Source of the DNA: Thioalkalivibrio sp. K90mix
GTDB lineage: Bacteria > Pseudomonadota > Gammaproteobacteria > Ectothiorhodospirales > Ectothiorhodospiraceae
Direction: 5' to 3'
Length of the DNA: 64,000 nucleotides
Assembly: GCF_000025545.1 (NCBI RefSeq)
Contig: NC_013889.1
Coordinates: 923,501 to 987,500 of the forward strand
The notes beneath the pieces are model-generated. The model worked only from the letters and a program-made list of their open reading frames with translations, did no database searches and was not told where the DNA came from. Made by a program: the position numbers and the translations under genes. Of the stretch, positions 1 through 64,000 are shown piece by piece (position 1 is the stretch's first letter; the number at the start of each line of letters is the position of its first letter).

Positions 1-1
1 A

Positions 2-265
2 GGCGCCCACGGGATGGACGTGGGGGTGAACAAGATTTTTCGGCAGCTGAATGTCGAGCGGGGCCTGCCGGTACCGGTGGTGATCCATTACCGCTACGAC
101 CGCAAGGTGCCGGGGTCGCGCGAGCGGGTTGAAGCCCGTTGCCGGCGGATTCGCGACCAGATCATGGCGCGCTACCGCGAACTGGCCGAAAAAGGCCTGA
201 TCGGGTGCCACATGGTGATTCGCGACAAGCGCAGCGGCAGCCAGTTGGAACCGCTCGCCGGTTGA
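2..265 (+). CDS. csoSCA: Carboxysome shell carbonic anhydrase, C-terminal fragment
   Basis: This is the last 87 codons of a gene that begins before the window; the reading frame is open from base 2. CsoSCA dehydrates bicarbonate to CO2 inside the alpha-carboxysome, next to Rubisco. The visible tail (GAHGMDVGVNKIFRQLNVERG and onwards, ending QLEPLAG) resembles the C-terminal domain of the CsoSCA family. The strongest support is its position directly upstream of csoS4A, csoS4B and csoS1, the usual cso order. The catalytic zinc residues lie in the missing upstream part and cannot be checked here. Confidence 0.85.
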   Translation, partial: GAHGMDVGVNKIFRQLNVERGLPVPVVIHYRYDRKVPGSRERVEARCRRIRDQIMARYRELAEKGLIGCHMVIRDKRSGSQLEPLAG

Positions 266-281
266 GCTAACGGGACACGGA

Positions 282-533
282 ATGAAGATCTGCAAGGTAG
301 AGAAGACGCTGGTTTCGACCAACCGGATCCGGGATCTGGGTCACCGTCCCTTGCTGGTGGTCCAGGAGAAGGCCGGCGGGCCGCGCACGGTCGCGGTGGA
401 CGCGGTCGGTTGTGTCCCCGGGGACTGGGTGATCGTGGTCGGCTCGTCCGCGGCGCGCGAGGCGGCCGGCAGCAAGGAATACCCCAGTGACGCGACGATC
501 GTAGGGATCATCGATTACTGGGAGGAGCAGTAG
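282..533 (+). CDS. csoS4A: Carboxysome shell vertex pentamer CsoS4A
   Basis: An 83-residue BMC-V (EutN/CcmL) protein that forms the pentamers capping the vertices of the icosahedral alpha-carboxysome shell. It starts MKICKVEKTLVSTNR, carries the family-typical GDWVIVVGSSAAR turn and ends in a GIIDYW motif. Its length is normal for the family. It lies 16 bp after csoSCA and 4 bp before csoS4B, so the three are almost certainly one transcript. Lack of pentamers in other organisms makes shells leaky to CO2, which is established knowledge and not seen here. Confidence 0.93.
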   Translation: MKICKVEKTLVSTNRIRDLGHRPLLVVQEKAGGPRTVAVDAVGCVPGDWVIVVGSSAAREAAGSKEYPSDATIVGIIDYWEEQ

Positions 534-537
534 CTCC

Positions 538-870
538 ATGGAAATTATGCAGGTGCAGGACGAACTGGTGGTGACCCGTCGGGTGGACGGCCTCCAGACC
601 ATGTCACTGCGCGTGCTGGTGGATCAAAAGGGTGCGCTCAGCGTCGCCGTGGATCCAGTGGGTGCACACCCGGGCAACTGGGTGTTCACGATCTCTGGAT
701 CGGCCGCGCGCTACGCGCTCGATGACCCCAAGGTGACAACCGATCTGACGATCGGCGGCATCATCGACCACTGGGACGATGGTGGCAGGAAGGCGGAAGG
801 GTCGACGAACAAGGCTGGACAAGACCAGACCGATGCACAGCGCTCTGCTAGTGCCCACAAGGCGGCTTGA
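538..870 (+). CDS. csoS4B: Carboxysome shell vertex pentamer CsoS4B, with C-terminal extension
   Basis: A second BMC-V pentamer subunit, 110 residues. Residues 1-82 follow the CsoS4A pattern (GNWVFTISGSAAR, then GGIIDHWDD). After that comes an unusual hydrophilic tail of about 28 residues rich in Gly, Lys, Gln, Ser and Ala, absent from CsoS4A and, as I recall, from typical roughly 80-residue CsoS4B proteins. The tail looks disordered. The start ATG lies 4 bp after the csoS4A stop, so the two are translated together. The tail could be read-through coding after loss of an earlier stop, or a real adaptor segment. Confidence 0.9.
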   Translation: MEIMQVQDELVVTRRVDGLQTMSLRVLVDQKGALSVAVDPVGAHPGNWVFTISGSAARYALDDPKVTTDLTIGGIIDHWDDGGRKAEGSTNKAGQDQTDAQRSASAHKAA

Positions 871-914
871 GCGTCATTTTAATTGGAAAAACTGTAACTC
901 CAGGAGAAAGAGAA

Positions 915-1214
915 ATGGCAACTGAACGTTTTGGTGTGGCGCTGGGCATGATCGAGACCCGTGGTCTGGTGCCGGCGATTGAAGCCGCTGACGCGATGAC
1001 CAAGGCCTCGGAAGTGCGCCTGATCGGTCGTCAGTTCGTCGGTGGCGGTTACGTGACCGTTCTGGTGCGTGGCGAGACCGGTGCCGTGAACGCTGCCGTG
1101 CGTGCCGGTGCGGATTCCTGCGAGCGTGTGGGCGACGGCCTGGTGGCTGCGCACATCATTGCCCGCGTGCATTCCGAAGTGGAAAGCATCCTGCCCGAGC
1201 AGGTTGAAAAGTAA
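915..1214 (+). CDS. csoS1: Carboxysome shell hexamer CsoS1 (first copy)
   Basis: A 99-residue single-domain BMC-H protein that forms the hexameric facets of the carboxysome shell. The start MATERFGVALGMIETRGL was chosen because a good ribosome site (CAGGAGAAAG) lies just upstream; an upstream in-frame TTG at 867 would overlap csoS4B and has no such site. The core carries the conserved pore-region and KASEVRLIGRQFVGGGYVTV segments. It is the first of three tandem paralogues whose cores are almost identical in protein and DNA; they differ mainly in the first five and last few residues. Confidence 0.93.
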   Translation: MATERFGVALGMIETRGLVPAIEAADAMTKASEVRLIGRQFVGGGYVTVLVRGETGAVNAAVRAGADSCERVGDGLVAAHIIARVHSEVESILPEQVEK

Positions 1215-1245
1215 TTCATCAGTAACGCTTGATAGGAGTTGAGTA

Positions 1246-1539
1246 ATGGCTAGCGAAAACTTTGGTGTGGCCCTCGGCATGATCGAGACCCGTGGTCTGG
1301 TGCCGGCGATTGAAGCCGCTGACGCGATGACCAAGGCCTCGGAAGTGCGCCTGATCGGTCGTCAGTTCGTCGGTGGCGGTTACGTGACCGTTCTGGTGCG
1401 TGGCGAGACCGGCGCCGTGAACGCTGCGGTGCGTGCCGGTGCGGATTCCTGCGAGCGTGTGGGTGACGGCCTGGTGGCTGCGCACATCATCGCCCGTGTG
1501 CATTCCGAGGTGGAAAACATCCTCCCGGAAAAGCCGTAA
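1246..1539 (+). CDS. csoS1: Carboxysome shell hexamer CsoS1 (second copy)
   Basis: A 97-residue BMC-H shell protein starting MASENFGVALGMIETRG and ending VENILPEKP. It is nearly identical to the first copy, including long stretches of DNA with no difference, which points to recent duplication or ongoing gene conversion. A TAGGAGTTGAG ribosome site precedes the start. It sits 31 bp after the first copy. Paralogues of this type (CsoS1A, B, C) mix in the shell facets; I cannot say which letter applies to which copy. Confidence 0.93.
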   Translation: MASENFGVALGMIETRGLVPAIEAADAMTKASEVRLIGRQFVGGGYVTVLVRGETGAVNAAVRAGADSCERVGDGLVAAHIIARVHSEVENILPEKP

Positions 1540-1545
1540 GTCCCT

Positions 1546-1566
1546 ACGGCGGATCAACGCCGCCGT
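1546..1566 (+). other. Intercistronic hairpin between csoS1 copies 2 and 3
   Basis: A perfect 7-bp stem (ACGGCGG at 1546-1552 with CCGCCGT at 1560-1566) lies just after the second csoS1 stop, followed by a GC-rich stretch that can extend folding. There is no T-tract, so it is not a simple terminator. It may stabilise the upstream mRNA end or tune the ratio of shell proteins; that is inference. Confidence 0.45.
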
Positions 1567-1607
1567 GGCCGAGCGGCCCGGCGGCCCGTTTGTAAAAGAG
1601 GTTAGCA

Positions 1608-1922
1608 ATGGCGAGCGAAATTTCTGGTGTGGCCCTCGGCATGATCGAGACCCGTGGTCTGGTGCCGGCAATTGAAGCGGCGGATGCGATGACCAAGGCC
1701 TCGGAAGTGCGCCTGATCGGTCGTCAGTTCGTCGGTGGTGGTTACGTGACCGTGCTGGTCCGTGGCGAGACCGGTGCCGTGAATGCGGCGGTGCGTGCCG
1801 GTGCGGATTCCTGCGAGCGTGTGGGTGACGGTCTGGTCGCTGCGCATATCATTGCCCGTGTCCACTCCGAAGTGGAAAGCATCCTGCCGAAGGCCCCGAC
1901 CGCCGACGGCTCGGCCAGCTGA
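1608..1922 (+). CDS. csoS1: Carboxysome shell hexamer CsoS1 (third copy, longer tail)
   Basis: A 104-residue BMC-H shell protein. The core matches the other two copies, but the start (MASEISGVALGM) and the C-terminus (KAPTADGSAS) differ, giving a tail a few residues longer. Its DNA has more silent differences than copies 1 and 2 have from each other, so it is the older or less recently converted paralogue. It is separated from copy 2 by 68 bp containing a hairpin, and followed after 10 bp by the bacterioferritin-like gene. Confidence 0.92.
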   Translation: MASEISGVALGMIETRGLVPAIEAADAMTKASEVRLIGRQFVGGGYVTVLVRGETGAVNAAVRAGADSCERVGDGLVAAHIIARVHSEVESILPKAPTADGSAS

Positions 1923-1932
1923 GGCAACCTCG

Positions 1933-2358
1933 ATGGCGGATCCGCGGATCGTGGGTTACCTGAACCGTGCGGTGGCGCATGAGCTGTCCGCGGTTCAGCA
2001 GTATCTGGCCCAGGCGCGATTAACGGCGATGTGGGGCATGAGCGATGTCAGCGAATGCCTGCGTCGGGACGCCCAGGAGGAACTGGACCATGCGGATCGA
2101 TTCATGACCCGCATGTTTCACTATGGGGTGGCCCCCAACGGGAGCCAGTTGGCACCCGTACGTCTGGGGCGCTCGATGGCCGAGTTGCTGGAGCGCAACC
2201 GCGAACTGGAGATGGACGCCGTGCGCCTGTATGACGAGGCGGCGGTGTACTGTCGGCGCGTGGGTGCCGCGGCGGACGCCGAGCTGTTCGAGAGCATCCT
2301 GGAGGATGAGCTTGAGCATGTACGGGAGATCGACGCACAGGATGCGGCCGTTCGTTAA
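1933..2358 (+). CDS. Bacterioferritin/ferritin-like protein of the cso operon
   Basis: A 141-residue four-helix ferritin-like protein starting MADPRIVGYLNRAV. Candidate di-iron ligands are visible: the Glu in HELSAVQQY, the EELDHADRF segment and the later EDELEHVREI. This matches the bacterioferritin pattern, though the protein is slightly shorter than the usual roughly 155-160 residues. Genes of this kind are commonly found in cso operons of chemolithoautotrophs, but their role there is unknown; iron or oxygen handling is possible. The start ATG was chosen 10 bp after csoS1, replacing a longer frame that runs back into csoS1. Confidence 0.85.
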   Translation: MADPRIVGYLNRAVAHELSAVQQYLAQARLTAMWGMSDVSECLRRDAQEELDHADRFMTRMFHYGVAPNGSQLAPVRLGRSMAELLERNRELEMDAVRLYDEAAVYCRRVGAAADAELFESILEDELEHVREIDAQDAAVR

Positions 2359-2390
2359 GGACGCGCCCGTCCAACGTTCTGGAGTAGTAC

Positions 2391-2672
2391 ATGGCGGATA
2401 GCGATCTCGTGGTGCCGGCCGGCTGGGAGCCGGGCAAGGGCTCTTCGGCGACCATCAGCAAACAGTTCACCTTTGACCGTTACGGCATCACGCGCGAGTT
2501 TCTCGATCGTGTCGCCGAGTTGTCGGAGGAGGATGGCTATCATCCGAATATCAGTTTCGGTACGACGTATGTGAACATCACCATTGATGCGCGCGATGGC
2601 GACCGGATTGGCGAGGCGGATCAGCGTTTCGCGCAAGAGGTGGATCGGCTGGCCAGCGAAACGACTGGCTGA
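2391..2672 (+). CDS. acRAF: Rubisco assembly factor acRAF (pterin dehydratase-like)
   Basis: A 93-residue protein of the pterin-4a-carbinolamine dehydratase fold. In alpha-carboxysome operons this family (acRAF) helps assemble Rubisco large subunits and is not thought to act as an enzyme. The sequence fits a degenerate active site: the expected His-His-Pro motif reads Tyr50-His51-Pro52 in EEDGYHPNISFGTTYVNITI. It lies 32 bp after the ferritin-like gene. A remnant of a repeated mobile element fills the gap to mcdA downstream. Confidence 0.85.
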   Translation: MADSDLVVPAGWEPGKGSSATISKQFTFDRYGITREFLDRVAELSEEDGYHPNISFGTTYVNITIDARDGDRIGEADQRFAQEVDRLASETTG

Positions 2673-2723
2673 TCGATCATCACGTCAGAGGCCACGGGAC
2701 TGGCTCGGCCGGTTCCTGGCAAC

Positions 2724-2809
2724 GGGAAACGCTGGTCGATGCACACACGCGCGTTGGTTCTCCGGATTTTTCGAGACAGGGCGTGTCTTGCAACGGGCAG
2801 TGGCTCTAC
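2724..2809. mobile_element. Truncated copy of the GGG-ended MITE family (copy A)
   Basis: About 86 bp that align with one end of the 298-bp element at 26429-26726. Both share GGGA-ACGCTG, a GCGTTGGT block, a TTTT-CGAGACA block and CGGG-AGTGG-TCTAC in the same order and spacing. The copy is diverged and lacks the far end. It fills most of the acRAF-mcdA gap and ends one base before the AGGAGG ribosome site of mcdA. Confidence 0.7.
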
Positions 2810-2822
2810 AGGAGGCTGAGAC

Positions 2823-3458
2823 GTGGGTTCCCGGGTATTCGCGGTAGTCAATCAGAAAGGGGGTACCGGCAAGACCACCCTCTCCATGAATCTCGCCGCC
2901 GGTCTGGCGCGTCGAGGACGCACCTTGGTGGTCGATGCGGATCCGCAGGGATCGGCCGGCCAATGGGCGCGGATGTCTTCGGAAGACCGTCCCTTTCCCG
3001 CCTCCGTGTTTTCCGTCGCGGGGCCGCTGGACCGCGAACTCAAGGCGCTGCGCAAGGACTACGATCACATCGTGGTCGACTGCCCGCCAACCCTGGAGGG
3101 TGGGGCGGTGACCGCTGCCCTCGCGGGTTCGGATGTCGTGTTGATCCCCGTTCTGCCATCCCCCGTGGATCTTTGGGGCAGCGTCCGGATGGGGCGCGGT
3201 CTGGAGGAGGCGCAGATGAAGAATCGTTCGCTGCGCCCCTATGTCGTGGTCAACCAGCTCGAGGTCCGCAGTGCGCTGTCGCGTGCGATGAAGCATGCAC
3301 TGATGGAGATCGACATCCCCGCCCTGGAGCAGTCGCTCCGTCGGCGGGCCATCTACCGGCGCTCCGCGCTGGAAGGCTGTTCCGTGTACGACCTGGGCAA
3401 ACCGGGCGAACCGGCGGCGGCCGAGATCGAAGCCATCATCGAGGAGGTGTCGCAATGA
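2823..3458 (+). CDS. mcdA: Carboxysome-positioning ParA-type ATPase McdA
   Basis: A 211-residue ParA/MinD-family ATPase with a deviant Walker A motif at residues 12-19 (KGGTGKTT) and a DCPPTLEG switch segment. McdA forms gradients on the nucleoid that space carboxysomes along the cell; its partner is McdB. The start is GTG, supported by AGGAGG seven bases upstream. The stop overlaps the mcdB start as ATGA, so the pair is translationally coupled. Position inside the cso operon with an McdB-like gene next to it makes the positioning role far more likely than plasmid or chromosome partition. Confidence 0.88.
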   Translation: MGSRVFAVVNQKGGTGKTTLSMNLAAGLARRGRTLVVDADPQGSAGQWARMSSEDRPFPASVFSVAGPLDRELKALRKDYDHIVVDCPPTLEGGAVTAALAGSDVVLIPVLPSPVDLWGSVRMGRGLEEAQMKNRSLRPYVVVNQLEVRSALSRAMKHALMEIDIPALEQSLRRRAIYRRSALEGCSVYDLGKPGEPAAAEIEAIIEEVSQ

Positions 3459-3877
3459 GCAATCTGCAAGACAAGCTGGCGGCCGGAGTGCGCAGCGCCC
3501 GGGAAGACCAGAACAAGGACAACAACGCCGCGGCGGCCAGCGCGCCGAAGAAAGACACCAGCACGACCCCCGCGAGCGCACAAACGCATCAGGCGGCCAG
3601 CACCAAGGCAGCCGCAACGAAAAAGGCGGCGACGCCCAAAAGCACGGGACGCAAGACGGCGACCCGCAAGGCGTCGACGGCCAAGCGCAAGGCACCGGCC
3701 AGGAAGCCGGTCGCACAGTCTGCACGCAAGGCGTCGGGCACCAAGGCGGCGGCCACGAAGTCCAGCGGCGCCAGCCGCGGCGGCCGCACCATCGCCGAGC
3801 TCGATCCGGGCAAGGCGAAGGCGACGGCCGACGAGCCGTGGAAGAACCTGCACCCGAATCGTATCTGGCCGGACTGA
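3455..3877 (+). CDS. mcdB: Carboxysome-positioning protein McdB (alpha type)
   Basis: A 140-residue, probably disordered protein rich in Lys, Ala, Thr and Ser, with many KAAT/KASG-type repeats in the middle and a short conserved-looking C-terminus PWKNLHPNRIWPD. McdB binds the carboxysome and stimulates the McdA ATPase; alpha-type McdB proteins are known to be disordered and to end in a Trp-containing motif, as here. It overlaps mcdA by four bases and is followed by a strong terminator, so it closes the core cso transcript. The low-complexity middle could be mistaken for a histone-like protein; the context argues against that. Confidence 0.83.
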   Translation: MSNLQDKLAAGVRSAREDQNKDNNAAAASAPKKDTSTTPASAQTHQAASTKAAATKKAATPKSTGRKTATRKASTAKRKAPARKPVAQSARKASGTKAAATKSSGASRGGRTIAELDPGKAKATADEPWKNLHPNRIWPD

Positions 3878-3893
3878 GCCGGGGCGTTTCGGG

Positions 3894-3940
3894 GCCGGGG
3901 CTGGGCGGGATGGAGACCATCCCGTCCCCCGGCCTTTTTT
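3894..3940 (+). terminator. Rho-independent terminator after mcdB
   Basis: A long GC-rich inverted repeat (GCCGGGG near 3894-3900 with CCCCCGGC near 3926-3933, plus CGGGATGG/CCATCCCG inside) followed by six T at 3935-3940. It would end the cso-mcdAB transcript and separate it, at least partly, from cbbQO. Confidence 0.85.
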
Positions 3941-3958
3941 GATTGAGGAGTCTGGGCA

Positions 3959-4762
3959 ATGCAAGACGATCTGCGCGATCACCTGATCACGGAAGAGCCG
4001 TATTACCAGCCGGTCGCGGACGAGATCGAGCTGTACGAGGCGGCGTATTCGGTGCGCATGCCGATGATGCTGAAAGGCCCGACGGGCTGCGGGAAGACCC
4101 GCTTCGTCGAGCACATGGCCTGGAAGCTCGGCAAGCCGCTGATTACGGTCGCCTGTAACGAGGACATGACGGCGTCCGATCTGGTCGGGCGTTATCTGCT
4201 CGATGCCGACGGCACGCGCTGGCAGGACGGTCCGCTGACCCTGGCCGCCCGCCACGGGGCGATCTGCTATCTCGACGAGATCGTCGAGGCCCGCCAGGAC
4301 ACCACGGTGGTGATCCACCCGCTGACGGACAATCGCCGCGTACTGCCGTTGGAGAAGAAGGGCGAGATGGTCCAGGCCCATCCGGACTTCCAGGTCGTTA
4401 TTTCCTACAACCCGGGCTACCAGAGCCTGATGAAGGACCTGAAGCAGTCGACCAAGCAGCGCTTTGGCGCGCTGGATTTCGACTATCCGGATCACGAGAC
4501 CGAGGCGAAGATCGTCGCTCACGAGGGCAAGGTCAACGAAGAGATGGCCGGCAAGCTGGTCAGCGTGGCCGAGCGCGCACGCAACCTGAAAGGCCATGGG
4601 CTGGACGAGGGCATCTCCACCCGTATGCTGGTCTACGCCGCCTCGCTGATCGCCAAGGGCGTGGAGCCGCTGGGCGCCTGCCGTATGGCCCTGGTGCGGC
4701 CGATCACCGACGATCCGGACATGCGCGACGCGCTGGATTCGGCCGTCACCACCTTCTTCTAG
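3959..4762 (+). CDS. cbbQ: Rubisco activase AAA+ subunit CbbQ
   Basis: A 267-residue MoxR-class AAA+ ATPase. Walker A is GPTGCGKT at residues 40-47, Walker B ends in Asp106-Glu107 (ICYLDEI), and the C-terminal helical lid is present. CbbQ hexamers together with CbbO strip inhibitory sugar phosphates from Rubisco using ATP. It starts 18 bp after the terminator's T-tract and is 25 bp upstream of cbbO. The pairing with a von Willebrand-domain gene and the cso context separate it from other MoxR proteins such as NorQ. Confidence 0.93.
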
Positions 4763-4787
4763 CGCACCGCGCGGCGTACCCGTACCG

Positions 4788-7109
4788 ATGAGCGTTCATC
4801 TGGAGGACTACCAGGACCTCCTCGAAGATCTGGGGAACCACGCCGCCGAGGTGCTGGAGAGTTCCTGGCAGGAGGCCAGCCGTGCCTTCAGCGCCGGTGG
4901 TCTCAAGCGCTACTACCTTGAAGGGGCCCGGAGTCTTCAAGCCCTGGGACGCGGTTCGGAGATGGTCGTCGCCTTCGTGCAGGAGGCGCCGGCACTGGCC
5001 CAGGAACTGGGCGAGGATGCCGTTGCGGAGCTGCTCGGTTCCGCGATCAAGATGTACTCCAAGACCTCCGCGGCGGTCATTACCCTGGTGATCGAGACCA
5101 GCCCGGTTGCGGCCCAGCGGCTTGGCGACTATTCGCTGTTCGAAGGGTATCTGCGCCTGCTGGACAACCTGCTGGGGCAGGCGCCGCGTGGCGTGCGCCC
5201 GATGCTGGAGCACCTCGACGAGCTGCTAACCCACCTGACGCTGGGTGGGCTTCGGCGCTGGGCGACGTGGGGCGCACAGGCGCACCGCACGGACCTGGAG
5301 GCGCAGATTGCCTACTTCGGCCTGGAGTCGCCGGAGTCGCGCTCGGTGTTCCAGAAGGAGCGCCGCGGCACCCTGTTCGTGGACGTGCAGCGACGCATCA
5401 ACCTCTATCTGCGCTCGCTGTGGGCGCGCGATTTTTTCATGCGCCCGACCAGTGGCGACTTCGAGTCGCGCGAGGGATATCGGCCCTACATCGAGGGCTT
5501 CACGATCTTCCTGCCGGACGCCTACGACGATGTCGAGGGTCTGACCGGTCTGGATCTCTATCGCGCGGCGGCCGCGCATGCGGCATCCCATGTGGTGCAT
5601 ACCCGCGAGATGCAGTCGGAGGAGGGGCCACGGGGCGTGGTTGGCATCCTGACCGAGCTGTTCGAGGATGCGCGCATCGAGGCCCTGGCGATCGCCGCGT
5701 TCCCGGGCCTGCGCCAGATCTGGGTGCCGCTGCATACCGCCACGGCGGAGGATGGAGAAACCCCGCAGGCATTGCTGGCGCGCACCGCGCGTGCCCTGCT
5801 CGATCCGGATTACTACGACCCCCATGCGTTTGTGCAGAAGGCCGTGAGTGCGTTTGCGGAACGGGTAGACGACCTCGAGGCCGCTGGATTGGCCCGCGAG
5901 CTGGCCGAAGCGCTGGCGCCCGAGTTCCCCGAGCAGGGCTACATGAATCCGGCCAAGGTCGCGCCGGACGTCCTCTATCGCGACGACAACCGCTATCTCT
6001 GGAACTTCGGCCGCGAAGAGGAAGCGGCGGAAGTCCTGGCCGCGCATGGCTCCGGGCAGGAGCGATTCTACGTCACCCCGATGCAGATGATTAACACCCT
6101 GGACGTGCCGAATGCCGGGGACGACGCCCAGCAGGTCATGGTGCTGGCGACCGAGTGGTTCCGCGACGGCGAAGAAGAAAGCATTAACCAGCAGGAGGGC
6201 AAGGAGCCGATCTCGCTGCCGTTCCACTATCACGAGTGGGACTATCAGATGCAGCTGGAACGTCCGCACTGGGTCACACTGCTGGAGCGGCGCCCGAGAA
6301 AGGGCGAAATCGAGGAGATCGAGGCGATCTACGACAAGCACAAGCCGCTGGTCTCGCGCCTGAAGTTCCTGATCGAGGCGATGCAGCCCCAGGGCGTGCA
6401 GCGCATGCGCAAGCAGCCGGAGGGCGACGAGCTGGACGTGAACGCGCTGGTCGAGGCCCAGATTGATGTCCGCATGCGGCGCCAGCCCGACGAACGCATC
6501 TATGTGCGCAATCTGCGCCATGTACGCGACCTGTCCGTACTGGTGCTGCTGGATCTGTCGGAGTCGACCAACGAGACGATCGGCGACGGCGAGACGACCG
6601 TGGTGCAACTGGCGCGCGAGGCGGCCACGCTGCTGTCCGGCGCGATCTCACGCATTGGCGACCCGTTCGCCATCCACGGCTTCGCCTCCGATGGGCGCCA
6701 CGACGTCGAGTATTACCGCTTCAAGGATTTCGATGCCCCGTTCGACGACACCGCGAAGGCGCGTCTCGCCGGGATGAAAGGCCAGCTATCCACCCGCATG
6801 GGAGCGGCTATCCGCCATGCCGGCCAGTTGCTGCACAATCAGGGCACGGCGAAAAAGCTGCTGCTGATCATCACCGACGGCGAGCCGGCGGATACCGATG
6901 TGCGCGACCCGCAGTACCTGCGTCAGGATGCGAAGCGGGCGGTAGAGGAGGTCGGGCGCAAAGGCGTGTACACCTTCTGCATGAGTCTCGATCCGCAGGC
7001 GGATGAATACGTCGAGCGCATCTTCGGGGCCCAGCATTTCATGGTGCTGGACCAGATCGAGCGGCTGCCGGAAAAGCTGCCGATGCTGTACGCCGGTCTT
7101 ACGCGGTAA
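4788..7109 (+). CDS. cbbO: Rubisco activase adaptor CbbO (VWA protein)
   Basis: A 773-residue protein with a large alpha-helical N-terminal region and a C-terminal von Willebrand factor A domain. The VWA metal site is intact: DLSES from residue 589, a downstream Thr (STRMG) and TDGEP with Asp697. CbbO is the adaptor that links the CbbQ ring to Rubisco; the VWA metal site is needed for this in studied homologues. The length is normal for the family. It is separated by only 13 bp from the regulator gene cbbR, so the three genes form one transcription unit. Confidence 0.92.
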   Translation: MSVHLEDYQDLLEDLGNHAAEVLESSWQEASRAFSAGGLKRYYLEGARSLQALGRGSEMVVAFVQEAPALAQELGEDAVAELLGSAIKMYSKTSAAVITLVIETSPVAAQRLGDYSLFEGYLRLLDNLLGQAPRGVRPMLEHLDELLTHLTLGGLRRWATWGAQAHRTDLEAQIAYFGLESPESRSVFQKERRGTLFVDVQRRINLYLRSLWARDFFMRPTSGDFESREGYRPYIEGFTIFLPDAYDDVEGLTGLDLYRAAAAHAASHVVHTREMQSEEGPRGVVGILTELFEDARIEALAIAAFPGLRQIWVPLHTATAEDGETPQALLARTARALLDPDYYDPHAFVQKAVSAFAERVDDLEAAGLARELAEALAPEFPEQGYMNPAKVAPDVLYRDDNRYLWNFGREEEAAEVLAAHGSGQERFYVTPMQMINTLDVPNAGDDAQQVMVLATEWFRDGEEESINQQEGKEPISLPFHYHEWDYQMQLERPHWVTLLERRPRKGEIEEIEAIYDKHKPLVSRLKFLIEAMQPQGVQRMRKQPEGDELDVNALVEAQIDVRMRRQPDERIYVRNLRHVRDLSVLVLLDLSESTNETIGDGETTVVQLAREAATLLSGAISRIGDPFAIHGFASDGRHDVEYYRFKDFDAPFDDTAKARLAGMKGQLSTRMGAAIRHAGQLLHNQGTAKKLLLIITDGEPADTDVRDPQYLRQDAKRAVEEVGRKGVYTFCMSLDPQADEYVERIFGAQHFMVLDQIERLPEKLPMLYAGLTR

Positions 7110-7122
7110 CCGGTTGCGACGC

Positions 7123-8145
7123 ATGGCACAGTCCCCGACGCAGAAGGAGTCCGGTCTCCCCCAGGTGATGCTTAAATCGGAGCTTCCGGCGCACCTGATC
7201 CGGCATGCGACGCTGCGTCAGCTGCAGGTGTTCGAGGCGATCGTGCGCCTGGGGAGCTTTACCCGCGCGGCGGAAGAGCTGCATCTGACCCAGCCAACGG
7301 TCTCGATCCAGATCAAGAAGCTCTCCACGGCACTGGGGCTCCCGCTGTTCGAGTACGTGGGGCGCAAGGCCTTCCCGACCGAGGTCGGGCTGCTGCTGTA
7401 CGACACCTGCCGCGAGATGCTCGGCGCGCTGACCAACCTCGAGATGAAACTGGCCGAGATGCACGGGCTCAAGCGGGGGCGTCTGCGCCTGGCGGTGATC
7501 ACCACCGCGCAGTACTTCGCGCCCAGCATTCTCGGACAGTTCGCCCGGCGCTATCCCGATATCGAACTGTCGCTGGAGGTCAGCAACTTTGACCGGGTGC
7601 TGGAACGGCTGTCGAACAACGACGACGACCTCTACATCATCGGGCATGTCCCCGAGCGGCTGACCGATGTCGCCGTGCACCCGTTCGCTCCGAACCCGCT
7701 GGTGGTGATGGCCAGCCGCGATCACCCACTGGTCGGCCGACGCAACATCCCGCTCAAGGAGCTGGAGCAGGAAACCTTTCTGATGCGGGAGCCGGGCTCG
7801 GGGATCCGCGAGGCGACGCTCAAGTTGTTCCAGGAACACGGGATCAGCCCGCCCGTGCGCATGGAACTGGGCAGTAACGAGGCGATCAAGCAAGCGGTGA
7901 TTGGCGGTCTGGGGATCGCCGTGCTGTCGCTGCACACCCTCAGCGCCGAGGGGGCCGAGGGCCCCGTGGCGCTGCTGGATGTCGAACACTTCCCGATCCA
8001 TCGCCAGTGGCATATCGTCTACCCGAAGAAGAAGGTCCTGTCCGTCGTCGCCCAGACCTTTCTCGACTTTGCCATCCAGGACGAGGCCCGGGTGCGGGCG
8101 CAGGTCGAAGACCTGCTGGCTGCGTTCAAGGCCCAGGCCGGCTGA
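7123..8145 (+). CDS. cbbR: LysR-type regulator, probably CbbR
   Basis: A 340-residue LysR-family activator with an N-terminal winged helix (LRQLQVFEAIVRLGSFTRAA, then LTQPTVSIQIKKL) and a two-lobed effector domain. The N-terminus carries a roughly 25-residue hydrophilic lead before the helix-turn-helix. Sequence style (YVGRKAFPTEVG, FARRYPDIELSLEVSN) matches CbbR regulators of Calvin-cycle genes. It is unusual in being co-directional with cbbQO and 13 bp downstream, whereas many cbbR genes are divergent from their target. The start MAQSPTQK avoids overlap with cbbO. Confidence 0.82.
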   Translation: MAQSPTQKESGLPQVMLKSELPAHLIRHATLRQLQVFEAIVRLGSFTRAAEELHLTQPTVSIQIKKLSTALGLPLFEYVGRKAFPTEVGLLLYDTCREMLGALTNLEMKLAEMHGLKRGRLRLAVITTAQYFAPSILGQFARRYPDIELSLEVSNFDRVLERLSNNDDDLYIIGHVPERLTDVAVHPFAPNPLVVMASRDHPLVGRRNIPLKELEQETFLMREPGSGIREATLKLFQEHGISPPVRMELGSNEAIKQAVIGGLGIAVLSLHTLSAEGAEGPVALLDVEHFPIHRQWHIVYPKKKVLSVVAQTFLDFAIQDEARVRAQVEDLLAAFKAQAG

Positions 8146-8228
8146 GTGGCTGCCATGACAGGCCCTGGAGGGTCCCTTACAATTCACGCTTTGCCCGGCC
8201 GCCATCGGCCCGAGTGGGAGAACACGCA

Positions 8229-8795
8229 GTGAGCACCGTCACCCGGCCGCGCATCAGCGGCACCCAGTTCATCAACGCCGACGAGGCGCCGCGTTCGCGC
8301 CTGAGTCTGAGCGCCTCGCACCGTGACCAGCACCACCCGGTGACCGGGACGGGCAGCGGCATGTTCGCCGGCGCCATCGACACCCCGCCGAACGAGAGCT
8401 GCGTGGTCTGTGCTCCGGCCACGCGCCGCCTGGCCGAGGAGCTGTTCGACGCCTGGAACGACGCCCTGCAGACGGGTGATGCCCGCCGCGTGACCGCCCT
8501 GTACGCCGACGACGCGGTGCTGCTGCCGACCGTGTCCAATGTTCCGCGCACCAACCATGCCGAGATCCAGGACTACTTCGAGCATTTCCTCGAGAAGAAG
8601 CCCTTCGGCACCATCAACACGCGCAACGTGAAGCTCGGCTGCAACAAGCTGACCGACGCGGGCACCTATACCTTCCGCGTGACCGACGGCAGCGAGACGC
8701 AGGAAGTCCCCGCTCGCTATACCTTCGTCTACGAGAACCGCGAAGGGGAATGGAAAATCGTGCACCACCACTCCTCGATGATGCCCACTGCGTGA
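8229..8795 (+). CDS. NTF2-fold (DUF4440/SgcJ-like) protein with CsoS2-like N-terminal motifs
   Basis: A 188-residue protein. Residues from about 65 form an NTF2-like domain of the SgcJ/CaMKII-association type (LAEELFDAWNDALQTGD, YADDAVLLPT, ending WKIVHHHSSMMP). Residues 1-60 look disordered and contain ISGT at 9-12 and VTGT at 38-41, plus a Cys-Val-Val-Cys pair at 58-61. The [IV][ST]G triad is the known shell-contact motif of the carboxysome scaffold CsoS2. The start is GTG, with GGGAG upstream. It lies 83 bp after cbbR at the end of the carboxysome block. A carboxysome cargo or shell-bound role is inferred; no enzymatic function is claimed. Confidence 0.8.
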   Translation: MSTVTRPRISGTQFINADEAPRSRLSLSASHRDQHHPVTGTGSGMFAGAIDTPPNESCVVCAPATRRLAEELFDAWNDALQTGDARRVTALYADDAVLLPTVSNVPRTNHAEIQDYFEHFLEKKPFGTINTRNVKLGCNKLTDAGTYTFRVTDGSETQEVPARYTFVYENREGEWKIVHHHSSMMPTA

Positions 8796-8872
8796 CCCGG
8801 TAATCGGTGAACGTTTGTTCCCGGCAGGGCGAGTCGCGATACTGGACGCTCGCCACCATCGGGAGAAAGGGA

Positions 8873-9355
8873 ATGTCCAAACGCTCATTCGTGATCCTGG
8901 CCGCTGCTGGCCTGGCACTGGCCGGTGCCGGTAGTGCGCAGGCCTCCAACAGCGCCGAGCTGGAACTGGACGGCGAGACCTACACGCTGGATGTTCAGGT
9001 CTGTGACTTCTCGGGCGAGGCAGACGAGGGCGATCTTCAGACCCTGGTCGGGGATGCCGAGACCGATGATGGCCCGATGCGTGTGTTTGTCTCGCGCAAT
9101 GAGGTCAGCGGCATGCTGATGCACACGGTCAGTGTTCAGATCGGGGATGTGATGTCCCCCGAGGGCGAGGTGCTGGAGGCCAACCGCAGCCGTTCCGGCG
9201 ATCAGTGGTTCTCCGCCGCCGATGGCCCCTCCGAACCGTTGATCCGGATCGACGGCGCGGACCTGATCGCCGACGGGCTCTTTTCCGATACCGGAATGAC
9301 GCGGGATCCGGTCGAGGGGCGCCTGACCGCGACCTGCAACGACCCGGGTGTCTGA
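8873..9355 (+). CDS. Secreted protein of unknown function
   Basis: A 160-residue protein with a clear Sec signal peptide ([18 protein letters not shown], likely cut after AQA near residue 24). There is no lipobox Cys. The mature part is acidic, with two Cys residues (VCDFSG and ATCNDPG) that could form one disulfide near the two ends of a small beta-rich domain. I do not recognise the family. GGGAGAAAGG precedes the ATG. Its stop overlaps the start of the next gene by eight bases, so the two are probably cotranscribed. Confidence 0.75.
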
Positions 9356-10346
9356 GCCAGGCCGCGACCGATCGCAGGCGGCGGTCGCCGCTGCAGTATG
9401 CGCAGCCACGGGCGCCCGCCGCGCCATCCCCGTCGAGCGTGTCCAGACCCTCTGGAGCGGCTATGGCGAGATCGTTCGCTATCATCTGGAAGACGCGTAC
9501 GTTCCCACCGTGATCGCCAAGCACATTGTGTTCCCCGATGATCGTCGCCACCCACGCGGCTGGTCGGGGACGCGAGGTCATGAGCGCAAGCGACACTCCT
9601 ATCAGGTCGAGATGCACTGGTATCGCGACTGGGCGGGGCGTTGCAGCGACGCCTGTCGTGTCCCGCGATGCCAGCTCGCGCAGGACCTGGGCGATGCCCA
9701 CCTGATTGTGCTGGAGGACCTGGATGCCGCCGGTTTTCCGCTTCGCCACGATCACCTGTCGGTGGAGCAGGCCGGCATTTGCCTGGCATGGCTCGCGGCC
9801 TTTCACGCGACCTTTCTGGGTGCCAGGTCCTCGGGGCTCTGGACTACGGGCACCTACTGGCACCTCGCGACCCGGCCGGACGAGTGGGCGGCCATTGCTG
9901 ATCCCCAACTGCGCGAAGCGGCCCCGAAGCTCGATCAGCGACTCAGTGCGGCGCGCTTTCAGACGCTGGTGCATGGCGATGCCAAGGTCGCGAACTTCTG
10001 TTTCAGCGAACGCGGTGATCGGGTGGCCGCGGTGGATTTCCAGTATGTCGGGGGTGGCTGCGGGATGAAGGACGTTGCGTACTTCATCGGCAGCTGTCTG
10101 GACGAGGCCGATCAGGAACGCTTCGAGAAGGAACTGCTGGGGGGATATTTCGCGGCGCTGCGCTCGGAGGTTGTCGCCACGCACGGAGCTGGCGCGGACC
10201 TGGACGCACTGGAGCAGGAATGGCGCGCGCTCTTCCCGCTGGCCCAGGCGGATTTCCAGCGTTTTCTGGCCGGCTGGAGTCCGGAGCACTGGAAACGCAA
10301 CGATTACGCCGAGCGCGTGACACGCAAGGCGCTGGATCAGTTGTAG
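9348..10346 (+). CDS. Phosphotransferase of the ecdysteroid-kinase-like/APH fold
   Basis: A 332-residue protein of the protein-kinase-like aminoglycoside phosphotransferase superfamily. The catalytic loop reads [11 protein letters not shown] and the metal-binding segment [10 protein letters not shown]; a Lys in TVIAKHI could be the ATP-binding lysine. Overall it resembles the EcKinase-like group, whose bacterial substrates are unknown. The GTG start at 9348 overlaps the preceding gene. It is convergent with ettA and ends before a strong hairpin. The substrate cannot be deduced. Confidence 0.75.
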
Positions 10347-10353
10347 GGCCGGG

Positions 10354-10385
10354 CTCTCCGGGCGCCGTGCGGGACGCCCGGAGAG
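10354..10385. terminator. Strong hairpin between convergent genes
   Basis: An 11-bp perfect stem (CTCTCCGGGCG at 10354-10364 with CGCCCGGAGAG at 10375-10385) between the kinase-like gene and ettA, whose 3' ends face each other. It lacks a clear T-tract on either side, so it may serve as a weak bidirectional terminator or an mRNA end protector. Confidence 0.55.
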
Positions 10386-10394
10386 TGGGTCCGG

Positions 10395-12062
<1,668 letters not shown>

Positions 12063-12280
12063 GATGCTCCTGCGACCAATGCGGTTTGAATGAGGGGCAG
12101 GCCACTGACGACCCGCGCTGGGTCCGCACTTTACCATCCCGAGGGGTACAGGGGCGCATGATCCCGGCGCTAAACAGCGATTGGGGACTCAGGGCCTGTT
12201 TGCTGGGGTGACCGGGTCAGTACCCGCTACCCGTGTACAGGGGGTCGGGCGCTGCGTTCCCGGGCATGAAATCACCGCCT

Positions 12281-12607
12281 TCAGCCCTTGAACTTCACCA
12301 GACGGCTGACCTGGATGTCGGAGATGAAGACGACACCACTGTGCTGGTTGAAGAAGGGCGTGAACCCTTCGAGGATCGGCTCGACCAGCTCTTCGGGGAT
12401 CGCGGCGATGATCATGATCAGCACCTCGTCCTCGTTGAACATCAAGTGGCCTTCGTGGAAGCCCTGACTGCCCTTGCCGGAGAGGTTGCCAATGATTGTG
12501 TAACCCTTCACTCCGGCGCGGTCCAGCAGATCGGTGGCGAAGGCCTGGTGTTCGCCTTCGAGGATGATCTCGAGTTTTTTCAGTGGTTTGAGATTCAGGT
12601 CGTTCAT
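12281..12607 (-). CDS. cpII: Carboxysome-associated PII-like protein (CPII/SbtB type)
   Basis: A 108-residue PII-fold signalling protein (LKKLEIILEGEHQ at the start, GVKGYTIIGNLSGKGSQG where the T-loop begins). It resembles the CPII group found beside carboxysome and bicarbonate-uptake genes, which bind adenine nucleotides and respond to bicarbonate rather than controlling nitrogen. Its ATG overlaps the dabA stop as ATGA, so it is the last gene of the dab operon and is made together with the pump. A role as regulator of DAB activity or assembly is inferred. Confidence 0.85.
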   Translation of the reverse strand: MNDLNLKPLKKLEIILEGEHQAFATDLLDRAGVKGYTIIGNLSGKGSQGFHEGHLMFNEDEVLIMIIAAIPEELVEPILEGFTPFFNQHSGVVFISDIQVSRLVKFKG

Positions 12608-15600
12608 GCAGGGTGGTCCTCCTCAGCAGGTCGATCGGTTGCGCCTTGCGCGGTGTTGGGCAGGGGTTCGTCGTGCCAGTTGCCGTCGACGTATCGGTGC
12701 AGTCCGCCGGTTTCGGGGTCCAGGACGACGCACTGCACCCAGCCATTCGCGATCAGGCTGCGCACCTTGGGCACGTTCTCGATGGCCCGGCGCGCGTGCG
12801 CGAGCGGCGCCTCGATGAGGGCCAGCAGACGGATCGGGTCGTGGTAGGGCAAACCGTTGTAGTGCACGGTCTGCGCGGGCAGCCCGGTGCGCAGGTCCGA
12901 CAGGTTGCCGGTCATGACCCCGATGCGACAGGCAACGTTGTGGTAGACCTTGCTGCCTGAACCGTAGTGTTCATTGTCGACCGCCGAGAAGTAGTGTTCC
13001 ATGTTGATCCATTGGGCGACGATCAGCGGGCCGGTGAGGATGCTTTCCAGCAATCGGCCCCTGGGGTCGACCCGGTGGTCGTAGGAATGCAGGAAGGTGC
13101 GTCCCTTCAAATCGGTTGTCTCGGTCAGGTGCCGTCGGCCGATGATGAAGCCTGCATTGCGCGCCAGACCCCATTCGGGGCGTACCTGCGCCCAGTCGAC
13201 CGCATTGCGCTGTGCCTTGCGCGCGGCCTTGACAGCATCCGGGGCTGGCTCGCGGTCCGGGTCCAGGGCCTGCAGGCGCTCGCGGGCAACGAGGCGCGTG
13301 GCGGCGCGCAGGCCGTTGCGCAGGCGCTCGAGGTAGACCAGGTGGCTGGTCGGCAGCAGGTCGAGATCGTGCAGCCGGATCTCGTCGGAGGTGGTGTTGT
13401 GCATGGCCGGCAGAAACCAGGCGTCATCCGGGATGTCGATGCCCTGGGCACGCAGCCGTCGGCGCACCTCCGGCTTGTTGCCCATGTGCGCGAGTACCCG
13501 GGCGCTGACGATCCCGTGGCTGCCTCCGCAGGCGCCACAGTCGAGCGCTGATTCGTAGGGGTTGTTGTCCGACCGGCTGCCATGGCCGGTGAGGATGATG
13601 AAGCGCGAGAACTGTTCGGTCAGGCCGATCGAGCGCAACGCCTGGGCAACGAAATAGGTCTGCTCGTCCAGCGAAAACCCGATCCGGCCCAGGCGCTCCA
13701 GCTGCATCTGCGCATAGGAACGGTTGATGCGGTAGTCATCTTGCAAGGTCTTGATGAAAGCCGACTCGTCACGCTCGTTCAGGCCAAAGTCGCGGGCGAA
13801 ATGGGTCTGTCCGCTGCAGTGGCCCAATGCCGTTTCGCGCAGCTCGCGGATCATGGCATCGGTGATGGCTTCACGCTCGATGTCGAACGCCTGGTGGATG
13901 GCCTGGACGATGATGGCCCGTTGCTGGGCGCGAACGACCGAGTCCGCCTGCTCGCGGGTGAGTTTGTCGACCATCAGACGGGTCGAGGGCTGATCCGCTT
14001 CGATCCTGTCGCGCCATCGATGGTAGGCCGCCGGAGCGATGGTCTTGCCGATCATGTCAAAGCCGAACAGCAGGCCAATGGCCTCGACGGTGAAGTACGG
14101 CGAGAGAACGGAGTTCTTCAGGTCGTGCAGCAGATGCTCGGCCGAGGAGTACAGGTCGAGGTCGAGCGGCTCGCCACCGGTGGTGACTTCCAGTACGACA
14201 TTCCTGGGTGTAACGACGACCGGACAGAGGTGATCCTCGCTGCCCTTGCCAAGCGCGATGAAGCTCACCGGGACGCCGAAGAAGCCGGCAATGCCGTAGG
14301 TCTGGTAGTCGCCGATGGTCTCGAGTTGACGGCGCACGCGTTCGGAGCGTACGTCGATGCAAAAGAGCAATTGCGCGAACGGGCGTTTCGCGCGCGGCGC
14401 GGGCGGTTCGAGCCGCAGGCTTGACAGCACGCTGCGGCGGTAGGTCGCCTCCATGGCTTCCAGCCAGACCATACCCTCGTGCTGCTCGAAGTCGCCCAGC
14501 TGTTCAAGCACTGCGGCGAGTTGGCTACGATCGAGATCGGCAAACAGCGACGGATTGCCAGTAAGCGAGGCCAGCGAGCCGAGGGCACGGGCCTGGTCGC
14601 GGCCTTCGGCGCGGCGCTTGGCCGGCAGGTATTGGTCCAGCTGCCGGGCGATCTCGTTGGATTTGCCGCGTGCAATGACGGCCTCAACGGTCTCGGCGTA
14701 GACGGGCAGTACCTCGCCGCCGAAAAACTCGCGGCGCAGGTAGCACTCGGCGGGGCGCTCATCGAGGAGTGTTTCGAGGGCCTTGCGGTCGCCCGGCATC
14801 TTGTGGCGACGGCTGTGCTCGCGAATCAGGGACAGCCCGAGCACTAGACGGATGGCGAGAAAATCAATCAGGTCGGCCGGATGCTCGCGTGCCCAGTGAT
14901 AGTGGTTTGCCGTCGAGCGCCAGCGGATGAAGCCGGCCCAGCCGTGCAGGCGGGTCAGTTCGCGCACGATCAGATCGGGCCAGGCCTCTTCGGGGATGCC
15001 GATCTCGTCCAGGACATGGGCGATGATCGCCTCGGGGCTGTCGTGGTCTGCCAGGATCGTTTGGGTGTGCTGGCCACGCAGGAGCAGGCGCGGGTGGTGA
15101 TGGACGATCGTCTTCCATGCGGCAAACAGGCCGTGCTCGCGTCCGGGCATCTGCCATGCTGACTGACCCTCGTCGAAGTAATCCAGGCAGATCTTGGTGA
15201 GCTGTTCGTCCAGCGTGGTGCCGATACGTGTGCCGAACAGCGAATCGAGTGCCTCGTAGAGCGGCTGTATGACCGGAAAGGCGGCATGCAGCCGTTCGGC
15301 GAGTATCCCGGTATCGGTCGCAGAGGGGGTGTGTTCGCGACCGTTCAGGGCGGCCGCCACGTCGTCGACATCGGCGAGCGTGCGCGGTGTGATGACCGGA
15401 TCATGATATCCAGTCAGCAGCGTGCAGAGCAGGTCGATCCCGCCGATCGCCTGGAGGGCCGGGCGGTTCTCGAGGGCGGCCTCGACGCGCGTCTCGAGGG
15501 TGTCGCGGTCCACGTGGCCCTCGCGGAACAGTCGCTGGTAGTCGGCCCGGGGCAGGAACCCCCGCCCGTGAAACAGTACTTCACCGCGCTGGATGGCTTC

Positions 15601-15738
15601 AGGGAACGGCAGGTCTTCCAGCCCGTGGAGCGGGTTGTGATGGATGAAGGTGCGCATGGGCCAGAAGTTGGGAATGGGCTCGGCCGCCATGTGCACCATC
15701 GAGCGGATCTTGAGCTTGCGTCCTAGCGTCAGCTTCAC
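12604..15738 (-). CDS. dabA: Inorganic carbon pump subunit DabA (DUF2309)
   Basis: A 1044-residue cytoplasmic subunit of a DAB pump, which is proposed to hydrate CO2 to bicarbonate vectorially, driven by the cation gradient through DabB. The beta-carbonic-anhydrase-like zinc site is complete: Cys460 and Asp462 in FCIDVRSERV, His719 in GHGSRSDNNP, and Cys734 in LDCGACGG. The 15-residue His-to-Cys spacing agrees with characterised DabA. The GTG start (KLTLGRKLKIRSMVH follows) overlaps the previous stop as GTGA. A longer in-frame extension would run into that gene and looks like a shadow. Confidence 0.93.
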   Translation of the reverse strand: MKLTLGRKLKIRSMVHMAAEPIPNFWPMRTFIHHNPLHGLEDLPFPEAIQRGEVLFHGRGFLPRADYQRLFREGHVDRDTLETRVEAALENRPALQAIGGIDLLCTLLTGYHDPVITPRTLADVDDVAAALNGREHTPSATDTGILAERLHAAFPVIQPLYEALDSLFGTRIGTTLDEQLTKICLDYFDEGQSAWQMPGREHGLFAAWKTIVHHHPRLLLRGQHTQTILADHDSPEAIIAHVLDEIGIPEEAWPDLIVRELTRLHGWAGFIRWRSTANHYHWAREHPADLIDFLAIRLVLGLSLIREHSRRHKMPGDRKALETLLDERPAECYLRREFFGGEVLPVYAETVEAVIARGKSNEIARQLDQYLPAKRRAEGRDQARALGSLASLTGNPSLFADLDRSQLAAVLEQLGDFEQHEGMVWLEAMEATYRRSVLSSLRLEPPAPRAKRPFAQLLFCIDVRSERVRRQLETIGDYQTYGIAGFFGVPVSFIALGKGSEDHLCPVVVTPRNVVLEVTTGGEPLDLDLYSSAEHLLHDLKNSVLSPYFTVEAIGLLFGFDMIGKTIAPAAYHRWRDRIEADQPSTRLMVDKLTREQADSVVRAQQRAIIVQAIHQAFDIEREAITDAMIRELRETALGHCSGQTHFARDFGLNERDESAFIKTLQDDYRINRSYAQMQLERLGRIGFSLDEQTYFVAQALRSIGLTEQFSRFIILTGHGSRSDNNPYESALDCGACGGSHGIVSARVLAHMGNKPEVRRRLRAQGIDIPDDAWFLPAMHNTTSDEIRLHDLDLLPTSHLVYLERLRNGLRAATRLVARERLQALDPDREPAPDAVKAARKAQRNAVDWAQVRPEWGLARNAGFIIGRRHLTETTDLKGRTFLHSYDHRVDPRGRLLESILTGPLIVAQWINMEHYFSAVDNEHYGSGSKVYHNVACRIGVMTGNLSDLRTGLPAQTVHYNGLPYHDPIRLLALIEAPLAHARRAIENVPKVRSLIANGWVQCVVLDPETGGLHRYVDGNWHDEPLPNTAQGATDRPAEEDHPA

Positions 15739-16487
15739 AGGGCACCTCCAGTCCACAGCAGGCCGGATATCACCAGCAATACCAACAGGCTGGTGAAGGC
15801 CCATGTCGTGGTGGCCGACAGGTCCTCGGCGACGGGGCCGCTGCGTGGGCCGAACACCGTGCCTTGCAGCAGCCGCGCTCCCGCCCAGCTCCACAGCAAC
15901 CAGGTCAGCAGCACCCCGAGGGCGATCCCGGGCGTGGCGCTGCCCAGCAGCGCCAGCAGGGCAAAGAAGCCCGGGAACAGTGGCAGGGCCATGGCTGCCA
16001 GCGTGGTCACCACGATCACGCCCGACAGACGCGGCAGGTCGCGGGCCAATCCGCCATGCAGTCCGGTATAGGCCGACTCCAGCCGTCGAGCAAGCGCATC
16101 GCGTACCAGGAGCATCAGCACTGGGGCGGCTGTCATCGCGAGGGCGAAGCCGATCACGTTGGCATCAGTCGGCCGTTGCATCACGAACAGCCATACCAAG
16201 GGCCAGGCCGAGCTGGCCAGCATGGCCGCCCAGCGCCCGACTTCCCGTATGGTCAGCAGGCGAAAGGCGTACAGGATCGCACTGAGGCCCGCCCAGGCGA
16301 TAAGCAGTCCGTGGGCCGGTGCCAGATCACCCCAAAGGATGATCGCGACGCCGATCTGCGGCCAGATAACGAAGAGGAAGACCTGCACGTAGGTGCTGGT
16401 GATACGCGCGGCCAGAGCATTGAACACCAGGCTCATCGGGAACAGTGGCAGGAAGACAGCCGCGAGGAAGATCAGCAGAACGGACAT
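15735..16487 (-). CDS. NuoM/NuoN-like membrane subunit of the DAB operon
   Basis: A 250-residue hydrophobic protein with about seven or eight membrane helices. The segment LARDLPRLSGVIVVTTLAAMALPLFPGF resembles the C-terminal half of complex I antiporter subunits (NuoM), so it looks like half an antiporter module. It lies between dabB (1 bp gap) and dabA (4-bp overlap), so it is made in step with both. Some DAB loci have an extra membrane gene in this place. It may complete or tune the cation channel formed by DabB; this is inference. Confidence 0.8.
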   Translation of the reverse strand: MSVLLIFLAAVFLPLFPMSLVFNALAARITSTYVQVFLFVIWPQIGVAIILWGDLAPAHGLLIAWAGLSAILYAFRLLTIREVGRWAAMLASSAWPLVWLFVMQRPTDANVIGFALAMTAAPVLMLLVRDALARRLESAYTGLHGGLARDLPRLSGVIVVTTLAAMALPLFPGFFALLALLGSATPGIALGVLLTWLLWSWAGARLLQGTVFGPRSGPVAEDLSATTTWAFTSLLVLLVISGLLWTGGAL

Positions 16488-16488
16488 C

Positions 16489-18171
16489 TCAACCCCATCT
16501 CAGCCAGATGTTCAGGCGCCGGGACAGCGCCAGCATCGAGACCGTCATGCGGTGGTACAGGTCTGCGATATAGAACTCGCGGGAGAACAGCGCGTACAGC
16601 GTCAGCCAGGTGCGTCCATGTTCCCTGTCGACCCGCTGGCGGCGCACATGGGTCAGGTAGGCACCCAGCCAGCCGGCCACCATGACCAGCGCCAGCAGCA
16701 CGATGAGCACACCGAAGGTGATCTGATCAATGCCCGCGGCGGCATAAAGCGCTGCGCGGAACTCGGCATCCGGATACAGGAAACTCTCGAAGCTGTGTCC
16801 GATGAAGCTGTAACCGATCACGATCACCGCGAACGACAGCACGATCAGGGCCATCATGCGCAATGGGTTCTCGGTATCCAGCCGGTGCGTGGCGAACAGC
16901 ACCTGAACGCCTGTGATCCAGCCAAAGAACAGGAGCACGATCGCGCCCTGTTTCTGGAAAAAGTCCGGGGCCACCCAGGCATGTGCCAGCACCAGAATCA
17001 CCAGCGGCACGATCAGCATCGCCGCACCGATCAGCAGCCACGGCAGGCGGGTGGGGGCCGGCTTGCGTTCGACCAGAAAATCGTAGAGCGGGTCGTTGGG
17101 CACGCCGTCGTGCTTGCGTGCGGCGCCAATCACCTTGCCGGCACCGAGGAACAGGGTGCCCTTGAACAGTCCGTGGGCAATCAGGTGGAAGATTGCCAGC
17201 GCGAACGCGCCGGCGCCCGTCTCCATGATCATGAATCCCATCTGACCCACCGTGGAATAGCCGAGCGACTTCTTGATGTCGTTCTGGGCGAGCATCAGCA
17301 TCGAGCCGAGTATCGCCGTGAGCAGACCCACGATGAACAGCAGATGCAGGACCTCGCTGCTGTGGACGAATACCGGTGCGAAGCGATTGATGATGATGCC
17401 ACCCGCGTTGACGATACCCGCGTGCATCAATGCCGAAACCGGCGTCGGACCCTCCATGGAATAGGGCAGCCAGGTGTGCAGTGGGAACTGCGCGGATTTG
17501 GCAAAGGCCGCCAATGCCACCAGGAAGGCCACGGTTCCGGCGACCGGCAGGTCCAGGAACGTGCGGGCGTCCGGCGTCGCTTCGATGCGGGCGAACAGGG
17601 TGGGGAAGTCCAGCGCGCCGTAGGCCTGGAACAGCACCATCGCGGCCAGTACCAGCGGCAGATCACCCAGGCGATAGGTGATGAACGTCCAGAAGGCGTA
17701 GCGCTGCGCGTTGAGAGGTTCGGTGTTGTGCGCCAGCAGGAAATACAGGAAGACGCCGATCAGGTGCCAGGCCACCAGCAGGGTGATCAGGTCGCCGGCC
17801 ATCACCATCAGCAGGATCGAGCCGGTCATCAGGTCCAGCAGCATGAAAAAACGGGCGTACCCCGGTTCCTCGATCATGTAGCGGATCGAGTAGATGTGGA
17901 CCACCAGGCTGATGCCGGCGACCACCAGCGCCATGATCGCGCTCAGCGGATCGATCTGCAGACTGCCCAGGCCGCCGGCCAGGCCAGCCCATTGGGGCCC
18001 TGTGTCGTTGACGATATAGGCAGTCAGCTGGAAAGCGGCCACCAGCACCACGACCAGGTTGAGGCCGACACTCAGTTGCGCGACGCGCTTGCCCAGCCGG
18101 GCACCAAACAAATGGACCAGTAGCGCCGCGAGAAAGGGAAGGAGAGGGATCAGCCACTGCGTCTCGATCAT
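16489..18171 (-). CDS. dabB: Inorganic carbon pump membrane subunit DabB (NuoL-like)
   Basis: A 560-residue membrane protein of the NuoL/MrpA antiporter family with about 14 helices. Family landmarks are visible: the Lys of AKSAQFPLHTWLPYSMEGPTP, followed by PVSALMHAGIVNAGG, and the Lys/His region AHGLFKGTLFLGAG. Together with DabA it forms the energy-coupled CO2-trapping pump. It is the first gene of the operon. AAGG nine bases before the ATG is the likely ribosome site; three TGTTGAC repeats lie immediately upstream. Confidence 0.93.
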   Translation of the reverse strand: MIETQWLIPLLPFLAALLVHLFGARLGKRVAQLSVGLNLVVVLVAAFQLTAYIVNDTGPQWAGLAGGLGSLQIDPLSAIMALVVAGISLVVHIYSIRYMIEEPGYARFFMLLDLMTGSILLMVMAGDLITLLVAWHLIGVFLYFLLAHNTEPLNAQRYAFWTFITYRLGDLPLVLAAMVLFQAYGALDFPTLFARIEATPDARTFLDLPVAGTVAFLVALAAFAKSAQFPLHTWLPYSMEGPTPVSALMHAGIVNAGGIIINRFAPVFVHSSEVLHLLFIVGLLTAILGSMLMLAQNDIKKSLGYSTVGQMGFMIMETGAGAFALAIFHLIAHGLFKGTLFLGAGKVIGAARKHDGVPNDPLYDFLVERKPAPTRLPWLLIGAAMLIVPLVILVLAHAWVAPDFFQKQGAIVLLFFGWITGVQVLFATHRLDTENPLRMMALIVLSFAVIVIGYSFIGHSFESFLYPDAEFRAALYAAAGIDQITFGVLIVLLALVMVAGWLGAYLTHVRRQRVDREHGRTWLTLYALFSREFYIADLYHRMTVSMLALSRRLNIWLRWG

Positions 18172-18173
18172 TG

Positions 18174-18218
18174 TGTTGACCTTGGTTGGCGCTGTTGACT
18201 GACCGTCGGGGTGTTGAC
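18174..18218 (-). promoter_or_regulatory. Three phased TGTTGAC repeats upstream of dabB
   Basis: TGTTGAC occurs at 18174-18180, 18193-18199 and 18212-18218, each exactly 19 bp from the next (two near-helical turns). On the dab coding strand they read GTCAACA. The nearest lies a few bases before the dabB start codon. This looks like a phased operator or a leader element, but the factor is unknown. Confidence 0.5.
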
Positions 18219-18377
18219 TTCGATCTACCGGATGATAGGTAAAGAAACACCCAAAAACACGCCGTCTGGATACAAAACAAGAGGGCCGATTGCAAAGTCT
18301 GGCCCTTCGTCACGGGAGGCGTACGGGGCCTCGGCGGGTGGTCCGGCGTGAGCCAGTTGCTGGCGGCGGTGGCTGGG

Positions 18378-19791
18378 GAGTTATGGTCAAGTCTGGTGTA
18401 TGAGCGATGGCGGGTTCAGGCGGCGCTCCGGTCGGTGATGGAGGATGCCTCGTCGTTGGTCGGTTCGGTCTGCTCGATGCCGTCGATGAACTTGACCCCG
18501 CGCTCGAGCTTGTCGAGCCATTCGTAACCCCGGAGCCGACGCCAGCGCTTCTGCGTGCTCTGACCGAGCTTGAACGTCAGGCTCAAGACGGTGTTGCGGG
18601 TCACGCAGCCCCGGGTCTTGTCGGTGCGCAGCCGCACGGTGGCGAAGGTCGATTCGATCGGATTGGTGGTCCGGATCGACTGCCAGTGCGCGGCTGGGAA
18701 GTCGTAGAACGCGAGCAGGTCTTCCCGGTCCTTGGCCAGCGTCTCGGCGGCTTTCGGGTACTTGTCGCCGTAGGCGGTCAGGAAGGCGTCGAAGGCCTGT
18801 TCGGCGTCGGCGCGGGTCTCGGCCATCCAGATCGCCTGCAAGGCGGACTTGGCCTTGGGCTGACTGCGCTTGGGCAGCCGGTTCAGCACATTGGCGGTCT
18901 TGTGGACCCAGCAGCGCTGGCGGCGGGTGTCCGGGTAGACCCGGGCCAGGGCCTTCCAGAAGCCCAGCGCGCCATCGCCGATGGCGAGCTTCGGGCCGTT
19001 CGCGAGGCCCTGATGATCCCGCAGGCGCACCAGCAGTTCGTACCAGCTCTGCTCGGACTCGCGCATCCCGTCGTCGAGGGCAACAAACTCCTTGGTCCCG
19101 TCGGGCAGGACCCCGATGATGACCAGCACACAGGCGCGTTCGTCGTCCTCCCCGCGCAGGTTGAAGTGGATACCGTCCGCCCACCAGTAGCTGTAGCGGT
19201 AGGCGCGGAGATCACGCTCGCGCCATTCGGCGTGCTCGGTCAGCCACTGCTGCTTGAGGCGGCCCAGTGTCGAGGCCGACAGCCCCTGGGCCTGCTCGCC
19301 CAGCAGCGCGCTCAGCGCCTCCTGGAAGTCGCCCGAGGACACCCCCTTGAGATAGAGCCAGGGCAGCAGCTCCTCGACCGAGCGCGCCCGGCGCAGATAC
19401 GGGGGCAGCAGGCTCGACGTGAAGTGCCGGCCACCGCCGGACCGATCCCGGGTCTTCGGCACCTGCACCGGTACATCGCCGATGCCGGTCTGAACCCGGC
19501 GCTGGGGCTGATAGCCATTGCGTACGACCGCCCGGCGACCGTCCGGCATGCGATCCTCCGCGTAGGTCTCCATGAACGTCCGCAACTCTGCCTCCACCGC
19601 TTGCTGGATCAGATCCCGCGCCCCGCGGCGCAGCAGATCGGTCAACGGGTCCTCTGGTCCGTTCGGGTTCTCTGTCGTATCGTGAGCCATGTTGGCGTAT
19701 CTCCTCTGGCTGGCTGGTTGGTCGCACTTCCATTCCAGCCGGATACGCCGCCTTCCTCAATCCCCCCGTACACCACTTTTGACAGTAACTC
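18378..19791 (-). mobile_element. Complete IS256-family insertion sequence
   Basis: A 1414-bp element with imperfect 24-bp terminal inverted repeats at 18378-18401 and 19768-19791 (18 of 24 match, ends GAGTTA and TGGTGTA shared). It is flanked by a perfect 9-bp direct repeat, GTGGCTGGG, at 18369-18377 and 19792-19800, the expected target duplication. One intact transposase gene fills it. The intact gene and exact duplication indicate a recent insertion between the dab operon and the P-type ATPase gene. Confidence 0.92.
18416..19690 (-). CDS. IS256-family transposase
   Basis: A 424-residue mutator-type transposase. The DDE catalytic triad is plausible: Asp in WWADGIHF, Asp in LAIGDGALGFW and Glu in TTNPIESTFATVR. 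The CWVHKTANVLNRLP segment is also typical of the family. The gene is uninterrupted and of normal length, so the element may be active. The ATG lies within the element, about 77 bp from its right end. No second copy is seen in this window. Confidence 0.95.
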   Translation of the reverse strand: MAHDTTENPNGPEDPLTDLLRRGARDLIQQAVEAELRTFMETYAEDRMPDGRRAVVRNGYQPQRRVQTGIGDVPVQVPKTRDRSGGGRHFTSSLLPPYLRRARSVEELLPWLYLKGVSSGDFQEALSALLGEQAQGLSASTLGRLKQQWLTEHAEWRERDLRAYRYSYWWADGIHFNLRGEDDERACVLVIIGVLPDGTKEFVALDDGMRESEQSWYELLVRLRDHQGLANGPKLAIGDGALGFWKALARVYPDTRRQRCWVHKTANVLNRLPKRSQPKAKSALQAIWMAETRADAEQAFDAFLTAYGDKYPKAAETLAKDREDLLAFYDFPAAHWQSIRTTNPIESTFATVRLRTDKTRGCVTRNTVLSLTFKLGQSTQKRWRRLRGYEWLDKLERGVKFIDGIEQTEPTNDEASSITDRSAA

Positions 19792-19811
19792 GTGGCTGGG
19801 GCGGGGCTCCT

Positions 19812-22520
19812 TTACTGGTGCGGGTTAAAGCCCCTGCGGCGCAACAGGGCCTTCTCGAGCTCCACCAGGGCAAAGAGAATCAGCCCGAAGACGAGGATGC
19901 GCAGCCATTCTTCCGCCCCGATGGCGGTGGTGCCGAACAGGAACTGCAGTGGCGGGGCGTAGGTGAACAGGCCCTGCAGCACGACGAGTACGCCGACGGC
20001 GATCAGGACCGGACGGCTGCCGAGCAGGCCCTCCCGGTTGAGGGCCGGTTCCAGGATGTAACGGCTGTTGAACAGGAAGAACAGCTGTCCCATGACCAGG
20101 GTGTTGATGGCGACGGTGCGGGCAAAGTCGTCCGGGACGCCCTGTTGTTCCAGCCACAGGAAGTGGCCGAACGTGCCGGCGACCAGCAGCGCGGAGACGA
20201 ACACTACGCGCCAGATCAGGAAGCCCGAAAGGAGGGGCGTGTTGGGCGGGCGCGGCGGCCGGCGCATGGTGCCGGGTTCGGTCGGCTCGAAGGCCAGGGC
20301 CAGCGCGAGGGTGACGGCGGTCACCATGTTCACCCACAGGACCTGCACGGGGGTTAGCGGGAGGGTGAGCCCCAGCAGGATCGCAGCGACGATGGTGAAG
20401 GCCTGGCCGCCGTTGGTGGGCAGCAGGAACAGGATCGCCTTTTTCAGGTTGTCGTAGACGGTGCGGCCTTCCTCGACCGCGTTGGCGATGGAGGCGAAGT
20501 TGTCGTCGGCCAGCACCATCTCGGAGGCCTCGCGCGCGGCCTCGGTGCCTTTGACGCCCATGGCCACGCCGACATCGGCGCGTTTGAGCGCGGGGGCATC
20601 GTTGACGCCGTCGCCGGTCATCGCCACCACGTCACCGTGGCTCTGTATGGCCTGTACCAGGCGCAGCTTGTGCTCCGGTGTGGCACGGGCAAATACATCC
20701 ACCCGTCGGACCATGGCCTTGAGGTCGTCGTCCGAGCTGTTTTCCAGCTCGTGGCCGACGACTACGCCGCCCTCGGTACTGATGCCCAGTTCATCGGCAA
20801 TGGCGCGTGCGGTCACGCCGTGATCGCCGGTAATCATCTTCACGCGGATACCGGCCTCCTGGCAGTGCGCCACCGCCTCGATTGCCTCCTCGCGCGGCGG
20901 ATCGATGATCCCGCAGACGGCCACCAGGGTGAGTCCGCCATCCTCGACGTCGGCGAATTCGAGCTCGCGGCGGTGGTTCTCCATGCGTCGCGTGGCCAGG
21001 GCGAGCAGGCGCTGGCCACGCGCGGCGACGCCATCCATCCACTGCTGCCAGTGCTCGGCGTCCAGCGGCTCGTCGCCGTCGGCCGTGCGCTGGTGGCTGC
21101 AAACGGCCAGCACCCGTTCCGGCGCGCCCTTGAGAAAGAGAAAGGCGCCCCCTTCATGATCGTGGTGCAGGGTGGCCATGAATTTGTAGGACGACTCGAA
21201 GGGGATCACGTCGTCCCGCACAAAGAGCTCATTGATCTCCTTCGGCTCCAGGCCGCCCTTCATGGCGGCGGCGATCAGGGCGCCCTCGGTGGGGTCGCCT
21301 TCCATGGTCCACTGGTTGTCCTTGAGATAGACCTCGGCGTCGTTGCACAGCAGGATGCCACGCAGGGTCTCGGCCAGCAGGGGATCGGACTCCGGGTCGG
21401 CCTCCTGGCCGCCGCGGGTGATCCCGCCGTGTGGCTCGTAGCCCACCCCGCCCAGCGCGTACTCCGCCTGCGTGGTGATGATGCTCTTCACCGTCATCTC
21501 GTTGCGGGTCAGGGTGCCGGTCTTGTCCGAGCAGATGGTGGTGACCGAGCCGAGAGTCTCCACCGCCGGCAGGCGGCGGATGATCGCGTGGCGGGCGGCC
21601 ATGCGCTGCACCCCGATCGCCAGGGTGATGGTCATGATCGCCGGCAGGCCCTCGGGGATGGCCGCGACCGCGAGGCTGACCGCGGCGAGGAAGGTCTCCA
21701 CCAGGTCGTAGTCGCGCACCCAGTAGCCGAAGGCGAAGGTTGCCGCCGCCAGGATGCCGATGGCTACCGTCAGCCAGCGGCCGAACTGGGCGATCTGGCG
21801 CAGCAGCGGGGTGGTCAGGGTCTCCACCTCGCCGATGAGGGTGGAGATGCGGCCGATCTCGGTATCGGCCCCGGTGCCGACCACGACGCCGCGCCCCTGG
21901 CCGAACGCGATCAGCGTGCCGGAGTAGGCCATCGAACGGCGATCGCCCAGGTCGGATTCGGCCTCCACCGGGTCGGTTTGCTTGTCGCTGGCCACCGACT
22001 CACCGGTCAGGGCGGCCTCGTCGATGCGCATGTTGTGCGCCCCGATCAGGCGCAGGTCCGCCGGGACGCGATCGCCCGCCTGCAGATAGACGATGTCGCC
22101 GGGGACCAGCTCTTCCGCCGGGACGCTGCGTCGCTGGCCGTCGCGCAGCACCTGGGCACGCGGCGAGAGCATCTGGCGGATGGCGTCCAGCGCCTTCTCC
22201 GCCTTGCCTTCCTGGATGTAGCCGATGATGGCGTTGATCAGCACCACCCCGAGGATCACGCCGGTATCCAGCCAGTGACCGAGAAAGGCCGTGCCCAGGG
22301 CGGCAGCGATCAGTACATAGATCAGTACGTTGTGGAACTGCGCCAGAAAGCGCAGCAGCGGGCCACGGCGTGCGGGTTGGGGCAGGCGGTTGTAGCCGTG
22401 TTCTTCCAGCCGCTGGCGCACGGCGTCGGCATCCAGCCCGTGGGCATCGCTGCCCAGGGCATCCAGGACCTGGGCGATGGTCAGGCTGTGCCAGTTGCGG
22501 GGACGTTCGCGTTCGCTCAT
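19812..22520 (-). CDS. P-type cation-transporting ATPase (type II)
   Basis: A 902-residue P2-type ATPase. It has an N-terminal cation-ATPase domain, the TGES actuator motif ([10 protein letters not shown]), PEGLP in the fourth membrane helix, the phosphorylation motif CSDKTGTLT and the hinge [12 protein letters not shown]. Members move Ca2+, Na+ or K+. The helix-6 segment [16 protein letters not shown] lacks the Asp typical of Ca2+ pumps, so the ion is uncertain; Na+ would fit a haloalkaliphile. The start [10 protein letters not shown] was chosen for its AGGGA ribosome site; a frame extending 128 codons further upstream overlaps the divergent crcB gene and looks non-coding. Its 3' end lies 20 bp from the IS. 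Confidence 0.88.
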
Positions 22521-22659
22521 GCGTTTCCCTGATGCATGACCATGATGGCCGTGTTCTGGTGTGTACTCATCATGCGCCGGGGCGGACGCGTTGTCAGGGT
22601 GTATCGCGTACCGAGTGCGATCGCTCGACAGGCCGACTGGGGGCACCGACAATGCCGGC

Positions 22660-24844
<2,185 letters not shown>

Positions 24845-24865
24845 GTTGATTCAGACGGAGTGGGT

Positions 24866-25894
24866 GTGAAACCAATCGGAAAGCCAGTCGCGATCGCCAG
24901 CCTGCTGGCGCTGCTGCTGTGCTGGCCGCTGTGGGCGCAGGCCGAGATCGAGGAGGGTTTCGATTTCGACGATGCGCCGCGCATCATCGGCCTGCACACC
25001 CCGGACTGGTTCGAGCTCAGCTTTCTCGATCTGCCGGAAGACCTGGAGCGCGCCGTGGAGCGCGGCAAGCAGGGCCTGGCCGTGTACTACGGGATGGACG
25101 ACTGCCCGTACTGCGAACAGCTGTTCGAGGTGAATTTCGAGAAGGAGGACATTCGCGCGCAGCTGTCGGACAATTTCGACGTGGTGGCGATCGACGTGCT
25201 CGGAAACCGCGAGGTCACGGGGCTCGATGGCGAGGTCCGGTTCGAACGCGAATATGCTTCTGAACAACGGCTTAACTTTACACCTTCAATTGCTTTCTAC
25301 GATGCTGACGGCGAGCGCATTCACCAAATGCGGGGCTATTACCCGCCGTATCGCTTCCGCGCGCTGCTCGACTATGTGACCGAGCGCCACGACCGCGAGA
25401 TGAGTTTCCGTGATTATCTCGACCGCGCCGATCCCCCGCCCAAGTTCGACACGGACGACATCAACGAGCGCGACTTCTTCATCAACGAGCCGTATGCGCT
25501 GGATCGCAGCAGAATTCCCGCTCAACGGCCCCTGGTGGTGTTCTTCGAGCGCGAGGCCTGCCATGCCTGCGATATCCTGCACACCGAGCCGTTGCAGGAA
25601 GACGAGGTGCTGGACCGCATCGCCCTGATGGATGCCGTCCAGCTGGACGCCGAGGACAGTGACACGCCGGTACTGACCCCGGACGGTCAGCGCACCAATC
25701 CGCGCGACTGGGCGGCGGAACTCGATGTGCACTGGGCGCCGACGCTGATCTTCTTTGACGAGGCGGGCGAGGAGATCATCCGCATCGACTCGGTCGTGCA
25801 CCTGAACCGGCTGCGCAACGTGATGGACTATGTGCTCACGCGCGGCTACGAGGACTATCCGACCTTCGAACGCTGGCGCGCCCAGCAACCATAG
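24866..25894 (+). CDS. Periplasmic protein with two thioredoxin-like domains
   Basis: A 342-residue secreted protein: signal peptide ending AQA near residue 26, then two thioredoxin-fold domains. The first has a CPYC active site (MDDCPYCEQLF, followed by a cis-Pro-like FTPSIAFYD), and the second has CHAC (EREACHACDILH, followed by APTLIFFD). It resembles SoxW-like thioredoxins of sulfur oxidisers, but duplicated. A GTG six bases earlier could also start it; GGAG spacing favours the later GTG. Role: disulfide or persulfide reduction in the periplasm, inferred. The gene ends just before a MITE. Confidence 0.8.
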   Translation: MKPIGKPVAIASLLALLLCWPLWAQAEIEEGFDFDDAPRIIGLHTPDWFELSFLDLPEDLERAVERGKQGLAVYYGMDDCPYCEQLFEVNFEKEDIRAQLSDNFDVVAIDVLGNREVTGLDGEVRFEREYASEQRLNFTPSIAFYDADGERIHQMRGYYPPYRFRALLDYVTERHDREMSFRDYLDRADPPPKFDTDDINERDFFINEPYALDRSRIPAQRPLVVFFEREACHACDILHTEPLQEDEVLDRIALMDAVQLDAEDSDTPVLTPDGQRTNPRDWAAELDVHWAPTLIFFDEAGEEIIRIDSVVHLNRLRNVMDYVLTRGYEDYPTFERWRAQQP

Positions 25895-25900
25895 CCGTAA

Positions 25901-25999
25901 GGGAAACACTGTCTAATGTACATGCTCGCGTTGGTACCCCACGGGGCTCGGCCGCCCGTTGTTATCAAGAATGGGCGCGCGCATTAATCAGTGTTTCCC
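25901..25999. mobile_element. Short internally deleted MITE (copy B)
   Basis: About 99 bp bounded by inverted GGGAAACACTG and CAGTGTTTCCC. The inside keeps only the outer parts of the full element, including the CTCGGCCGCCCGTTGTT block. The flanks read TAA on the left and TGG on the right, so the TA duplication seen at other copies has decayed here or was never present. Confidence 0.75.
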
Positions 26000-26021
26000 T
26001 GGCGGCCGAGGACCGAACTGC

Positions 26022-26429
26022 ATGCATTTCGAACGTGACTTCGTCCTGCGCAATCGCGATGTGCTGGAGGGCATTGTGGCCCGTGCCCATCGTGTCGCGC
26101 TGGGGATCTTCGTGCTGACCTTCAGTGGCTACGGCATCGCCGTCTGGCTGTGGTTCCAGGAGCAGATGTGGGCGGCACTAATTACCGCGACCGTCAGCTA
26201 CCTGGTGTTTCGCCAGTTCCGGATGCTGGCGCTGGGGATCGCGCGCATGCCGCTGCGAGGGGACCCCGCGGCGCTGGAGGCGACCCGGGCACTGGATAAC
26301 GCGCTGGAAGAGGACCGGCCGCACCCGGTGCTGGCGGAGCTGGAGGCCCACCTGCGGGCGCTGGACGAGGAGGGATCCCCGGAGGCGCCGTCGGAAGAGA
26401 GTGAAGACGGCCGGTCGGGCCGGGACTAG
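26022..26429 (+). CDS. Small membrane protein of unknown function
   Basis: A 135-residue protein with two predicted membrane helices (HRVALGIFVLTFSGYGIAVW and MWAALITATVSYLVF) and an acidic, Glu-rich C-terminal tail that is probably cytoplasmic. I do not recognise the family. The start MHFERDF has GAGGA upstream; an earlier in-frame ATG lies inside the preceding MITE and is rejected. Its TAG stop is formed by a TA plus the first G of the next MITE, so the stop was rebuilt by that insertion. Confidence 0.65.
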   Translation: MHFERDFVLRNRDVLEGIVARAHRVALGIFVLTFSGYGIAVWLWFQEQMWAALITATVSYLVFRQFRMLALGIARMPLRGDPAALEATRALDNALEEDRPHPVLAELEAHLRALDEEGSPEAPSEESEDGRSGRD

Positions 26430-26726
26430 GGAGACGCTGATTTAATCGCACGTCCGCGTTGGTGCCCCCTGTTTTCCGAGACAAGGCGCGTCGTGTAGCG
26501 GGTAGTGGTTCTACCCGCAAGCGGCGCAACGCAGGATCGGGGAACAGGGAGCACCAACCCCACAAGCTATTGAAAGCAGGGGCTCGGCCGCCCGTTGTTG
26601 ATCAAAAACGGGCGCGGGAACGGCGTTGCGGCTCCTTTGTGCAGAATGACTGCACGGCAGTCACCGCGCCTTGTTCCCGCGCAAAAGCGACTCGAGCGCG
26701 GACGTGCGATTAAATCAGCGTCTCCC
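26429..26726. mobile_element. Full-length 298-bp MITE (copy C)
   Basis: A non-autonomous element with perfect 30-bp terminal inverted repeats (26429-26458 and 26697-26726, outer end GGGAGACGCTGATTTAATCG) flanked by TA on both sides (26427-26428 and 26727-26728). It contains no gene. Inside are a GTGCAG/CTGCAC-type hairpin and a CGGCCGCCCGTTGTTGATC block shared with other copies. TA duplication suggests mobilisation by an IS630/Tc1-mariner-type transposase, which is not present in this window. Confidence 0.88.
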
Positions 26727-27049
26727 TAGAGCTCGACGCGTACGCCCAGCTTCTGCCCGATCACGCGGGCCACGGTCTCGTGCAGGTCGTCCCCGTTACG
26801 GTCATCCAGCCAGGCATCTTCGTCCTCGTTGTAGCCGAAGTGGGCCGGTCCCTCGGGCGAGGACAGCCAGATCTGCTGTGCGGCCTCCTGGCGGTTCAGG
26901 ATCATCTGCGCCCCGTCCTCGAACTCGAGGGTCAGGACACCGTCGATCAGGTCGATGTCCAGGTCGTCGAGACCGTCCTGGTCGCTCAGGCGGTTGTAGA
27001 TCTCGTCGAGGGTCTGTTCGGCAAATACGGCGAAGGAGGGCTGGCTCAT
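26726..27049 (-). CDS. cyaY: Frataxin-like iron-sulfur assembly protein CyaY
   Basis: A 107-residue frataxin homologue: acidic first helix (EQTLDEIYNRLSDQDGLDDLDIDL), then the beta-sheet with DGVLTLEFEDGAQMILNRQ, QQIWLSSPEGPAHFGY and a C-terminal helix. CyaY binds iron and modulates IscS in Fe-S cluster assembly. Its length is normal. The TAG stop is shared with the end of MITE copy C. Before that insertion, this stop and the stop of the convergent gene would have met in a single palindromic CTAG. Confidence 0.93.
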   Translation of the reverse strand: MSQPSFAVFAEQTLDEIYNRLSDQDGLDDLDIDLIDGVLTLEFEDGAQMILNRQEAAQQIWLSSPEGPAHFGYNEDEDAWLDDRNGDDLHETVARVIGQKLGVRVEL

Positions 27050-27146
27050 GGGTCTCTCGGTTCGGTCGATGCTTTGGCGCGGGCAGTATAAAGGAGGAAG
27101 CGCTGAATGAAGCGATGTCGGCGTTCCGGACGGGGTCAACGTCTTC

Positions 27147-27539
27147 CTATGCTCGCCAGGCGGCGATCGCCAGGGCCACCCAGCCGAGGATGAAGGCGGT
27201 GCCGCCCAGTGGCGCGATGGCGCCCAGTACGCGCGGGGCCCCCAGGGCCAGGGCATACAGACTGCCGGCAAAGAGCAGGATGCCGAGCACGAAGGCCACG
27301 GCACTGGCGGTGGCCCAGCCGGTGGCCAGGTGCGCCCACAGCGCCGCCAGCAGGAGCAGGGCGAGGGCGTGGATGAAGTGATACTGGACGCCGGTGTGCC
27401 AGGTGGCCAGCGCGCGTTCGGACAGCCGGTCCTGCAGAGCGTGTGCCCCGAACGCACCGAGCACGACCGCGATCGCGGCGAGCAGGGCCGCGATTACGAT
27501 CAGTGCGCGGATCAGCGGTTCGCTTTCCGTGCCCGGCAT
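27147..27539 (-). CDS. DUF423 small membrane protein (YgdD-like)
   Basis: A 130-residue membrane protein with four helices, typical of the DUF423 family: GAFGAHALQDRLSERALATWHTGVQYHFIHALALLL is its hallmark. Function is unknown. The start MPGTESEP is immediately followed upstream by MITE copy D. Removing the element would restore a TAATG overlap between the upstream gene and this one, so the two were probably translationally coupled before the insertion. Homologous frames running into the MITE are rejected. Confidence 0.88.
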   Translation of the reverse strand: MPGTESEPLIRALIVIAALLAAIAVVLGAFGAHALQDRLSERALATWHTGVQYHFIHALALLLLAALWAHLATGWATASAVAFVLGILLFAGSLYALALGAPRVLGAIAPLGGTAFILGWVALAIAAWRA

Positions 27540-27541
27540 TA

Positions 27542-27745
27542 GGGAAACACTGACCGATGTACACGCTCGCCGCTTCGTCGCATTTGCGTTCGAACAAGGC
27601 GTGGCGACGGCCGTGCAGTCATTCTGCACAAGGGAGCCGCAGCGCCGTGCGCGTGCCCGTTTTTATCAACAACGGGCGGCCGAGCCCCTGCATTGAATGG
27701 TTTGTGGGGTACCAACGCGAGTGTGTACATCGATCAGTGTTTCCC
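27542..27745. mobile_element. 204-bp MITE splitting two coupled genes (copy D)
   Basis: Bounded by GGGAAACACTGA and TCAGTGTTTCCC, flanked by TA at 27540-27541 and 27746-27747. It is a shorter relative of copies C and E: it shares the GTGCAGTCATTCTGCAC hairpin and CGGGCGGCCGAGCCCCTGC block but lacks about 100 bp. It lies between two - strand genes that overlap as TAATG when the element is removed. Confidence 0.86.
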
Positions 27746-28083
27746 TAGGCGTCGTCGCCCATGTCGCTATCGTAGTCCTGCCCGGGCACCCAGCCGTGTT
27801 CCCGGGCCCGCGCGATCGCTGCATCGTGGATGCGCGTGTGGCGTTCACGCAGATCGGGCGGGAGGTTGGCAATGCGCAGGTCGTACTTGTCCCATTCGGC
27901 GTTGACCTGGTCGTGCAGCTGCTGGATGCGGCCGAGGTCCCAGCCCTCGCAGGTCTCGGTCTCCGGCAGGAAGCCGAAAACCCAGGCATCGCGGATAATA
28001 TTGCCGACCGGCGTCATGCCGCCGTACAAGTCATTGTGGATGCCGACGTAGTGGCGGCTTCCGGAGCGTCTGGCTGTAGTCAT
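27745..28083 (-). CDS. Conserved-looking small protein of unknown function
   Basis: A 112-residue soluble protein with many aromatic residues in its first half (HYVGIHNDLYGGMTPVGNII, then WVFGFLPETETCEGWDLG) and an amphipathic helical second half ending DYDSDMGDDA. No family or catalytic motif is recognised, and there is no signal peptide or membrane helix. It was likely coupled to the DUF423 gene before MITE copy D inserted. The TAG stop is formed at the MITE junction. It is divergent from the Rieske-like gene, sharing a 62-bp upstream region. A start 13 codons further upstream is possible but less likely. Confidence 0.68.
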   Translation of the reverse strand: MTTARRSGSRHYVGIHNDLYGGMTPVGNIIRDAWVFGFLPETETCEGWDLGRIQQLHDQVNAEWDKYDLRIANLPPDLRERHTRIHDAAIARAREHGWVPGQDYDSDMGDDA

Positions 28084-28145
28084 CCGCGTAGTGTAGAGGC
28101 ACGCCGGCCAGCCGCAAAGCACATTTCGTTATTGGTGGAGACCTG

Positions 28146-28709
28146 ATGATACAGCCCGCGGGCGACAGCCTGAATCGAATGCGGATCCGCGCTCTGCTGA
28201 AGCTGATGGTGCTGGGGGCTGTGATCGTGTTTGCCGGTGTGCTGGGGAGTTACGCGCTGTCCGTGCTGGGGGGTGGGGAGAGCGAGCGTCGCATCGTGGA
28301 GCTGGATGGGATCGGGCCCGGCGAGCTCAAGCGACTGGACTGGGAAGGCCGGCGCATCCTTGTTCTGCACCGTGATTCCGACCTGCAGCAGGCGCTGGGC
28401 AAGGACGATGAGCTGGTGGATCCGCGCGCCCGTCGCGGTCAGCAGCCGGACGGGCTGGAGCTGCCACTGCGCAGCCTGCGGCCACAGTGGCTGGTGGTGA
28501 TCGGCGAGAGCACCGATCTCGGCTGCGAGCTGGATCTGGTTCATCCGGACGAGGCCGATGGCTGGTCCGGCGGGTTTGTCGATCGCTGCCGTGGCGGTCG
28601 CTACGACGCCGCCGGGCGGGTGTATGACGGGCAGGATGCCCGGCGCAACCTGTCCATCCCCGAGTATCGCTTCTCTGGAGACGACCGGCTGATTCTGGGT
28701 GGTTCGTAA
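28146..28709 (+). CDS. Rieske-fold membrane protein lacking all cluster ligands
   Basis: A 187-residue protein with one N-terminal membrane helix (about residues 17-41) and a C-terminal domain that aligns along its length with Rieske subunits of cytochrome bc1 (WLVVIGES, then YDAAGRVYDGQDARRNLSIPEY). The two Fe-S boxes are degenerate: C-T-H-L-G-C reads S122-T-D124-L-G-C127, and C-P-C-H-G-S reads D146-R-C148-R149-G-G. All four ligand positions are replaced, while both disulfide cysteines (127 and 148) remain. It therefore cannot bind a Rieske cluster. Function unknown. Confidence 0.8.
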   Translation: MIQPAGDSLNRMRIRALLKLMVLGAVIVFAGVLGSYALSVLGGGESERRIVELDGIGPGELKRLDWEGRRILVLHRDSDLQQALGKDDELVDPRARRGQQPDGLELPLRSLRPQWLVVIGESTDLGCELDLVHPDEADGWSGGFVDRCRGGRYDAAGRVYDGQDARRNLSIPEYRFSGDDRLILGGS

Positions 28710-28742
28710 TCCCGAGGCGGGCGTGGGTCCCGCGGCCCGGAT

Positions 28743-29495
28743 TCAGGATTGCGCGGTGGGTGCGTAGACGTCGAAACGCACGCTCTTGCCCCTGACGCTG
28801 CCCTGGGGCGTGTCGGGACCCAGGGCAGGGGCATGCAGGGGCCGCTTGACGACGACCCGTCGCGTGGCCGCGTTGCGCAGCGTCTGCAGTGTGGTTTCCG
28901 GCTCGGGATCCGGGTCGCCCTCCATCAGGGCCTGGGTCAGCTGCATGTCCTTCTTGACCGCGGCGCGCTTGGCCCGCTCCGGGAACATGGGATCGAATAC
29001 GGCGGCGACGGGCGGCGTGCTCAGGGTGCCCGGCGCGGCCAGGCCCGCGTGCAGCGTGATGCGCTCGACGATCGGGGCCAGCGCCTCGTCATGGGCGGCG
29101 CGCTGCAGGGCATCCGCCAGCAGCAGGTAGACGACCGGGTGGCGTTCCCAGGCGTCCACGCGGAAGCCGTGCGCGGCCAGCAGCAGCGTATCGCGCCCCA
29201 GGCCCGCCGTGGCGTCTACCACATGGCTGTCCCGCGGGATATTGCCCATGGCCCGGATCAGGCCCTCTCGCTGGCGCCCGCTGTGCGCCAGACGATACCC
29301 CTGACGGCCGGTGGCAAAGTCCAGATGCAGACGCAGTTCGCGCCGGCCCTCCTCGCGGATCAGCGACAGCCCGTCCGCGCCGACCTCCAGTACCAGGGGT
29401 GCGCCCAGGTGACGATAGCCATGGGCTTGCAGGTCGCGGTCGATCTCCCCGGCTCGGGCCTCCTGCCCGGGTTCTGCGCGGATTTGAAGCGTCAC
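28743..29495 (-). CDS. rsmJ: 16S rRNA m2G1516 methyltransferase RsmJ
   Basis: A 250-residue SAM-dependent methyltransferase, the same length as E. coli RsmJ. Recognisable segments include LHLDFATGRQGYRLAHSG, the SAM-binding VVDATAGLGRDTLLLA and the catalytic-region FDPMFPERAKRA. It methylates guanine 1516 of 16S rRNA. The GTG start lies 2 bp downstream of the slyX stop; a longer frame overlapping slyX is rejected. It forms a compact - strand run with slyX and the dehydrogenase gene. Confidence 0.93.
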   Translation of the reverse strand: MTLQIRAEPGQEARAGEIDRDLQAHGYRHLGAPLVLEVGADGLSLIREEGRRELRLHLDFATGRQGYRLAHSGRQREGLIRAMGNIPRDSHVVDATAGLGRDTLLLAAHGFRVDAWERHPVVYLLLADALQRAAHDEALAPIVERITLHAGLAAPGTLSTPPVAAVFDPMFPERAKRAAVKKDMQLTQALMEGDPDPEPETTLQTLRNAATRRVVVKRPLHAPALGPDTPQGSVRGKSVRFDVYAPTAQS

Positions 29496-29497
29496 GG

Positions 29498-29740
29498 TCA
29501 GTAGTGCGGCGGAGGCGGCTCGTTGTCGGCTCCAGGACTGCCACCCTGGTCCTCGAGTTCCCGCAACCGGTCGCGGAGCCACTGGAGCTGGCGGCGCAGT
29601 TCCTGGTTGTCCTGCTGTAGCGCGTGCTGGACGCGAGCCTGCACTTCCTGGGTGTACTCCTGATGGGCCAGGCGAACCTCCAGCGCCTCGATCCGCGCGA
29701 TGAGTTCGTGGTCGGTGCGGGATGGATCAGCTGACGACAT
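29498..29740 (-). CDS. slyX: SlyX family coiled-coil protein
   Basis: An 80-residue protein that is nearly all heptad-like coiled coil (IARIEALEVRLAHQEYTQEV, then QQDNQELRRQLQWLRDRLRELE) and ends in the Pro-Pro-Pro-Pro-His-Tyr tail characteristic of SlyX. Molecular function is unknown. It overlaps the start region of rsmJ closely and overlaps the upstream dehydrogenase end by 14 bp, indicating a coupled operon. Confidence 0.9.
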   Translation of the reverse strand: MSSADPSRTDHELIARIEALEVRLAHQEYTQEVQARVQHALQQDNQELRRQLQWLRDRLRELEDQGGSPGADNEPPPPHY

Positions 29741-30707
29741 GGCGGGGCTGTCCCTGGGCGAAAGAGCGGATGTTGGCCGCGATCTCCTCGATCACGCGCT
29801 GGCGGGCACTGCGAGCCGCCCAGGCCGTATGCGGGGTCAGCACGAGGTTCGGGATGTCCGCTGCCAGCAGGGGGTGGTCCGCGGGTGGGGGCTCGGGCTC
29901 CAGGACGTCGATGCCGGCACCACCCAAATGTCCCTCGTGCAGATGCCGTGCGAGGGCCTCGGGATCGACCAGACCGCCCCGGGCGGTATTGAGCAGGATT
30001 GCCCCCGGTGGCATCTGCCGCAGAGCGTTGTCATCGATCAGGTTGCGCGTCTCGGGCGACAGCGGGCAATGCAGGCTGACCACGTCGCTGGTCGCAAGCA
30101 GCTCCGGCAGCGGGATTCGATACGCGTCATCCGCGGGCGAGGGCACTGCCTTCCGCAGGCTTGCGGCCACTTGGACCTGCATGCCGAAGGCCCGGGCGAC
30201 GCGTGCCGTGGCCTGCCCCAGTACGCCGTAGCCGATGATGCCCAGGCGCATGCCAGCCAGGGTCCGGATCGGATGGTCCAGCAGGCAGAACTGGTCGGAG
30301 GCGCTCCAGTGGCCGGCGCGGATATCGGCGCGGTAGTCGTCCAGCCGCGTGACCAGCGTCAGCAGCAGGGCAAATACATGCTGTACCACGGAGTCCGTTG
30401 CGTAGTCGCGCGCGTTGCTGACGGTGATGCCCAGCCGGTTTGCAGCGGCAACATCGATATTGTTGGTGCCGGTGGCCGCGGCACAGACCAGCTTGAGGTT
30501 TGCGGCGGTGCCCAGACGTGACTCGTCCAGTACCACCTTGTTCGTGACCACCACCTCGGCATTCGCAATGCGGGCGGCGATGTCATCTGCCTCTGTGCGC
30601 GGGTGCAGATCCCACTCGGGGAGGGCCTCGCGCAGGGGGGCGAGGTCCAGGTCGTCACGATCCACCGTGGACAGGTCGAGAAATACCCCGTGTCGCAGTT
30701 CAGTCAT
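29727..30707 (-). CDS. D-2-hydroxyacid dehydrogenase (glycerate dehydrogenase-like)
   Basis: A 326-residue NAD-dependent D-2-hydroxyacid dehydrogenase. The Rossmann motif reads GIIGYGVLGQATAR, the substrate Arg lies in LNTARGGLVD, and the catalytic His in LTPHTAWA with a Glu in between (EPEPPPADHP region). The HTAWAARSAR stretch resembles glycerate/hydroxypyruvate reductases, so a role in C2/photorespiratory glycolate salvage would suit an autotroph; the substrate is not proven. The start MTELRHGVFLD was preferred over an ATG four codons earlier. Confidence 0.87.
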   Translation of the reverse strand: MTELRHGVFLDLSTVDRDDLDLAPLREALPEWDLHPRTEADDIAARIANAEVVVTNKVVLDESRLGTAANLKLVCAAATGTNNIDVAAANRLGITVSNARDYATDSVVQHVFALLLTLVTRLDDYRADIRAGHWSASDQFCLLDHPIRTLAGMRLGIIGYGVLGQATARVARAFGMQVQVAASLRKAVPSPADDAYRIPLPELLATSDVVSLHCPLSPETRNLIDDNALRQMPPGAILLNTARGGLVDPEALARHLHEGHLGGAGIDVLEPEPPPADHPLLAADIPNLVLTPHTAWAARSARQRVIEEIAANIRSFAQGQPRHVVS

Positions 30708-30719
30708 GGCGGTTACCAA

Positions 30720-30832
30720 GGGAAAATGACGTTACGACGCTTGCGGATAGGAGCACTACCCCCGGCGCGACGCGGCTTGCCTCGGAAAACCTGGGGTGCC
30801 AACGCGAGCGTGTACATTGATCAGTGTTTCCC
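30720..30832. mobile_element. One-ended MITE remnant (copy F)
   Basis: About 113 bp whose right side, reading inward from TCAGTGTTTCCC at 30821-30832, matches the MITE family for roughly 90 bp (GCGTTGG, TTTTCCGAGG, GGTAGTG blocks). The left end is degenerate (GGGAAAATGACG). TA flanks are not preserved. It lies upstream of the dehydrogenase gene and next to the BI-1 terminator. Confidence 0.72.
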
Positions 30833-30835
30833 AAC

Positions 30836-30861
30836 AAAAGGGCCCCGCATCGCGGGGCCCG
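30836..30861 (-). terminator. Rho-independent terminator of the BI-1 gene
   Basis: A perfect stem of GGGCCCCGC/GCGGGGCCC (about 30840-30860) followed, on the - strand, by TTTTGTT. It lies 28 bp after the stop of the BI-1 family gene. Confidence 0.9.
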
Positions 30862-30888
30862 AATCGCTTGCCTGTCAGCCTGCGACGG

Positions 30889-31578
30889 TTAGTTGTCGCC
30901 CATGAAGGCGTGGAACAGGTTCAGCAGGTGGAGGAACATCACGTAGAGGTTCGCGTACAGCGAGACCGTCATCATGATGTAGTTGGCCTCCGGGTCGTGG
31001 ATCATGCGGCTGGTGTCGAACAGGATCGCCGCCGACAGCAGCAGCACCACGGCCGCCGAGATGGTCAGCGACAGCGCCGGGATCGCCAGGAAGAGGTTGG
31101 CGACGATCGCGAGCAGGGCGACGATCAGGCCGACCACCAGGAAGCCACCCAGGAAGCTGAAGTCCTTCTTGGTGGCCAGGGCGTAGCCGGACAGCGCGAC
31201 AAAGGCGACCGCCGTGGCGGTAAAGGCATTGCCGACGATCTGCGGGCCATTGGGCAGGCCCAGGTACATGCTCAGGATCGGGCCGAGGAAGAAGCCCAAC
31301 ACGCCGGTGAAGGCGAAGGTCAGCACCAGCCCGAGCGCGGAATTGCGCGCGGCATGGATGGCAAACGGACCGCCAATCAGCACGGCCAGCAGGACCAGCC
31401 AGTGCACCGCCGGGGCGCCCACGGCCATTGCCACAAAGGCCATCACCGCGCTGAACGCCAGGGTGACCGACAGCAGCATGTAGGTCTGTCGGATGACCTT
31501 GTTGGTCGAGATGGTCTCGCTGATGGAACCGGTACTGGACGGGTTGCGACTCGAGCGAACGATCTGGTCTCGGGACAC
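30889..31578 (-). CDS. BAX inhibitor-1 family membrane protein
   Basis: A 229-residue protein with seven membrane helices of the BI-1/YccA/YbhL family. Typical segments: NKVIRQTYMLLSVTLAFSAV at the first helix, GPILSMYLG, and the C-terminal DTSRMIHDPEANYIMMTVSLYANLYVMFLHLLNLF. Members are linked to ion leak and to regulation of the FtsH protease (YccA); the precise role of this one is unknown. It is monocistronic, with its own terminator. Confidence 0.92.
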   Translation of the reverse strand: MSRDQIVRSSRNPSSTGSISETISTNKVIRQTYMLLSVTLAFSAVMAFVAMAVGAPAVHWLVLLAVLIGGPFAIHAARNSALGLVLTFAFTGVLGFFLGPILSMYLGLPNGPQIVGNAFTATAVAFVALSGYALATKKDFSFLGGFLVVGLIVALLAIVANLFLAIPALSLTISAAVVLLLSAAILFDTSRMIHDPEANYIMMTVSLYANLYVMFLHLLNLFHAFMGDN

Positions 31579-31673
31579 GGGTCAACTCCTCTTGGGTTCG
31601 TAGCCTGCTCAGTGTAGCGACTGACGTCGGTGGTTGCAGCCCTTTTCGCCGTCCTTGGCGCGGGCTTTCGCCA

Positions 31674-33746
31674 TCATTTGATCGGTTCGCCCACGCGTTC
31701 GGAGATCTCCTTCACCGCATGGTCGGTGGACTTGAAGATGTTGTCCTTGCCGATGATGTCCTCGAGTCCGGTGCGCTGCATGACCTCCAGGACCTGTGCC
31801 TTCACGCCGGCGAACACCAGGGTGATGCCACGCGCCTTCAGGCGGTGGACCAGCTGGTGGATCACTTCCTCGCCGGAGGCGTCGATCTCGTTGATGCCCT
31901 TGCCGACCACGATCAGATACTTGGCCTGCGGGTGGCGGGCAATCAGGTCGAGTACCGCGTCCTCGAAGTAGGGGACGTTGGCGAAGTACAGCGAGCCGTC
32001 GAAGCGCATCAGGCCGACCTTCTCGTTGGTCTCCAGGCCGTAGCGCTGGGCCTCGCGAAGCGTCCCGTCCTCAAAGCGGGCCAGTTCGCACACGCGCGGC
32101 TGCATGGTGCGGTACAGGTACAGCACGATCGCCAGACCGGCGCCCATCAGGATGCCGTAGTCGAGGTTCGGAGCCATCGCCAGGGTGGCGATGAAGGTGA
32201 CCACCGCGGCCGCCCCGTCATGCTTGTTGGCCACCCAGGCGTGCTTGATCGCCTTGAAGTTAATCAGTCCGACCACCGCCATCATGATGATCGCCGCCAG
32301 CACCGACTGCGGCAGGTGATAGATCAGCGGCGTCAGAAAGAGTAGTGCGATCCCGATGATCACGGCCGTGAATACTGACGCCAGACCGGTGCGGGCACCC
32401 GAATTCAGGTTGACCGCCGAGCGCGAGAACGAACCACTGACGGGGTAGCCCTGGGTAAAGCCGCCGGCGATGTTGGCCAGGCCCTGTCCCATCAGCTCCT
32501 TGCTCGGATCGAGACGCTGGCCGGTGCGCGCGGCCATGGCCTTGGCAATCGCAATGGCCTCGGTAAAGCCGACCAGCGCGATCACGAAGGCCGTAGTCAG
32601 GAGCGTGGTGATCGTCCCGAAGGTGATCTCCGGCGCGGTGATCGATGGCAGGCCCTGGGGTACGTTGCCCACCACAGCGCCACCGCCATTCAGCGAGACC
32701 TCGTCGCCGTCCACTCGCTCGATCCGCCACGCGGTGCGCTCGGCGCGTTCGCGTTCGGCGTCCGTCAAGTGATCATCGGCGATGAAGCGCTCGGGTTCGT
32801 CGTCCGTCGCCGGGAGTCGGCGCAACGTCGTGTTGCGCAACTCGTCGCGCAGCGGGACGAGCTCGGCGCGCAGTTCATCGCGCTGCAGTTCGGCCTGCTC
32901 CTGCTGGAAGCGCAAGGCGGGCGCATCGCCGCGGGCCGCCTCCTGGATCTCGACTTCCAGTTCGCGCACGCGGTCGTCCAGATCGGCCGCTTGCGACCGC
33001 TTCTCTTCGATCTGCTGGGCGAGTTCGACCAGCTCGCTCGGTGCGATCTGAGCCAGCGTCGTGTCGGCCTTGCGCTCGTACCCGATCAGCCAGGAGATCA
33101 GGATGGTGACGACCACTGCGACCAGCACGCCCGGAATCTTCGGGGTGACGCGCTTCATGCCAACCATCAGCGCGATCGCGCCCAGGCCAAAGGCGAGGGT
33201 GGGCCAGTGGGTGTGGCCCAGTTCCAGTACGACGCCCCAGAGACCCAGGAGGAAGTGGCCGGAGGTGTCGATCGGGACCCCCAGCAGCTTGTTGATCTGG
33301 GACAGCCCGATGATGATCGCGGCGGCGTTGGTAAAACCGACGATCACCGGGTGGGAGATGAAGCTGACCAGCGCACCTAGCTTGAACAGGCCCATGACCA
33401 GCTGGATCACGCCCACGATCAGGGCCAGTGCGATTGCCAGCATGATGAATTCGGAGGAGCCCTCGGCCGCAAGCGGCACCAGGGCCGATGCCGTCAGCAG
33501 GGATACCACTGCGACCGGGCCGGTAGCGAGCTGATTCGAGGAACCCCACAGCGCGGCCACCATCACCGGCAGCAGCGAGGCATAGAGCCCGTATACCGGA
33601 GGCAGGCCGGCCAGCTGCGCATAGGCCATGGATTGCGGAATCAGGACCAGGGCCACCGAGATCCCGGCGATCAGATCCGCGTTGAGCGTTTCCTTGGTGG
33701 GGCGCCAGCTCAGGAACGGAAAGATGCGCAGCAGGATCGAATTCAT
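31674..33746 (-). CDS. SulP family anion transporter with STAS domain and coiled-coil insert
   Basis: A 690-residue SLC26/SulP transporter. The N-terminal membrane core begins with LNADLIAGISVALVLIPQSMAYAQLAGLPP, and a C-terminal cytoplasmic STAS domain covers about residues 580-690. It is about 110 residues longer than usual because residues 223-368, between two membrane segments, hold a highly charged coiled coil (EEKRSQAADLDDRVRELEVE and following). SulP proteins move sulfate, bicarbonate or other anions; the carbon-concentrating genes nearby make bicarbonate attractive, and sulfate export would also suit a sulfur oxidiser. Substrate unproven. Confidence 0.88.
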   Translation of the reverse strand: MNSILLRIFPFLSWRPTKETLNADLIAGISVALVLIPQSMAYAQLAGLPPVYGLYASLLPVMVAALWGSSNQLATGPVAVVSLLTASALVPLAAEGSSEFIMLAIALALIVGVIQLVMGLFKLGALVSFISHPVIVGFTNAAAIIIGLSQINKLLGVPIDTSGHFLLGLWGVVLELGHTHWPTLAFGLGAIALMVGMKRVTPKIPGVLVAVVVTILISWLIGYERKADTTLAQIAPSELVELAQQIEEKRSQAADLDDRVRELEVEIQEAARGDAPALRFQQEQAELQRDELRAELVPLRDELRNTTLRRLPATDDEPERFIADDHLTDAERERAERTAWRIERVDGDEVSLNGGGAVVGNVPQGLPSITAPEITFGTITTLLTTAFVIALVGFTEAIAIAKAMAARTGQRLDPSKELMGQGLANIAGGFTQGYPVSGSFSRSAVNLNSGARTGLASVFTAVIIGIALLFLTPLIYHLPQSVLAAIIMMAVVGLINFKAIKHAWVANKHDGAAAVVTFIATLAMAPNLDYGILMGAGLAIVLYLYRTMQPRVCELARFEDGTLREAQRYGLETNEKVGLMRFDGSLYFANVPYFEDAVLDLIARHPQAKYLIVVGKGINEIDASGEEVIHQLVHRLKARGITLVFAGVKAQVLEVMQRTGLEDIIGKDNIFKSTDHAVKEISERVGEPIK

Positions 33747-33905
33747 GGCGGTACTCGCTTGGCCTGTTCGTGACGAAGACGACGGCTAGTCGAGCGATCC
33801 CGCGTGCCCGGCGCACCCGGGCCGTATGGCTGCCAGGGCCGTCGTCACGTGATTGGCAGCCATGTCTGGCCCGGGCTTGGGCCGGGCGCAGTCAGGGGAG
33901 CGCAG

Positions 33906-33935
33906 ATTATAGAAGGTTGGCTTATTTTCTTCTAT
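33906..33935 (-). promoter_or_regulatory. SulP promoter -10 with overlapping inverted repeat
   Basis: On the - strand a perfect TATAAT lies at 33911-33906, with no good -35 at the normal distance. A perfect 7-bp inverted repeat, ATAGAAG at 33909-33915 and CTTCTAT at 33929-33935, overlaps it. A regulated promoter is likely; the regulator is unknown. The expected leader before the SulP start is about 150 nt. Confidence 0.5.
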
Positions 33936-34006
33936 CAAAGGTATTCAATGCGACATATAGAGCATAAGAAATGTAACGGGGCGTGATGGACCGTCGAGGT
34001 TCAAAC

Positions 34007-34040
34007 AAAAAAGCCCCGGTCACCAACGGTGACCGGGGCT
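34007..34040 (-). terminator. Rho-independent terminator of the Gln-rich protein gene
   Basis: A perfect 12-bp stem (GCCCCGGTCACC/GGTGACCGGGGC, 34013-34039) with six A at 34007-34012 on the + strand, i.e. six T on the - strand after the stem. It serves the gene ending at 34064. Confidence 0.92.
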
Positions 34041-34063
34041 TTCGGCGTATGCTTCGGCGTGGC

Positions 34064-34648
34064 TTACTGCGGGGGTGCCATGCCCGGGCTGCCGCCCTGC
34101 TGCATTTCCTGCTGCAGGTTTTCCAGACGCGCGATGACATCATCGATGTCCGGATTCTCTTCGCGCATCGCGGCCATCAGGTCTTCACGCAGCGATTCCT
34201 GAGCGGAGATGATCTCCTCGTCCTGCGCCACGGCCTGCTGGGCCTCCTGCAGGTTCATCTGCGCCTGCTGGACGTCTTCGGACTGAATTACCTGCTGGCG
34301 TTCCTCGGCGCTCAGGTCCGGGTCGCGCAGGCGTTCTTCGGCACCTTCCAGGGTCTCGAGATCCTGGCGCGGCTGATAGCCGGCCTCTTCCATCTTGTTG
34401 AGCACCAGGTTTTCAAGCTCTTCGCCCTTTTGTTCCAGATCGGGGTTGTTCTCGATCGCCTGCTGCTGGGTCTCGGCCAGGGTCTGCTGCAGTTGCTGCA
34501 TTTCCATTTGCGGGTCGGCACCGCCTTGCTGCTGTCCCTGCTGGCCCATGCCTTCCTGACCCATGCCCTGGGCCATGACCAGCGGGCTGGCGAGCGCGAG
34601 CGCGGCGGCGGCAATCAAACCGGCGAGAGGCCGGGAACGGTTCGTCAT
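34064..34648 (-). CDS. Secreted Gln/Glu-rich helical protein, unknown function
   Basis: A 194-residue protein with a Sec signal peptide (MTNRSRPLAGLIAAAALALA, cut near VMA-QG). The mature part starts with a Gly/Gln/Met-rich stretch and continues as a long, strongly helical, Gln- and Glu-rich region with coiled-coil character. No Cys and no known domain is recognised; it vaguely resembles periplasmic DUF4168-like helical proteins. The start follows GAGGAGA by a good distance; an ATG five codons earlier overlaps that ribosome site and is rejected. It has a strong terminator of its own. Confidence 0.78.
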   Translation of the reverse strand: MTNRSRPLAGLIAAAALALASPLVMAQGMGQEGMGQQGQQQGGADPQMEMQQLQQTLAETQQQAIENNPDLEQKGEELENLVLNKMEEAGYQPRQDLETLEGAEERLRDPDLSAEERQQVIQSEDVQQAQMNLQEAQQAVAQDEEIISAQESLREDLMAAMREENPDIDDVIARLENLQQEMQQGGSPGMAPPQ

Positions 34649-34779
34649 AACAATTCTCCTCATGAAAGTACGGTGGGAAGCTTAGTGCGTGGCGACTTAA
34701 CAACAGCTTAACAGGCGCGAGCGTGCGTTTCCGGGGCACCCCGGTTTTCGTTGCAGGCTTCTCGTTTTTCGACGCTCTA

Positions 34780-34792
34780 GGGAGACGCTGAC
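34780..34792. repeat. Solo MITE terminus abutting copy E
   Basis: GGGAGACGCTGAC between TA dinucleotides (34778-34779 and 34793-34794), directly in front of full-length copy E. It looks like the end left by a second element that inserted next door and was lost, or a tandem end duplication. Confidence 0.7.
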
Positions 34793-34794
34793 TA

Positions 34795-35092
34795 GGGAGA
34801 CGCTGATTGAATCGCGCGTCCGCGCTCGAGTCGCTTTTGCGTGCGAACAAGGCGCGGTGACTGCCGTGCAGTCATTCTGCACAAGGGAACCGCAACGTTG
34901 TGCGCGCGCCCGTTTTTGATCAACAACGGGCGGCCGAGCCCCTGCTTTGAATGGCTGGTGGGGCTGGTGCCCCCTGTTCCCCGATCCTGCGTTGCGCCGC
35001 TTGTGGGTAGAACCACTACCCGCTGCACGACGCGCCTTGTCTCGGAAAACAGGGGGCACCAACGCGGACGTGCGATTCAATCAGCGTCTCCC
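34795..35092. mobile_element. Full-length 298-bp MITE, inverted relative to copy C (copy E)
   Basis: Exactly as long as copy C (298 bp) and highly similar to it in the opposite orientation. Its ends are GGGAGACGCTGATTGAATCG and its inverse, and it is flanked by TA at 34793-34794 and 35093-35094. It contains no gene. It fills most of the 443-bp gap between the Gln-rich protein gene and the methyltransferase gene, whose TAG stop forms at its right edge. The remaining 34649-34779 shows nothing recognisable. Confidence 0.88.
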
Positions 35093-35745
35093 TAGGGCCG
35101 TGGGGTTCCGAAAAGCGCAATGTCCGGCGCCGTCAGGTGGATCTCCCAGCCAAGATGCGCGGCGATCCAGCGCAGGGTGTCGGGCCCGTAGAAGGCCACA
35201 TGGGTGGGGTCTCGGCGATAGTGCCAACGATGAAAGGCCGCCGCGGGAGGCGGCCAGCCGGTCATGATCGCCAGCGTGCCGCCGGGGCGCAGAAGGGCGG
35301 CCATCCCCGCAAGTGTGGCGATCGGGTCATGCAGGTGTTCGAGGACCTCGGTACAGGTGACGAGATCGAAGCATTCGCCGGCGTGCGGGCGGTCGGGCGC
35401 AAAAACCGGATCAAAGGCCTGCATGGAATAGCCCCGCGCACGCAGCATGTCCGCCAGTACCGGATGAGGGCCACAGCCCCAGTCAAGGCCCTGTGCTGGC
35501 GGTGGACAGTGCGCCTCCAGCGGCGCAAGCAGGCGGCCCAGGAAGCGCCGATATCCGGCATCATCCGGGCGGTTCTCGTGCGTCTGGTAGTAGTCGCGCT
35601 CGAAGTTGGGTGTGGGCCAGTACTCGCGCTCGAGGACGATCAGGGAACAATGGCGACAGCGCTGGTAACCCCCGGGCGAGGGATCACGCACCCCGCGGCT
35701 GAAGAACGGGTGCAGAAGGCTGGCGCACAACGGACATCGGGCCAT
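35092..35745 (-). CDS. SAM-dependent methyltransferase with N-terminal zinc ribbon
   Basis: A 217-residue class I methyltransferase. The N-terminus carries a CPLC...CRHC pair (Cys4 and Cys7, then Cys30 and Cys33 approximately) that should bind zinc. The SAM site is LDWGCGPHPVLADML, with the later segment FDLVTCTEVLEHLHDP typical of Methyltransf_11/23-type enzymes. The substrate is unknown. The gene is bracketed by MITE copy E at its 3' end, which forms its stop codon, and a solo MITE terminus just before its start, so it may have been carried or framed by these elements. Confidence 0.82.
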   Translation of the reverse strand: MARCPLCASLLHPFFSRGVRDPSPGGYQRCRHCSLIVLEREYWPTPNFERDYYQTHENRPDDAGYRRFLGRLLAPLEAHCPPPAQGLDWGCGPHPVLADMLRARGYSMQAFDPVFAPDRPHAGECFDLVTCTEVLEHLHDPIATLAGMAALLRPGGTLAIMTGWPPPAAAFHRWHYRRDPTHVAFYGPDTLRWIAAHLGWEIHLTAPDIALFGTPRP

Positions 35746-35746
35746 G

Positions 35747-35760
35747 CGTCAGTGTTTCCC
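35747..35760. repeat. Solo MITE terminus between methyltransferase and peptidase genes
   Basis: CGTCAGTGTTTCCC followed by TA, matching the end of the GGGAAACACTGA-type elements. It sits one base from the methyltransferase start codon, and the TA plus its last base forms the TAG stop of the upstream peptidase gene. No other part of an element remains here. Confidence 0.65.
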
Positions 35761-36446
35761 TAACGGCGCAGGAAGCGGAACCAGGACGCGATGTTCAACA
35801 GGCTCATCAGGGACTGAGCGAGGTAAGTATAGGCCGCGGCCTTGAGGATGCGCTGGGCATGCGGGTAGTCCGGCGGGTGCAGGTAATTGCCCCGGCGGAG
35901 CATGGGCAGGGCCCGGCGGAAGCTCGCGTCGAATTCGGTGGGCAGGGTGACGAAGTGCACCAGCGCGGCGAGCCCCATCGACAGGATCCCGGCCAGGAAA
36001 AACAGGATGCCCGGCGCCGGATGCCTGGCGATTAGAGTGATCACGGGGATTGCGACCATCAGCCAGGCCCCGATCTGCTGGCCGTAACGGGAAAGGCAGA
36101 CCAGGTTGCTGCGCATGCGCAGGGGCGGGTATTCCTGAGCATGCTGCACCGCATGACCCACTTCGTGCGCGGCCACGGTGATTGCGGTGAGCGAGCGGCC
36201 ATCGTGGTTGTCCTCCGACAGCCGTACCGCGCGATCAAAGGCGTCGTAGTGGTCGCCGTCGCGGGTGGATTCGACACGCACGTCTTGCAGGCCATGGCGA
36301 TCCAGCAGATCACGCGCCAGCTCTGCGCCGGTCCCGTCGTAGCGGTCCTCCGGCTGGCTGTACTTCTTCATCGTCTGGCGTACCCACCAGCTCGGGGCCC
36401 AGGCCAGGAGCAGCACGAGCGGTGCGAGCAGAATCAGCAGTCGCAT
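35760..36446 (-). CDS. Membrane zinc metallopeptidase, YugP family
   Basis: A 228-residue protein with an N-terminal membrane helix, a cytoplasmic or periplasmic segment carrying the zinc motif HEVGH (residues 94-98, VAAHEVGHAVQHA), and two or three further helices. Likely third-ligand region: TEFDASFRRA, which is typical of the YugP (peptidase_M48-like) family. Substrates are unknown. Its TAG stop is formed at a MITE terminus. It is followed upstream by a 72-bp gap to the mscS gene on the same strand. Confidence 0.87.
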   Translation of the reverse strand: MRLLILLAPLVLLLAWAPSWWVRQTMKKYSQPEDRYDGTGAELARDLLDRHGLQDVRVESTRDGDHYDAFDRAVRLSEDNHDGRSLTAITVAAHEVGHAVQHAQEYPPLRMRSNLVCLSRYGQQIGAWLMVAIPVITLIARHPAPGILFFLAGILSMGLAALVHFVTLPTEFDASFRRALPMLRRGNYLHPPDYPHAQRILKAAAYTYLAQSLMSLLNIASWFRFLRR

Positions 36447-36518
36447 GCCTTCATCATGGCGCGACTTCCCCTCCAGGGGAAGTCGTCCGCGTGAATCCGC
36501 ACACCCGTCCTTTCTCGC

Positions 36519-38819
36519 TCAGTCGTCGGCCTCGTCGTAATCGCCCTTGTGTTTCGGATTGGGGCGTGCGCGCCGGTCTTTCGAGTAGTCCCGACCGTCC
36601 TCGGTGTCTTCGCCCGTTTCCTGCGTGAGCCGCAGATGCGCGGGCGGGGCGGTCCCGTCCTTTTCCTGACCGAAGTAGATCGTCTGGTGCGGGAACGGGA
36701 TCTCGATGCCGGCCGCGTCGAAGTGCTTTTTCACCAGGCGGTTGAACGCGCGGCCCAGCCCGAACTGCGTGCCCGGCAGGGTCTTGATGCGGATGCGCAC
36801 GTTGACCGAGCTGTCGGCCAGTGCAGTGACGCCGTGCACCTCGATCTCGTCGAGGATGTTCGGGCCCTGATCCGGATCTTCCTTGAGTTCCTCGAAAGCC
36901 TCGCGCAGGCGCACGATGACCTCGTCGATGTCCTCGCGATAGGCCACGCGGTACTCGCCCACATGGTAGGCGAACTCGCGCATGTAGTTGGACACGGCAT
37001 CCACCGACGAGAACGGGATCAGGTGATAGGTGCCGGACAAGTCACGCAGGCCCATGGAACGGATGGTGAGTTTTTCGACCACCCCGGTCAGTCCCGCCAC
37101 CGTGACCACGTCCCCGGTATTGATGGCCTTTTCAAGCTGGATGAATACGCCCGTGATGATGTCCTGCACCAGTTTTTGCGCGCCAAAGCCAACGGCGAGG
37201 CCCAGGACACCGGCACCGGCCAGCAGCGGGCCGATGTTCACGCCAATCTCGGCCAGCACGATCATGGTGGTCATCACCGCCAGCACCACAGCGACCGCGT
37301 TGCGGAACAGGGTCAGCAGGGTCTTCTCGCGCGCGCCCGGCTCGCCTTCGCCGGTACTCGGGCTCAGGCGGTGTTCGATCCAGCTGGCGAACACCAGCCA
37401 GATGGCCAGTGCGCCGAGCAGGATCAGGGCGACCGAGATCGCAGTGCCGAGGACATACATACCCGTGTCGGATGCGATCCAGTCGGCGAGGTTGAAGATG
37501 CCCCAGGCATCCGCGATGACCGCGAGCACGATCAGCAGGATCACCAGACGCATGGTCTTGAGTGCCTTGGGGATATAGGAGTTCAGGCGCGCCTCGAGCA
37601 GCGGGAACTTGACGCGCGTCTCGTCCGGGACGCGAATCTCGCGTCCGATGATCTGGGTGAGCACGTTGGCGACGAATACCCCGATGAAGGCCGCCAGTAC
37701 GGTCTGTCCGGTGGCCTTCGCCATGAAGGGAAGGGCATCCTCCGGCCGGGTAATGCTGACGACCGCAAGCGTCAGGAAGTAGATCAGCGCGATCCAGTGC
37801 CAGGCATTCGCCAGAAAGGTCAGGGTCATGCGCGTAAACGCAAAGCCGGCGCGGTTAGCGACCAGGATCAGGCGGTCGTGCACCCGGTGTCGGTTCTGCA
37901 GGATGATGACCGCTGCATAGAGGAAGGCGGTCAGCATCACCAGCAGGCCGAGCGAACGGCCGGCCTCGCTGGAGATGTGATTGTTGGTGATCGGTACCAG
38001 CAGAAGCAGGCCGTAACCGATGTAGGTCACCAGGCGTGCCAGCCAGGCATTCCAGTACGCGGCCTCGTCGCCGGCCATCGGCAGCAGTCGCAGGCCGTGA
38101 TAGCGCGTCGCGAAAATTAGACGCAACGCCGCTTTGGTCACTTCGATCAGCAGGAAGGCATTGAGGAACAACGAATGCCGCATGAGCATCTCGCCGGATT
38201 CCCCGAGGACAAAGAGTGCGAGCCCATAGCCCCCCACCCAGGCCAGAAGGACGACCAGAAAGTCGATCAGCGCCGCCAGCAGGACCGCCGGAAGCGCACG
38301 CAGCAGGTGATACTGCCTCGGTGAGTGAATCACCCAGCGATCCAGGGCGGCGAACATCGGGTGGCCCAGGCGTCGCAGAATCAGAAAGCCGGCAACCGTC
38401 AGCACAATCAGGATCGCCAGGTCCAGCACGCCGGCGCCAAACACCACTAGATCGATCGTGCGCATCTGTTCGCCAATGTCCGTGGCGATCTCGTTCAGCG
38501 CCCGAATCTCCTGCACCGTGCCTTCTGCGAGCGATTGTGTGACCTGGGCGATCTGGCGCGGGATCGACATCGGCTCGTCGGTGTCGACGGCCGCCTCGTC
38601 TGCCGTGCTTTCGTCGTTCCCGGTCCGTTCGGCACGCAATGTCTCGAGCAGGCGCTCGCGTGCCTCTTCGTTTTCCAGTGCCTCGATCAGCGCGTCATGC
38701 AGATCGCGTCCGTCACCGCCCTCCTGGGCCTGAACGGTCCCCAGGGGCATGAGCAGCGACAGCAAGAAGAGGGTCAGGAGGAGGAAGATGGGGAGACGCA
38801 AAAAGCGGCTGGGGGACAC
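36519..38819 (-). CDS. Large mechanosensitive channel of the MscS family
   Basis: A 766-residue MscS-type channel (YbiO/YnaI-like group). It has a signal peptide ending VQAQ, a periplasmic helical domain, about eleven membrane helices, and the MscS pore and beta domain (GAGVLGLAVGFGAQKLVQDIITGVFIQLEKAINTGDVV) followed by the alpha/beta cage. It releases solutes on osmotic downshift, which matters to a halophile. The GTG start with GAGG upstream places the signal peptide at the true N-terminus; the longer frame adds 37 unlikely residues. The C-terminal tail is charged and disordered. Confidence 0.9.
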   Translation of the reverse strand: MSPSRFLRLPIFLLLTLFLLSLLMPLGTVQAQEGGDGRDLHDALIEALENEEARERLLETLRAERTGNDESTADEAAVDTDEPMSIPRQIAQVTQSLAEGTVQEIRALNEIATDIGEQMRTIDLVVFGAGVLDLAILIVLTVAGFLILRRLGHPMFAALDRWVIHSPRQYHLLRALPAVLLAALIDFLVVLLAWVGGYGLALFVLGESGEMLMRHSLFLNAFLLIEVTKAALRLIFATRYHGLRLLPMAGDEAAYWNAWLARLVTYIGYGLLLLVPITNNHISSEAGRSLGLLVMLTAFLYAAVIILQNRHRVHDRLILVANRAGFAFTRMTLTFLANAWHWIALIYFLTLAVVSITRPEDALPFMAKATGQTVLAAFIGVFVANVLTQIIGREIRVPDETRVKFPLLEARLNSYIPKALKTMRLVILLIVLAVIADAWGIFNLADWIASDTGMYVLGTAISVALILLGALAIWLVFASWIEHRLSPSTGEGEPGAREKTLLTLFRNAVAVVLAVMTTMIVLAEIGVNIGPLLAGAGVLGLAVGFGAQKLVQDIITGVFIQLEKAINTGDVVTVAGLTGVVEKLTIRSMGLRDLSGTYHLIPFSSVDAVSNYMREFAYHVGEYRVAYREDIDEVIVRLREAFEELKEDPDQGPNILDEIEVHGVTALADSSVNVRIRIKTLPGTQFGLGRAFNRLVKKHFDAAGIEIPFPHQTIYFGQEKDGTAPPAHLRLTQETGEDTEDGRDYSKDRRARPNPKHKGDYDEADD

Positions 38820-38952
38820 GGGCGGACCTCGGGTTTGGACGGGGTTCGCGGGTCGCCAGGAGGACGCCAGTGCGAGCATCCGTGCGACAGCGGAGGCATG
38901 TAGTCTAGGGAAACGACAAGGCATTTTCACGCCCGCGGAGCGAGCGCAGGGA

Positions 38953-39675
38953 CTATTCCAGCAGCATGGGATCCAGCCAGGCGATCCCCAGCTGATTCAT
39001 CTGGCGTTCGATCCAGGCGATGCGCTGGGTCAGCCGCGGTCCCGGGTGCACCGGGTTGTAGGCACCGGGGCTGGGCAGGATCGCGGCCAGGCGTGCAGCC
39101 TGGTGGCGGTCCAGCTCGCGCGCCGGGACGCCAAAGTAGTGCTGGGCCGCGTGCTCGATGCCGTAGATGCCGGGGCCCCATTCCGCCAGGTTCAGGTACA
39201 CCTCGAGGATGCGTCGCTTGGGCCAGACGGTCTCCATGCCCGCGGTCAGGCCCGCTTCCAGTGTCTTGCGCATCCAGGATCTTTCGTGCCACAGAAAGAG
39301 GTTCTTGGCCGTTTGCTGACTGATCGTACTGGCCCCGCGCAGGCGCTGTCCCCGCAGCATGTGGTCATCCACGGCCTGACGCATGGATCCCCAGTCGAAA
39401 CCGCGATGCACGGGGAAGTTCTGGTCTTCCGCCGCGATCACCGCGAGCATCAAGTGGCGTGGCAGATCATCCAGTCGCTGCCATTCCGGGCGCAGGCGCG
39501 AGGCGGTCTGCCAGTCCGTGGCGACCACCATGGCCATACCATAAGGCGGGTTGACCTTGGCGAACAGGACAATCAGCCCGAGTGCGACGGTAATCACAAG
39601 AGCAAGCGCCCCGGCCAGCAGCCAGGCCAGCGCGCTCAGGAGGGGTGCGATGAGTCCGCGCTGTTGACGGGCCAT
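38953..39675 (-). CDS. mtgA: Monofunctional peptidoglycan transglycosylase MtgA
   Basis: A 240-residue inner-membrane glycosyltransferase (GT51) that polymerises lipid II into glycan strands without a transpeptidase domain. One N-terminal membrane anchor is followed by the catalytic motifs EDQNFPVHRGFDWGSM, RGASTISQQTAKNLFLW and KRRILEVYLNLAEWGPGIYG. Length is normal. The start MARQQRG has GGGAGA upstream. A 133-bp gap separates it from mscS; within it CTAGGGAAACG near 38906 may be another worn MITE end. Confidence 0.94.
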   Translation of the reverse strand: MARQQRGLIAPLLSALAWLLAGALALVITVALGLIVLFAKVNPPYGMAMVVATDWQTASRLRPEWQRLDDLPRHLMLAVIAAEDQNFPVHRGFDWGSMRQAVDDHMLRGQRLRGASTISQQTAKNLFLWHERSWMRKTLEAGLTAGMETVWPKRRILEVYLNLAEWGPGIYGIEHAAQHYFGVPARELDRHQAARLAAILPSPGAYNPVHPGPRLTQRIAWIERQMNQLGIAWLDPMLLE

Positions 39676-39884
39676 CAGTATCTCCCTGGGTGCAAGCAGC
39701 AAACGGCGTTCATGGGCAAAAGAATACCTCGACTAGCGCCCTTCACGTGGATACCCATTCAGTGACGTCCGGTGAGGAATCTCGTCATCGGGTGAACTGT
39801 TTGTGTCGTACGTGGCCCAACCTTGCAAGCCGGAGTATTGTCTGGTGACCCCACCCCATCCACGCGAAAGAGAAGGAGAGACTC

Positions 39885-40214
39885 ATGGACGTAATGCCCT
39901 ATCGGTATACGACACCCAGCGGTGAGGCTGTTTCCTTCGAGTTTCGTTTGCACCCCGAAACCGGCTCCGCTGTACGCGTACAGCAGCTGCTTGACCGGCT
40001 GGTCGATACCCTTGATCACGAGATCGGGGTGCTGGGCGACACCTGCAATGGTGACGTGCTCCAGGCGCTGGCGATGGCACTCGCCGTGCGCACGGACATG
40101 ATCCCTGCACATCCGGAGATGACGCGTGACCTGGCGCGGGATGTCGTCGAACGCGCGCTGGGGTCCTTGCAGCAGTCCGAGCACCAGTACCTGGGCCCGG
40201 TGGGTCACGCCTGA
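39885..40214 (+). CDS. Small soluble protein of unknown function
   Basis: A 109-residue protein starting MDVMPYRYTTPSGEAVSFEF with an excellent ribosome site (GAGAAGGAGAG). It appears alpha/beta with a helical second half (LQALAMALAVRTDMI and LARDVVERALGSLQQ). No motif, membrane segment or family is recognised. It lies 4 bp upstream of the DCC-family gene, so the two are probably cotranscribed. The 209 bp upstream of it shows no clear feature. Confidence 0.65.
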   Translation: MDVMPYRYTTPSGEAVSFEFRLHPETGSAVRVQQLLDRLVDTLDHEIGVLGDTCNGDVLQALAMALAVRTDMIPAHPEMTRDLARDVVERALGSLQQSEHQYLGPVGHA

Positions 40215-40218
40215 CCCC

Positions 40219-40605
40219 ATGGGTTCCCCGCGGCGTCCAGTGGTCTTTTTTGATGGTGGCTGTCCGCTTTGCCGTCGCGAGATCGGGCACTACCAGCGTC
40301 TGGATCACGCGGGTCACGTGGACTGGCGAGATATCCATGCCGACGCCTCGCCACTCGAGCCGTGGGGGATCGACTGGGATGCCGCGATGCGGCGGATGCA
40401 CGCGGTCGACGCCACGGGGCAGATCCACAGTGGCGCCTGGGCGTTTGTCGTTGTCTGGCGGCAGCTGCCGTATTACCGCGCGCTGGGGGCGGTGCTCGCG
40501 CGGCTGCCTCCCGTGGTGCGCCTGATGGATCGGGCCTATAACTGGATTGCCCGTCGACGCTGGCGGGCGCGCTGCGATCACGGGGTCTGTCACCCCAATC
40601 GCTAG
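40219..40605 (+). CDS. DCC family (DUF393) thiol-disulfide oxidoreductase-like protein
   Basis: A 128-residue protein of the DUF393 family, named for its Asp-x-x-Cys-x-x-Cys motif, seen here as FFDGGCPLCRREIGHY. The YRALGAVLARLPPVVRLMDRAYNWIARRRW segment in the second half is also typical. A thioredoxin-like redox role is assumed for the family but not established. Its ATG follows the preceding stop by 4 bp. Confidence 0.87.
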   Translation: MGSPRRPVVFFDGGCPLCRREIGHYQRLDHAGHVDWRDIHADASPLEPWGIDWDAAMRRMHAVDATGQIHSGAWAFVVVWRQLPYYRALGAVLARLPPVVRLMDRAYNWIARRRWRARCDHGVCHPNR

Positions 40606-40678
40606 GCATATACGGGGCCACCGCATTTCCCCGGTATTTCGACGCCTGTTGGCGTCACCGTTCGAGGAAAACGCGTCC

Positions 40679-41254
40679 GTGAAGCGGCTGCTGGTTGGTG
40701 TGGTCTGTGTACTGGGGTGGATCCTCATGGCCCCGCTGTGGGCGAATGACCTGGCCAGCGAGCGCGCGCTCGTGGCCCAGTTACAGGAGCCCCACCGGAT
40801 CCTGTTGATGCGGCATGCGGCCGCGCCGGGGATCGGCGACCCCGCGGGCTTCGAACTGGAAGACTGTTCCACCCAGCGCAACCTCTCTGCGGCGGGGCGG
40901 GAGCAGGCTCGCGAGATTGGCGAGCGCCTGCGCGCGGCCGGGTTGGACGCAATCCGGGTGTTCGCCGGCCCATGGTGCCGGAATGCGGATACGGCCCGTT
41001 TGCTGGGTTATGGCGAGCCGCAGATCCTGGGTGCGTTGGGCTCGATCTTTCGCACTAACGAATCCGATCGGGAGCGTTGGATGCGCGCGTGGCACGCACA
41101 TCTGGCGGCGGAGGTCGCGCGCGATGCGGGACCGGCGGTATATGTCACGCATCGCGCGAACGTCATGGGGCTGTCGGGGCGCAGTCTCGGTGCGGGCGAT
41201 ATGCTGGTGGTACAGCTCGATGCCGACGGTCGGGCTCGGCCCGTCACCGACTGA
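40679..41254 (+). CDS. Periplasmic histidine phosphatase-like protein
   Basis: A 191-residue protein with a signal peptide (KRLLVGVVCVLGWILMAPLW, cut near WAN) followed by a histidine-phosphatase fold. The catalytic motif is LLMRHAAAPG, where RHG is replaced by RHA, and the second His may be in YVTHRANVMGLSG. Secreted members act on phosphate esters, but the substrate is unknown. The GTG start was chosen to place the signal peptide at the N-terminus, with GAGGAA upstream. It is convergent with the phospholipase D-like gene. Confidence 0.8.
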   Translation: MKRLLVGVVCVLGWILMAPLWANDLASERALVAQLQEPHRILLMRHAAAPGIGDPAGFELEDCSTQRNLSAAGREQAREIGERLRAAGLDAIRVFAGPWCRNADTARLLGYGEPQILGALGSIFRTNESDRERWMRAWHAHLAAEVARDAGPAVYVTHRANVMGLSGRSLGAGDMLVVQLDADGRARPVTD

Positions 41255-41271
41255 CCCAGCGCGCGGGCCCT

Positions 41272-42555
41272 CTATATGTAGGGCCCAATAATGCGCGCGA
41301 TCCAGCCATAGATCCGGTACTTCCAGGGGCGATTCTCCCAGGCCTCGATCGTCATGCGCTCGGCATCGGCCTTGTCTTCCTCGATCAGTTCACGGATCGA
41401 GCGGGCAAAGTCTTCATCAAAAATGTTCAGGTTGGTCTCGTCATTCAGGCGGAATGATCGGTTATGCAGATTGGCAGACCCGATGCTGGCCCAGCGGTCG
41501 TCCACGCTGACCAGCTTGGAGTGATACATCCGCGGGTGGTATTCGTACAGTTCCACGCCGGCTTCCAGTATCGGTCGCCAGCGATTAACCGAGGCGTGAC
41601 GCACGAAGCCGAAGGACATGGTGTCGCCCGGCATGAGTACCCGGATCTCCACGCCGCGCTCCGCGGCCTCGGTCAGGGCGACGAGAAAGTCCGGGTCGGG
41701 ATAGAAATACGCCGTGGCGATGGTCACCTGGTCTTCTGCGGCGGCCAGTGCGTGCAGGAACATTTTGCGGACCCGATGGCGCCCCTCGCGCGGGGCACTG
41801 TTGACGACTTGCGCATCCAGCTCGCCTTCAGCCTCCAGCTCTGGGTAGTAGGCATCGCCCAGCAGTAGTTCGCCCATCGCATCCAGCCAGGTTTCCATGA
41901 ACGCGGCCTGCAGATTGCCCACCACAGGTCCGGTAACGCGGAAGTGGTTGTCACGGTAGGGTTCGCGATCCTCACCGGGCACCCAGGAATCCGCCACATT
42001 GGCGCCGCCAATGAATCCTGTGCGACCGTCCACCACCAGAATCTTGCGGTGGGTGCGGTGGTTGAAACGTGACATCTGATACCAGGAGGGCTTGCGCCAG
42101 CGCACAACCTCCGCGCCGGCATCGGTCATGCGGTCGAATTTTTCCTGAGAGGCGTGGACCGAGCCGATGTAATCAATGACCACATGCACCCTAACCCCGC
42201 GTTCTGCCGCGCGTGCAAACGCCTCTGCGAAGCGCGCGGCCTGGTCGCCCCAGAACTCGTACACCTCGAACGTGACTGTATGCTCGGCAGCCTCGATGGC
42301 CTCGATTTTGGCGTCGTAGATCGCCTCGCCGTCACGCAGCAGTTCCAGTGCATTGCCGGAAACAATCGGCTGTTGCAGCGTGAGCCCCATCCCGCGGCGA
42401 AATGCACTGTCCGAGGTGCCGTAGTCGATGGCCACCGGAGACTTCACCCGGTCGGGTTTCGGCAGGAGGTTAAAGAGGGCAACGTTCACCAGCACGAAGG
42501 CAAGCGCGAGGCCCAGGAGGATACCGACAGGAATGCCGATGACGCGGCGGCGCAT
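41272..42555 (-). CDS. Phospholipase D-like / cardiolipin synthase-type protein
   Basis: A 427-residue membrane-anchored protein of the phospholipase D superfamily. One N-terminal helix (GILLGLALAFVLVNVALF) is followed by two HKD motifs: HRKILVVDGRTGFIGGAN and YHSKLVSVDDRWASIGSAN. It resembles ClsB/ClsC cardiolipin synthases, which condense phosphatidylglycerol, though phosphatidyltransferase or lipase activity on other substrates is possible. It is monocistronic and its 3' end faces the phosphatase gene with 17 bp between stops. Confidence 0.88.
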   Translation of the reverse strand: MRRRVIGIPVGILLGLALAFVLVNVALFNLLPKPDRVKSPVAIDYGTSDSAFRRGMGLTLQQPIVSGNALELLRDGEAIYDAKIEAIEAAEHTVTFEVYEFWGDQAARFAEAFARAAERGVRVHVVIDYIGSVHASQEKFDRMTDAGAEVVRWRKPSWYQMSRFNHRTHRKILVVDGRTGFIGGANVADSWVPGEDREPYRDNHFRVTGPVVGNLQAAFMETWLDAMGELLLGDAYYPELEAEGELDAQVVNSAPREGRHRVRKMFLHALAAAEDQVTIATAYFYPDPDFLVALTEAAERGVEIRVLMPGDTMSFGFVRHASVNRWRPILEAGVELYEYHPRMYHSKLVSVDDRWASIGSANLHNRSFRLNDETNLNIFDEDFARSIRELIEEDKADAERMTIEAWENRPWKYRIYGWIARIIGPYI

Positions 42556-42674
42556 GGTAGGCCTCTTGTATCGAACCCGCTACAGGGAGGGCGGGGAGGG
42601 ATTGGGTGGTGCCGGTGTAGAACCCGCGTGTTTGAGTGTACACAATGCGCTGCGAGCAACCCTGGACGAATGTC

Positions 42675-43115
42675 ATGAATCCGTTTCTGGAAGCAGCACT
42701 GGACGAGGCGCGAACCGGCTGGGATGAAGGGGGTATCCCGATTGGTTCGGTCATCGAGCACGGCGGCCGCATCGTCGGCCGCGGGCACAATCGGCGGGTT
42801 CAGAGCGGCAGCGCCATCCTGCATGCCGAGATGGATGCTCTGGAAAACGCCGGACGCCAGCCCGCGAGCGTCTACCGAGAATGCACGCTTTATACGACGC
42901 TCTCGCCCTGCGCGATGTGCAGCGGGGCGATCGTACTGTATGGCATCCCGCGTGTGGTGGTCGGCGAAAACGCCACCTTCATGGGGGAGGAGGACTGGCT
43001 GCGCTCGCATGGTGTGCAGGTCGATGTGCTGCAGGATGCCGCCTGCCAGGAACTGATGACCGCCTTCATCGAACGCCACCCGGACCTCTGGCACGAGGAT
43101 ATCGGTTGCGAATAA
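42675..43115 (+). CDS. Cytosine deaminase, yeast FCY1-like
   Basis: A 146-residue zinc deaminase of the CDA superfamily. Zinc motifs: His50-Ala-Glu52 (ILHAEMDALENAG) and Pro-Cys79-Ala-Met-Cys82 (TTLSPCAMCSGAI). The rest matches the small eukaryotic cytosine deaminase (LYGIPRVVVGEN, then C-terminal HPDLWHEDIG) far better than TadA or guanine deaminase. It would convert cytosine to uracil for pyrimidine salvage. The start MNPFLEAAL was chosen; an upstream frame adds 13 unlikely residues. It is divergent from the phospholipase D-like gene. Confidence 0.87.
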   Translation: MNPFLEAALDEARTGWDEGGIPIGSVIEHGGRIVGRGHNRRVQSGSAILHAEMDALENAGRQPASVYRECTLYTTLSPCAMCSGAIVLYGIPRVVVGENATFMGEEDWLRSHGVQVDVLQDAACQELMTAFIERHPDLWHEDIGCE

Positions 43116-43293
43116 CCCCGGGTTGACCGGAACACCCTTGCTGGCGGGCGGATATTGGTTGCCGCCCCGGACAAGGCAGCGACAAGGGGCAGGCGCCCCG
43201 GGGAGCGCCTCATGGTGCCCTTCGCGGTCAATGCCACTGTTCTGGCATGGTCGCTGCTTGGGAGCCGGATGCAATGAAAACCGGGAGCACCCC

Positions 43294-43776
43294 ATGATCG
43301 ACGGCATTGGCATGAATCAGGCGGCCCTGGCGCGGCCGGCCCATTCGGCGCAGGCCACGAACAACGCCGGGCAGGCCGGCAACCAGGCGGCACAGGCGGG
43401 GCCCGCGGCACACGCACAGCCCGCCCAGCAGGCACAGGCCGCCATGCAAGCGCAGGGGAACGGTCCGGTCAACGGGCTGGGCGCGGGCGTCTCGACCTCC
43501 CCGCATGTCGCTCAGCCTGCGGCCACCACGCACGCCCCCACGGCACACGAGGCGGCATTTTCGCCCCAGGGCATCAACGCGTCCCCGCCAACCCAGGCCA
43601 CCGCGATGCCGCTGGCTGGCGGTCAGGTCAATGGGACCCAGCAGGCTGACGATGCCCCCCGGATGGACGCCGATCCGGACGACAAAGCGGACATGGGCCA
43701 GACCTTCATGCCCGATGGCTCGGTGCAGTCCAACTCCAACGAGCACCTCGGATCGCACTTTGACCTGCAGGCCTGA
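43294..43776 (+). CDS. Ala/Gln-rich low-complexity protein
   Basis: A 160-residue protein dominated by Ala, Gln, Gly, Pro and Asn (AQAGNQAAQAGPAAHAQPAQ and similar), ending in an acidic, better-ordered-looking tail (DDKADMGQTFMPDGSVQSNS). There are no Cys, signal peptide or membrane helices, so it is probably disordered. No family is recognised. GGGAGCACCCC precedes the ATG weakly. It is convergent with srkA and ends 3 bp from that gene's stop. Coding status is supported by the start context and the composition of the tail but is not certain. Confidence 0.55.
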   Translation: MIDGIGMNQAALARPAHSAQATNNAGQAGNQAAQAGPAAHAQPAQQAQAAMQAQGNGPVNGLGAGVSTSPHVAQPAATTHAPTAHEAAFSPQGINASPPTQATAMPLAGGQVNGTQQADDAPRMDADPDDKADMGQTFMPDGSVQSNSNEHLGSHFDLQA

Positions 43777-43779
43777 GGA

Positions 43780-44805
43780 CTACAGATCCCAGTAGCCCCT
43801 GGCCACGGCCCCCGGGCTGTCCAGTTCCAGTGCAGGCTCGTCCAGTGCGGCCGCCTGTTCCCGCAGGGTCAGGATGTGCTCTTCCCAGTAGCGCGGGGTG
43901 TAGAACACGGGGAATCCGTCGATGAACGCGGGATCGTCCGCGCGGCGGGCCAGCCAGGCGGCGTGGCGCAGGATACGTAGCGTGCGCAGGGTGTTGATCA
44001 GGCCCAGCTCGCGGCGGTCGAAGCGCATGAACGTCTCGTAGCCCCCCAGCAGATCGCGTAGCTGCCCCGCCATCTCCGGCGGTTCGCCGGAGAGAAACAT
44101 CCACAGATCCTGCATTGCGGGTCCATTGCAGGCGTCGTCGAGGTCAACGAAGTGGGGGCCGTCGTCGGTCCACAGGATGTTGCCCGGGTGGGTGTCGCCA
44201 TGCAGCCGCAGCTGCGGGACGGGGCCCACGGCCTCGGTGTTTCGCTGCATGCGGCTGATCAGGTCCGCACTGAGGTCACGGTAGACCGTCTGCAGCCCCG
44301 GGGGCAGGTAACCGGAGGCGAGCACGTCCTGCCGCGCCTGCTCACCCAGAGTCCCCGGTTCCAGCGTGATGCGTTCGTGGAACGGCGTGCTGTGGCCCAC
44401 TTCGTGAATTCGCGCAATGAACCGTCCGATGCGCTGCAGCGTAACGGACTGCTCCAGGTCCGGCGTGCGGCCGCCGCAGCGCGGATAAACCGCGAAGCGA
44501 AAGCCCTGATGATGGTGCAGCGTTTCCCCGTCCTGCCCAGCCAAGGGCGCCACCACGGGAACCTCCCGAGCGGCCAGTTCCTGGCTGAACGCATGTTCTT
44601 CGACGATCGCCTGGTCGCTCCAGCGGCCGGGGCGGTAGAACTTCGCGATGACCGGCGTCGCATCCTCGATGCCGATCTGGTACACCCGGTTTTCGTAGCT
44701 GTTCAGCGCGAGCAGGCGGCCATCGCAGCGCAGGCCGGTGGTTTCCACCGCATCGAGAATAACGGTGGGTTTGAGGGCATCGTATGGGTGGGGCTGTGTA
44801 TTCAT
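43780..44805 (-). CDS. srkA: Stress response kinase A (SrkA/YihE)
   Basis: A 341-residue APH-fold kinase. The catalytic loop is LRLHGDTHPGNILW, followed by the metal-binding FVDLDDACNGPAMQDLW, typical of SrkA. The N-terminal RLLALNSYENRVYQIG and ATPVIAKFYRPGRWS (ATP-site Lys) also match. SrkA protects against cell-death signalling under oxidative stress and, as YihE, affects envelope stress. The start MNTQPHPYDAL is the usual one; an upstream 33-codon extension is rejected. It is divergent from the TVP38 gene. Confidence 0.92.
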   Translation of the reverse strand: MNTQPHPYDALKPTVILDAVETTGLRCDGRLLALNSYENRVYQIGIEDATPVIAKFYRPGRWSDQAIVEEHAFSQELAAREVPVVAPLAGQDGETLHHHQGFRFAVYPRCGGRTPDLEQSVTLQRIGRFIARIHEVGHSTPFHERITLEPGTLGEQARQDVLASGYLPPGLQTVYRDLSADLISRMQRNTEAVGPVPQLRLHGDTHPGNILWTDDGPHFVDLDDACNGPAMQDLWMFLSGEPPEMAGQLRDLLGGYETFMRFDRRELGLINTLRTLRILRHAAWLARRADDPAFIDGFPVFYTPRYWEEHILTLREQAAALDEPALELDSPGAVARGYWDL

Positions 44806-44875
44806 GCGGCCAATGTACGCACGCGGGCAGCGTCCGGGTCCAGCGTTTTGACGAATGTGTGTCGGGAGAGGGCCG

Positions 44876-45574
44876 GTGAATCGAGCGTACTGGGTGGTGG
44901 CCATCCTTGCGGTGGCTGCATTGATCGCGTTCTTCGCGCTCGATTTGGGCCGTTTCCTGGAGTTCGAGCGCCTGCAGGCGGCGCAGGGCGATTTGGAGGA
45001 TCAGCGTGCGGCCCGCCCGCTGTTGGTGGCGGTGGTGTTCTTCCTTGTGTATGTGGTGGTGGCGGCGTTGTCGTTGCCCGGTATCGTGATCATGACGCTG
45101 GCGGGCGGGGCTATCTTCGGCGTTTTCTGGGGCAGCGTGCTGTCGTCCTTCGCCTCCACACTGGGCGCGACGCTAACATTTCTGGTGGCGCGCACGATCG
45201 CGCGCGAGCCCCTGCAGCGCCGGTTCGCGGATCGCCTGGACCCCATCAATCGTGGCTTCGAGCGCGAGGGGGCCTATTACCTGTTCGCGCTGCGTCTGAC
45301 GCCGGCCTTCCCCTTCTTTGTGATCAACGCAGGCATGGGCCTGATGCACATCCGGACGTGGACGTATTACTGGGTGTCGCAACTGGGAATGCTCCCGGCC
45401 ACGATCGTCTTTGCCAATGCCGGTACTCAGATCAGTCGACTGGACGGGCCCGAAGGGATTTTCTCGCCCGGCTTGATTGCCTCACTGGTAGCGGTCGGTC
45501 TGTTCCCGCTGGCGGCGCGGTGGGTCGTTCGTGCGCTGCATGGTTCGACAGGAGACTCGCAGCCACGGTGCTGA
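44876..45574 (+). CDS. TVP38/TMEM64 (DedA-superfamily) membrane protein
   Basis: A 232-residue membrane protein with a SNARE-assoc/VTT domain. The signature is LSLPGIVIMTLAGGAIFGVFWGS and LRLTPAFPFFVINAGMGLMHI, followed by two C-terminal helices. Related proteins are linked to lipid scrambling or flipping and to pH or membrane stress; this one's role is unknown. The GTG start is preceded by GGGAGAGG. It is monocistronic. Confidence 0.88.
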   Translation: MNRAYWVVAILAVAALIAFFALDLGRFLEFERLQAAQGDLEDQRAARPLLVAVVFFLVYVVVAALSLPGIVIMTLAGGAIFGVFWGSVLSSFASTLGATLTFLVARTIAREPLQRRFADRLDPINRGFEREGAYYLFALRLTPAFPFFVINAGMGLMHIRTWTYYWVSQLGMLPATIVFANAGTQISRLDGPEGIFSPGLIASLVAVGLFPLAARWVVRALHGSTGDSQPRC

Positions 45575-45590
45575 TGTGAACCCTGTCTAA

Positions 45591-45613
45591 ATATGTGCGA
45601 AAGCGCATATAAT
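45591..45613 (+). promoter_or_regulatory. Palindromic operator overlapping a TATAAT -10
   Basis: ATATGTGCGAAAGCGCATAT (45591-45610) is a near-perfect palindrome with 8-bp arms (7 of 8 match), and a consensus TATAAT -10 lies at 45608-45613, 3' of and partly inside it. No good -35 is visible. The ATATG/CATAT arms resemble operators of ArsR-type redox/persulfide sensors. It would control the metallo-beta-lactamase-fold gene about 110 bp downstream. Confidence 0.5.
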
Positions 45614-45721
45614 CGCTGAAAACCAATAACGGTCCGAACGGGCGTTCCAAGGCCGGGGTACGCGCGACACGTTTGCAGGCTCTCCAACCGGGGGCGAAAC
45701 CCGCTTAATGAGGATGTTTGG

Positions 45722-46714
45722 ATGGATAGGCAATTGAAGAGGCGCTGGACCGTAGGGCCAGTGCTGGCCGTTGTGCTGATGGGCCTGGCCCTGATTGCGC
45801 AGGCTGGGGACGAAAACGACGAGCCCCACGACCGGCCCATCGAGACGGTGCTGGAGCCGATCCAGCTGACGGATCGCCTCTGGTATTTCTACGGCTCGCT
45901 GGAGAACCGCACGCCGGAGAATCTTGGTTTCACCAACAACACGGGCTTTGTCGTGACCGACGAGGGCGTGGTCCTGATCGACTCGGGGCCGAGCTACAAG
46001 GTCGCCGAACGCATGGCCGAGGCCATCGCCGAGGTCACGGATCAGCCGATCACGCATGTGATCTCGGTGGGTTCGCAGGATCATCGCTGGCTGGGCAATG
46101 GCTTCTTCCAGGAGCAGGGTGCGGAGCTGGTTGCGCTCAAGCGCACTGCCAGCACCCAGGCCGAGCGAGGCGAGAGTCAGATCGCCTCGCTGGCGAATGC
46201 AGTCGGCGAAGAGGCGATGGAAGGCACCGAGCCGGTGCCGGCACCCAATCCCATTGATGCCGACGAATACACCTTGACGGTGGGCGAGGTCGACTTCGAG
46301 TTGATCTATGCCGGGGACGCCCATTTCCCGGGCGATATCATGGTCCACCTGCCGGGCGAGGATGTCGTATTCACCGGCGACATCGTCTACACCGAGCGCA
46401 TGCTGGGGATCCATCCGTTCAGCAACCCGATGGAGAAGCTGGAGGCGTTCCGACATCTGGAATCCATCGATCCGGAGATCGTGGTGCCGGGCCACGGGCG
46501 GGCCACCGACATGGCCGAGGCGCGCCAGGATACCGGCGACTACCTGGAGTTGCTGGTGCGCGAGGTGAGCGCCGGGATCGAGGACTGGGAGTCGCTGGAC
46601 GAGGTAGTGGAGCGGCTCGCGGACCTTGAAGAGTTCAAGCACCTGCGCCATTACGACGACTGGCACCGCCCCAACGTGAACCGGACCTATCTGTTCATCG
46701 AAGAGAACATGTAA
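45722..46714 (+). CDS. Periplasmic metallo-beta-lactamase-fold protein with altered metal site
   Basis: A 330-residue secreted protein (signal peptide cut near IAQA-GD) of the metallo-beta-lactamase superfamily, closest in style to SoxH-like and quinoprotein-relay hydrolases ([21 protein letters not shown]). The HxHxDH motif reads V116-G-S118-Q-D120-H121, so both zinc-1 histidines are gone, while later ligands ([18 protein letters not shown]) remain. At most one metal is likely bound. The start follows TGAGGATG. A role in sulfur or thiol ester chemistry is conceivable but unproven. Confidence 0.82.
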
Positions 46715-46863
46715 GGGGCTATCCGGGAATCCCGGCTGCAGGCCGGGAAACCTGCCGCGGCGCGGGGCGTGTGATACGCTTCGCGCCGTTGTCGTTTCCG
46801 GCAAGTCCAATTTTTGACACGCGACGTTCGACCCCGCGTATGGGTCGGCGAAGGAGCCTCGCA

Positions 46864-48780
46864 ATGCCCGCAGTAACCCTCCCCGACGGCAGCCGCCGCG
46901 AGTTCGATCATCCAGTCACCGTGCTGGATGTGGCCAAGGACATCGGTCCGGGCCTCGCCAAGGCGACCCTGGCCGGCAAGGTGAACGGCCAGCTGGTCGA
47001 TGCCCGCCACGAGATCGACGCCGACGCCGAACTCGCGATCGTGACCGACCGCGACCCGGAGGGGGTGGAGATCATCCGGCATTCGACCGCGCACCTGATG
47101 GCGCAGGCGGTCAAGCAGCTCTTTCCCGAGGCCCAGGTCACCATCGGCCCGACCATCGAGAACGGCTTCTACTACGACTTCGCCTATGACCGCGGCTTCA
47201 CGCCGGAGGATCTGGAGAAGATCGAGAAGCGCATGAAGGAACTGGCGAAGCAGGACCTGCCGGTGGAGCGCTCGCTGATGGATCGCGACGAGGCGGTGAA
47301 GTACTTCCGCGACATGGGAGAAGAGTACAAGGCCGAAATCATCGCCTCCATCCCGCAGGGCGAGAACATCTCGCTGTACAAGCAGGGCGACTTTGTCGAT
47401 CTCTGTCGCGGCCCGCATATCCCGTCCACCGGCAAGCTGAAGGCCTTCAAGCTGACCAAGGTGGCCGGTGCCTACTGGCGCGGCGACTCCGACAACGAGA
47501 TGCTGCAGCGCATCTACGGGACCGCCTGGGCGAACAAGGACCAGCTGAAGGAATACCTGGAACGCCTGAAGGAGGCCGAGCGCCGCGATCACCGCAAGAT
47601 CGGCCAGGAGCTGGACCTGTTCTCGATCCAGGACGAGGCCGGCGGCGGCCTGGTGTTCTGGCACCCGAAGGGCGCGCGCATCCGCCGCGAGATCGAGAAG
47701 TACTGGTACGACATGCACGAGAAGGCGGGTTACGACTTCGTGGTCTCGCCGCACATCGCGAACCTCGAGCTGTGGAAGACCTCCGGCCACGCGGACTTCT
47801 ACGCCGAGTCCATGTACGAGCCGATGGAAGACGAGCACCAGGCCTTCCAGCTCAAGCCGATGAACTGCCCGTTCCACGTGCTGATGTACAAGGACCGGCT
47901 GCATTCCTACCGCGATCTGCCGCTGCGCTGGGCGGAGATGGGCACGGTCTACCGTCGCGAGATGTCCGGCGCGCTGCACGGGCTGATGCGTGTGCGCGGC
48001 TTCACCCAGGACGATGCCCACATCTTCTGCCGCGAGGACCAGATCGAGGCCGAGGTGATGGCCGTGATCGATTTGACCCTCGAGGTGCTGCAGACCTTCG
48101 GCTTCGAGAAGTTCGACGTGAACCTCTCGACCAAGCCCGAGGATGCGGTCGGCTCCGACGAAATCTGGGAGCACGCGACGGCCTCGCTGCGCTCGGCGAT
48201 CGAGAAGAAGGGGCTGGAATATTCGGTGGACGAGGGCGGCGGCGCCTTCTACGGGCCGAAGATCGACATCAAGATCCACGACGCGATCGGCCGCGAATGG
48301 CAGTGTTCCACGGTGCAGCTGGACTTCAACCTGCCCGAGCGCTTTGACATGGAATACGTCGCCGAGGACAACGAGCGCCGGCGCCCGATCATGATCCACC
48401 GCGCCCTGCTGGGTTCGGTGGAACGCTTCTTCGGCGTGCTGATCGAGCACTACGCCGGGCACTTCCCGACCTGGCTGGCTCCGGTGCAGGCCGAGGTGCT
48501 GACCATCACCGAGCGCCAGGACGACTACGCCCGCGAGGTCACCAGGGCGCTGCGGGACAAGGGTTTCCGGGTCGAGTCCGACTTGAGAAACGAGAAGATC
48601 GGCTTTAAGATTCGCGAGCACACGCTCAAGCGCGTGCCGTACCTGCTGGTTCTTGGTGACAAGGAAATGGAAAACGGCCAGGTTGCGGTGCGTACGCGAA
48701 GCGGAGAAGACCTCGGCGTCATGAGCGTCGAGGCCTTTGGCGAGCGCCTCCGGGAGGAGGTCGCCAGTCGCCAACACTGA
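46864..48780 (+). CDS. thrS: Threonyl-tRNA synthetase
   Basis: A 638-residue class II synthetase charging tRNA-Thr. In order: TGS domain (residues 1-60), editing domain with [16 protein letters not shown] and the zinc-like [14 protein letters not shown], catalytic core ([31 protein letters not shown]) and anticodon-binding C-terminus. Length is standard. It heads the conserved thrS-infC-rpmI-rplT-pheST-ihfA cluster; in E. coli thrS mRNA is autoregulated by a leader that mimics tRNA, which cannot be confirmed here by eye. Confidence 0.96.
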
Positions 48781-48802
48781 ACCTTGAATTGGAGAGAAGG
48801 CT

Positions 48803-49321
48803 ATTAGCGCAGCGAAAACGGTCCGCCTGAACGATCAGATCACCTGTCCGCAAATCCGGCTGATCGACGCCGAAGGCGAGAATCGCGGGGTCTGCAGTAC
48901 TGCAGAGGCCCTGGAAATGGCCCAGGAAAGCGGCCTGGACCTGGTCGAGATCTCGCCGAACGCCGAGCCACCCGTGGCCCGGATCATGGACTACGGCAAG
49001 TTCAAGTTCGAGCAGGCGAAGAAGGCGCAGGAAGCCAAGAAGAAACAGAAGCAGATCCAGATCAAGGAAGTGAAGTTTCGTCCGGGGACGGACGAGGGCG
49101 ACTACAAGGTCAAGCTTCGCAATCTGCGCCGCTTCATCGAGGCGGGCGACAAGGGCAAGGTGACCATCCGCTTCCGCGGTCGCGAAATGCGCCACCAGGA
49201 GCTGGGTGGCGAGCTGCTGGACAAGATCGAGCAGGACATGTCCGATATCGCGGTCGTCGAGCAGCGGCCGAAGATGGAAGGACGCCAGATGATCATGGTG
49301 CTGACCGGCAAGAAGAAGTAG
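48803..49321 (+). CDS. infC: Translation initiation factor IF-3 (AUU start)
   Basis: A 172-residue initiation factor that keeps ribosomal subunits apart and proofreads the start codon. The frame continues far upstream of the first ATG at 48917 with typical IF-3 N-terminal sequence ([21 protein letters not shown]), back to an ATT at 48803 preceded by GGAGAGAAGG. AUU is the classic start of infC and permits autoregulation, because IF-3 itself discriminates against AUU. C-terminal segments ([32 protein letters not shown]) are standard. Confidence 0.94.
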
Positions 49322-49423
49322 GCCGGTCAGACAACAAGGATCGCGCAGGTCTCCGCATACCTGCCGGTCCTCCCATAAACGGTCGGCCCGAATCGGGTAC
49401 GGCCCCAAATGCCGGAGAGAGTA

Positions 49424-49621
49424 ATGCCAAAGATCAAGACCAATCGGGGTGCGGCCAAGCGCTTCACCCGCACCGGGTCCGGGAAGTTCAAGCGGTTTCA
49501 GTCGCACCGCAGCCACATCCTGACCAAGAAATCCACCAAGCGTAAGCGTCAACTGCGCAGTCCGGCCATGGTGCACGAGGCGGATGTCGCCGCCGTGCGC
49601 AAAATGCTGCCGTACCGTTGA
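49424..49621 (+). CDS. rpmI: Ribosomal protein bL35
   Basis: A 65-residue basic protein of the large ribosomal subunit ([24 protein letters not shown], then [16 protein letters not shown]). Length and ends match the family exactly. It is preceded by GGAGAGAG and lies between infC and rplT as in most gammaproteobacteria, where L20 represses L35 and its own synthesis through an mRNA structure. An ATG five codons earlier is rejected. Confidence 0.97.
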
Positions 49622-49641
49622 TCTGACCGAGGAAGAAAGAC

Positions 49642-50001
49642 ATGCCACGAGTCAAGCGCGGTGTAACCGCTCACGCCCGTCACAAGAAGGTCCTCAAGCA
49701 GGCCAAGGGCTACTACGGCGCCCGGAAGAACGTCTTCCGCGTTGCCAACCAGGCCGTTATCAAGGCCGGCCAGTATGCCTACCGTGACCGTCGCCAGAAG
49801 AAGCGCCAGTTCCGGTCGCTGTGGATCGTCCGCATCAATGCGGCGGCCCGTCAGTTCGATCTCTCCTACAGCCGCCTGATGGCGGGTCTGAAGAAGGCCG
49901 AGATCGAGATCGACCGCAAGACCCTGGCCGATCTGGCCGTGCACGACCTGACCGCCTTCGGCAAGATCGCCGATAAGGCCAAGGCCGCATTGCCGGCCTG
50001 A
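49642..50001 (+). CDS. rplT: Ribosomal protein bL20
   Basis: A 119-residue basic protein of the large ribosomal subunit ([20 protein letters not shown], then [28 protein letters not shown]). It is needed for early 50S assembly and in E. coli represses rpmI-rplT translation. It lies 20 bp after rpmI and is followed by two strong hairpins before pheS. Confidence 0.97.
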
Positions 50002-50021
50002 TACGAGGTCCTGCAGGATTA

Positions 50022-50080
50022 CCCTCCGGGCTGTGCCCGGAGGGTCCCGAAAAGGGGAGGGTACACGCCCTCCCTTTTTT
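50022..50080 (+). terminator. Double hairpin terminator/attenuator between rplT and pheS
   Basis: First stem CCCTCCGGGC/GCCCGGAGGG (50022-50044), second stem GGGAGGG/CCCTCCC (about 50055-50074) followed by six T (50075-50080). The CCCTCC and GGGAGG arms of the two hairpins are mutually complementary, so alternative folding is possible, as in an attenuator. It ends the ribosomal-protein transcript and may control pheST. No obvious Phe-rich leader peptide was found. Confidence 0.75.
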
Positions 50081-50093
50081 GTTTCGGGAATAA

Positions 50094-51172
<1,079 letters not shown>

Positions 51173-51173
<1 letters not shown>

Positions 51174-53533
51174 TGCGCATCAGTATTCAGTGGCTGCGGG
51201 AGTGGCTGCAGGTTGACGAAACCCCGGAGGAGCTCGGTCATCGCCTCACTATGGCGGGCCTCGAGCTGGACGCGATTGAGGCGGCGGCCCCGGCGTTCAG
51301 TGGTGTGCGTGTGGGACGCGTTACGAAGGTGGAGCCGCATCCCGATGCCGATCGCCTGCGTGTCTGTCAGGTCGAGGCGGGTGAGGCCGAACCGCTGACC
51401 ATCGTGTGCGGCGCCCCCAATGTCCACGAAGGCATGGTGGCACCGGTCGCGGTGGTGGGCGCGGTGCTGCCCGACAACTTCAAGATCAAGAAATCCAAGC
51501 TGCGCGGGGTCGCCTCGGCGGGGATGCTGTGCTCGGCGCGCGAGCTGGGGCTTGCCGAAGATGCCGAGGGGCTGCTCGCACTCCCGGCCGATCTCGAGAT
51601 TGGCGCGGACCTGCGTGCGGCACTGGGTCTGGATGACACTATCCTGGAGGTGGACCTGACGCCGAACCGGGCGGACTGTCTCGGGATGCGGGGCATTGCG
51701 CGCGAATGCTCGGCGCTCCTGGACCGGCCACTGGCCGAGCCCATGGCGGATCCGGTCGCGGCCGAGCTGGACGAACGGGTCGCGGTCCGTGTCGAGGATG
51801 CCGAGGCCTGCCCGCTTTACGCCGCACGGGTGCTGGACGGCCTGGATGCACGTGCGCCCACGCCGCTGTGGATGACCGAGCGCCTGCGACGGGCCGGTGT
51901 GCGGCCGCTCAGCGCGATCGTGGATGTCACCAACTACGTGATGCTGGAACTCGGGCAGCCCCTGCATGCCTTTGACGCGGGTCGCGTGGGCGACACCATC
52001 GAGGTGCGCTGGGCGCGATCCGGCGAGTCGCTGACCTTGCTGGGTGGTGAGCAGAAAGTCGAGCTTGCCGAGCAGGACCTGGTGATCGCCTCGACTACCG
52101 CGCCTGTGGCGCTGGCCGGAATCATGGGCGGTGCGGACAGCGCCGTGGATGACGACACGACCCGGGTGGTACTGGAGTGTGCCCACTTTGCCCCGCTGGC
52201 GCTGGCCGGTCGCGCGCGGGCCCATGGTCTGCATACCGATGCCTCGCATCGTTTCGAGCGGGGCGTGGATCCCACACTGGTCGAGCAGGCCATGGAACGC
52301 GCCACGCGCCTGTTGCTGGAGATCTGTGGCGGGCAGTGCGGGCCGGTGGAACGTGCCGGCGAGCTACCGTCTTCGCATTTCGATCAGCCGATCCGGCTGC
52401 GTCGGCCGCGCATCGAACGGCTGCTGGGTACGACGTTCGAGGATGCCGAGGTCGAGCGCATTCTGGGTGCACTGGCCTGCCGGGTCGAGTCCGTGGAAGG
52501 CGGCTGGCAGGTCCGTGCGCCGCGGGCGCGCTTCGATCTGGAGCGCGAGGAGGACCTGATCGAGGAGCTGGCCCGGGTGCATGGCTATGACCGCCTGCCG
52601 CAGCGCCTGCCGTCCCCGGTGGCGCCTGCCGAGCGCTCTCCATCCTTGCGCGGGCTGCGCGATCAGCTGGCGCGCCAGGGCTTTCACGAGGTGATCAGCT
52701 TCAGTTTTATCGACGCCGAGGCTTCGCGGGCCTTTTATCCGGCCGTGGAGCCTCTGGCGCTGGCGAACCCGATCTCCAGTGATCTGGCGGTGATGCGCCC
52801 TGGCCTTTGGCCCGGTCTGGTGGCCACGGCGGCCTATAACCAGGCGCGCCAGCAGCCGGATCTGCGCTTGTGCGAGCATGGCCTGCGTTTTGTGCCGGAT
52901 GCCTCCGGCCTGCGCCAGGAGCCGCGTCTCGCGGGCCTGCTGGGTGGGCGGGCGCATCCGGAGCACTGGGAGGCCCCGTCGCGTCGAGTCGATTTCTTTG
53001 ATGCCAAGGGTGTGGTCGAGGGGTTATGTGCCTCTTTGGATGGGCCGCTGGGATTTCGTTCGGAAAAACATCCTGCCCTCCATGATGGACAGTCCGCGCG
53101 GATTCTGGCGGGTGATCGCCCCATCGGCTGGGTCGGGCGCCTGCACCCGGCCCTTTGCAAGCAATTCGATGTGGAGCCGGTTTATCTGTTCGATCTGGAT
53201 GCTCGGGCGATCCTGCATACACCGGTTGTGCAGTTCGCGCCGTTATCGCCGTATCCCTCGATCCGGCGCGATCTGGCCCTGGTGGTGAAGGAGACCGTTC
53301 CGGCGGGCGATGTGCTGAGCGCGATCGAGGAATTGGCGCTGGGCCTGGTCCAGGATGTCCGGCTGTTTGATGTGTACCAGGGCAAGGGCTTGAATCCGGA
53401 CGAAAAGAGCCTCGCTTTGGGCTTGATTTTGCGGGCTTTTGATCGCACCCTAGGCGAACAGGACGTCGCAAGCGTCACCGACAAGGTCGTCGAGCATCTG
53501 CACGCTCGCTTCCAGGCAACCCTGAGGCAGTGA
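51173..53533 (+). CDS. pheT: Phenylalanyl-tRNA synthetase beta subunit
   Basis: A 786-residue subunit: N-terminal tRNA-binding OB-fold ([32 protein letters not shown]), B3/B4 editing domain, B5 domain, a catalytic-like core and the C-terminal anticodon-binding RNP domain ([20 protein letters not shown]). Length matches bacterial PheT. It is translationally linked to pheS and lies 4 bp before ihfA. Confidence 0.96.
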
Positions 53534-53537
53534 TTCC

Positions 53538-53837
53538 ATGGCAGCAGTGACGAAGGCGGATCTTGCCGCCACGCTGAACGAAGAACTGGGTCTTAACAAG
53601 CGTGAGGCCAAGGAGTTCGTCGAGATGTTCTTCGAGGAGATGCGCCAGTCGCTGGAGGATGGCGAGGGTGTGAAACTCTCCGGCTTCGGCAACTTCATCC
53701 TCCGCGACAAGAACCAGCGGCCTGGTCGCAATCCGAAGACCGGCGAGGAAATCCCGGTCTCCGCTCGTCGTGTCGTCACCTTCCGCCCGGGGCAGAAGCT
53801 GCGCGAGAGGGTCGAAAGCTATGCTGGAAGCGAGTAA
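53538..53837 (+). CDS. ihfA: Integration host factor alpha subunit
   Basis: A 99-residue DNA-bending protein of the HU/IHF family ([28 protein letters not shown], then [24 protein letters not shown]). With IHF-beta it bends DNA sharply and assists sigma-54 promoters, which occur in the nearby flagellar region. Its position after pheT is the gammaproteobacterial standard. Its 3' end overlaps the merR-like gene by 17 bp. Confidence 0.96.
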
Positions 53838-54177
53838 CCACCAGGAACTGCCCGCGATCCCGGGCAAGCGCTACTTCACCATTGGCGAGGTCGCCGAGCT
53901 GTGTCAGGTGAAGCCTCACGTACTGCGCTACTGGGAACAGGAGTTCCCGATGCTCGAGCCGGTCAAGCGGCGGGGCAATCGGCGCTACTACCAGCGCCAG
54001 GACGTGATCCTGATCCGCCAGATTCGGGCCCTGCTGTACGAAGAGGGCTATACGATCAATGGCGCGCGACAGAAGCTGTCTGGCGACGAGGCCAAGGGCG
54101 ACCGTCAGCAGGCGCGCCAGATCATCCAGGACACGATCTCGGAGCTGGAATCGGTATTGCGCGTATTACGCGCCTGA
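53821..54177 (+). CDS. MerR-family transcriptional regulator
   Basis: A 118-residue regulator with an N-terminal MerR winged helix ([27 protein letters not shown], then [33 protein letters not shown]) and a short C-terminal helix. There is no metal- or drug-binding domain. This small MerR protein follows ihfA in many gammaproteobacteria; its targets are poorly known. The ATG at 53821 overlaps the ihfA end. Confidence 0.9.
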
Positions 54178-54225
54178 GGCGCCGACCCGGCGGGGTTGGC
54201 TTTCGGAACGGAACGTCGTGTTGAC

Positions 54226-54331
54226 GCGATTCGCTTGGCTCGTCGCACCCTGCGCTGGTTCTTGCCTTCTTGCCCCCAAGTCCACTTCAACGACTCGTCC
54301 GCTGTAGGGTGCGATGAGCCAAGCGAATCGC
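54226..54331. repeat. 26-bp inverted repeat forming a long hairpin, between merR and tRNA-Pro
   Basis: Arms at 54226-54251 and 54306-54331 match at 25 of 26 positions (GCGATTCGCTTGGCTCGTCG versus its inverse with one change), separated by 54 bp. No gene lies inside. AGGGTGCGATGAGCC-type sequences are known to me as dispersed palindromic repeats in proteobacteria, so this is likely one unit of such a family. The 271-bp gene-free gap shows nothing else before the tRNA promoter. Confidence 0.75.
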
Positions 54332-54448
54332 ACCAATATGCTCCCAACCGATCGATCCCAGGGGGAATGGGTTTTGCGCAAGAATGTGGTTGCATGTGGG
54401 CGGCCGATGCTTTCGTGAAGGCGGGGAATCGGATATGATTCGCGGCTT

Positions 54449-54525
54449 CGGGGCGTAGCGCAGTCTGGTAGCGCATCTGCATGGGGTGCAGAGGGTCGCA
54501 GGTTCAAATCCTGCCGTCCCGACCA
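54449..54525 (+). tRNA. tRNA-Pro (anticodon GGG)
   Basis: A 77-nt cloverleaf: acceptor CGGGGCG pairs with CGTCCCG (one G-U), D-stem GCGC/GCGC, anticodon stem TCTGC/GCAGA with loop ATGGGGT giving anticodon GGG, and T-arm GCAGGTTCAAATCCTGC. The CCA end is encoded. It reads CCC and CCU proline codons. A terminator follows at 54562. Confidence 0.96.
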
Positions 54526-54561
54526 AATTCAATCACTTGATGGTGGATGTTCAGGTGAAAT

Positions 54562-54588
54562 AAAAGGCCGCATGCAGCGGCCTTTTTT
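54562..54588 (+). terminator. Terminator after tRNA-Pro
   Basis: Stem AGGCCGC/GCGGCCT (54565-54571 with 54577-54583, loop ATGCA) followed by a run of T to 54588. It ends the tRNA transcript; on the other strand the A-rich 5' flank could also help stop incoming ycgR transcription. Confidence 0.88.
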
Positions 54589-54625
54589 GTGTCTGAAGCA
54601 ATGTGGGGGGCTGGACCGGCCTGGG

Positions 54626-55342
54626 CTACTCCATCGAGCGTCGCCGCGCCTCGCGCTGGTAGTGCAGCAGGGCGATGTTGAACTGGCGTTCCAGCCACTG
54701 GTTCATGCCGGTGACCTGGAAGCCGGCATATACGTATCCATCGCGCGGGCTGCGGCGACGATTGGCCAGGCGCAGGTCGCCGCCCAGGCGTTCACCGACA
54801 TCGGGCAGCAACAGGTTTTCGAAACGCATCGGCGTCCCGACCTCAAGGGCCTCAACCCACTCCTGTGGCACCTCCACGCACATCCCCTGTGCCGAGAGGT
54901 CGGCCAGGTCGCCGATACCGGGCTCTTTCCATTCGCCATACTGCAATTCGACGCGCGGACGTTCGCCCATCGGGATATGTACGCGAAAGGTCTCCCGTCG
55001 CTGCAGATATTCCAGGGTCTCGGGGTAGGGGCAGACGTAGAGCGCGCCGGCATCCTCGCGCTCGCTGCGCGAGACGGCCGTGGAGAAGCGTACGGCGACC
55101 CCGCGCAGGCTGGCGAACACCCGCATGCGGGTGCCTTCCTGGACATGGCGATTGGCTTCGACGGGTGTGAGTTCGTCAAGGAAGAGTTCGCGTGCAGCGG
55201 AATCCAGGCGGACCAGGGCGGAGTTGTATAGCGGCCCATCGTCGTCGAGACGGACGTTGACGAGGGTGAGCTTGTGATCCAGATCCTTGAGGATGCCGGC
55301 AATCCGCTCCGGCTTGTCGACGGTGTAGTCGGTCTCGTCCAT
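54626..55342 (-). CDS. ycgR: Flagellar brake protein YcgR (PilZ, c-di-GMP binding)
   Basis: A 238-residue protein with an N-terminal YcgR domain and a C-terminal PilZ domain. Both c-di-GMP motifs are present: RRETFR (RxxxR type) at the domain junction and DLSAQG (DxSxxG). With c-di-GMP bound, YcgR acts on the flagellar motor to slow or bias rotation. The start MDETDYTVDKP was chosen; the longer frame upstream is non-coding-like. No clear ribosome site is seen. It lies 118 bp downstream of flgN on the same strand, with no distinct promoter found between. Confidence 0.88.
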   Translation of the reverse strand: MDETDYTVDKPERIAGILKDLDHKLTLVNVRLDDDGPLYNSALVRLDSAARELFLDELTPVEANRHVQEGTRMRVFASLRGVAVRFSTAVSRSEREDAGALYVCPYPETLEYLQRRETFRVHIPMGERPRVELQYGEWKEPGIGDLADLSAQGMCVEVPQEWVEALEVGTPMRFENLLLPDVGERLGGDLRLANRRRSPRDGYVYAGFQVTGMNQWLERQFNIALLHYQREARRRSME

Positions 55343-55460
55343 GCGTGGCGTTGTTGTAATTATTGGGCCAAGCCGCACGGTACTGCCCGGCGCTCTGGAA
55401 TACCAGCCCCGGGTGCCGGTCGGTGTGGTGTGAGGCGGTGTCGCGCAGGGCGCGCGCAGC

Positions 55461-55946
55461 TCATGCGCGAGTGATGCGCCGACCCGTACGGCTGCCAGAT
55501 TGGGTGCGGCCGTAGGGGTCGTAGGTCGGGGCCGGACCGGGTTCTTCGCCACGCAGGATCTGGATGGACATCTCCACGCGTCGACGGTCGCGATCGATCA
55601 GCCGGGCATTCCCCTGGTTCAGGGTGTTGCAGCGCTCCACCGATCGGCGCAGAGCCTGCCAGTGGTCCTCCAGCTCGGCACCGCTCTCGAGCCGACTGAA
55701 CAGCCGTGCGAGCCCCTCGGGCGTGTAGCTTTCGCCAGCAGCCTCGACCGTCTCGCGCTGCCGGCGACTCTCGGTTTCCAGGTCCTGCAGGAGCGTCTGT
55801 TTCTGCGCCACGACCTCGCGCAGGGCCTCGGGTGCACGGGACTCCACAGCCCGGGTCTCCTGCAGCAGGATGTCCTCCATCTGGTGGCTGAGCCGAATCG
55901 AGGCTTCCAGTGAGCGGAGGAAGGCGTGGCGTTGTTCGGGCGACAT
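55461..55946 (-). CDS. flgN: Flagellar chaperone FlgN
   Basis: A 161-residue, mostly helical protein with the FlgN pattern (MEDILLQETRAVESRAPEALREVVAQKQTLLQDLE) and a C-terminal YDPYGRTQ segment, which is typical. FlgN escorts the hook-filament junction proteins FlgK and FlgL to the export gate. It lies 24 bp after flgM, so both are made from the flgM sigma-28 promoter and from flgA read-through. Confidence 0.9.
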   Translation of the reverse strand: MSPEQRHAFLRSLEASIRLSHQMEDILLQETRAVESRAPEALREVVAQKQTLLQDLETESRRQRETVEAAGESYTPEGLARLFSRLESGAELEDHWQALRRSVERCNTLNQGNARLIDRDRRRVEMSIQILRGEEPGPAPTYDPYGRTQSGSRTGRRITRA

Positions 55947-55970
55947 CGTCGGGGTCTCTGTCAGGGGTGC

Positions 55971-56285
55971 CTAGCGCAGCAGGCTTTCCAGTTCGATCAT
56001 GCGATCGGCGAGCTGCTCGTTGTCGACCGGGTACTGGCCGCTGGAGATGGCTTCGCGCAGCTCGGCGACACGCGCCTCGTCGAACGGGGCGTTGCTGGCG
56101 GCGCCGGAGGCGGCGTTCATCGCCTGCGCCGCACCGGTCAGGGTGACGGAGTCATCCTGTCGCACGGGCGTCGATGCATTGCCCTGAGCGCCTGCGTCGG
56201 GCCGGGAGGTCTCGTCGCGGCCCTTTACGCTGGAGGTGTTGCCATCCGGGCGCAGGCCGGGGGAGTTCGGGCCTTTGATATCCAT
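55971..56285 (-). CDS. flgM: Anti-sigma-28 factor FlgM
   Basis: A 104-residue protein (105 if the preceding ATG is used) with a disordered N-terminal half and the conserved C-terminal sigma-binding helices (FDEARVAELREAISSGQYPVDNEQLADRMIELE). FlgM holds FliA (sigma-28) inactive until the hook is complete and FlgM is exported. A well-matched sigma-28 promoter lies about 38 bp upstream, giving the usual feedback loop in which FliA drives its own inhibitor. Confidence 0.93.
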   Translation of the reverse strand: MDIKGPNSPGLRPDGNTSSVKGRDETSRPDAGAQGNASTPVRQDDSVTLTGAAQAMNAASGAASNAPFDEARVAELREAISSGQYPVDNEQLADRMIELESLLR

Positions 56286-56322
56286 CATTCGGTTTCCTGT
56301 TTTTGCAATTCTACTGCAGGGG

Positions 56323-56349
56323 TTAGCGGCAGCACCGGCTGAAACTGTA
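56323..56349 (-). promoter_or_regulatory. Sigma-28 (FliA) promoter of flgM
   Basis: On the - strand: TACAGTTT (56349-56342), 11-bp spacer, GCCGCTAA (56330-56323), against the consensus TAAAGTTT-N11-GCCGATAA (14 of 16). The predicted start is about 30 bp before flgM, between flgA and flgM. Confidence 0.8.
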
Positions 56350-56418
56350 GCCCCTTGAGCCGTGAATTTACGAGTCGCTTCACAGTTTGTGGATGGTTAC
56401 GCGAGGCGCCTCGCCATT

Positions 56419-57153
56419 TTACGGGGCCACGCGTACATGTCCGGACTCCAGCACCTCGCCTTCGACGACGCGTCCGGACGAGCTGTTCTTCACGCGGATT
56501 CGATCGCCCAGAATGCCGTTCTCCAGGGCCTCGCCCTGCATGCGGATCACCACCGAGCCGTTTTCGGCCAGGATGGTGACGCGCTGGCCGCGGCTGACGA
56601 CTTCGCGCTGGGTGACGTGCTGTTGGCCCAGGATCTGGCCCGAACGGATGTTGCGCCGGGTCTGCAGCCCCACCAGTTCGTTCTTGCTCTCGAAATAGCT
56701 CCCGGCATGACGTGAAGTCTGGATGCGCTTGGTGCGCAGATCGCCGGGCAGGATCGTGTGCTGGCGCCGCAGGGTTCGGCTGGCGACCAGGACCTCGGCA
56801 TAGCGTTCGACCGTGACCGGGACATAGATCGACCAGCTTACGGGCGCCTCGCACTGCACCTGGACCGCCGTATTGCCATCGCGTCGTCCGCCGGGCGGGA
56901 ATCGGGTCTCCAGCGCCTCGCTGCATCGGGCCAGGCGCAGGCGGTTGTCCAGCCGACCGATCTGGACTTCGACCGCTTCGTCGCCGGGTTTGATGTTCAG
57001 CTCTTCCTGGATGAAACGCTCGGCCGCCAGGCGGATGTTTTCCACTGCCTCGATCTCGGCCTGCGCCGTTATGGAGACCAGGGCCAGAACGACGCCGAGG
57101 GCGGCAGACAGCCACCAGGTGCGAACAAAGGGTTGGGGGGCGGGCTGGTTCAT
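56419..57153 (-). CDS. flgA: Flagellar P-ring assembly chaperone FlgA
   Basis: A 244-residue periplasmic protein: signal peptide (WWLSAALGVVLALVSITAQA), then an N-terminal domain and the SAF-type C-terminal domain (LRRQHTILPGDLRTKRIQ, IRSGQILGQQHVTQ, GRVVEGEVLESGHVRV). FlgA helps FlgI assemble into the P ring. The start MNQPAPQPF puts the signal peptide at the N-terminus. It is the first gene of the flgA-flgM-flgN unit, with a sigma-54-like promoter upstream, and is divergent from cheV. Confidence 0.93.
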   Translation of the reverse strand: MNQPAPQPFVRTWWLSAALGVVLALVSITAQAEIEAVENIRLAAERFIQEELNIKPGDEAVEVQIGRLDNRLRLARCSEALETRFPPGGRRDGNTAVQVQCEAPVSWSIYVPVTVERYAEVLVASRTLRRQHTILPGDLRTKRIQTSRHAGSYFESKNELVGLQTRRNIRSGQILGQQHVTQREVVSRGQRVTILAENGSVVIRMQGEALENGILGDRIRVKNSSSGRVVEGEVLESGHVRVAP

Positions 57154-57205
57154 GGTCTGGGTGCGTGTCGGCTCGTCAGGTTTCGAGAGGTTGGTATCGC
57201 TTTGC

Positions 57206-57222
57206 AAGCAGAAAACATGCCA
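57206..57222 (-). promoter_or_regulatory. Sigma-54-type promoter of flgA
   Basis: On the - strand: TGGCATG (57222-57216), then TTTTCTGCTT, with the GG and GC pairs exactly 12 bp apart as sigma-54 requires. The -12 box is CTGCT instead of TTGCA. It lies 53 bp before the flgA start. Confidence 0.65.
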
Positions 57223-57241
57223 GCGGATCCGGTGTACACCC

Positions 57242-57268
57242 TCAAGAGTGACGACGCCTGGCCGTTAT
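57242..57268 (+). promoter_or_regulatory. Possible sigma-28 promoter of cheV
   Basis: TCAAGAGT (57242-57249), 11-bp spacer, GCCGTTAT (57261-57268): 12 of 16 matches to the FliA consensus with exact spacing. It lies about 128 bp upstream of cheV. Weaker than the flgM promoter. Confidence 0.4.
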
Positions 57269-57395
57269 CGGGTCAAGACCGTGTGCAATCGGCATGCGAC
57301 GGCGGTTTGTGGCATGACAGCGTCGGGCACCGGGGTGCACACTGGGGCTGGCGAGTCGAGGTGGCTGGCCGCTGGGCGAGGGGGAGAGCAGGACA

Positions 57396-58325
57396 ATGAG
57401 TCAATTCATTGACGATGTGAATCAGCGGACCCAACTGGTGGGGCAGAACCGTATGGAACTGCTCCTGTTTCATCTGGGGAGTTCCCAGACCTTCGGTATC
57501 AACGTGTTCAAGGTGCGCGAGGTGATCCCGTCGCCGCCGCTGCGACAGATCCCCGGTTCGATGAGCGTGGTGCGCGGTGTCGCGAGCCTGCGTGGCGGCA
57601 CCGTCCCCATCATCGACCTTGCGCGCGCGATGGGGCTGCGCACGGCCGTGGGAGGGACGGATGATCACAAGGTGGTGGTGACCGAATTCAATCGGTCGGT
57701 TCAGGGCTTCTGGGTGTCGGCCGTGGACCGGATCGTCAACGTCAACTGGGAAGACGTGAAATCGCCGCCACGGGGGACCGGGCGCGAGTCCTTTCTGGTC
57801 GCCGTCACCGAGATCGACAACAAGCTGGTCGAGATCATCGATGTCGAGCGGGTGCTGTCGATCGTCAATCCGTTGCCCATTAACGTGTCCGATTCGGTGC
57901 GCGCAGAGGCCGACGAAGAACGGGAAAGGATCGGACAGCGCAAGATCGTGATCGTCGATGACTCGGTGGTCGCGCGCAAGCAGATCGAGGGTGCCATCAA
58001 GGGCCTGGGCTGGGAATATCTGGTCTTCAAGGACGGTCGCGAGGCGCTGGATTTCCTTGAGGAACAGGCCGAGGCCGGGACCGTAAACGAGGTGGTGGAG
58101 CTGGTGATCTCGGATATCGAGATGCCGCGTATGGATGGCTATACCCTCACGGCCCGAATCCGTGCGAACGATCACCTGAAAGGTCTGCGTGTTCTGCTGC
58201 ACTCGTCACTGAGCGGGGAGTTCAATACGGATATGGTCAAGCGTGCCGGGGCGGACGCATTCCTGTCCAAGTTCAACCCCGACGAGCTGGCCGAGGCCGT
58301 GCTTGATCAAACCCGCAAGGATTGA
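57396..58325 (+). CDS. cheV: Chemotaxis coupling/receiver protein CheV
   Basis: A 309-residue hybrid of an N-terminal CheW domain (FHLGSSQTFGINVFKVREVI to about residue 165) and a C-terminal receiver domain (IVIVDDSVVARKQ, phospho-acceptor Asp in LVISDIEMPRMDGY, and HSSLSGEFNTDMVKRAGADAFLSKF). CheV couples receptors to CheA and may act as a phosphate sink. It precedes cheR, as in Pseudomonas and relatives, between flgA and flgB. Confidence 0.95.
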   Translation: MSQFIDDVNQRTQLVGQNRMELLLFHLGSSQTFGINVFKVREVIPSPPLRQIPGSMSVVRGVASLRGGTVPIIDLARAMGLRTAVGGTDDHKVVVTEFNRSVQGFWVSAVDRIVNVNWEDVKSPPRGTGRESFLVAVTEIDNKLVEIIDVERVLSIVNPLPINVSDSVRAEADEERERIGQRKIVIVDDSVVARKQIEGAIKGLGWEYLVFKDGREALDFLEEQAEAGTVNEVVELVISDIEMPRMDGYTLTARIRANDHLKGLRVLLHSSLSGEFNTDMVKRAGADAFLSKFNPDELAEAVLDQTRKD

Positions 58326-58598
58326 AGCCGGTGCCTTGGCGGTTTGTGTTAATCGACAGGCCGGAGCTTTGCGGCAAGGGGGCGGTAACGGATTGCCGGC
58401 TGCGTGAGCATCAGCGGCCATGGCACGCCGCATGCGTCACCTGTCGGGATGCTGTCGGCACCCGTGCGGTTGCACGTATACTGTACCGGTACGGTACGGG
58501 GGAGAGCGCACTCCCCGGCCGGGTTTTCCGACACGCTGTCAAGGATTCGTCATCAACGTGCCTGTCCGCCCGTCTCGTCGACTTTCAAGGATGACTTC

Positions 58599-59414
58599 GT
58601 GATCGACTCGCGCGACTACGAGGAGTTCTCGCGGTTCCTTTCCGAATGCTGTGGCCTGGTGCTGGGCGACAGCCGGCAATACCTCGTGTCGAGCCGACTG
58701 TCGCGGCTACTGGACGAATTCGGCTACAAGTCGGTCCCGGAACTGCTGCATGCGATGCGTCAGGCGCCCAACCCGCGCCTGCGCACACGTGTGATCGACG
58801 CGATGACGACCAATGAAACCTCCTGGTTTCGTGATGGCTTCCCGTTCGAGATCCTGCGCCATGTGCTGCTCCCGGAGCGCGCGGAGAAGGGCGCGGGGAT
58901 CAAGGTCTGGTCGTCCGGATGCTCCAGCGGGCAGGAGGCGTACAGCATCTCGATGGTGGTATCCGAGTGGGAGGAGTCGCGGCCCAAGCGTGTGGTGCCG
59001 GTCTCGATCCTGGGTACGGACCTGTCGGAGAAGATCCTGGACGACGCCCGCCGCGCGGTCTACGACGGCCTGAGCATTGTGCGGGGCCTGAGCGAGGCAC
59101 GTCGCGCCCGCTTCTTCGAGACGGTAGCGGAAGGTCACCGTGTCCGCCCGGAGATTCAGCGCCGCTGCCGCTTCCAGAAGCTCAATCTGGTCGACCGCTA
59201 CGCGGCACTGGGCAAGTTCGACATCGTGTTCTGTCGCAACGTGCTGATTTACTTCTCCGCCGAGACCAAGCGACAGGTTCTTGACGGAATCGCCCGCCAG
59301 ATGAACCCGGGCGGCTATCTGTTTCTTGGCGCTTCCGAGACGGCGGGTCCCTATACCCAGGCCTTCGAGACGGTTCGCACCGAATACGGATCTGTCCTGC
59401 GCCTGAAGGGCTGA
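58599..59414 (+). CDS. cheR: Chemotaxis receptor methyltransferase CheR
   Basis: A 271-residue SAM-dependent enzyme that methylates glutamates of chemoreceptors. N-terminal helical domain, then TTNETSWFRDGFPFEILR, the SAM motif VWSSGCSSGQEAYSISM and DIVFCRNVLIYFSAETKRQVL. The GTG start at 58599 has AAGG upstream and gives a family-normal length; longer frames reach into the 273-bp spacer after cheV, which otherwise shows only a GTACCGGTAC palindrome near 58485. Confidence 0.93.
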   Translation: MIDSRDYEEFSRFLSECCGLVLGDSRQYLVSSRLSRLLDEFGYKSVPELLHAMRQAPNPRLRTRVIDAMTTNETSWFRDGFPFEILRHVLLPERAEKGAGIKVWSSGCSSGQEAYSISMVVSEWEESRPKRVVPVSILGTDLSEKILDDARRAVYDGLSIVRGLSEARRARFFETVAEGHRVRPEIQRRCRFQKLNLVDRYAALGKFDIVFCRNVLIYFSAETKRQVLDGIARQMNPGGYLFLGASETAGPYTQAFETVRTEYGSVLRLKG

Positions 59415-59502
59415 TCGGCCCTTTCTGCCTCGCCATAAGGTCGCGCCCGCGACCCCGGCGCCCACCCTCGGCGCCGCCTTCACAAACCCCTCCAGCCCAT
59501 AG

Positions 59503-59518
59503 TGGCACACCAATTGCA
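59503..59518 (+). promoter_or_regulatory. Sigma-54 promoter of the flgBCDEFG operon
   Basis: TGGCAC-N5-TTGCA at 59503-59518, a full consensus -24/-12 element with GG and GC 12 bp apart. The expected transcript starts near 59530, about 65 bp before flgB. Sigma-54 control of hook-basal-body genes (via FleQ-type activators) is the Pseudomonas/Vibrio pattern. Confidence 0.9.
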
Positions 59519-59595
59519 TCGTCCCTGTCGAGCGGGGCGAAGCGGTTTCGTCCCGAGGAACCTGAGAGCCGCCAGTGGCGGACGGGGCACGACGG

Positions 59596-60006
59596 ATGAG
59601 TCTTTCTCTCGACAAGGCGATGGGCATTCTCCCGGAGGCGGTGAACGTCCGTGCGAAGCGGATGGAGCTGCTGGCCTCGAATATCGCGAATGCCGATACG
59701 CCGAATTACAAAGCGCGCGATATCGACTTTCGCTCGGTGCTGCAGGCGGCGGCCGGCGAGGGCGGCAACATGCCGATGGCGAGCACACATCAGGGCCATA
59801 TCGGCGCCGGCGGGGCGGGTGGTGCCAACGGGTCGATGGAGACGCTTTATCGCGTGCCGTCGCAGCCGTCTCTGGATGGCAACACGGTGGACCCGCAGCT
59901 GGAGCGGGCTGCCTTTGCCGAGAATTCCCTGCAGTACCAGAGCAGCCTCGAGTTCCTGAACCGCCGGGTTTCCGGTATCCGTGATGCTCTGCGGGGCGAG
60001 CGCTAA
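59596..60006 (+). CDS. flgB: Flagellar basal-body rod protein FlgB
   Basis: A 136-residue proximal rod protein. The N-terminus has the rod-protein signature (RAKRMELLASNIANADTPNYKARDIDF) and the C-terminus the helical ENSLQYQSSLEFLNRRVSGIR. A roughly 20-residue Gly/Ala-rich loop lies in the middle. It is the first gene of the sigma-54-driven rod/hook operon. The start MSLSLDKAMG was preferred to an ATG seven codons upstream. Confidence 0.95.
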   Translation: MSLSLDKAMGILPEAVNVRAKRMELLASNIANADTPNYKARDIDFRSVLQAAAGEGGNMPMASTHQGHIGAGGAGGANGSMETLYRVPSQPSLDGNTVDPQLERAAFAENSLQYQSSLEFLNRRVSGIRDALRGER

Positions 60007-60042
60007 TGCGAGCGCCAACGCTGGGAACAGGAGAGTGATGTC

Positions 60043-60462
60043 GTGAGTGATCTGTTTAATCTGTTCAACACCTCGGCCTCCGCGCTGACCGCGCAGTCGG
60101 TGCGGCTGAATACGGTCGCGTCGAATCTGGCCAACGCCAACACGGTGGCGACCAATCCCGACGAGGCCTATCGGGCGAAGCAGGTGCTGTTTCAGACCGT
60201 GATGAACCAGGCCGACCCGAACGGCGCGTCCAACGGCGTGCGGGTGGCGGGCATCGACGAATCGCAGGCGCCGCCGCAGCCGCACTACGAACCGAATCAC
60301 CCGCAGGCCAACGAAGACGGCTACATCTTCCGGCCCGCGATCAGCGTGGTGGAGGAGATGGCCAACATGATGTCCGCCTCGCGCAACTACGAAGCGAACG
60401 TCGAGGTGATGGAGACCTCGCGCCAGCTGTTGCAGCGCACGCTTCAGATCGGCCAGGGCTAA
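60043..60462 (+). CDS. flgC: Flagellar basal-body rod protein FlgC
   Basis: A 139-residue proximal rod protein starting at GTG, with AGGAGA upstream. Signature: SASALTAQSVRLNTVASNLANANTVATNPDEAYRAK near the N-terminus and EEMANMMSASRNYEANVEVMETSRQLLQRTLQIGQG at the end. It lies 36 bp after flgB and 14 bp before flgD. Confidence 0.96.
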   Translation: MSDLFNLFNTSASALTAQSVRLNTVASNLANANTVATNPDEAYRAKQVLFQTVMNQADPNGASNGVRVAGIDESQAPPQPHYEPNHPQANEDGYIFRPAISVVEEMANMMSASRNYEANVEVMETSRQLLQRTLQIGQG

Positions 60463-60476
60463 ACCGGAGTTCGCAC

Positions 60477-61148
60477 ATGACGCAGATCTCACCCGACATG
60501 CTGGATCGCCTGGGCCTGTCTCGCCAGCAGAAGGACGAGGGGCCCGCGGATCGCCTGGGGCAGTCCGACTTCCTCAAGCTGATGACGACCCAGCTGCAGA
60601 ACCAGGATCCTTTTGAACCGATGGAGAACGGCGAATTCATCGGCCAGATGGCGCAGTTCTCGACGGTGACGGGCATCGAGGAACTGTCGAAGTCGTTCGA
60701 AAAGCTGGCGCAGTCGATGGGGCAGAGTCAGACCCTGCAGGCGGCGTCCCTGGTCGGGAAGGACGTCTTGGTCCCGACGGACTTCAGCGAGCTCGGGACG
60801 GATGGAATGGTGCGTGGGGCGGTGGAGCTGGATCAGTCGACCGGCCAGTTGCAGGTCGAGGTGTACAGCCCGACGGGCGAACGCATCCGCAGCATGAATC
60901 TTGGCTCGGCCAGTGAGGGCCTGCAGGAATTCACCTGGGATGGCATGCGCGACGACGGGACCCCGGCAGCGCCGGGCGTTTACGAGTTCCGCGCATCGGC
61001 CCAGAGCGGTTCCAGTAGTGAATCAGTAGATGTCTTCCTCGACGCCCGCGTCGAGAGCGTTTCGGTAGGCGACGATTCCAGCCTGGGCCTGATGGTCCGT
61101 GGCCTGGGCGAGATCAATTTCTCGGATGTCCGGCGCATCAGCAGCTGA
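60477..61148 (+). CDS. flgD: Flagellar hook capping protein FlgD
   Basis: A 223-residue scaffold protein that caps the growing hook and guides FlgE polymerisation. Conserved N-terminus: GQSDFLKLMTTQLQNQDPFEPMENGEFIGQMAQFSTVTGIEEL. The C-terminal Tudor/FnIII-like part includes EFTWDGMRDDGTPAAPGVYEFRA. It is discarded after hook completion. Spacing in the operon is tight. Confidence 0.95.
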   Translation: MTQISPDMLDRLGLSRQQKDEGPADRLGQSDFLKLMTTQLQNQDPFEPMENGEFIGQMAQFSTVTGIEELSKSFEKLAQSMGQSQTLQAASLVGKDVLVPTDFSELGTDGMVRGAVELDQSTGQLQVEVYSPTGERIRSMNLGSASEGLQEFTWDGMRDDGTPAAPGVYEFRASAQSGSSSESVDVFLDARVESVSVGDDSSLGLMVRGLGEINFSDVRRISS

Positions 61149-61173
61149 CGGACTCTAACGGAGGTAGACCAGT

Positions 61174-62400
61174 ATGCCCTTCAATATCGGATTGAGCGGA
61201 CTGAACTCGGCGCAGGCCGATCTGCAGACCACCGGCAACAACGTCTCGAATGCCGGCACGACCGGTTTCAAGCGCTCGCGCGCCGAGTTCGGTGATGTCT
61301 TTGCGCAGAGTTTTGGTGGCGTCAGCCAGACCGCGACTGGGGGTGGTTCGCGTCTCATGGCGGTGACACAGCAGTTCTCGCAGGGACGCACGGAGTTCAC
61401 CGAGAACGGTCTCGACCTCGCGATTGATGGCGAGGGCTTTTTCGTGATGAACGATGGTGGCAATCGTGTCTATACGCGCGCTGGCGAGTTTCAGGTAAAC
61501 CGCGACGGCAACCTGGTGAACAACCAGGGTCAGCAGCTGCAGGGCTATCCGCCAATCAACCCGGGCAGCACGGATACCGATTTCAATACCGGACAGCTTG
61601 GGGATTTGCGTCTGCAGACAGGGGCCTCCGCGCCGCAGGCCACCAGCGACATTGAGGCCCTGGTCAATCTCCAGTCGGATGCTCCAATCCTGGATCCGGG
61701 CGAGTTCGAGTTCGATGATCCGGACAGCTACAACTACTCGACGTCCCTGACGGTGTATGACTCGCTGGGGACGTCCCGCGATGCGCGCATCTACTTCGTG
61801 AAGAGCGACGAACGAGAGTGGACGGCCTTCATGAGCGTTGACGGCGAGCCGATCAACGAGGAAGAAGGCTTCGAACTCTCTTTTGATGCCAGTGGCCAGC
61901 TGGATGGCAACACGGAATTCCCGTTCTCCACGGACGATTTTACCAACGGGGCCGAAGGTCTGGACGGGACGATCGACTTTGCCGGGACCACTCAGTTTGG
62001 TGGCGACTTTGCGGTGAACGATCTTGGCCAGGACGGGTTCGCTTCGGGCCGGCTGACGGGGGTCGACATCGATTCCAGCGGGGTGGTGTTCGCGCGCTTC
62101 ACCAACGGCCAATCTTCCGTTCTGGGGCAGGTCGCTCTGGCCAACTTCACCAACCCACAGGGCCTGGAGCAGCTGGGCAACAACAACTGGGCCGAGACCT
62201 TTGCGGCCGGTGATCCAGTGTTTGCCTCTCCGGGCACCGGCAACCTGGGCGAGATCCAGGCCGGCGCTCTGGAGGCCTCGAACGTCGATATTGCCCAGGA
62301 GCTGGTGAATCTGATCACCGCGCAGCGCAACTTCCAGGCGAACGCGCAGACGATCTCCACGGCCGACCAGGTCACCCAGACCATCATCAACATCCGCTAG
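61174..62400 (+). CDS. flgE: Flagellar hook protein FlgE
   Basis: A 408-residue hook subunit, forming the curved universal joint. N-terminus FNIGLSGLNSAQADLQTTGNNVSNAGTTGFKRSRAEF, middle D1/D2 domains rich in Asp and Glu, C-terminus IAQELVNLITAQRNFQANAQTISTADQVTQTIINIR. The many acidic surface residues in the middle would fit a salt-rich environment. Preceded by GGAGG. Confidence 0.96.
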   Translation: MPFNIGLSGLNSAQADLQTTGNNVSNAGTTGFKRSRAEFGDVFAQSFGGVSQTATGGGSRLMAVTQQFSQGRTEFTENGLDLAIDGEGFFVMNDGGNRVYTRAGEFQVNRDGNLVNNQGQQLQGYPPINPGSTDTDFNTGQLGDLRLQTGASAPQATSDIEALVNLQSDAPILDPGEFEFDDPDSYNYSTSLTVYDSLGTSRDARIYFVKSDEREWTAFMSVDGEPINEEEGFELSFDASGQLDGNTEFPFSTDDFTNGAEGLDGTIDFAGTTQFGGDFAVNDLGQDGFASGRLTGVDIDSSGVVFARFTNGQSSVLGQVALANFTNPQGLEQLGNNNWAETFAAGDPVFASPGTGNLGEIQAGALEASNVDIAQELVNLITAQRNFQANAQTISTADQVTQTIINIR

Positions 62401-62429
62401 GTCAGGGACAGGGACACGAGGGCACAGGC

Positions 62430-63170
62430 ATGGATCGATTCCTCTACATCGCGATGTCCGGCGCGAAGGAGACCATGCACGCGCAGTCGGTCAACAACCA
62501 CAACCTGGCGAATGCCAATACCGACGGCTTTCGCCAGGCACTGGCCAACGCGAACACCGTCCCCGTGCGGGGTCCGGTATTCGATTCGCGCGACTACGCA
62601 CAGCTGGGCACCGACGGCACGGACTTCTCCAAGGGCCAGATGCAAAGCACCGGTCGCGATCTGGACATCGCGATTGAAGACCAGGGTTTTATCGCGGTGC
62701 AGGGCCCGGACGGTGAGGAGGGTTACACCCGGGCGGGTTCCCTGCATGTGGATGCGTTCGGGCTCTTGCGCACCGCACAGGGGCACCAGGTCCTGGGGGA
62801 TGGCGGCCCGATCGCGATCCCGCCGTCGGAGAAGATCGAGATCGGCACGGACGGCACGATCAGCGTGCGCCCGCAGGGAGTGGGGCCGGAGGCCCTGGCC
62901 GCGATCGAACGCATCCGTCTGGTCAATCCCGACGTGAACGAGCTGGAACGCGGCGATGACGGTCTGTTCCGCATGGCCGATGGCGGCGAGGCGCCGCCCG
63001 ACGCCGAGGTGCGGGTGGTCTCGGGCATGCTCGAAGGCAGCAACGTAAACACCGTCGAGGCGCTGACGCGCATGATCGAGCTGTCTCGCCACTTCGAGAT
63101 GCAGGTCAAGATGATGGACAGCGCCAACACGCTGGAACAAAGCAGTAACCGCCTGCTCGGCATTGGCTAG
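62430..63170 (+). CDS. flgF: Flagellar basal-body rod protein FlgF
   Basis: A 246-residue rod protein between the proximal rod and FlgG. N-terminus MDRFLYIAMSGAKETMHAQSVNNHNLANANTDGFRQAL, C-terminus VEALTRMIELSRHFEMQVKMMDSANTLEQSSNRLLGIG, both typical. It lies 29 bp after flgE and 31 bp before flgG. Confidence 0.96.
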   Translation: MDRFLYIAMSGAKETMHAQSVNNHNLANANTDGFRQALANANTVPVRGPVFDSRDYAQLGTDGTDFSKGQMQSTGRDLDIAIEDQGFIAVQGPDGEEGYTRAGSLHVDAFGLLRTAQGHQVLGDGGPIAIPPSEKIEIGTDGTISVRPQGVGPEALAAIERIRLVNPDVNELERGDDGLFRMADGGEAPPDAEVRVVSGMLEGSNVNTVEALTRMIELSRHFEMQVKMMDSANTLEQSSNRLLGIG

Positions 63171-63201
63171 CACGGCATTTGAGAGATAACAGGAGAACAC
63201 C

Positions 63202-63990
63202 ATGAACCAGGCACTGTGGATCGCCAAGACCGGCCTCGACGCGCAGCACACGCGCATGTCGACGGTCTCGAACAACCTGGCCAACGTGAACACCACGGGC
63301 TTCAAGAAAGATCGCGCGGTGTTCGAGGACCTGATCTACCAGACCGTACGCCAGCCGGGCGCACAGGCCACCCAGGATCAGCAGTTGCCCTCGGGGCTGC
63401 AGATCGGGACCGGTGTGCGCGCCGTGTCGACCGAGAAGATGTTTACCCAGGGCAACCTGCAGCAGACGGACAACTCGCTGGATGTTGCGATCGAGGGGCG
63501 GGGCTTCTTCCAGGTGCTGATGCCCAATGGTGACATCGGCTATACGCGTGACGGCAGCTTCCAGCTCAATGCCGATGGCGAAGTGGTGATGTCCAACGGC
63601 TATCCGCTGCAACCGGGCCTGTTCGTGCCGCCGGACACCCAGTCGCTGGCGATCGGCAAAGACGGCACCGTGACCGCGCAGATCCCGGGTCAGGCGGAGC
63701 CGGTGGAGCTGGGCAACATCCAGCTCGCGGATTTCGTGAATCCGGCGGGTCTGCAGGCGATCGGTGAAAACCTGTTTCAGGAGACCGCAGCCTCCGGCGT
63801 GGCCCAGCAGGCCCAGCCCGGCCTGAACGGTACCGGAACCCTGGTACAGGGCTCTTTGGAGACCTCGAACGTGAACATCGCCGAGGAGCTGGTGAACATG
63901 ATCGAGACCCAGCGCGCCTACGAGGTCAACTCCAAGGCGATTTCCGCGGCCGACCAGTCGCTGCAGTTCGTCAACCAGACGATCGGGTAA
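63202..63990 (+). CDS. flgG: Flagellar distal rod protein FlgG
   Basis: A 262-residue distal rod protein. N-terminus ALWIAKTGLDAQHTRMSTVSNNLANVNTTGFKKDRAVFEDL, C-terminus NVNIAEELVNMIETQRAYEVNSKAISAADQSLQFVNQTIG; length is exactly the family norm. An ACAGGAGAAC ribosome site precedes the ATG. Confidence 0.97.
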   Translation: MNQALWIAKTGLDAQHTRMSTVSNNLANVNTTGFKKDRAVFEDLIYQTVRQPGAQATQDQQLPSGLQIGTGVRAVSTEKMFTQGNLQQTDNSLDVAIEGRGFFQVLMPNGDIGYTRDGSFQLNADGEVVMSNGYPLQPGLFVPPDTQSLAIGKDGTVTAQIPGQAEPVELGNIQLADFVNPAGLQAIGENLFQETAASGVAQQAQPGLNGTGTLVQGSLETSNVNIAEELVNMIETQRAYEVNSKAISAADQSLQFVNQTIG

Positions 63991-63994
63991 CGCC

Positions 63995-64000
63995 ATGAAC
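63995..64000 (+). CDS. Probable start of the next flagellar gene (flgH expected)
   Basis: ATGAAC at the window edge, four bases after the flgG stop. The L-ring gene flgH normally follows flgG, but only two codons are visible, so the identity rests on gene order alone. Confidence 0.4.

Follow-up and report, generated by a model that had tools for sequence, protein, structure and literature searches.

An IS5-type MITE family in Thioalkalivibrio with a YTAR target that often coincides with gene stop codons

We have found a family of MITEs in Thioalkalivibrio sp. K90mix and related strains that is of the IS5 type and has the YTAR target expected of that group. Insertion duplicates 4 bp of host sequence, usually CTAG or TTAA. 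Where a gene ends at the junction, its stop codon was already part of the host target and, after duplication, is present on each side; the element does not rebuild the stop. The sequences make it very probable that these are non-autonomous elements moved in trans by an IS5-family DDE transposase, and that their junctions with stop codons arise through the choice of target and subsequent selection. An IS5-subgroup-type transposase would join ends of the form GGARACRCTGA to a 4-bp palindromic YTAR site, mostly CTAG or TTAA, and gap filling would then duplicate the 4 bp, a duplication seen in matching 4-mers and in empty sites. Each strand of YTAR includes a TAG or TAA, so a target that overlaps a stop codon leaves the stop in place on each flank, as the sites show. 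Selection would remove copies that break genes, so that survivors would lie between genes and on stop codons.

The family came to light in a 64,000-bp stretch of the K90mix chromosome (NC_013889.1, positions 923,501 to 987,500; hereafter the window, in which all positions are counted unless a locus is named). A sequence-only reading had placed full copies at 26429-26726, 27542-27745 and 34795-35092, and these are present as three near-full copies with inverted terminal repeats; the TA adjoining GGG or CCC that it described is also seen at their junctions. The elements, their target words and the gene ends that they meet are as follows.

25902-25998: shortened MITE copy, 97 bp, with decayed target 4-mers TAAG and CTGG (sequence)
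26426-26429: left target duplication CTAG of copy 1; TAG at 26427-26429 is the stop of the + strand gene 26022-26429 (sequence, gene call, identical 4-mer on the other side)
26430-26725, + strand: MITE copy 1, 296 bp, G-type ends (GGAGACGCTGATTTAATCGC) (sequence; RNA fold z = -14.8)
26726-26729: right target duplication CTAG of copy 1; read on the - strand, its CTA gives cyaY its TAG stop (sequence, gene call, PF01491)
27539-27542: left target 4-mer TTAG of copy 2; its T is common to the DUF423 start codon on the - strand (sequence; empty site GGCATTAGGCGTCG in L101, Thioalkalivibrio sp. ALJ21)
27543-27744, - relative to copy 1: MITE copy 2, A-type ends (GGAAACACTGA...), shortened internally, 202 bp
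27745-27748: right target 4-mer CTAG of copy 2; in it lies the stop codon (TAG) of gene 27745-28083 on the - strand (sequence, gene call)
30730-30831: partial MITE copy, one end only
34777-34791, + strand: CTAG plus an 11-bp terminal remnant GGAGACGCTGA, abutting copy 3 on the left (sequence)
34792-34795: left target duplication CTAG of copy 3 (sequence)
34796-35091, - strand: MITE copy 3, 296 bp, G-type, inverted relative to copy 1 with 94% identity
35092-35095: right target duplication CTAG of copy 3; in it lies the stop codon (TAG) of the methyltransferase gene 35092-35745 on the - strand (PF13489)
35749-35763, - strand: solo 11-bp terminal remnant (35749-35759) and host 4-mer CTAA (35760-35763) with the TAG stop of the peptidase gene

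According to the gene calls, all five genes named in that reading do terminate on a junction. Besides the gene 26022-26429 and the gene 27745-28083, they are cyaY, which encodes frataxin, the methyltransferase gene and the gene ending at 35760, which encodes a zinc metallopeptidase (PF04298); the last indeed ends on a junction, although what lies there is just the 11-bp terminal remnant and not a full copy. The named relatives at this locus are all Thioalkalivibrio strains. At the gene end of site 26426, strain ALJ3 has an internally deleted copy (L102:4882-5390, window orientation), and AKL19 has an end remnant at a TTAG stop (L105, ~5340) that is apparently independent. Copy 3 comes directly after an 11-bp end remnant with a CTAG in common (34777-34795), and at G000:C1:84314-85827 (L063, L281) the CTAG to the right of a MITE is occupied by an IS. 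Every insertion makes a second target.

The MITE family proposed from the window was borne out as a high-copy family accumulating between genes. The K90mix genome (2,985,056 bp; PMC3368412) carries at least 54 MITEs with paired ends, together with three copies of a 1200-bp IS; these counts were taken from genome stretches around matches, and the copy numbers are lower bounds. Most copies are 265-311 bp long, and some are shortened internally. Of 29 further Thioalkalivibrio genomes, 15 also contain MITE DNA (16 of 30 with K90mix included), as against none of 28 genomes from outside the genus. A set of 137 copies comprises two subfamilies, each with its own symmetric ends (GGAAACAC... and GGAGACGC...), and these match opposite IS ends in related genomes. 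We found no paper linking Thioalkalivibrio with a MITE of this kind, and the K90mix genome paper mentions transposases only (PMC3368412).

The boundary of the element was set by pooling 146 distinct insertion sites from K90mix and its relatives. An identical 4-mer stood on both sides at 61 of these: CTAG (39), TTAA (13), CTAA, TTAG and CTTG (2 each), and GTAG, CCGG and CCAG (1 each). CTAG, TTAA, CTAA and TTAG thus make up 56 of the 61, or 57 if the one-off GTAG is included. It follows that the element starts with GGARACRCTGA and that the preceding base, G after CTAG and A after TTAA, belongs to the host target. The earlier proposal of a TA duplication by an element with GGG ends therefore set the boundary one base off: the base before GGA is A in TTAA copies, so the third G of its GGG is part of the target. 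Nor do the junctions always give TAG: the stop is TAA at TTAA and CTAA copies, and decay has turned many of the older junctions into CTGG, CCAG or CTTG. Empty sites in relatives hold a single copy of the word, namely TTAA (L270 vs L189), TTAG (L101 vs the window) and CTTG (L069 vs L272). That reading had named empty sites as a check on TA duplication; the words in these filled and empty pairs are 4 bp, and the CTTG empty site is without any TA. The 4-bp YTAR duplication agrees with the IS5 subgroup (PMC10359306), whose target has also been printed as C(A/T)A(G/A) (PMC11677980).

A partner for the MITEs was found in the 1200-bp elements, which encode a 321-aa IS5-family transposase (NF033581, 319 bits against a cut-off of 140; DDE_Tnp_1, PF01609). 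The sequence-only reading had pointed to an IS630/Tc1-type transposase with matching ends, and the transposase that is bracketed by MITE ends belongs instead to the IS5 family. No match to it was found in the PDB set, in which a solved structure was sought. The three K90mix copies are flanked by CTAG on both sides (twice) or GTAG on both sides (once), and related IS copies in other genomes have CTAG, TTAA, GTAG or TAAG duplications. The IS is similar at one end to the A-type MITE end (GGAAACGCTGATCAATGG) and at its opposite end, in two further genomes (L282 and L283), to the G-type MITE end (GGAGACGCTGATTTAATCCGC). MITE and IS have 11-19 bp in common at each end, and both MITE end types occur among IS copies. 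These shared ends suggest that the 1.2-kb IS performs MITE transposition and that the outer sequences of the MITEs probably derive from its two ends. Close relatives of the transposase were present in 6 of 30 genus genomes and MITEs in 16, so in many genomes the partner has been lost, has diverged or was missed, and the MITEs outlive or outspread the transposase.

The proposal that insertion into a stop codon is silent holds insofar as the protein is unchanged on both sides of such a site, but it is not general. The empty site in ALJ21 is a minus-strand TAATG in which the stop of the upstream gene (27745-28083) overlaps the start of the DUF423 gene at 27147-27539. In K90mix, copy 2 (27539-27748) has inserted 202 bp and a second 4-mer between the formerly overlapping genes, splitting TAATG. 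At the same site ALJ3 has a short remnant, TTAGTGTTTCCCCTAGGCTAG. The idea of a rebuilt stop does have a partial counterpart in stops encoded by the element itself. The terminal repeat carries TGA at positions 9-11 in the YTA-reading frame in 252 of ~284 ends, and in the TAR frame there is often a TAA or TGA at 13-15; eleven called genes end at the former and seven at the latter. Gene-ending element sides thus number 68, of which 50 act through the duplicated target and 18 through the element's end.

For the stop-codon counts, genes were called using a codon-usage model after elements had been removed from the sequences. Over distinct sites in the genus, a gene stop lies at a distance of exactly 0 from 50 element sides, compared with no more than 5 sides for each of the other outward distances to 45 bp, which is not chance. 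Retention of TAR on the stop side was considered as further evidence and set aside, the argument being circular in part: only an intact TAR can place a stop at distance 0. Among the 54 MITEs with a clean YTAR duplication at the pooled sites, 24 coincide with stop codons, 27 lie between genes and 3 lie within a gene; the background of 924 YTAR sites comprises 147 on stop codons, 445 non-coding and 332 (36%) inside genes. The enrichment at stop codons that had been predicted is thus strong when all YTAR sites are the reference (24/54 vs 147/924, p 2e-6), as is the deficit inside genes (3/54 vs 36%, p 5e-7). It does not stay significant once word and gene context are matched (odds ratio 1.6, p 0.23; 24 seen, 20 expected). 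Already 25% of non-coding YTAR and 37% of non-coding CTAG sites are stop codons, and K90mix alone has 18/54 on stop codons against 25% (p 0.16). Target choice and the removal of gene-breaking insertions explain most of the stop-codon excess.

Three other explanations were weighed. Correia, Nezha and RUP are TA-duplicating MITEs that follow IS630/Tc1-type elements. The family could likewise be a TA-duplicating IS630/Tc1-type MITE with GGG ends whose own G rebuilds TAG. Such an element would be expected, without any mutation, to leave the 14 sites at which a left-hand NTAG is paired with a non-identical right-hand CTAN (e.g. TTAG/CTAG six times and TTAG/CTAA three times; copy 2 is among them), and copy 2 at its TTAG empty site fits a TA duplication and a 4-bp duplication alike. 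We read these 14 pairs as probable single transitions in old duplications, as decay between CTAG and CTGG is common (10 sites). A TA duplication would require a base of the element to covary with the target in TTAA/TTAA (13 sites), TTAG/TTAG, CTAA/CTAA, GTAG/GTAG and CTTG/CTTG; it is contradicted by the TTAA and CTTG filled and empty pairs, and we regard it as highly improbable. An IS630/Tc1 origin as such was rejected on the TTAA, GTAG and CTTG duplications and the IS5-family transposase found between matching ends. It is also unlikely that stop codons are actively targeted, the machinery or some DNA structure at gene ends (e.g. convergent terminators) drawing insertions beyond the YTAR word. 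In favor of this, the excess against a word-matched non-coding background has an odds ratio of 2.2 (p 0.025), insertions are commoner between convergent genes (21/51 vs 95/557, p 1e-4), where 12 of the 13 CTAG insertions coincide with a stop codon, compared with 17/32 CTAG sites in the background (p 0.016, uncorrected, in one of several subgroups examined). However, the excess matched for both word and context is the non-significant one given above, TTAA has no stop-codon excess (1/12), and selection that disfavors insertions in promoters and operons is enough to predict a convergent excess. That transposase and MITEs prefer convergent-gene CTAG stops beyond word and selection, as an element adapted to gene ends, seems to us very doubtful on these sequences.

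The remaining alternative is a domesticated function, in which the element is kept for use at gene ends, either as a structured RNA or as a terminator working in both directions. The 296-bp copy folds almost completely, and the fold is very strong on either strand (z -14.8 and -14.6); the paired columns covary across 137 copies, with 852 two-sided changes compared with 49-131 when partners are slid. Against this, no Rfam match was found for the MITE, terminator-like sites in 26400-27800 are at background level (1 vs 0.9 expected), and the copies are polymorphic and decaying. The covariation largely separates the two subfamilies, and hairpin repair or recognition of the ends by the transposase can yield it. 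We consider a domesticated role very unlikely and claim no function for the MITE, given this partition of the covariation and the absence of RNA family or terminator signals. Within the stems of the 137 copies, complementarity is kept through paired changes.

The reading that we favor, of IS5-type MITEs with a YTAR target, makes the stop-codon junctions mainly an ordinary outcome of a known transposon family's target choice and purifying selection. A palindromic, stop-containing target lets insertions survive at gene ends in the GC-rich, gene-dense genome of a soda-lake bacterium, and junction-level counts of stop codons require a target-word background before any claim of targeting. The family, for which we found no description, has a clear partner IS and dozens of documented filled and empty sites. 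Like IS5 of E. coli and the IS5 subgroup, the partner has an IS5-family DDE transposase, a length of ~1.2 kb, ends starting with GG and a 4-bp YTAR duplication. It differs from IS5 in its transposase and ends and in its large MITE progeny of 265-311 bp, found only in Thioalkalivibrio among the genomes searched. The MITEs resemble Correia/NEMIS, Nezha, ERIC and RUP (PMC3733652) in being short and non-coding, with inverted ends, strong hairpins and many copies near genes, but those belong to other lineages, whereas the Thioalkalivibrio MITE follows an IS5-type element with a 4-bp YTAR target. The GTAG REP repeats of K90mix (PMC3733652) are likewise palindromic and intergenic and occur in the same genome; they are 20-40 bp, RAYT-linked and without target duplication, a family separate from the MITEs. 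A REP/REPIN identity with RAYT was accordingly rejected for the MITEs. At G000:C1:826216-826239 (L077), two terminal repeats are joined end to end in a near-palindrome of 24 bp that may be left over from a collapsed copy.

Follow-up and report, generated by a model that had tools for sequence, protein, structure and literature searches.

The window analysed here, a 64,000-nucleotide stretch of Thioalkalivibrio sp. K90mix DNA, carries a gene for a putative cluster-free paralogue of the Rieske protein, referred to below as pseudo-Rieske. It follows cyaY, a DUF423 gene, and a gene for a 120-residue protein, all three on the minus strand, and is itself on the plus strand; rsmJ, again on the minus strand, comes next. 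The 187-residue open reading frame has the coordinates and reading frame given in the original prediction. The features of the locus are as follows.

27745-28110, minus strand: divergent neighbour, a conserved protein of about 120 residues (family A3), beside pseudo-Rieske in 18 of 23 loci, window included
28134-28140, plus strand: GGTGGAG, resembling a ribosome-binding site as read from the sequence, with the ATG five bases downstream
28146-28709, plus strand: pseudo-Rieske gene, 187 residues, a predicted cluster-free Rieske-fold paralogue, assigned from profile and PDB matches, a structure model, and its relatives
28743-29582, minus strand: convergent neighbour, an rsmJ-type methyltransferase gene (Pfam SAM_MT), next to pseudo-Rieske or close to it in 22 of 23 loci

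The product matches bc1 Rieske subunits across residues 24-185 when the PDB is searched with phmmer, with 8smr_C (E = 1.4e-26) and 7yr9_A (E = 6e-25) as the best matches. Together with the match to NCBIfam model TIGR01416 (E = 6.6e-23), the E value of the best PDB match excludes chance similarity. The TIGR01416 score of 81.6 bits lies below the curated cut-off of 97.4, and the true PetA of the same genome scores 210.9 bits. Judged by sequence and model, pseudo-Rieske is clearly homologous to the bc1 Rieske subunit. No Pfam Rieske model is matched by the pseudo-Rieske protein or by 23 family members, and the family is therefore missed by Pfam-based surveys. A 91% identical protein is encoded on a contig of Thioalkalivibrio sp. 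ALJ21.

The same gene order, incomplete in some genomes, is seen again in families f1, f127, and f151, and in f126 without the 120-residue gene; in f145, pseudo-Rieske is divergent from rsmJ. The original prediction had offered a subunit of an electron-transfer complex as a possible role. No genes for such a complex accompany it: neither petB, petC, nor any other gene of an electron-transfer complex is adjacent to it in the 23 loci, and that assignment is no more than a hypothesis. The 120-residue family, which has no match in Pfam or NCBIfam, bears the motif GIHNDLYGGMTPxGxIIKDAWVFGLxPETETCEGW and occurs in 112 of 369 gammaproteobacterial genomes. It was considered as an obligate partner and rejected, since most of the 112 genomes have no pseudo-Rieske and the gene then lies elsewhere; it is at most a facultative neighbour. 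Two further candidate associations were dropped: HiPIP is present in the tested f1 and f145 genomes and lacking in the four remaining gene-bearing families that were tested, and dsrA (reverse dissimilatory sulfite reductase) was found in just 3 of 14 gene-bearing genomes tested.

Further upstream, positions 24860-25894 (plus strand) encode a protein in which two stretches, with CPYC and CHAC motifs, are thioredoxin-like; it has a signal-peptide-like start and weak similarity to DsbD-type domains. This gene is 3 kb from pseudo-Rieske and is found near it in 12 of 23 loci. Positions 25959-26429 (plus strand) encode a conserved small membrane-type protein with no match in Pfam or NCBIfam, located about 2 kb upstream in 19 loci.

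Ligand positions, disulfide, and predicted fold

Rieske proteins are a standard example of a fold organized around its cofactor. In HMMER alignments of pseudo-Rieske with cluster-bearing Rieske sequences, S122-T-D124-L-G-C127 (STDLGC) aligns on CTHLGC and D146-R-C148-R149-G (DRCRGG) on CPCHGS, in agreement with the original placement of S122, D124, D146, and R149 at the ligand positions. In Thermochromatium tepidum PetA (TtPetA), the corresponding cluster is held by Cys124, His126, Cys152, and His155, and Cys129-Cys154 is the disulfide (PMC10492824). Conservation at these positions was read from 60 distinct relatives drawn from six gammaproteobacterial families, as listed here (all on the plus strand).

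28509-28511: S122, at the position of the first Cys ligand; S or G in 58/60, never C
28515-28517: D124, at the position of the first His ligand; D in 57/60, never H
28524-28526: C127, disulfide partner; C in 60/60
28581-28583: D146, at the position of the second Cys ligand; D in 59/60, never C
28587-28589: C148, disulfide partner; C in 60/60
28590-28592: R149, at the position of the second His ligand; R in 57/60, never H

Not one of the four [2Fe-2S] ligands is found in any of the 60 family sequences, whereas all four are present in the comparison Rieske proteins (64/64 and 63/63). A search for homologues with the same substitutions thus returned 60 distinct sequences in which the replacements are nearly fixed, and a frameshift or sequencing error that conceals the ligands is excluded because the ligands are absent in 60/60 distinct relatives. 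The disulfide pair, which had been described as retained, is complete in every family member as well as in the cluster-bearing proteins (64/64 and 63/63), and the C127-C148 bond is predicted to form. Two further positions characterize the group, Q163 (58/60) and R167 (48/60, with K in 6).

The loss is selective. Of the 44 columns that are at least 95% conserved in true Rieske proteins, the family retains 21 in at least 90% of its sequences and has almost wholly lost nine: those of the four ligands, P129, R67, the hinge alanine A47, and prolines 32 and 39 of the anchor. Among individual prolines, P129 is replaced by L, V, or I and P147 mostly by R, P164 is varied, and P166 has become R, D, or M. 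The ligand set, the adjoining proline, and details of anchor and hinge are therefore gone, and the structural core is retained. Compared with PetA (TIGR01416; 8smr_C, 7yr9), pseudo-Rieske shares the fold, the N-terminal anchor, the disulfide pair, and the core residues R76, D92, P101, R109, D154, GRV, NL, and P172. In contrast to PetA, it has none of the four ligands, neither the hinge alanine nor the anchor prolines, no Tat motif, and only part of the Pro loop; it is encoded apart from petBC, and its score falls below the TIGR01416 cut-off. The protein would no longer be able to carry electrons in the usual way. The C-terminal tail had been recognized correctly, although its spacing is GRV-x2-G-x5-NL-x2-P, with five residues rather than four from G162 to NL. 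The central claim of the original prediction, selective ligand loss with retention of fold and disulfide, is borne out, and the conservation demands a function.

At the N-terminus, two features stand out.

28176-28190, plus strand: R11-R15, the remnant of the Tat region, with R11 kept and R15 invariant by column comparison
28191-28259, plus strand: single membrane-spanning helix, residues about 16-38, with near-invariant K19, predicted from a hydropathy peak of 2.38 and the model

The anchor had been taken as kept, and as a helix it is; its sequence has been rewritten, with the loss of prolines 32 and 39, near-invariant in true Rieske proteins, and the gain of R15 and K19. R15 is present in 59/59 family sequences, at a position where true Rieske proteins have T, V, I, or L, and K19 in 58/59, and the two place charge in a formerly hydrophobic stretch. 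True bacterial Rieske proteins bear a Tat signal, since the cluster is loaded before export. In the family, R or Y stands in place of F13 of the Tat motif, and an RRxFL-like motif (RRx-hydrophobic-hydrophobic) is found in 7/60 sequences versus 58/64 true Rieske sequences. Loss of the motif is what one would expect if there is no cluster to load before export, and the N-terminus suggests a protein that has no further need of Tat. In 28/60 sequences, however, R11 is still preceded by an arginine at position 10, and with this twin arginine some relatives may be exported by Tat.

The AlphaFold model of pseudo-Rieske, built from an input alignment of 31 relatives, has a pLDDT of 89.5 and consists of one long N-terminal helix (residues 5-44) and a beta head. 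Its head superimposes best on 7yr9 (Z = 21.8, rmsd 1.5 Å across 140 residues), and full-length 8smr also aligns. The model of a distant f145 member (G397; pLDDT 92.3) gives the same picture (Z = 23.2, rmsd 1.5 Å over 141 residues to 7yr9). Structure prediction thus yields the Rieske fold that the original prediction had assumed. The entry 7yr9 is the Zn-bound immature form of TtPetA, in which the site is formed before cluster insertion and the fold of the Zn-loaded precursor forms without [2Fe-2S] (PMC10492824). Pseudo-Rieske resembles this form in completing the fold without the cluster, and differs from it in that TtPetA keeps all of its ligands and can be reconstituted (PMC10492824). In the old pocket of pseudo-Rieske, D124 and R149 are probably close enough for a side-chain salt bridge.

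Clade, selection, and distribution

In a maximum-likelihood tree of 123 sequences (59 family members and 64 ligand-bearing Rieske proteins), the family lies on one side of a single branch from true Rieske proteins with support of 100/100; branches in this tree are long and the bootstrap is incompletely settled, so that the inner order is less sure. Values of dN/dS among pseudo-Rieske orthologues are 0.05-0.23, compared with 0.05-0.20 for true petA, and on these rates the family is under purifying selection.

The second, ligand-bearing Rieske gene of the same genome, whose existence elsewhere had been left to be checked, is found at G000:C1:2336910-2337473. It sits in petABC (G000:C1:2.335-2.338 Mb) with full-length cytochrome b and c1. 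Because this intact petABC lies elsewhere in the genome, pseudo-Rieske is read as an ancient paralogue and not as a ruined petA. The true copy is also seen in 25 of the 26 Thioalkalivibrio genomes that bear the pseudo-Rieske gene, the exception being 58% complete. Lacking all of the ligands by which the Rieske iron-sulfur family is defined, pseudo-Rieske does not belong to that family, and the name petA is unsuitable for it.

Within Thioalkalivibrio, 26 of 30 genomes carry the gene. The four exceptions include two (G003 and G008) in which the locus has been cut off, since the adjacent 120-residue gene forms the very start of a contig, and two that are 67% and 77% complete. In genus g5 each of the ten genomes has it, and in genus g3 four out of five do, the fifth carrying a broken fragment; the one g4 genome (98% complete) and the one g2 genome (81%) both lack it. 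One assembly with 82% completeness and 5% contamination (G066) has just a broken fragment with an in-frame TGA. Outside the window's family, the gene occurs in five more gammaproteobacterial families (f145, f20, f126, f127, and f151), of which f145 contributes 20 sequences that were fetched and read. Only fetched sequences were counted, because a profile score near 150 bits does not by itself separate distant cluster-free proteins from true Rieske proteins. In a sample of 398 genomes from across the phylum, the best 30 matches, the window aside, are ordinary ligand-bearing Rieske proteins.

Precedents and candidate roles

The nearest precedent, compared by its published description, is the deranged Rieske protein (ISP) of Acidocella (Acetobacteraceae), which has lost three or four ligands and kept the disulfide cysteines; the bc1 complex to which it belongs is deranged too, with ligands also missing from its cytochrome b (PMC10715153). 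The likeness lies in ligand loss combined with kept disulfide cysteines. Unlike the Acidocella ISP, pseudo-Rieske is an extra paralogue beside intact petABC, belongs to Gammaproteobacteria, and forms an old single clade with fixed replacements.

A Rieske-like fold without cluster ligands is also known from Escherichia coli NirD, the small subunit of assimilatory nitrite reductase, a soluble cytoplasmic protein that works with NirB. Pseudo-Rieske is like NirD in keeping the fold without a cluster, and unlike it in having a predicted membrane helix and in being near the bc1 Rieske subunit in sequence; no nirB was seen among its neighbours in the 23 loci. A search of the open-access full-text literature found no paper on cluster-free Rieske paralogues from Thioalkalivibrio or other Gammaproteobacteria.

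Our preferred reading, to which we give an even chance, is that an anciently duplicated bc1 Rieske paralogue gave up its [2Fe-2S] cluster a single time and has been maintained in a non-redox role, most likely as a membrane-anchored periplasmic scaffold or as a docking or assembly partner. The protein would be anchored in the inner membrane by its one N-terminal helix; with the Tat motif gone, Sec/YidC seems a likelier route of insertion than Tat, since no folded metalloprotein would have to be exported. The beta-sandwich head, stabilized by the C127-C148 disulfide, would lie on the periplasmic side, and a fixed set of polar residues (S/G122, D124, D146, and R149, with R167 and Q163) would fill the former cluster pocket. 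Within this set the D124-R149 pair would form the probable salt bridge, and D146 would sit in the niche that once bound sulfide. In true Rieske proteins the tip is hydrophobic and rich in prolines; here it may have become a charged docking surface. The respiratory chain would be the first candidate partner, on descent alone. Tentatively, and with the chances somewhat against it, we propose further that pseudo-Rieske represents an undescribed, non-redox kind of Rieske-family protein shared by several gammaproteobacterial families, in which the Asp/Asp/Arg motif that replaced the cluster site once and became fixed is a periplasmic interaction site for assembly or organization of the respiratory chain.

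Descent from PetA and coexistence with petABC would also fit a protein that fills the Rieske position in cytochrome b-c1 subassemblies during assembly or stress, as a placeholder or regulator that keeps the Qo site closed until PetA arrives, and retention of 21 of the 44 near-invariant PetA columns in at least 90% of sequences is consistent with this. The features expected to dock on cytochrome b are altered, however, with changes at P129, P147, P164, and P166 and loss of hinge A47 and of prolines 32 and 39. Because these docking residues have changed, a simple placeholder at the Qo site is less likely, and we consider this explanation unlikely overall. For the scaffold role too, the changed tip and anchor speak against a simple fit into the Qo pocket of bc1.

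The original prediction had also raised a redox-disulfide function. Here, the C127-C148 pair, which the fold puts beside the former cluster and which cluster loss could expose, would act as a periplasmic electron shuttle or redox sensor, perhaps with thioredoxin-like partners such as the product of the gene 3 kb upstream. Both cysteines are invariant in the family, but they are equally invariant in cluster-bearing Rieske proteins, where they are structural, and their retention is therefore no specific evidence for a redox role. Pseudo-Rieske has no CXXC motif, and the thioredoxin-like gene, at 2.5 to 9 kb where it is near and elsewhere not near, looks like background synteny. We regard such a function as improbable.

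A new metal site is a doubtful prospect, and we would be surprised to see it confirmed. In this explanation D124, D146, and S122 bind Ca2+, Zn2+, or another ion in a metal-sensing or metal-stabilized adaptor. Two near-invariant aspartates do replace ligands in the same cavity, and the cavity of wild-type PetA can bind Zn (PMC10492824), yet by homology the positive R149 (57/60) shares that cavity, and neither a conserved His nor a free Cys is available to complete a site. A degenerate, functionless copy or sequencing artefact, to which the loss of all ligands and the broken fragment in G066 might point, is already refuted by the identical pattern in 60/60 sequences, the low dN/dS, the one old clade, and the presence in 26 of 30 Thioalkalivibrio genomes, and has next to no probability.

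What distinguishes the retained paralogue is that the cofactor has apparently been removed and one replacement motif fixed, with fold, disulfide, and anchor under strong selection beside a working copy. If confirmed, it would show the recycling of an electron-transfer subunit for another role and offer a natural experiment for telling the residues that Rieske proteins need for the fold from those needed for the cluster. It would also be a warning that similarity-based naming can label such non-electron-carrying genes petA.

Other features of the window

Positions 26421-26729 and 34792-35100 form a 309-nucleotide inverted pair, 94% complementary and with terminal inverted repeats (CTAGGGAGACGCTGATT...), and shorter relatives are found at 27540-27747 and 25894-26006. 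These elements resemble a miniature mobile (MITE-like) family, and one of them lies between the DUF423 gene and the 120-residue gene. Three tandem 289-nucleotide repeats (90-94%) at 910-1891 appear by eye to encode paralogous carboxysome shell proteins of the CsoS1 type, and positions 22561-23468, upstream of serS, hold what by eye are two adjacent genes for CrcB-type fluoride channel subunits.
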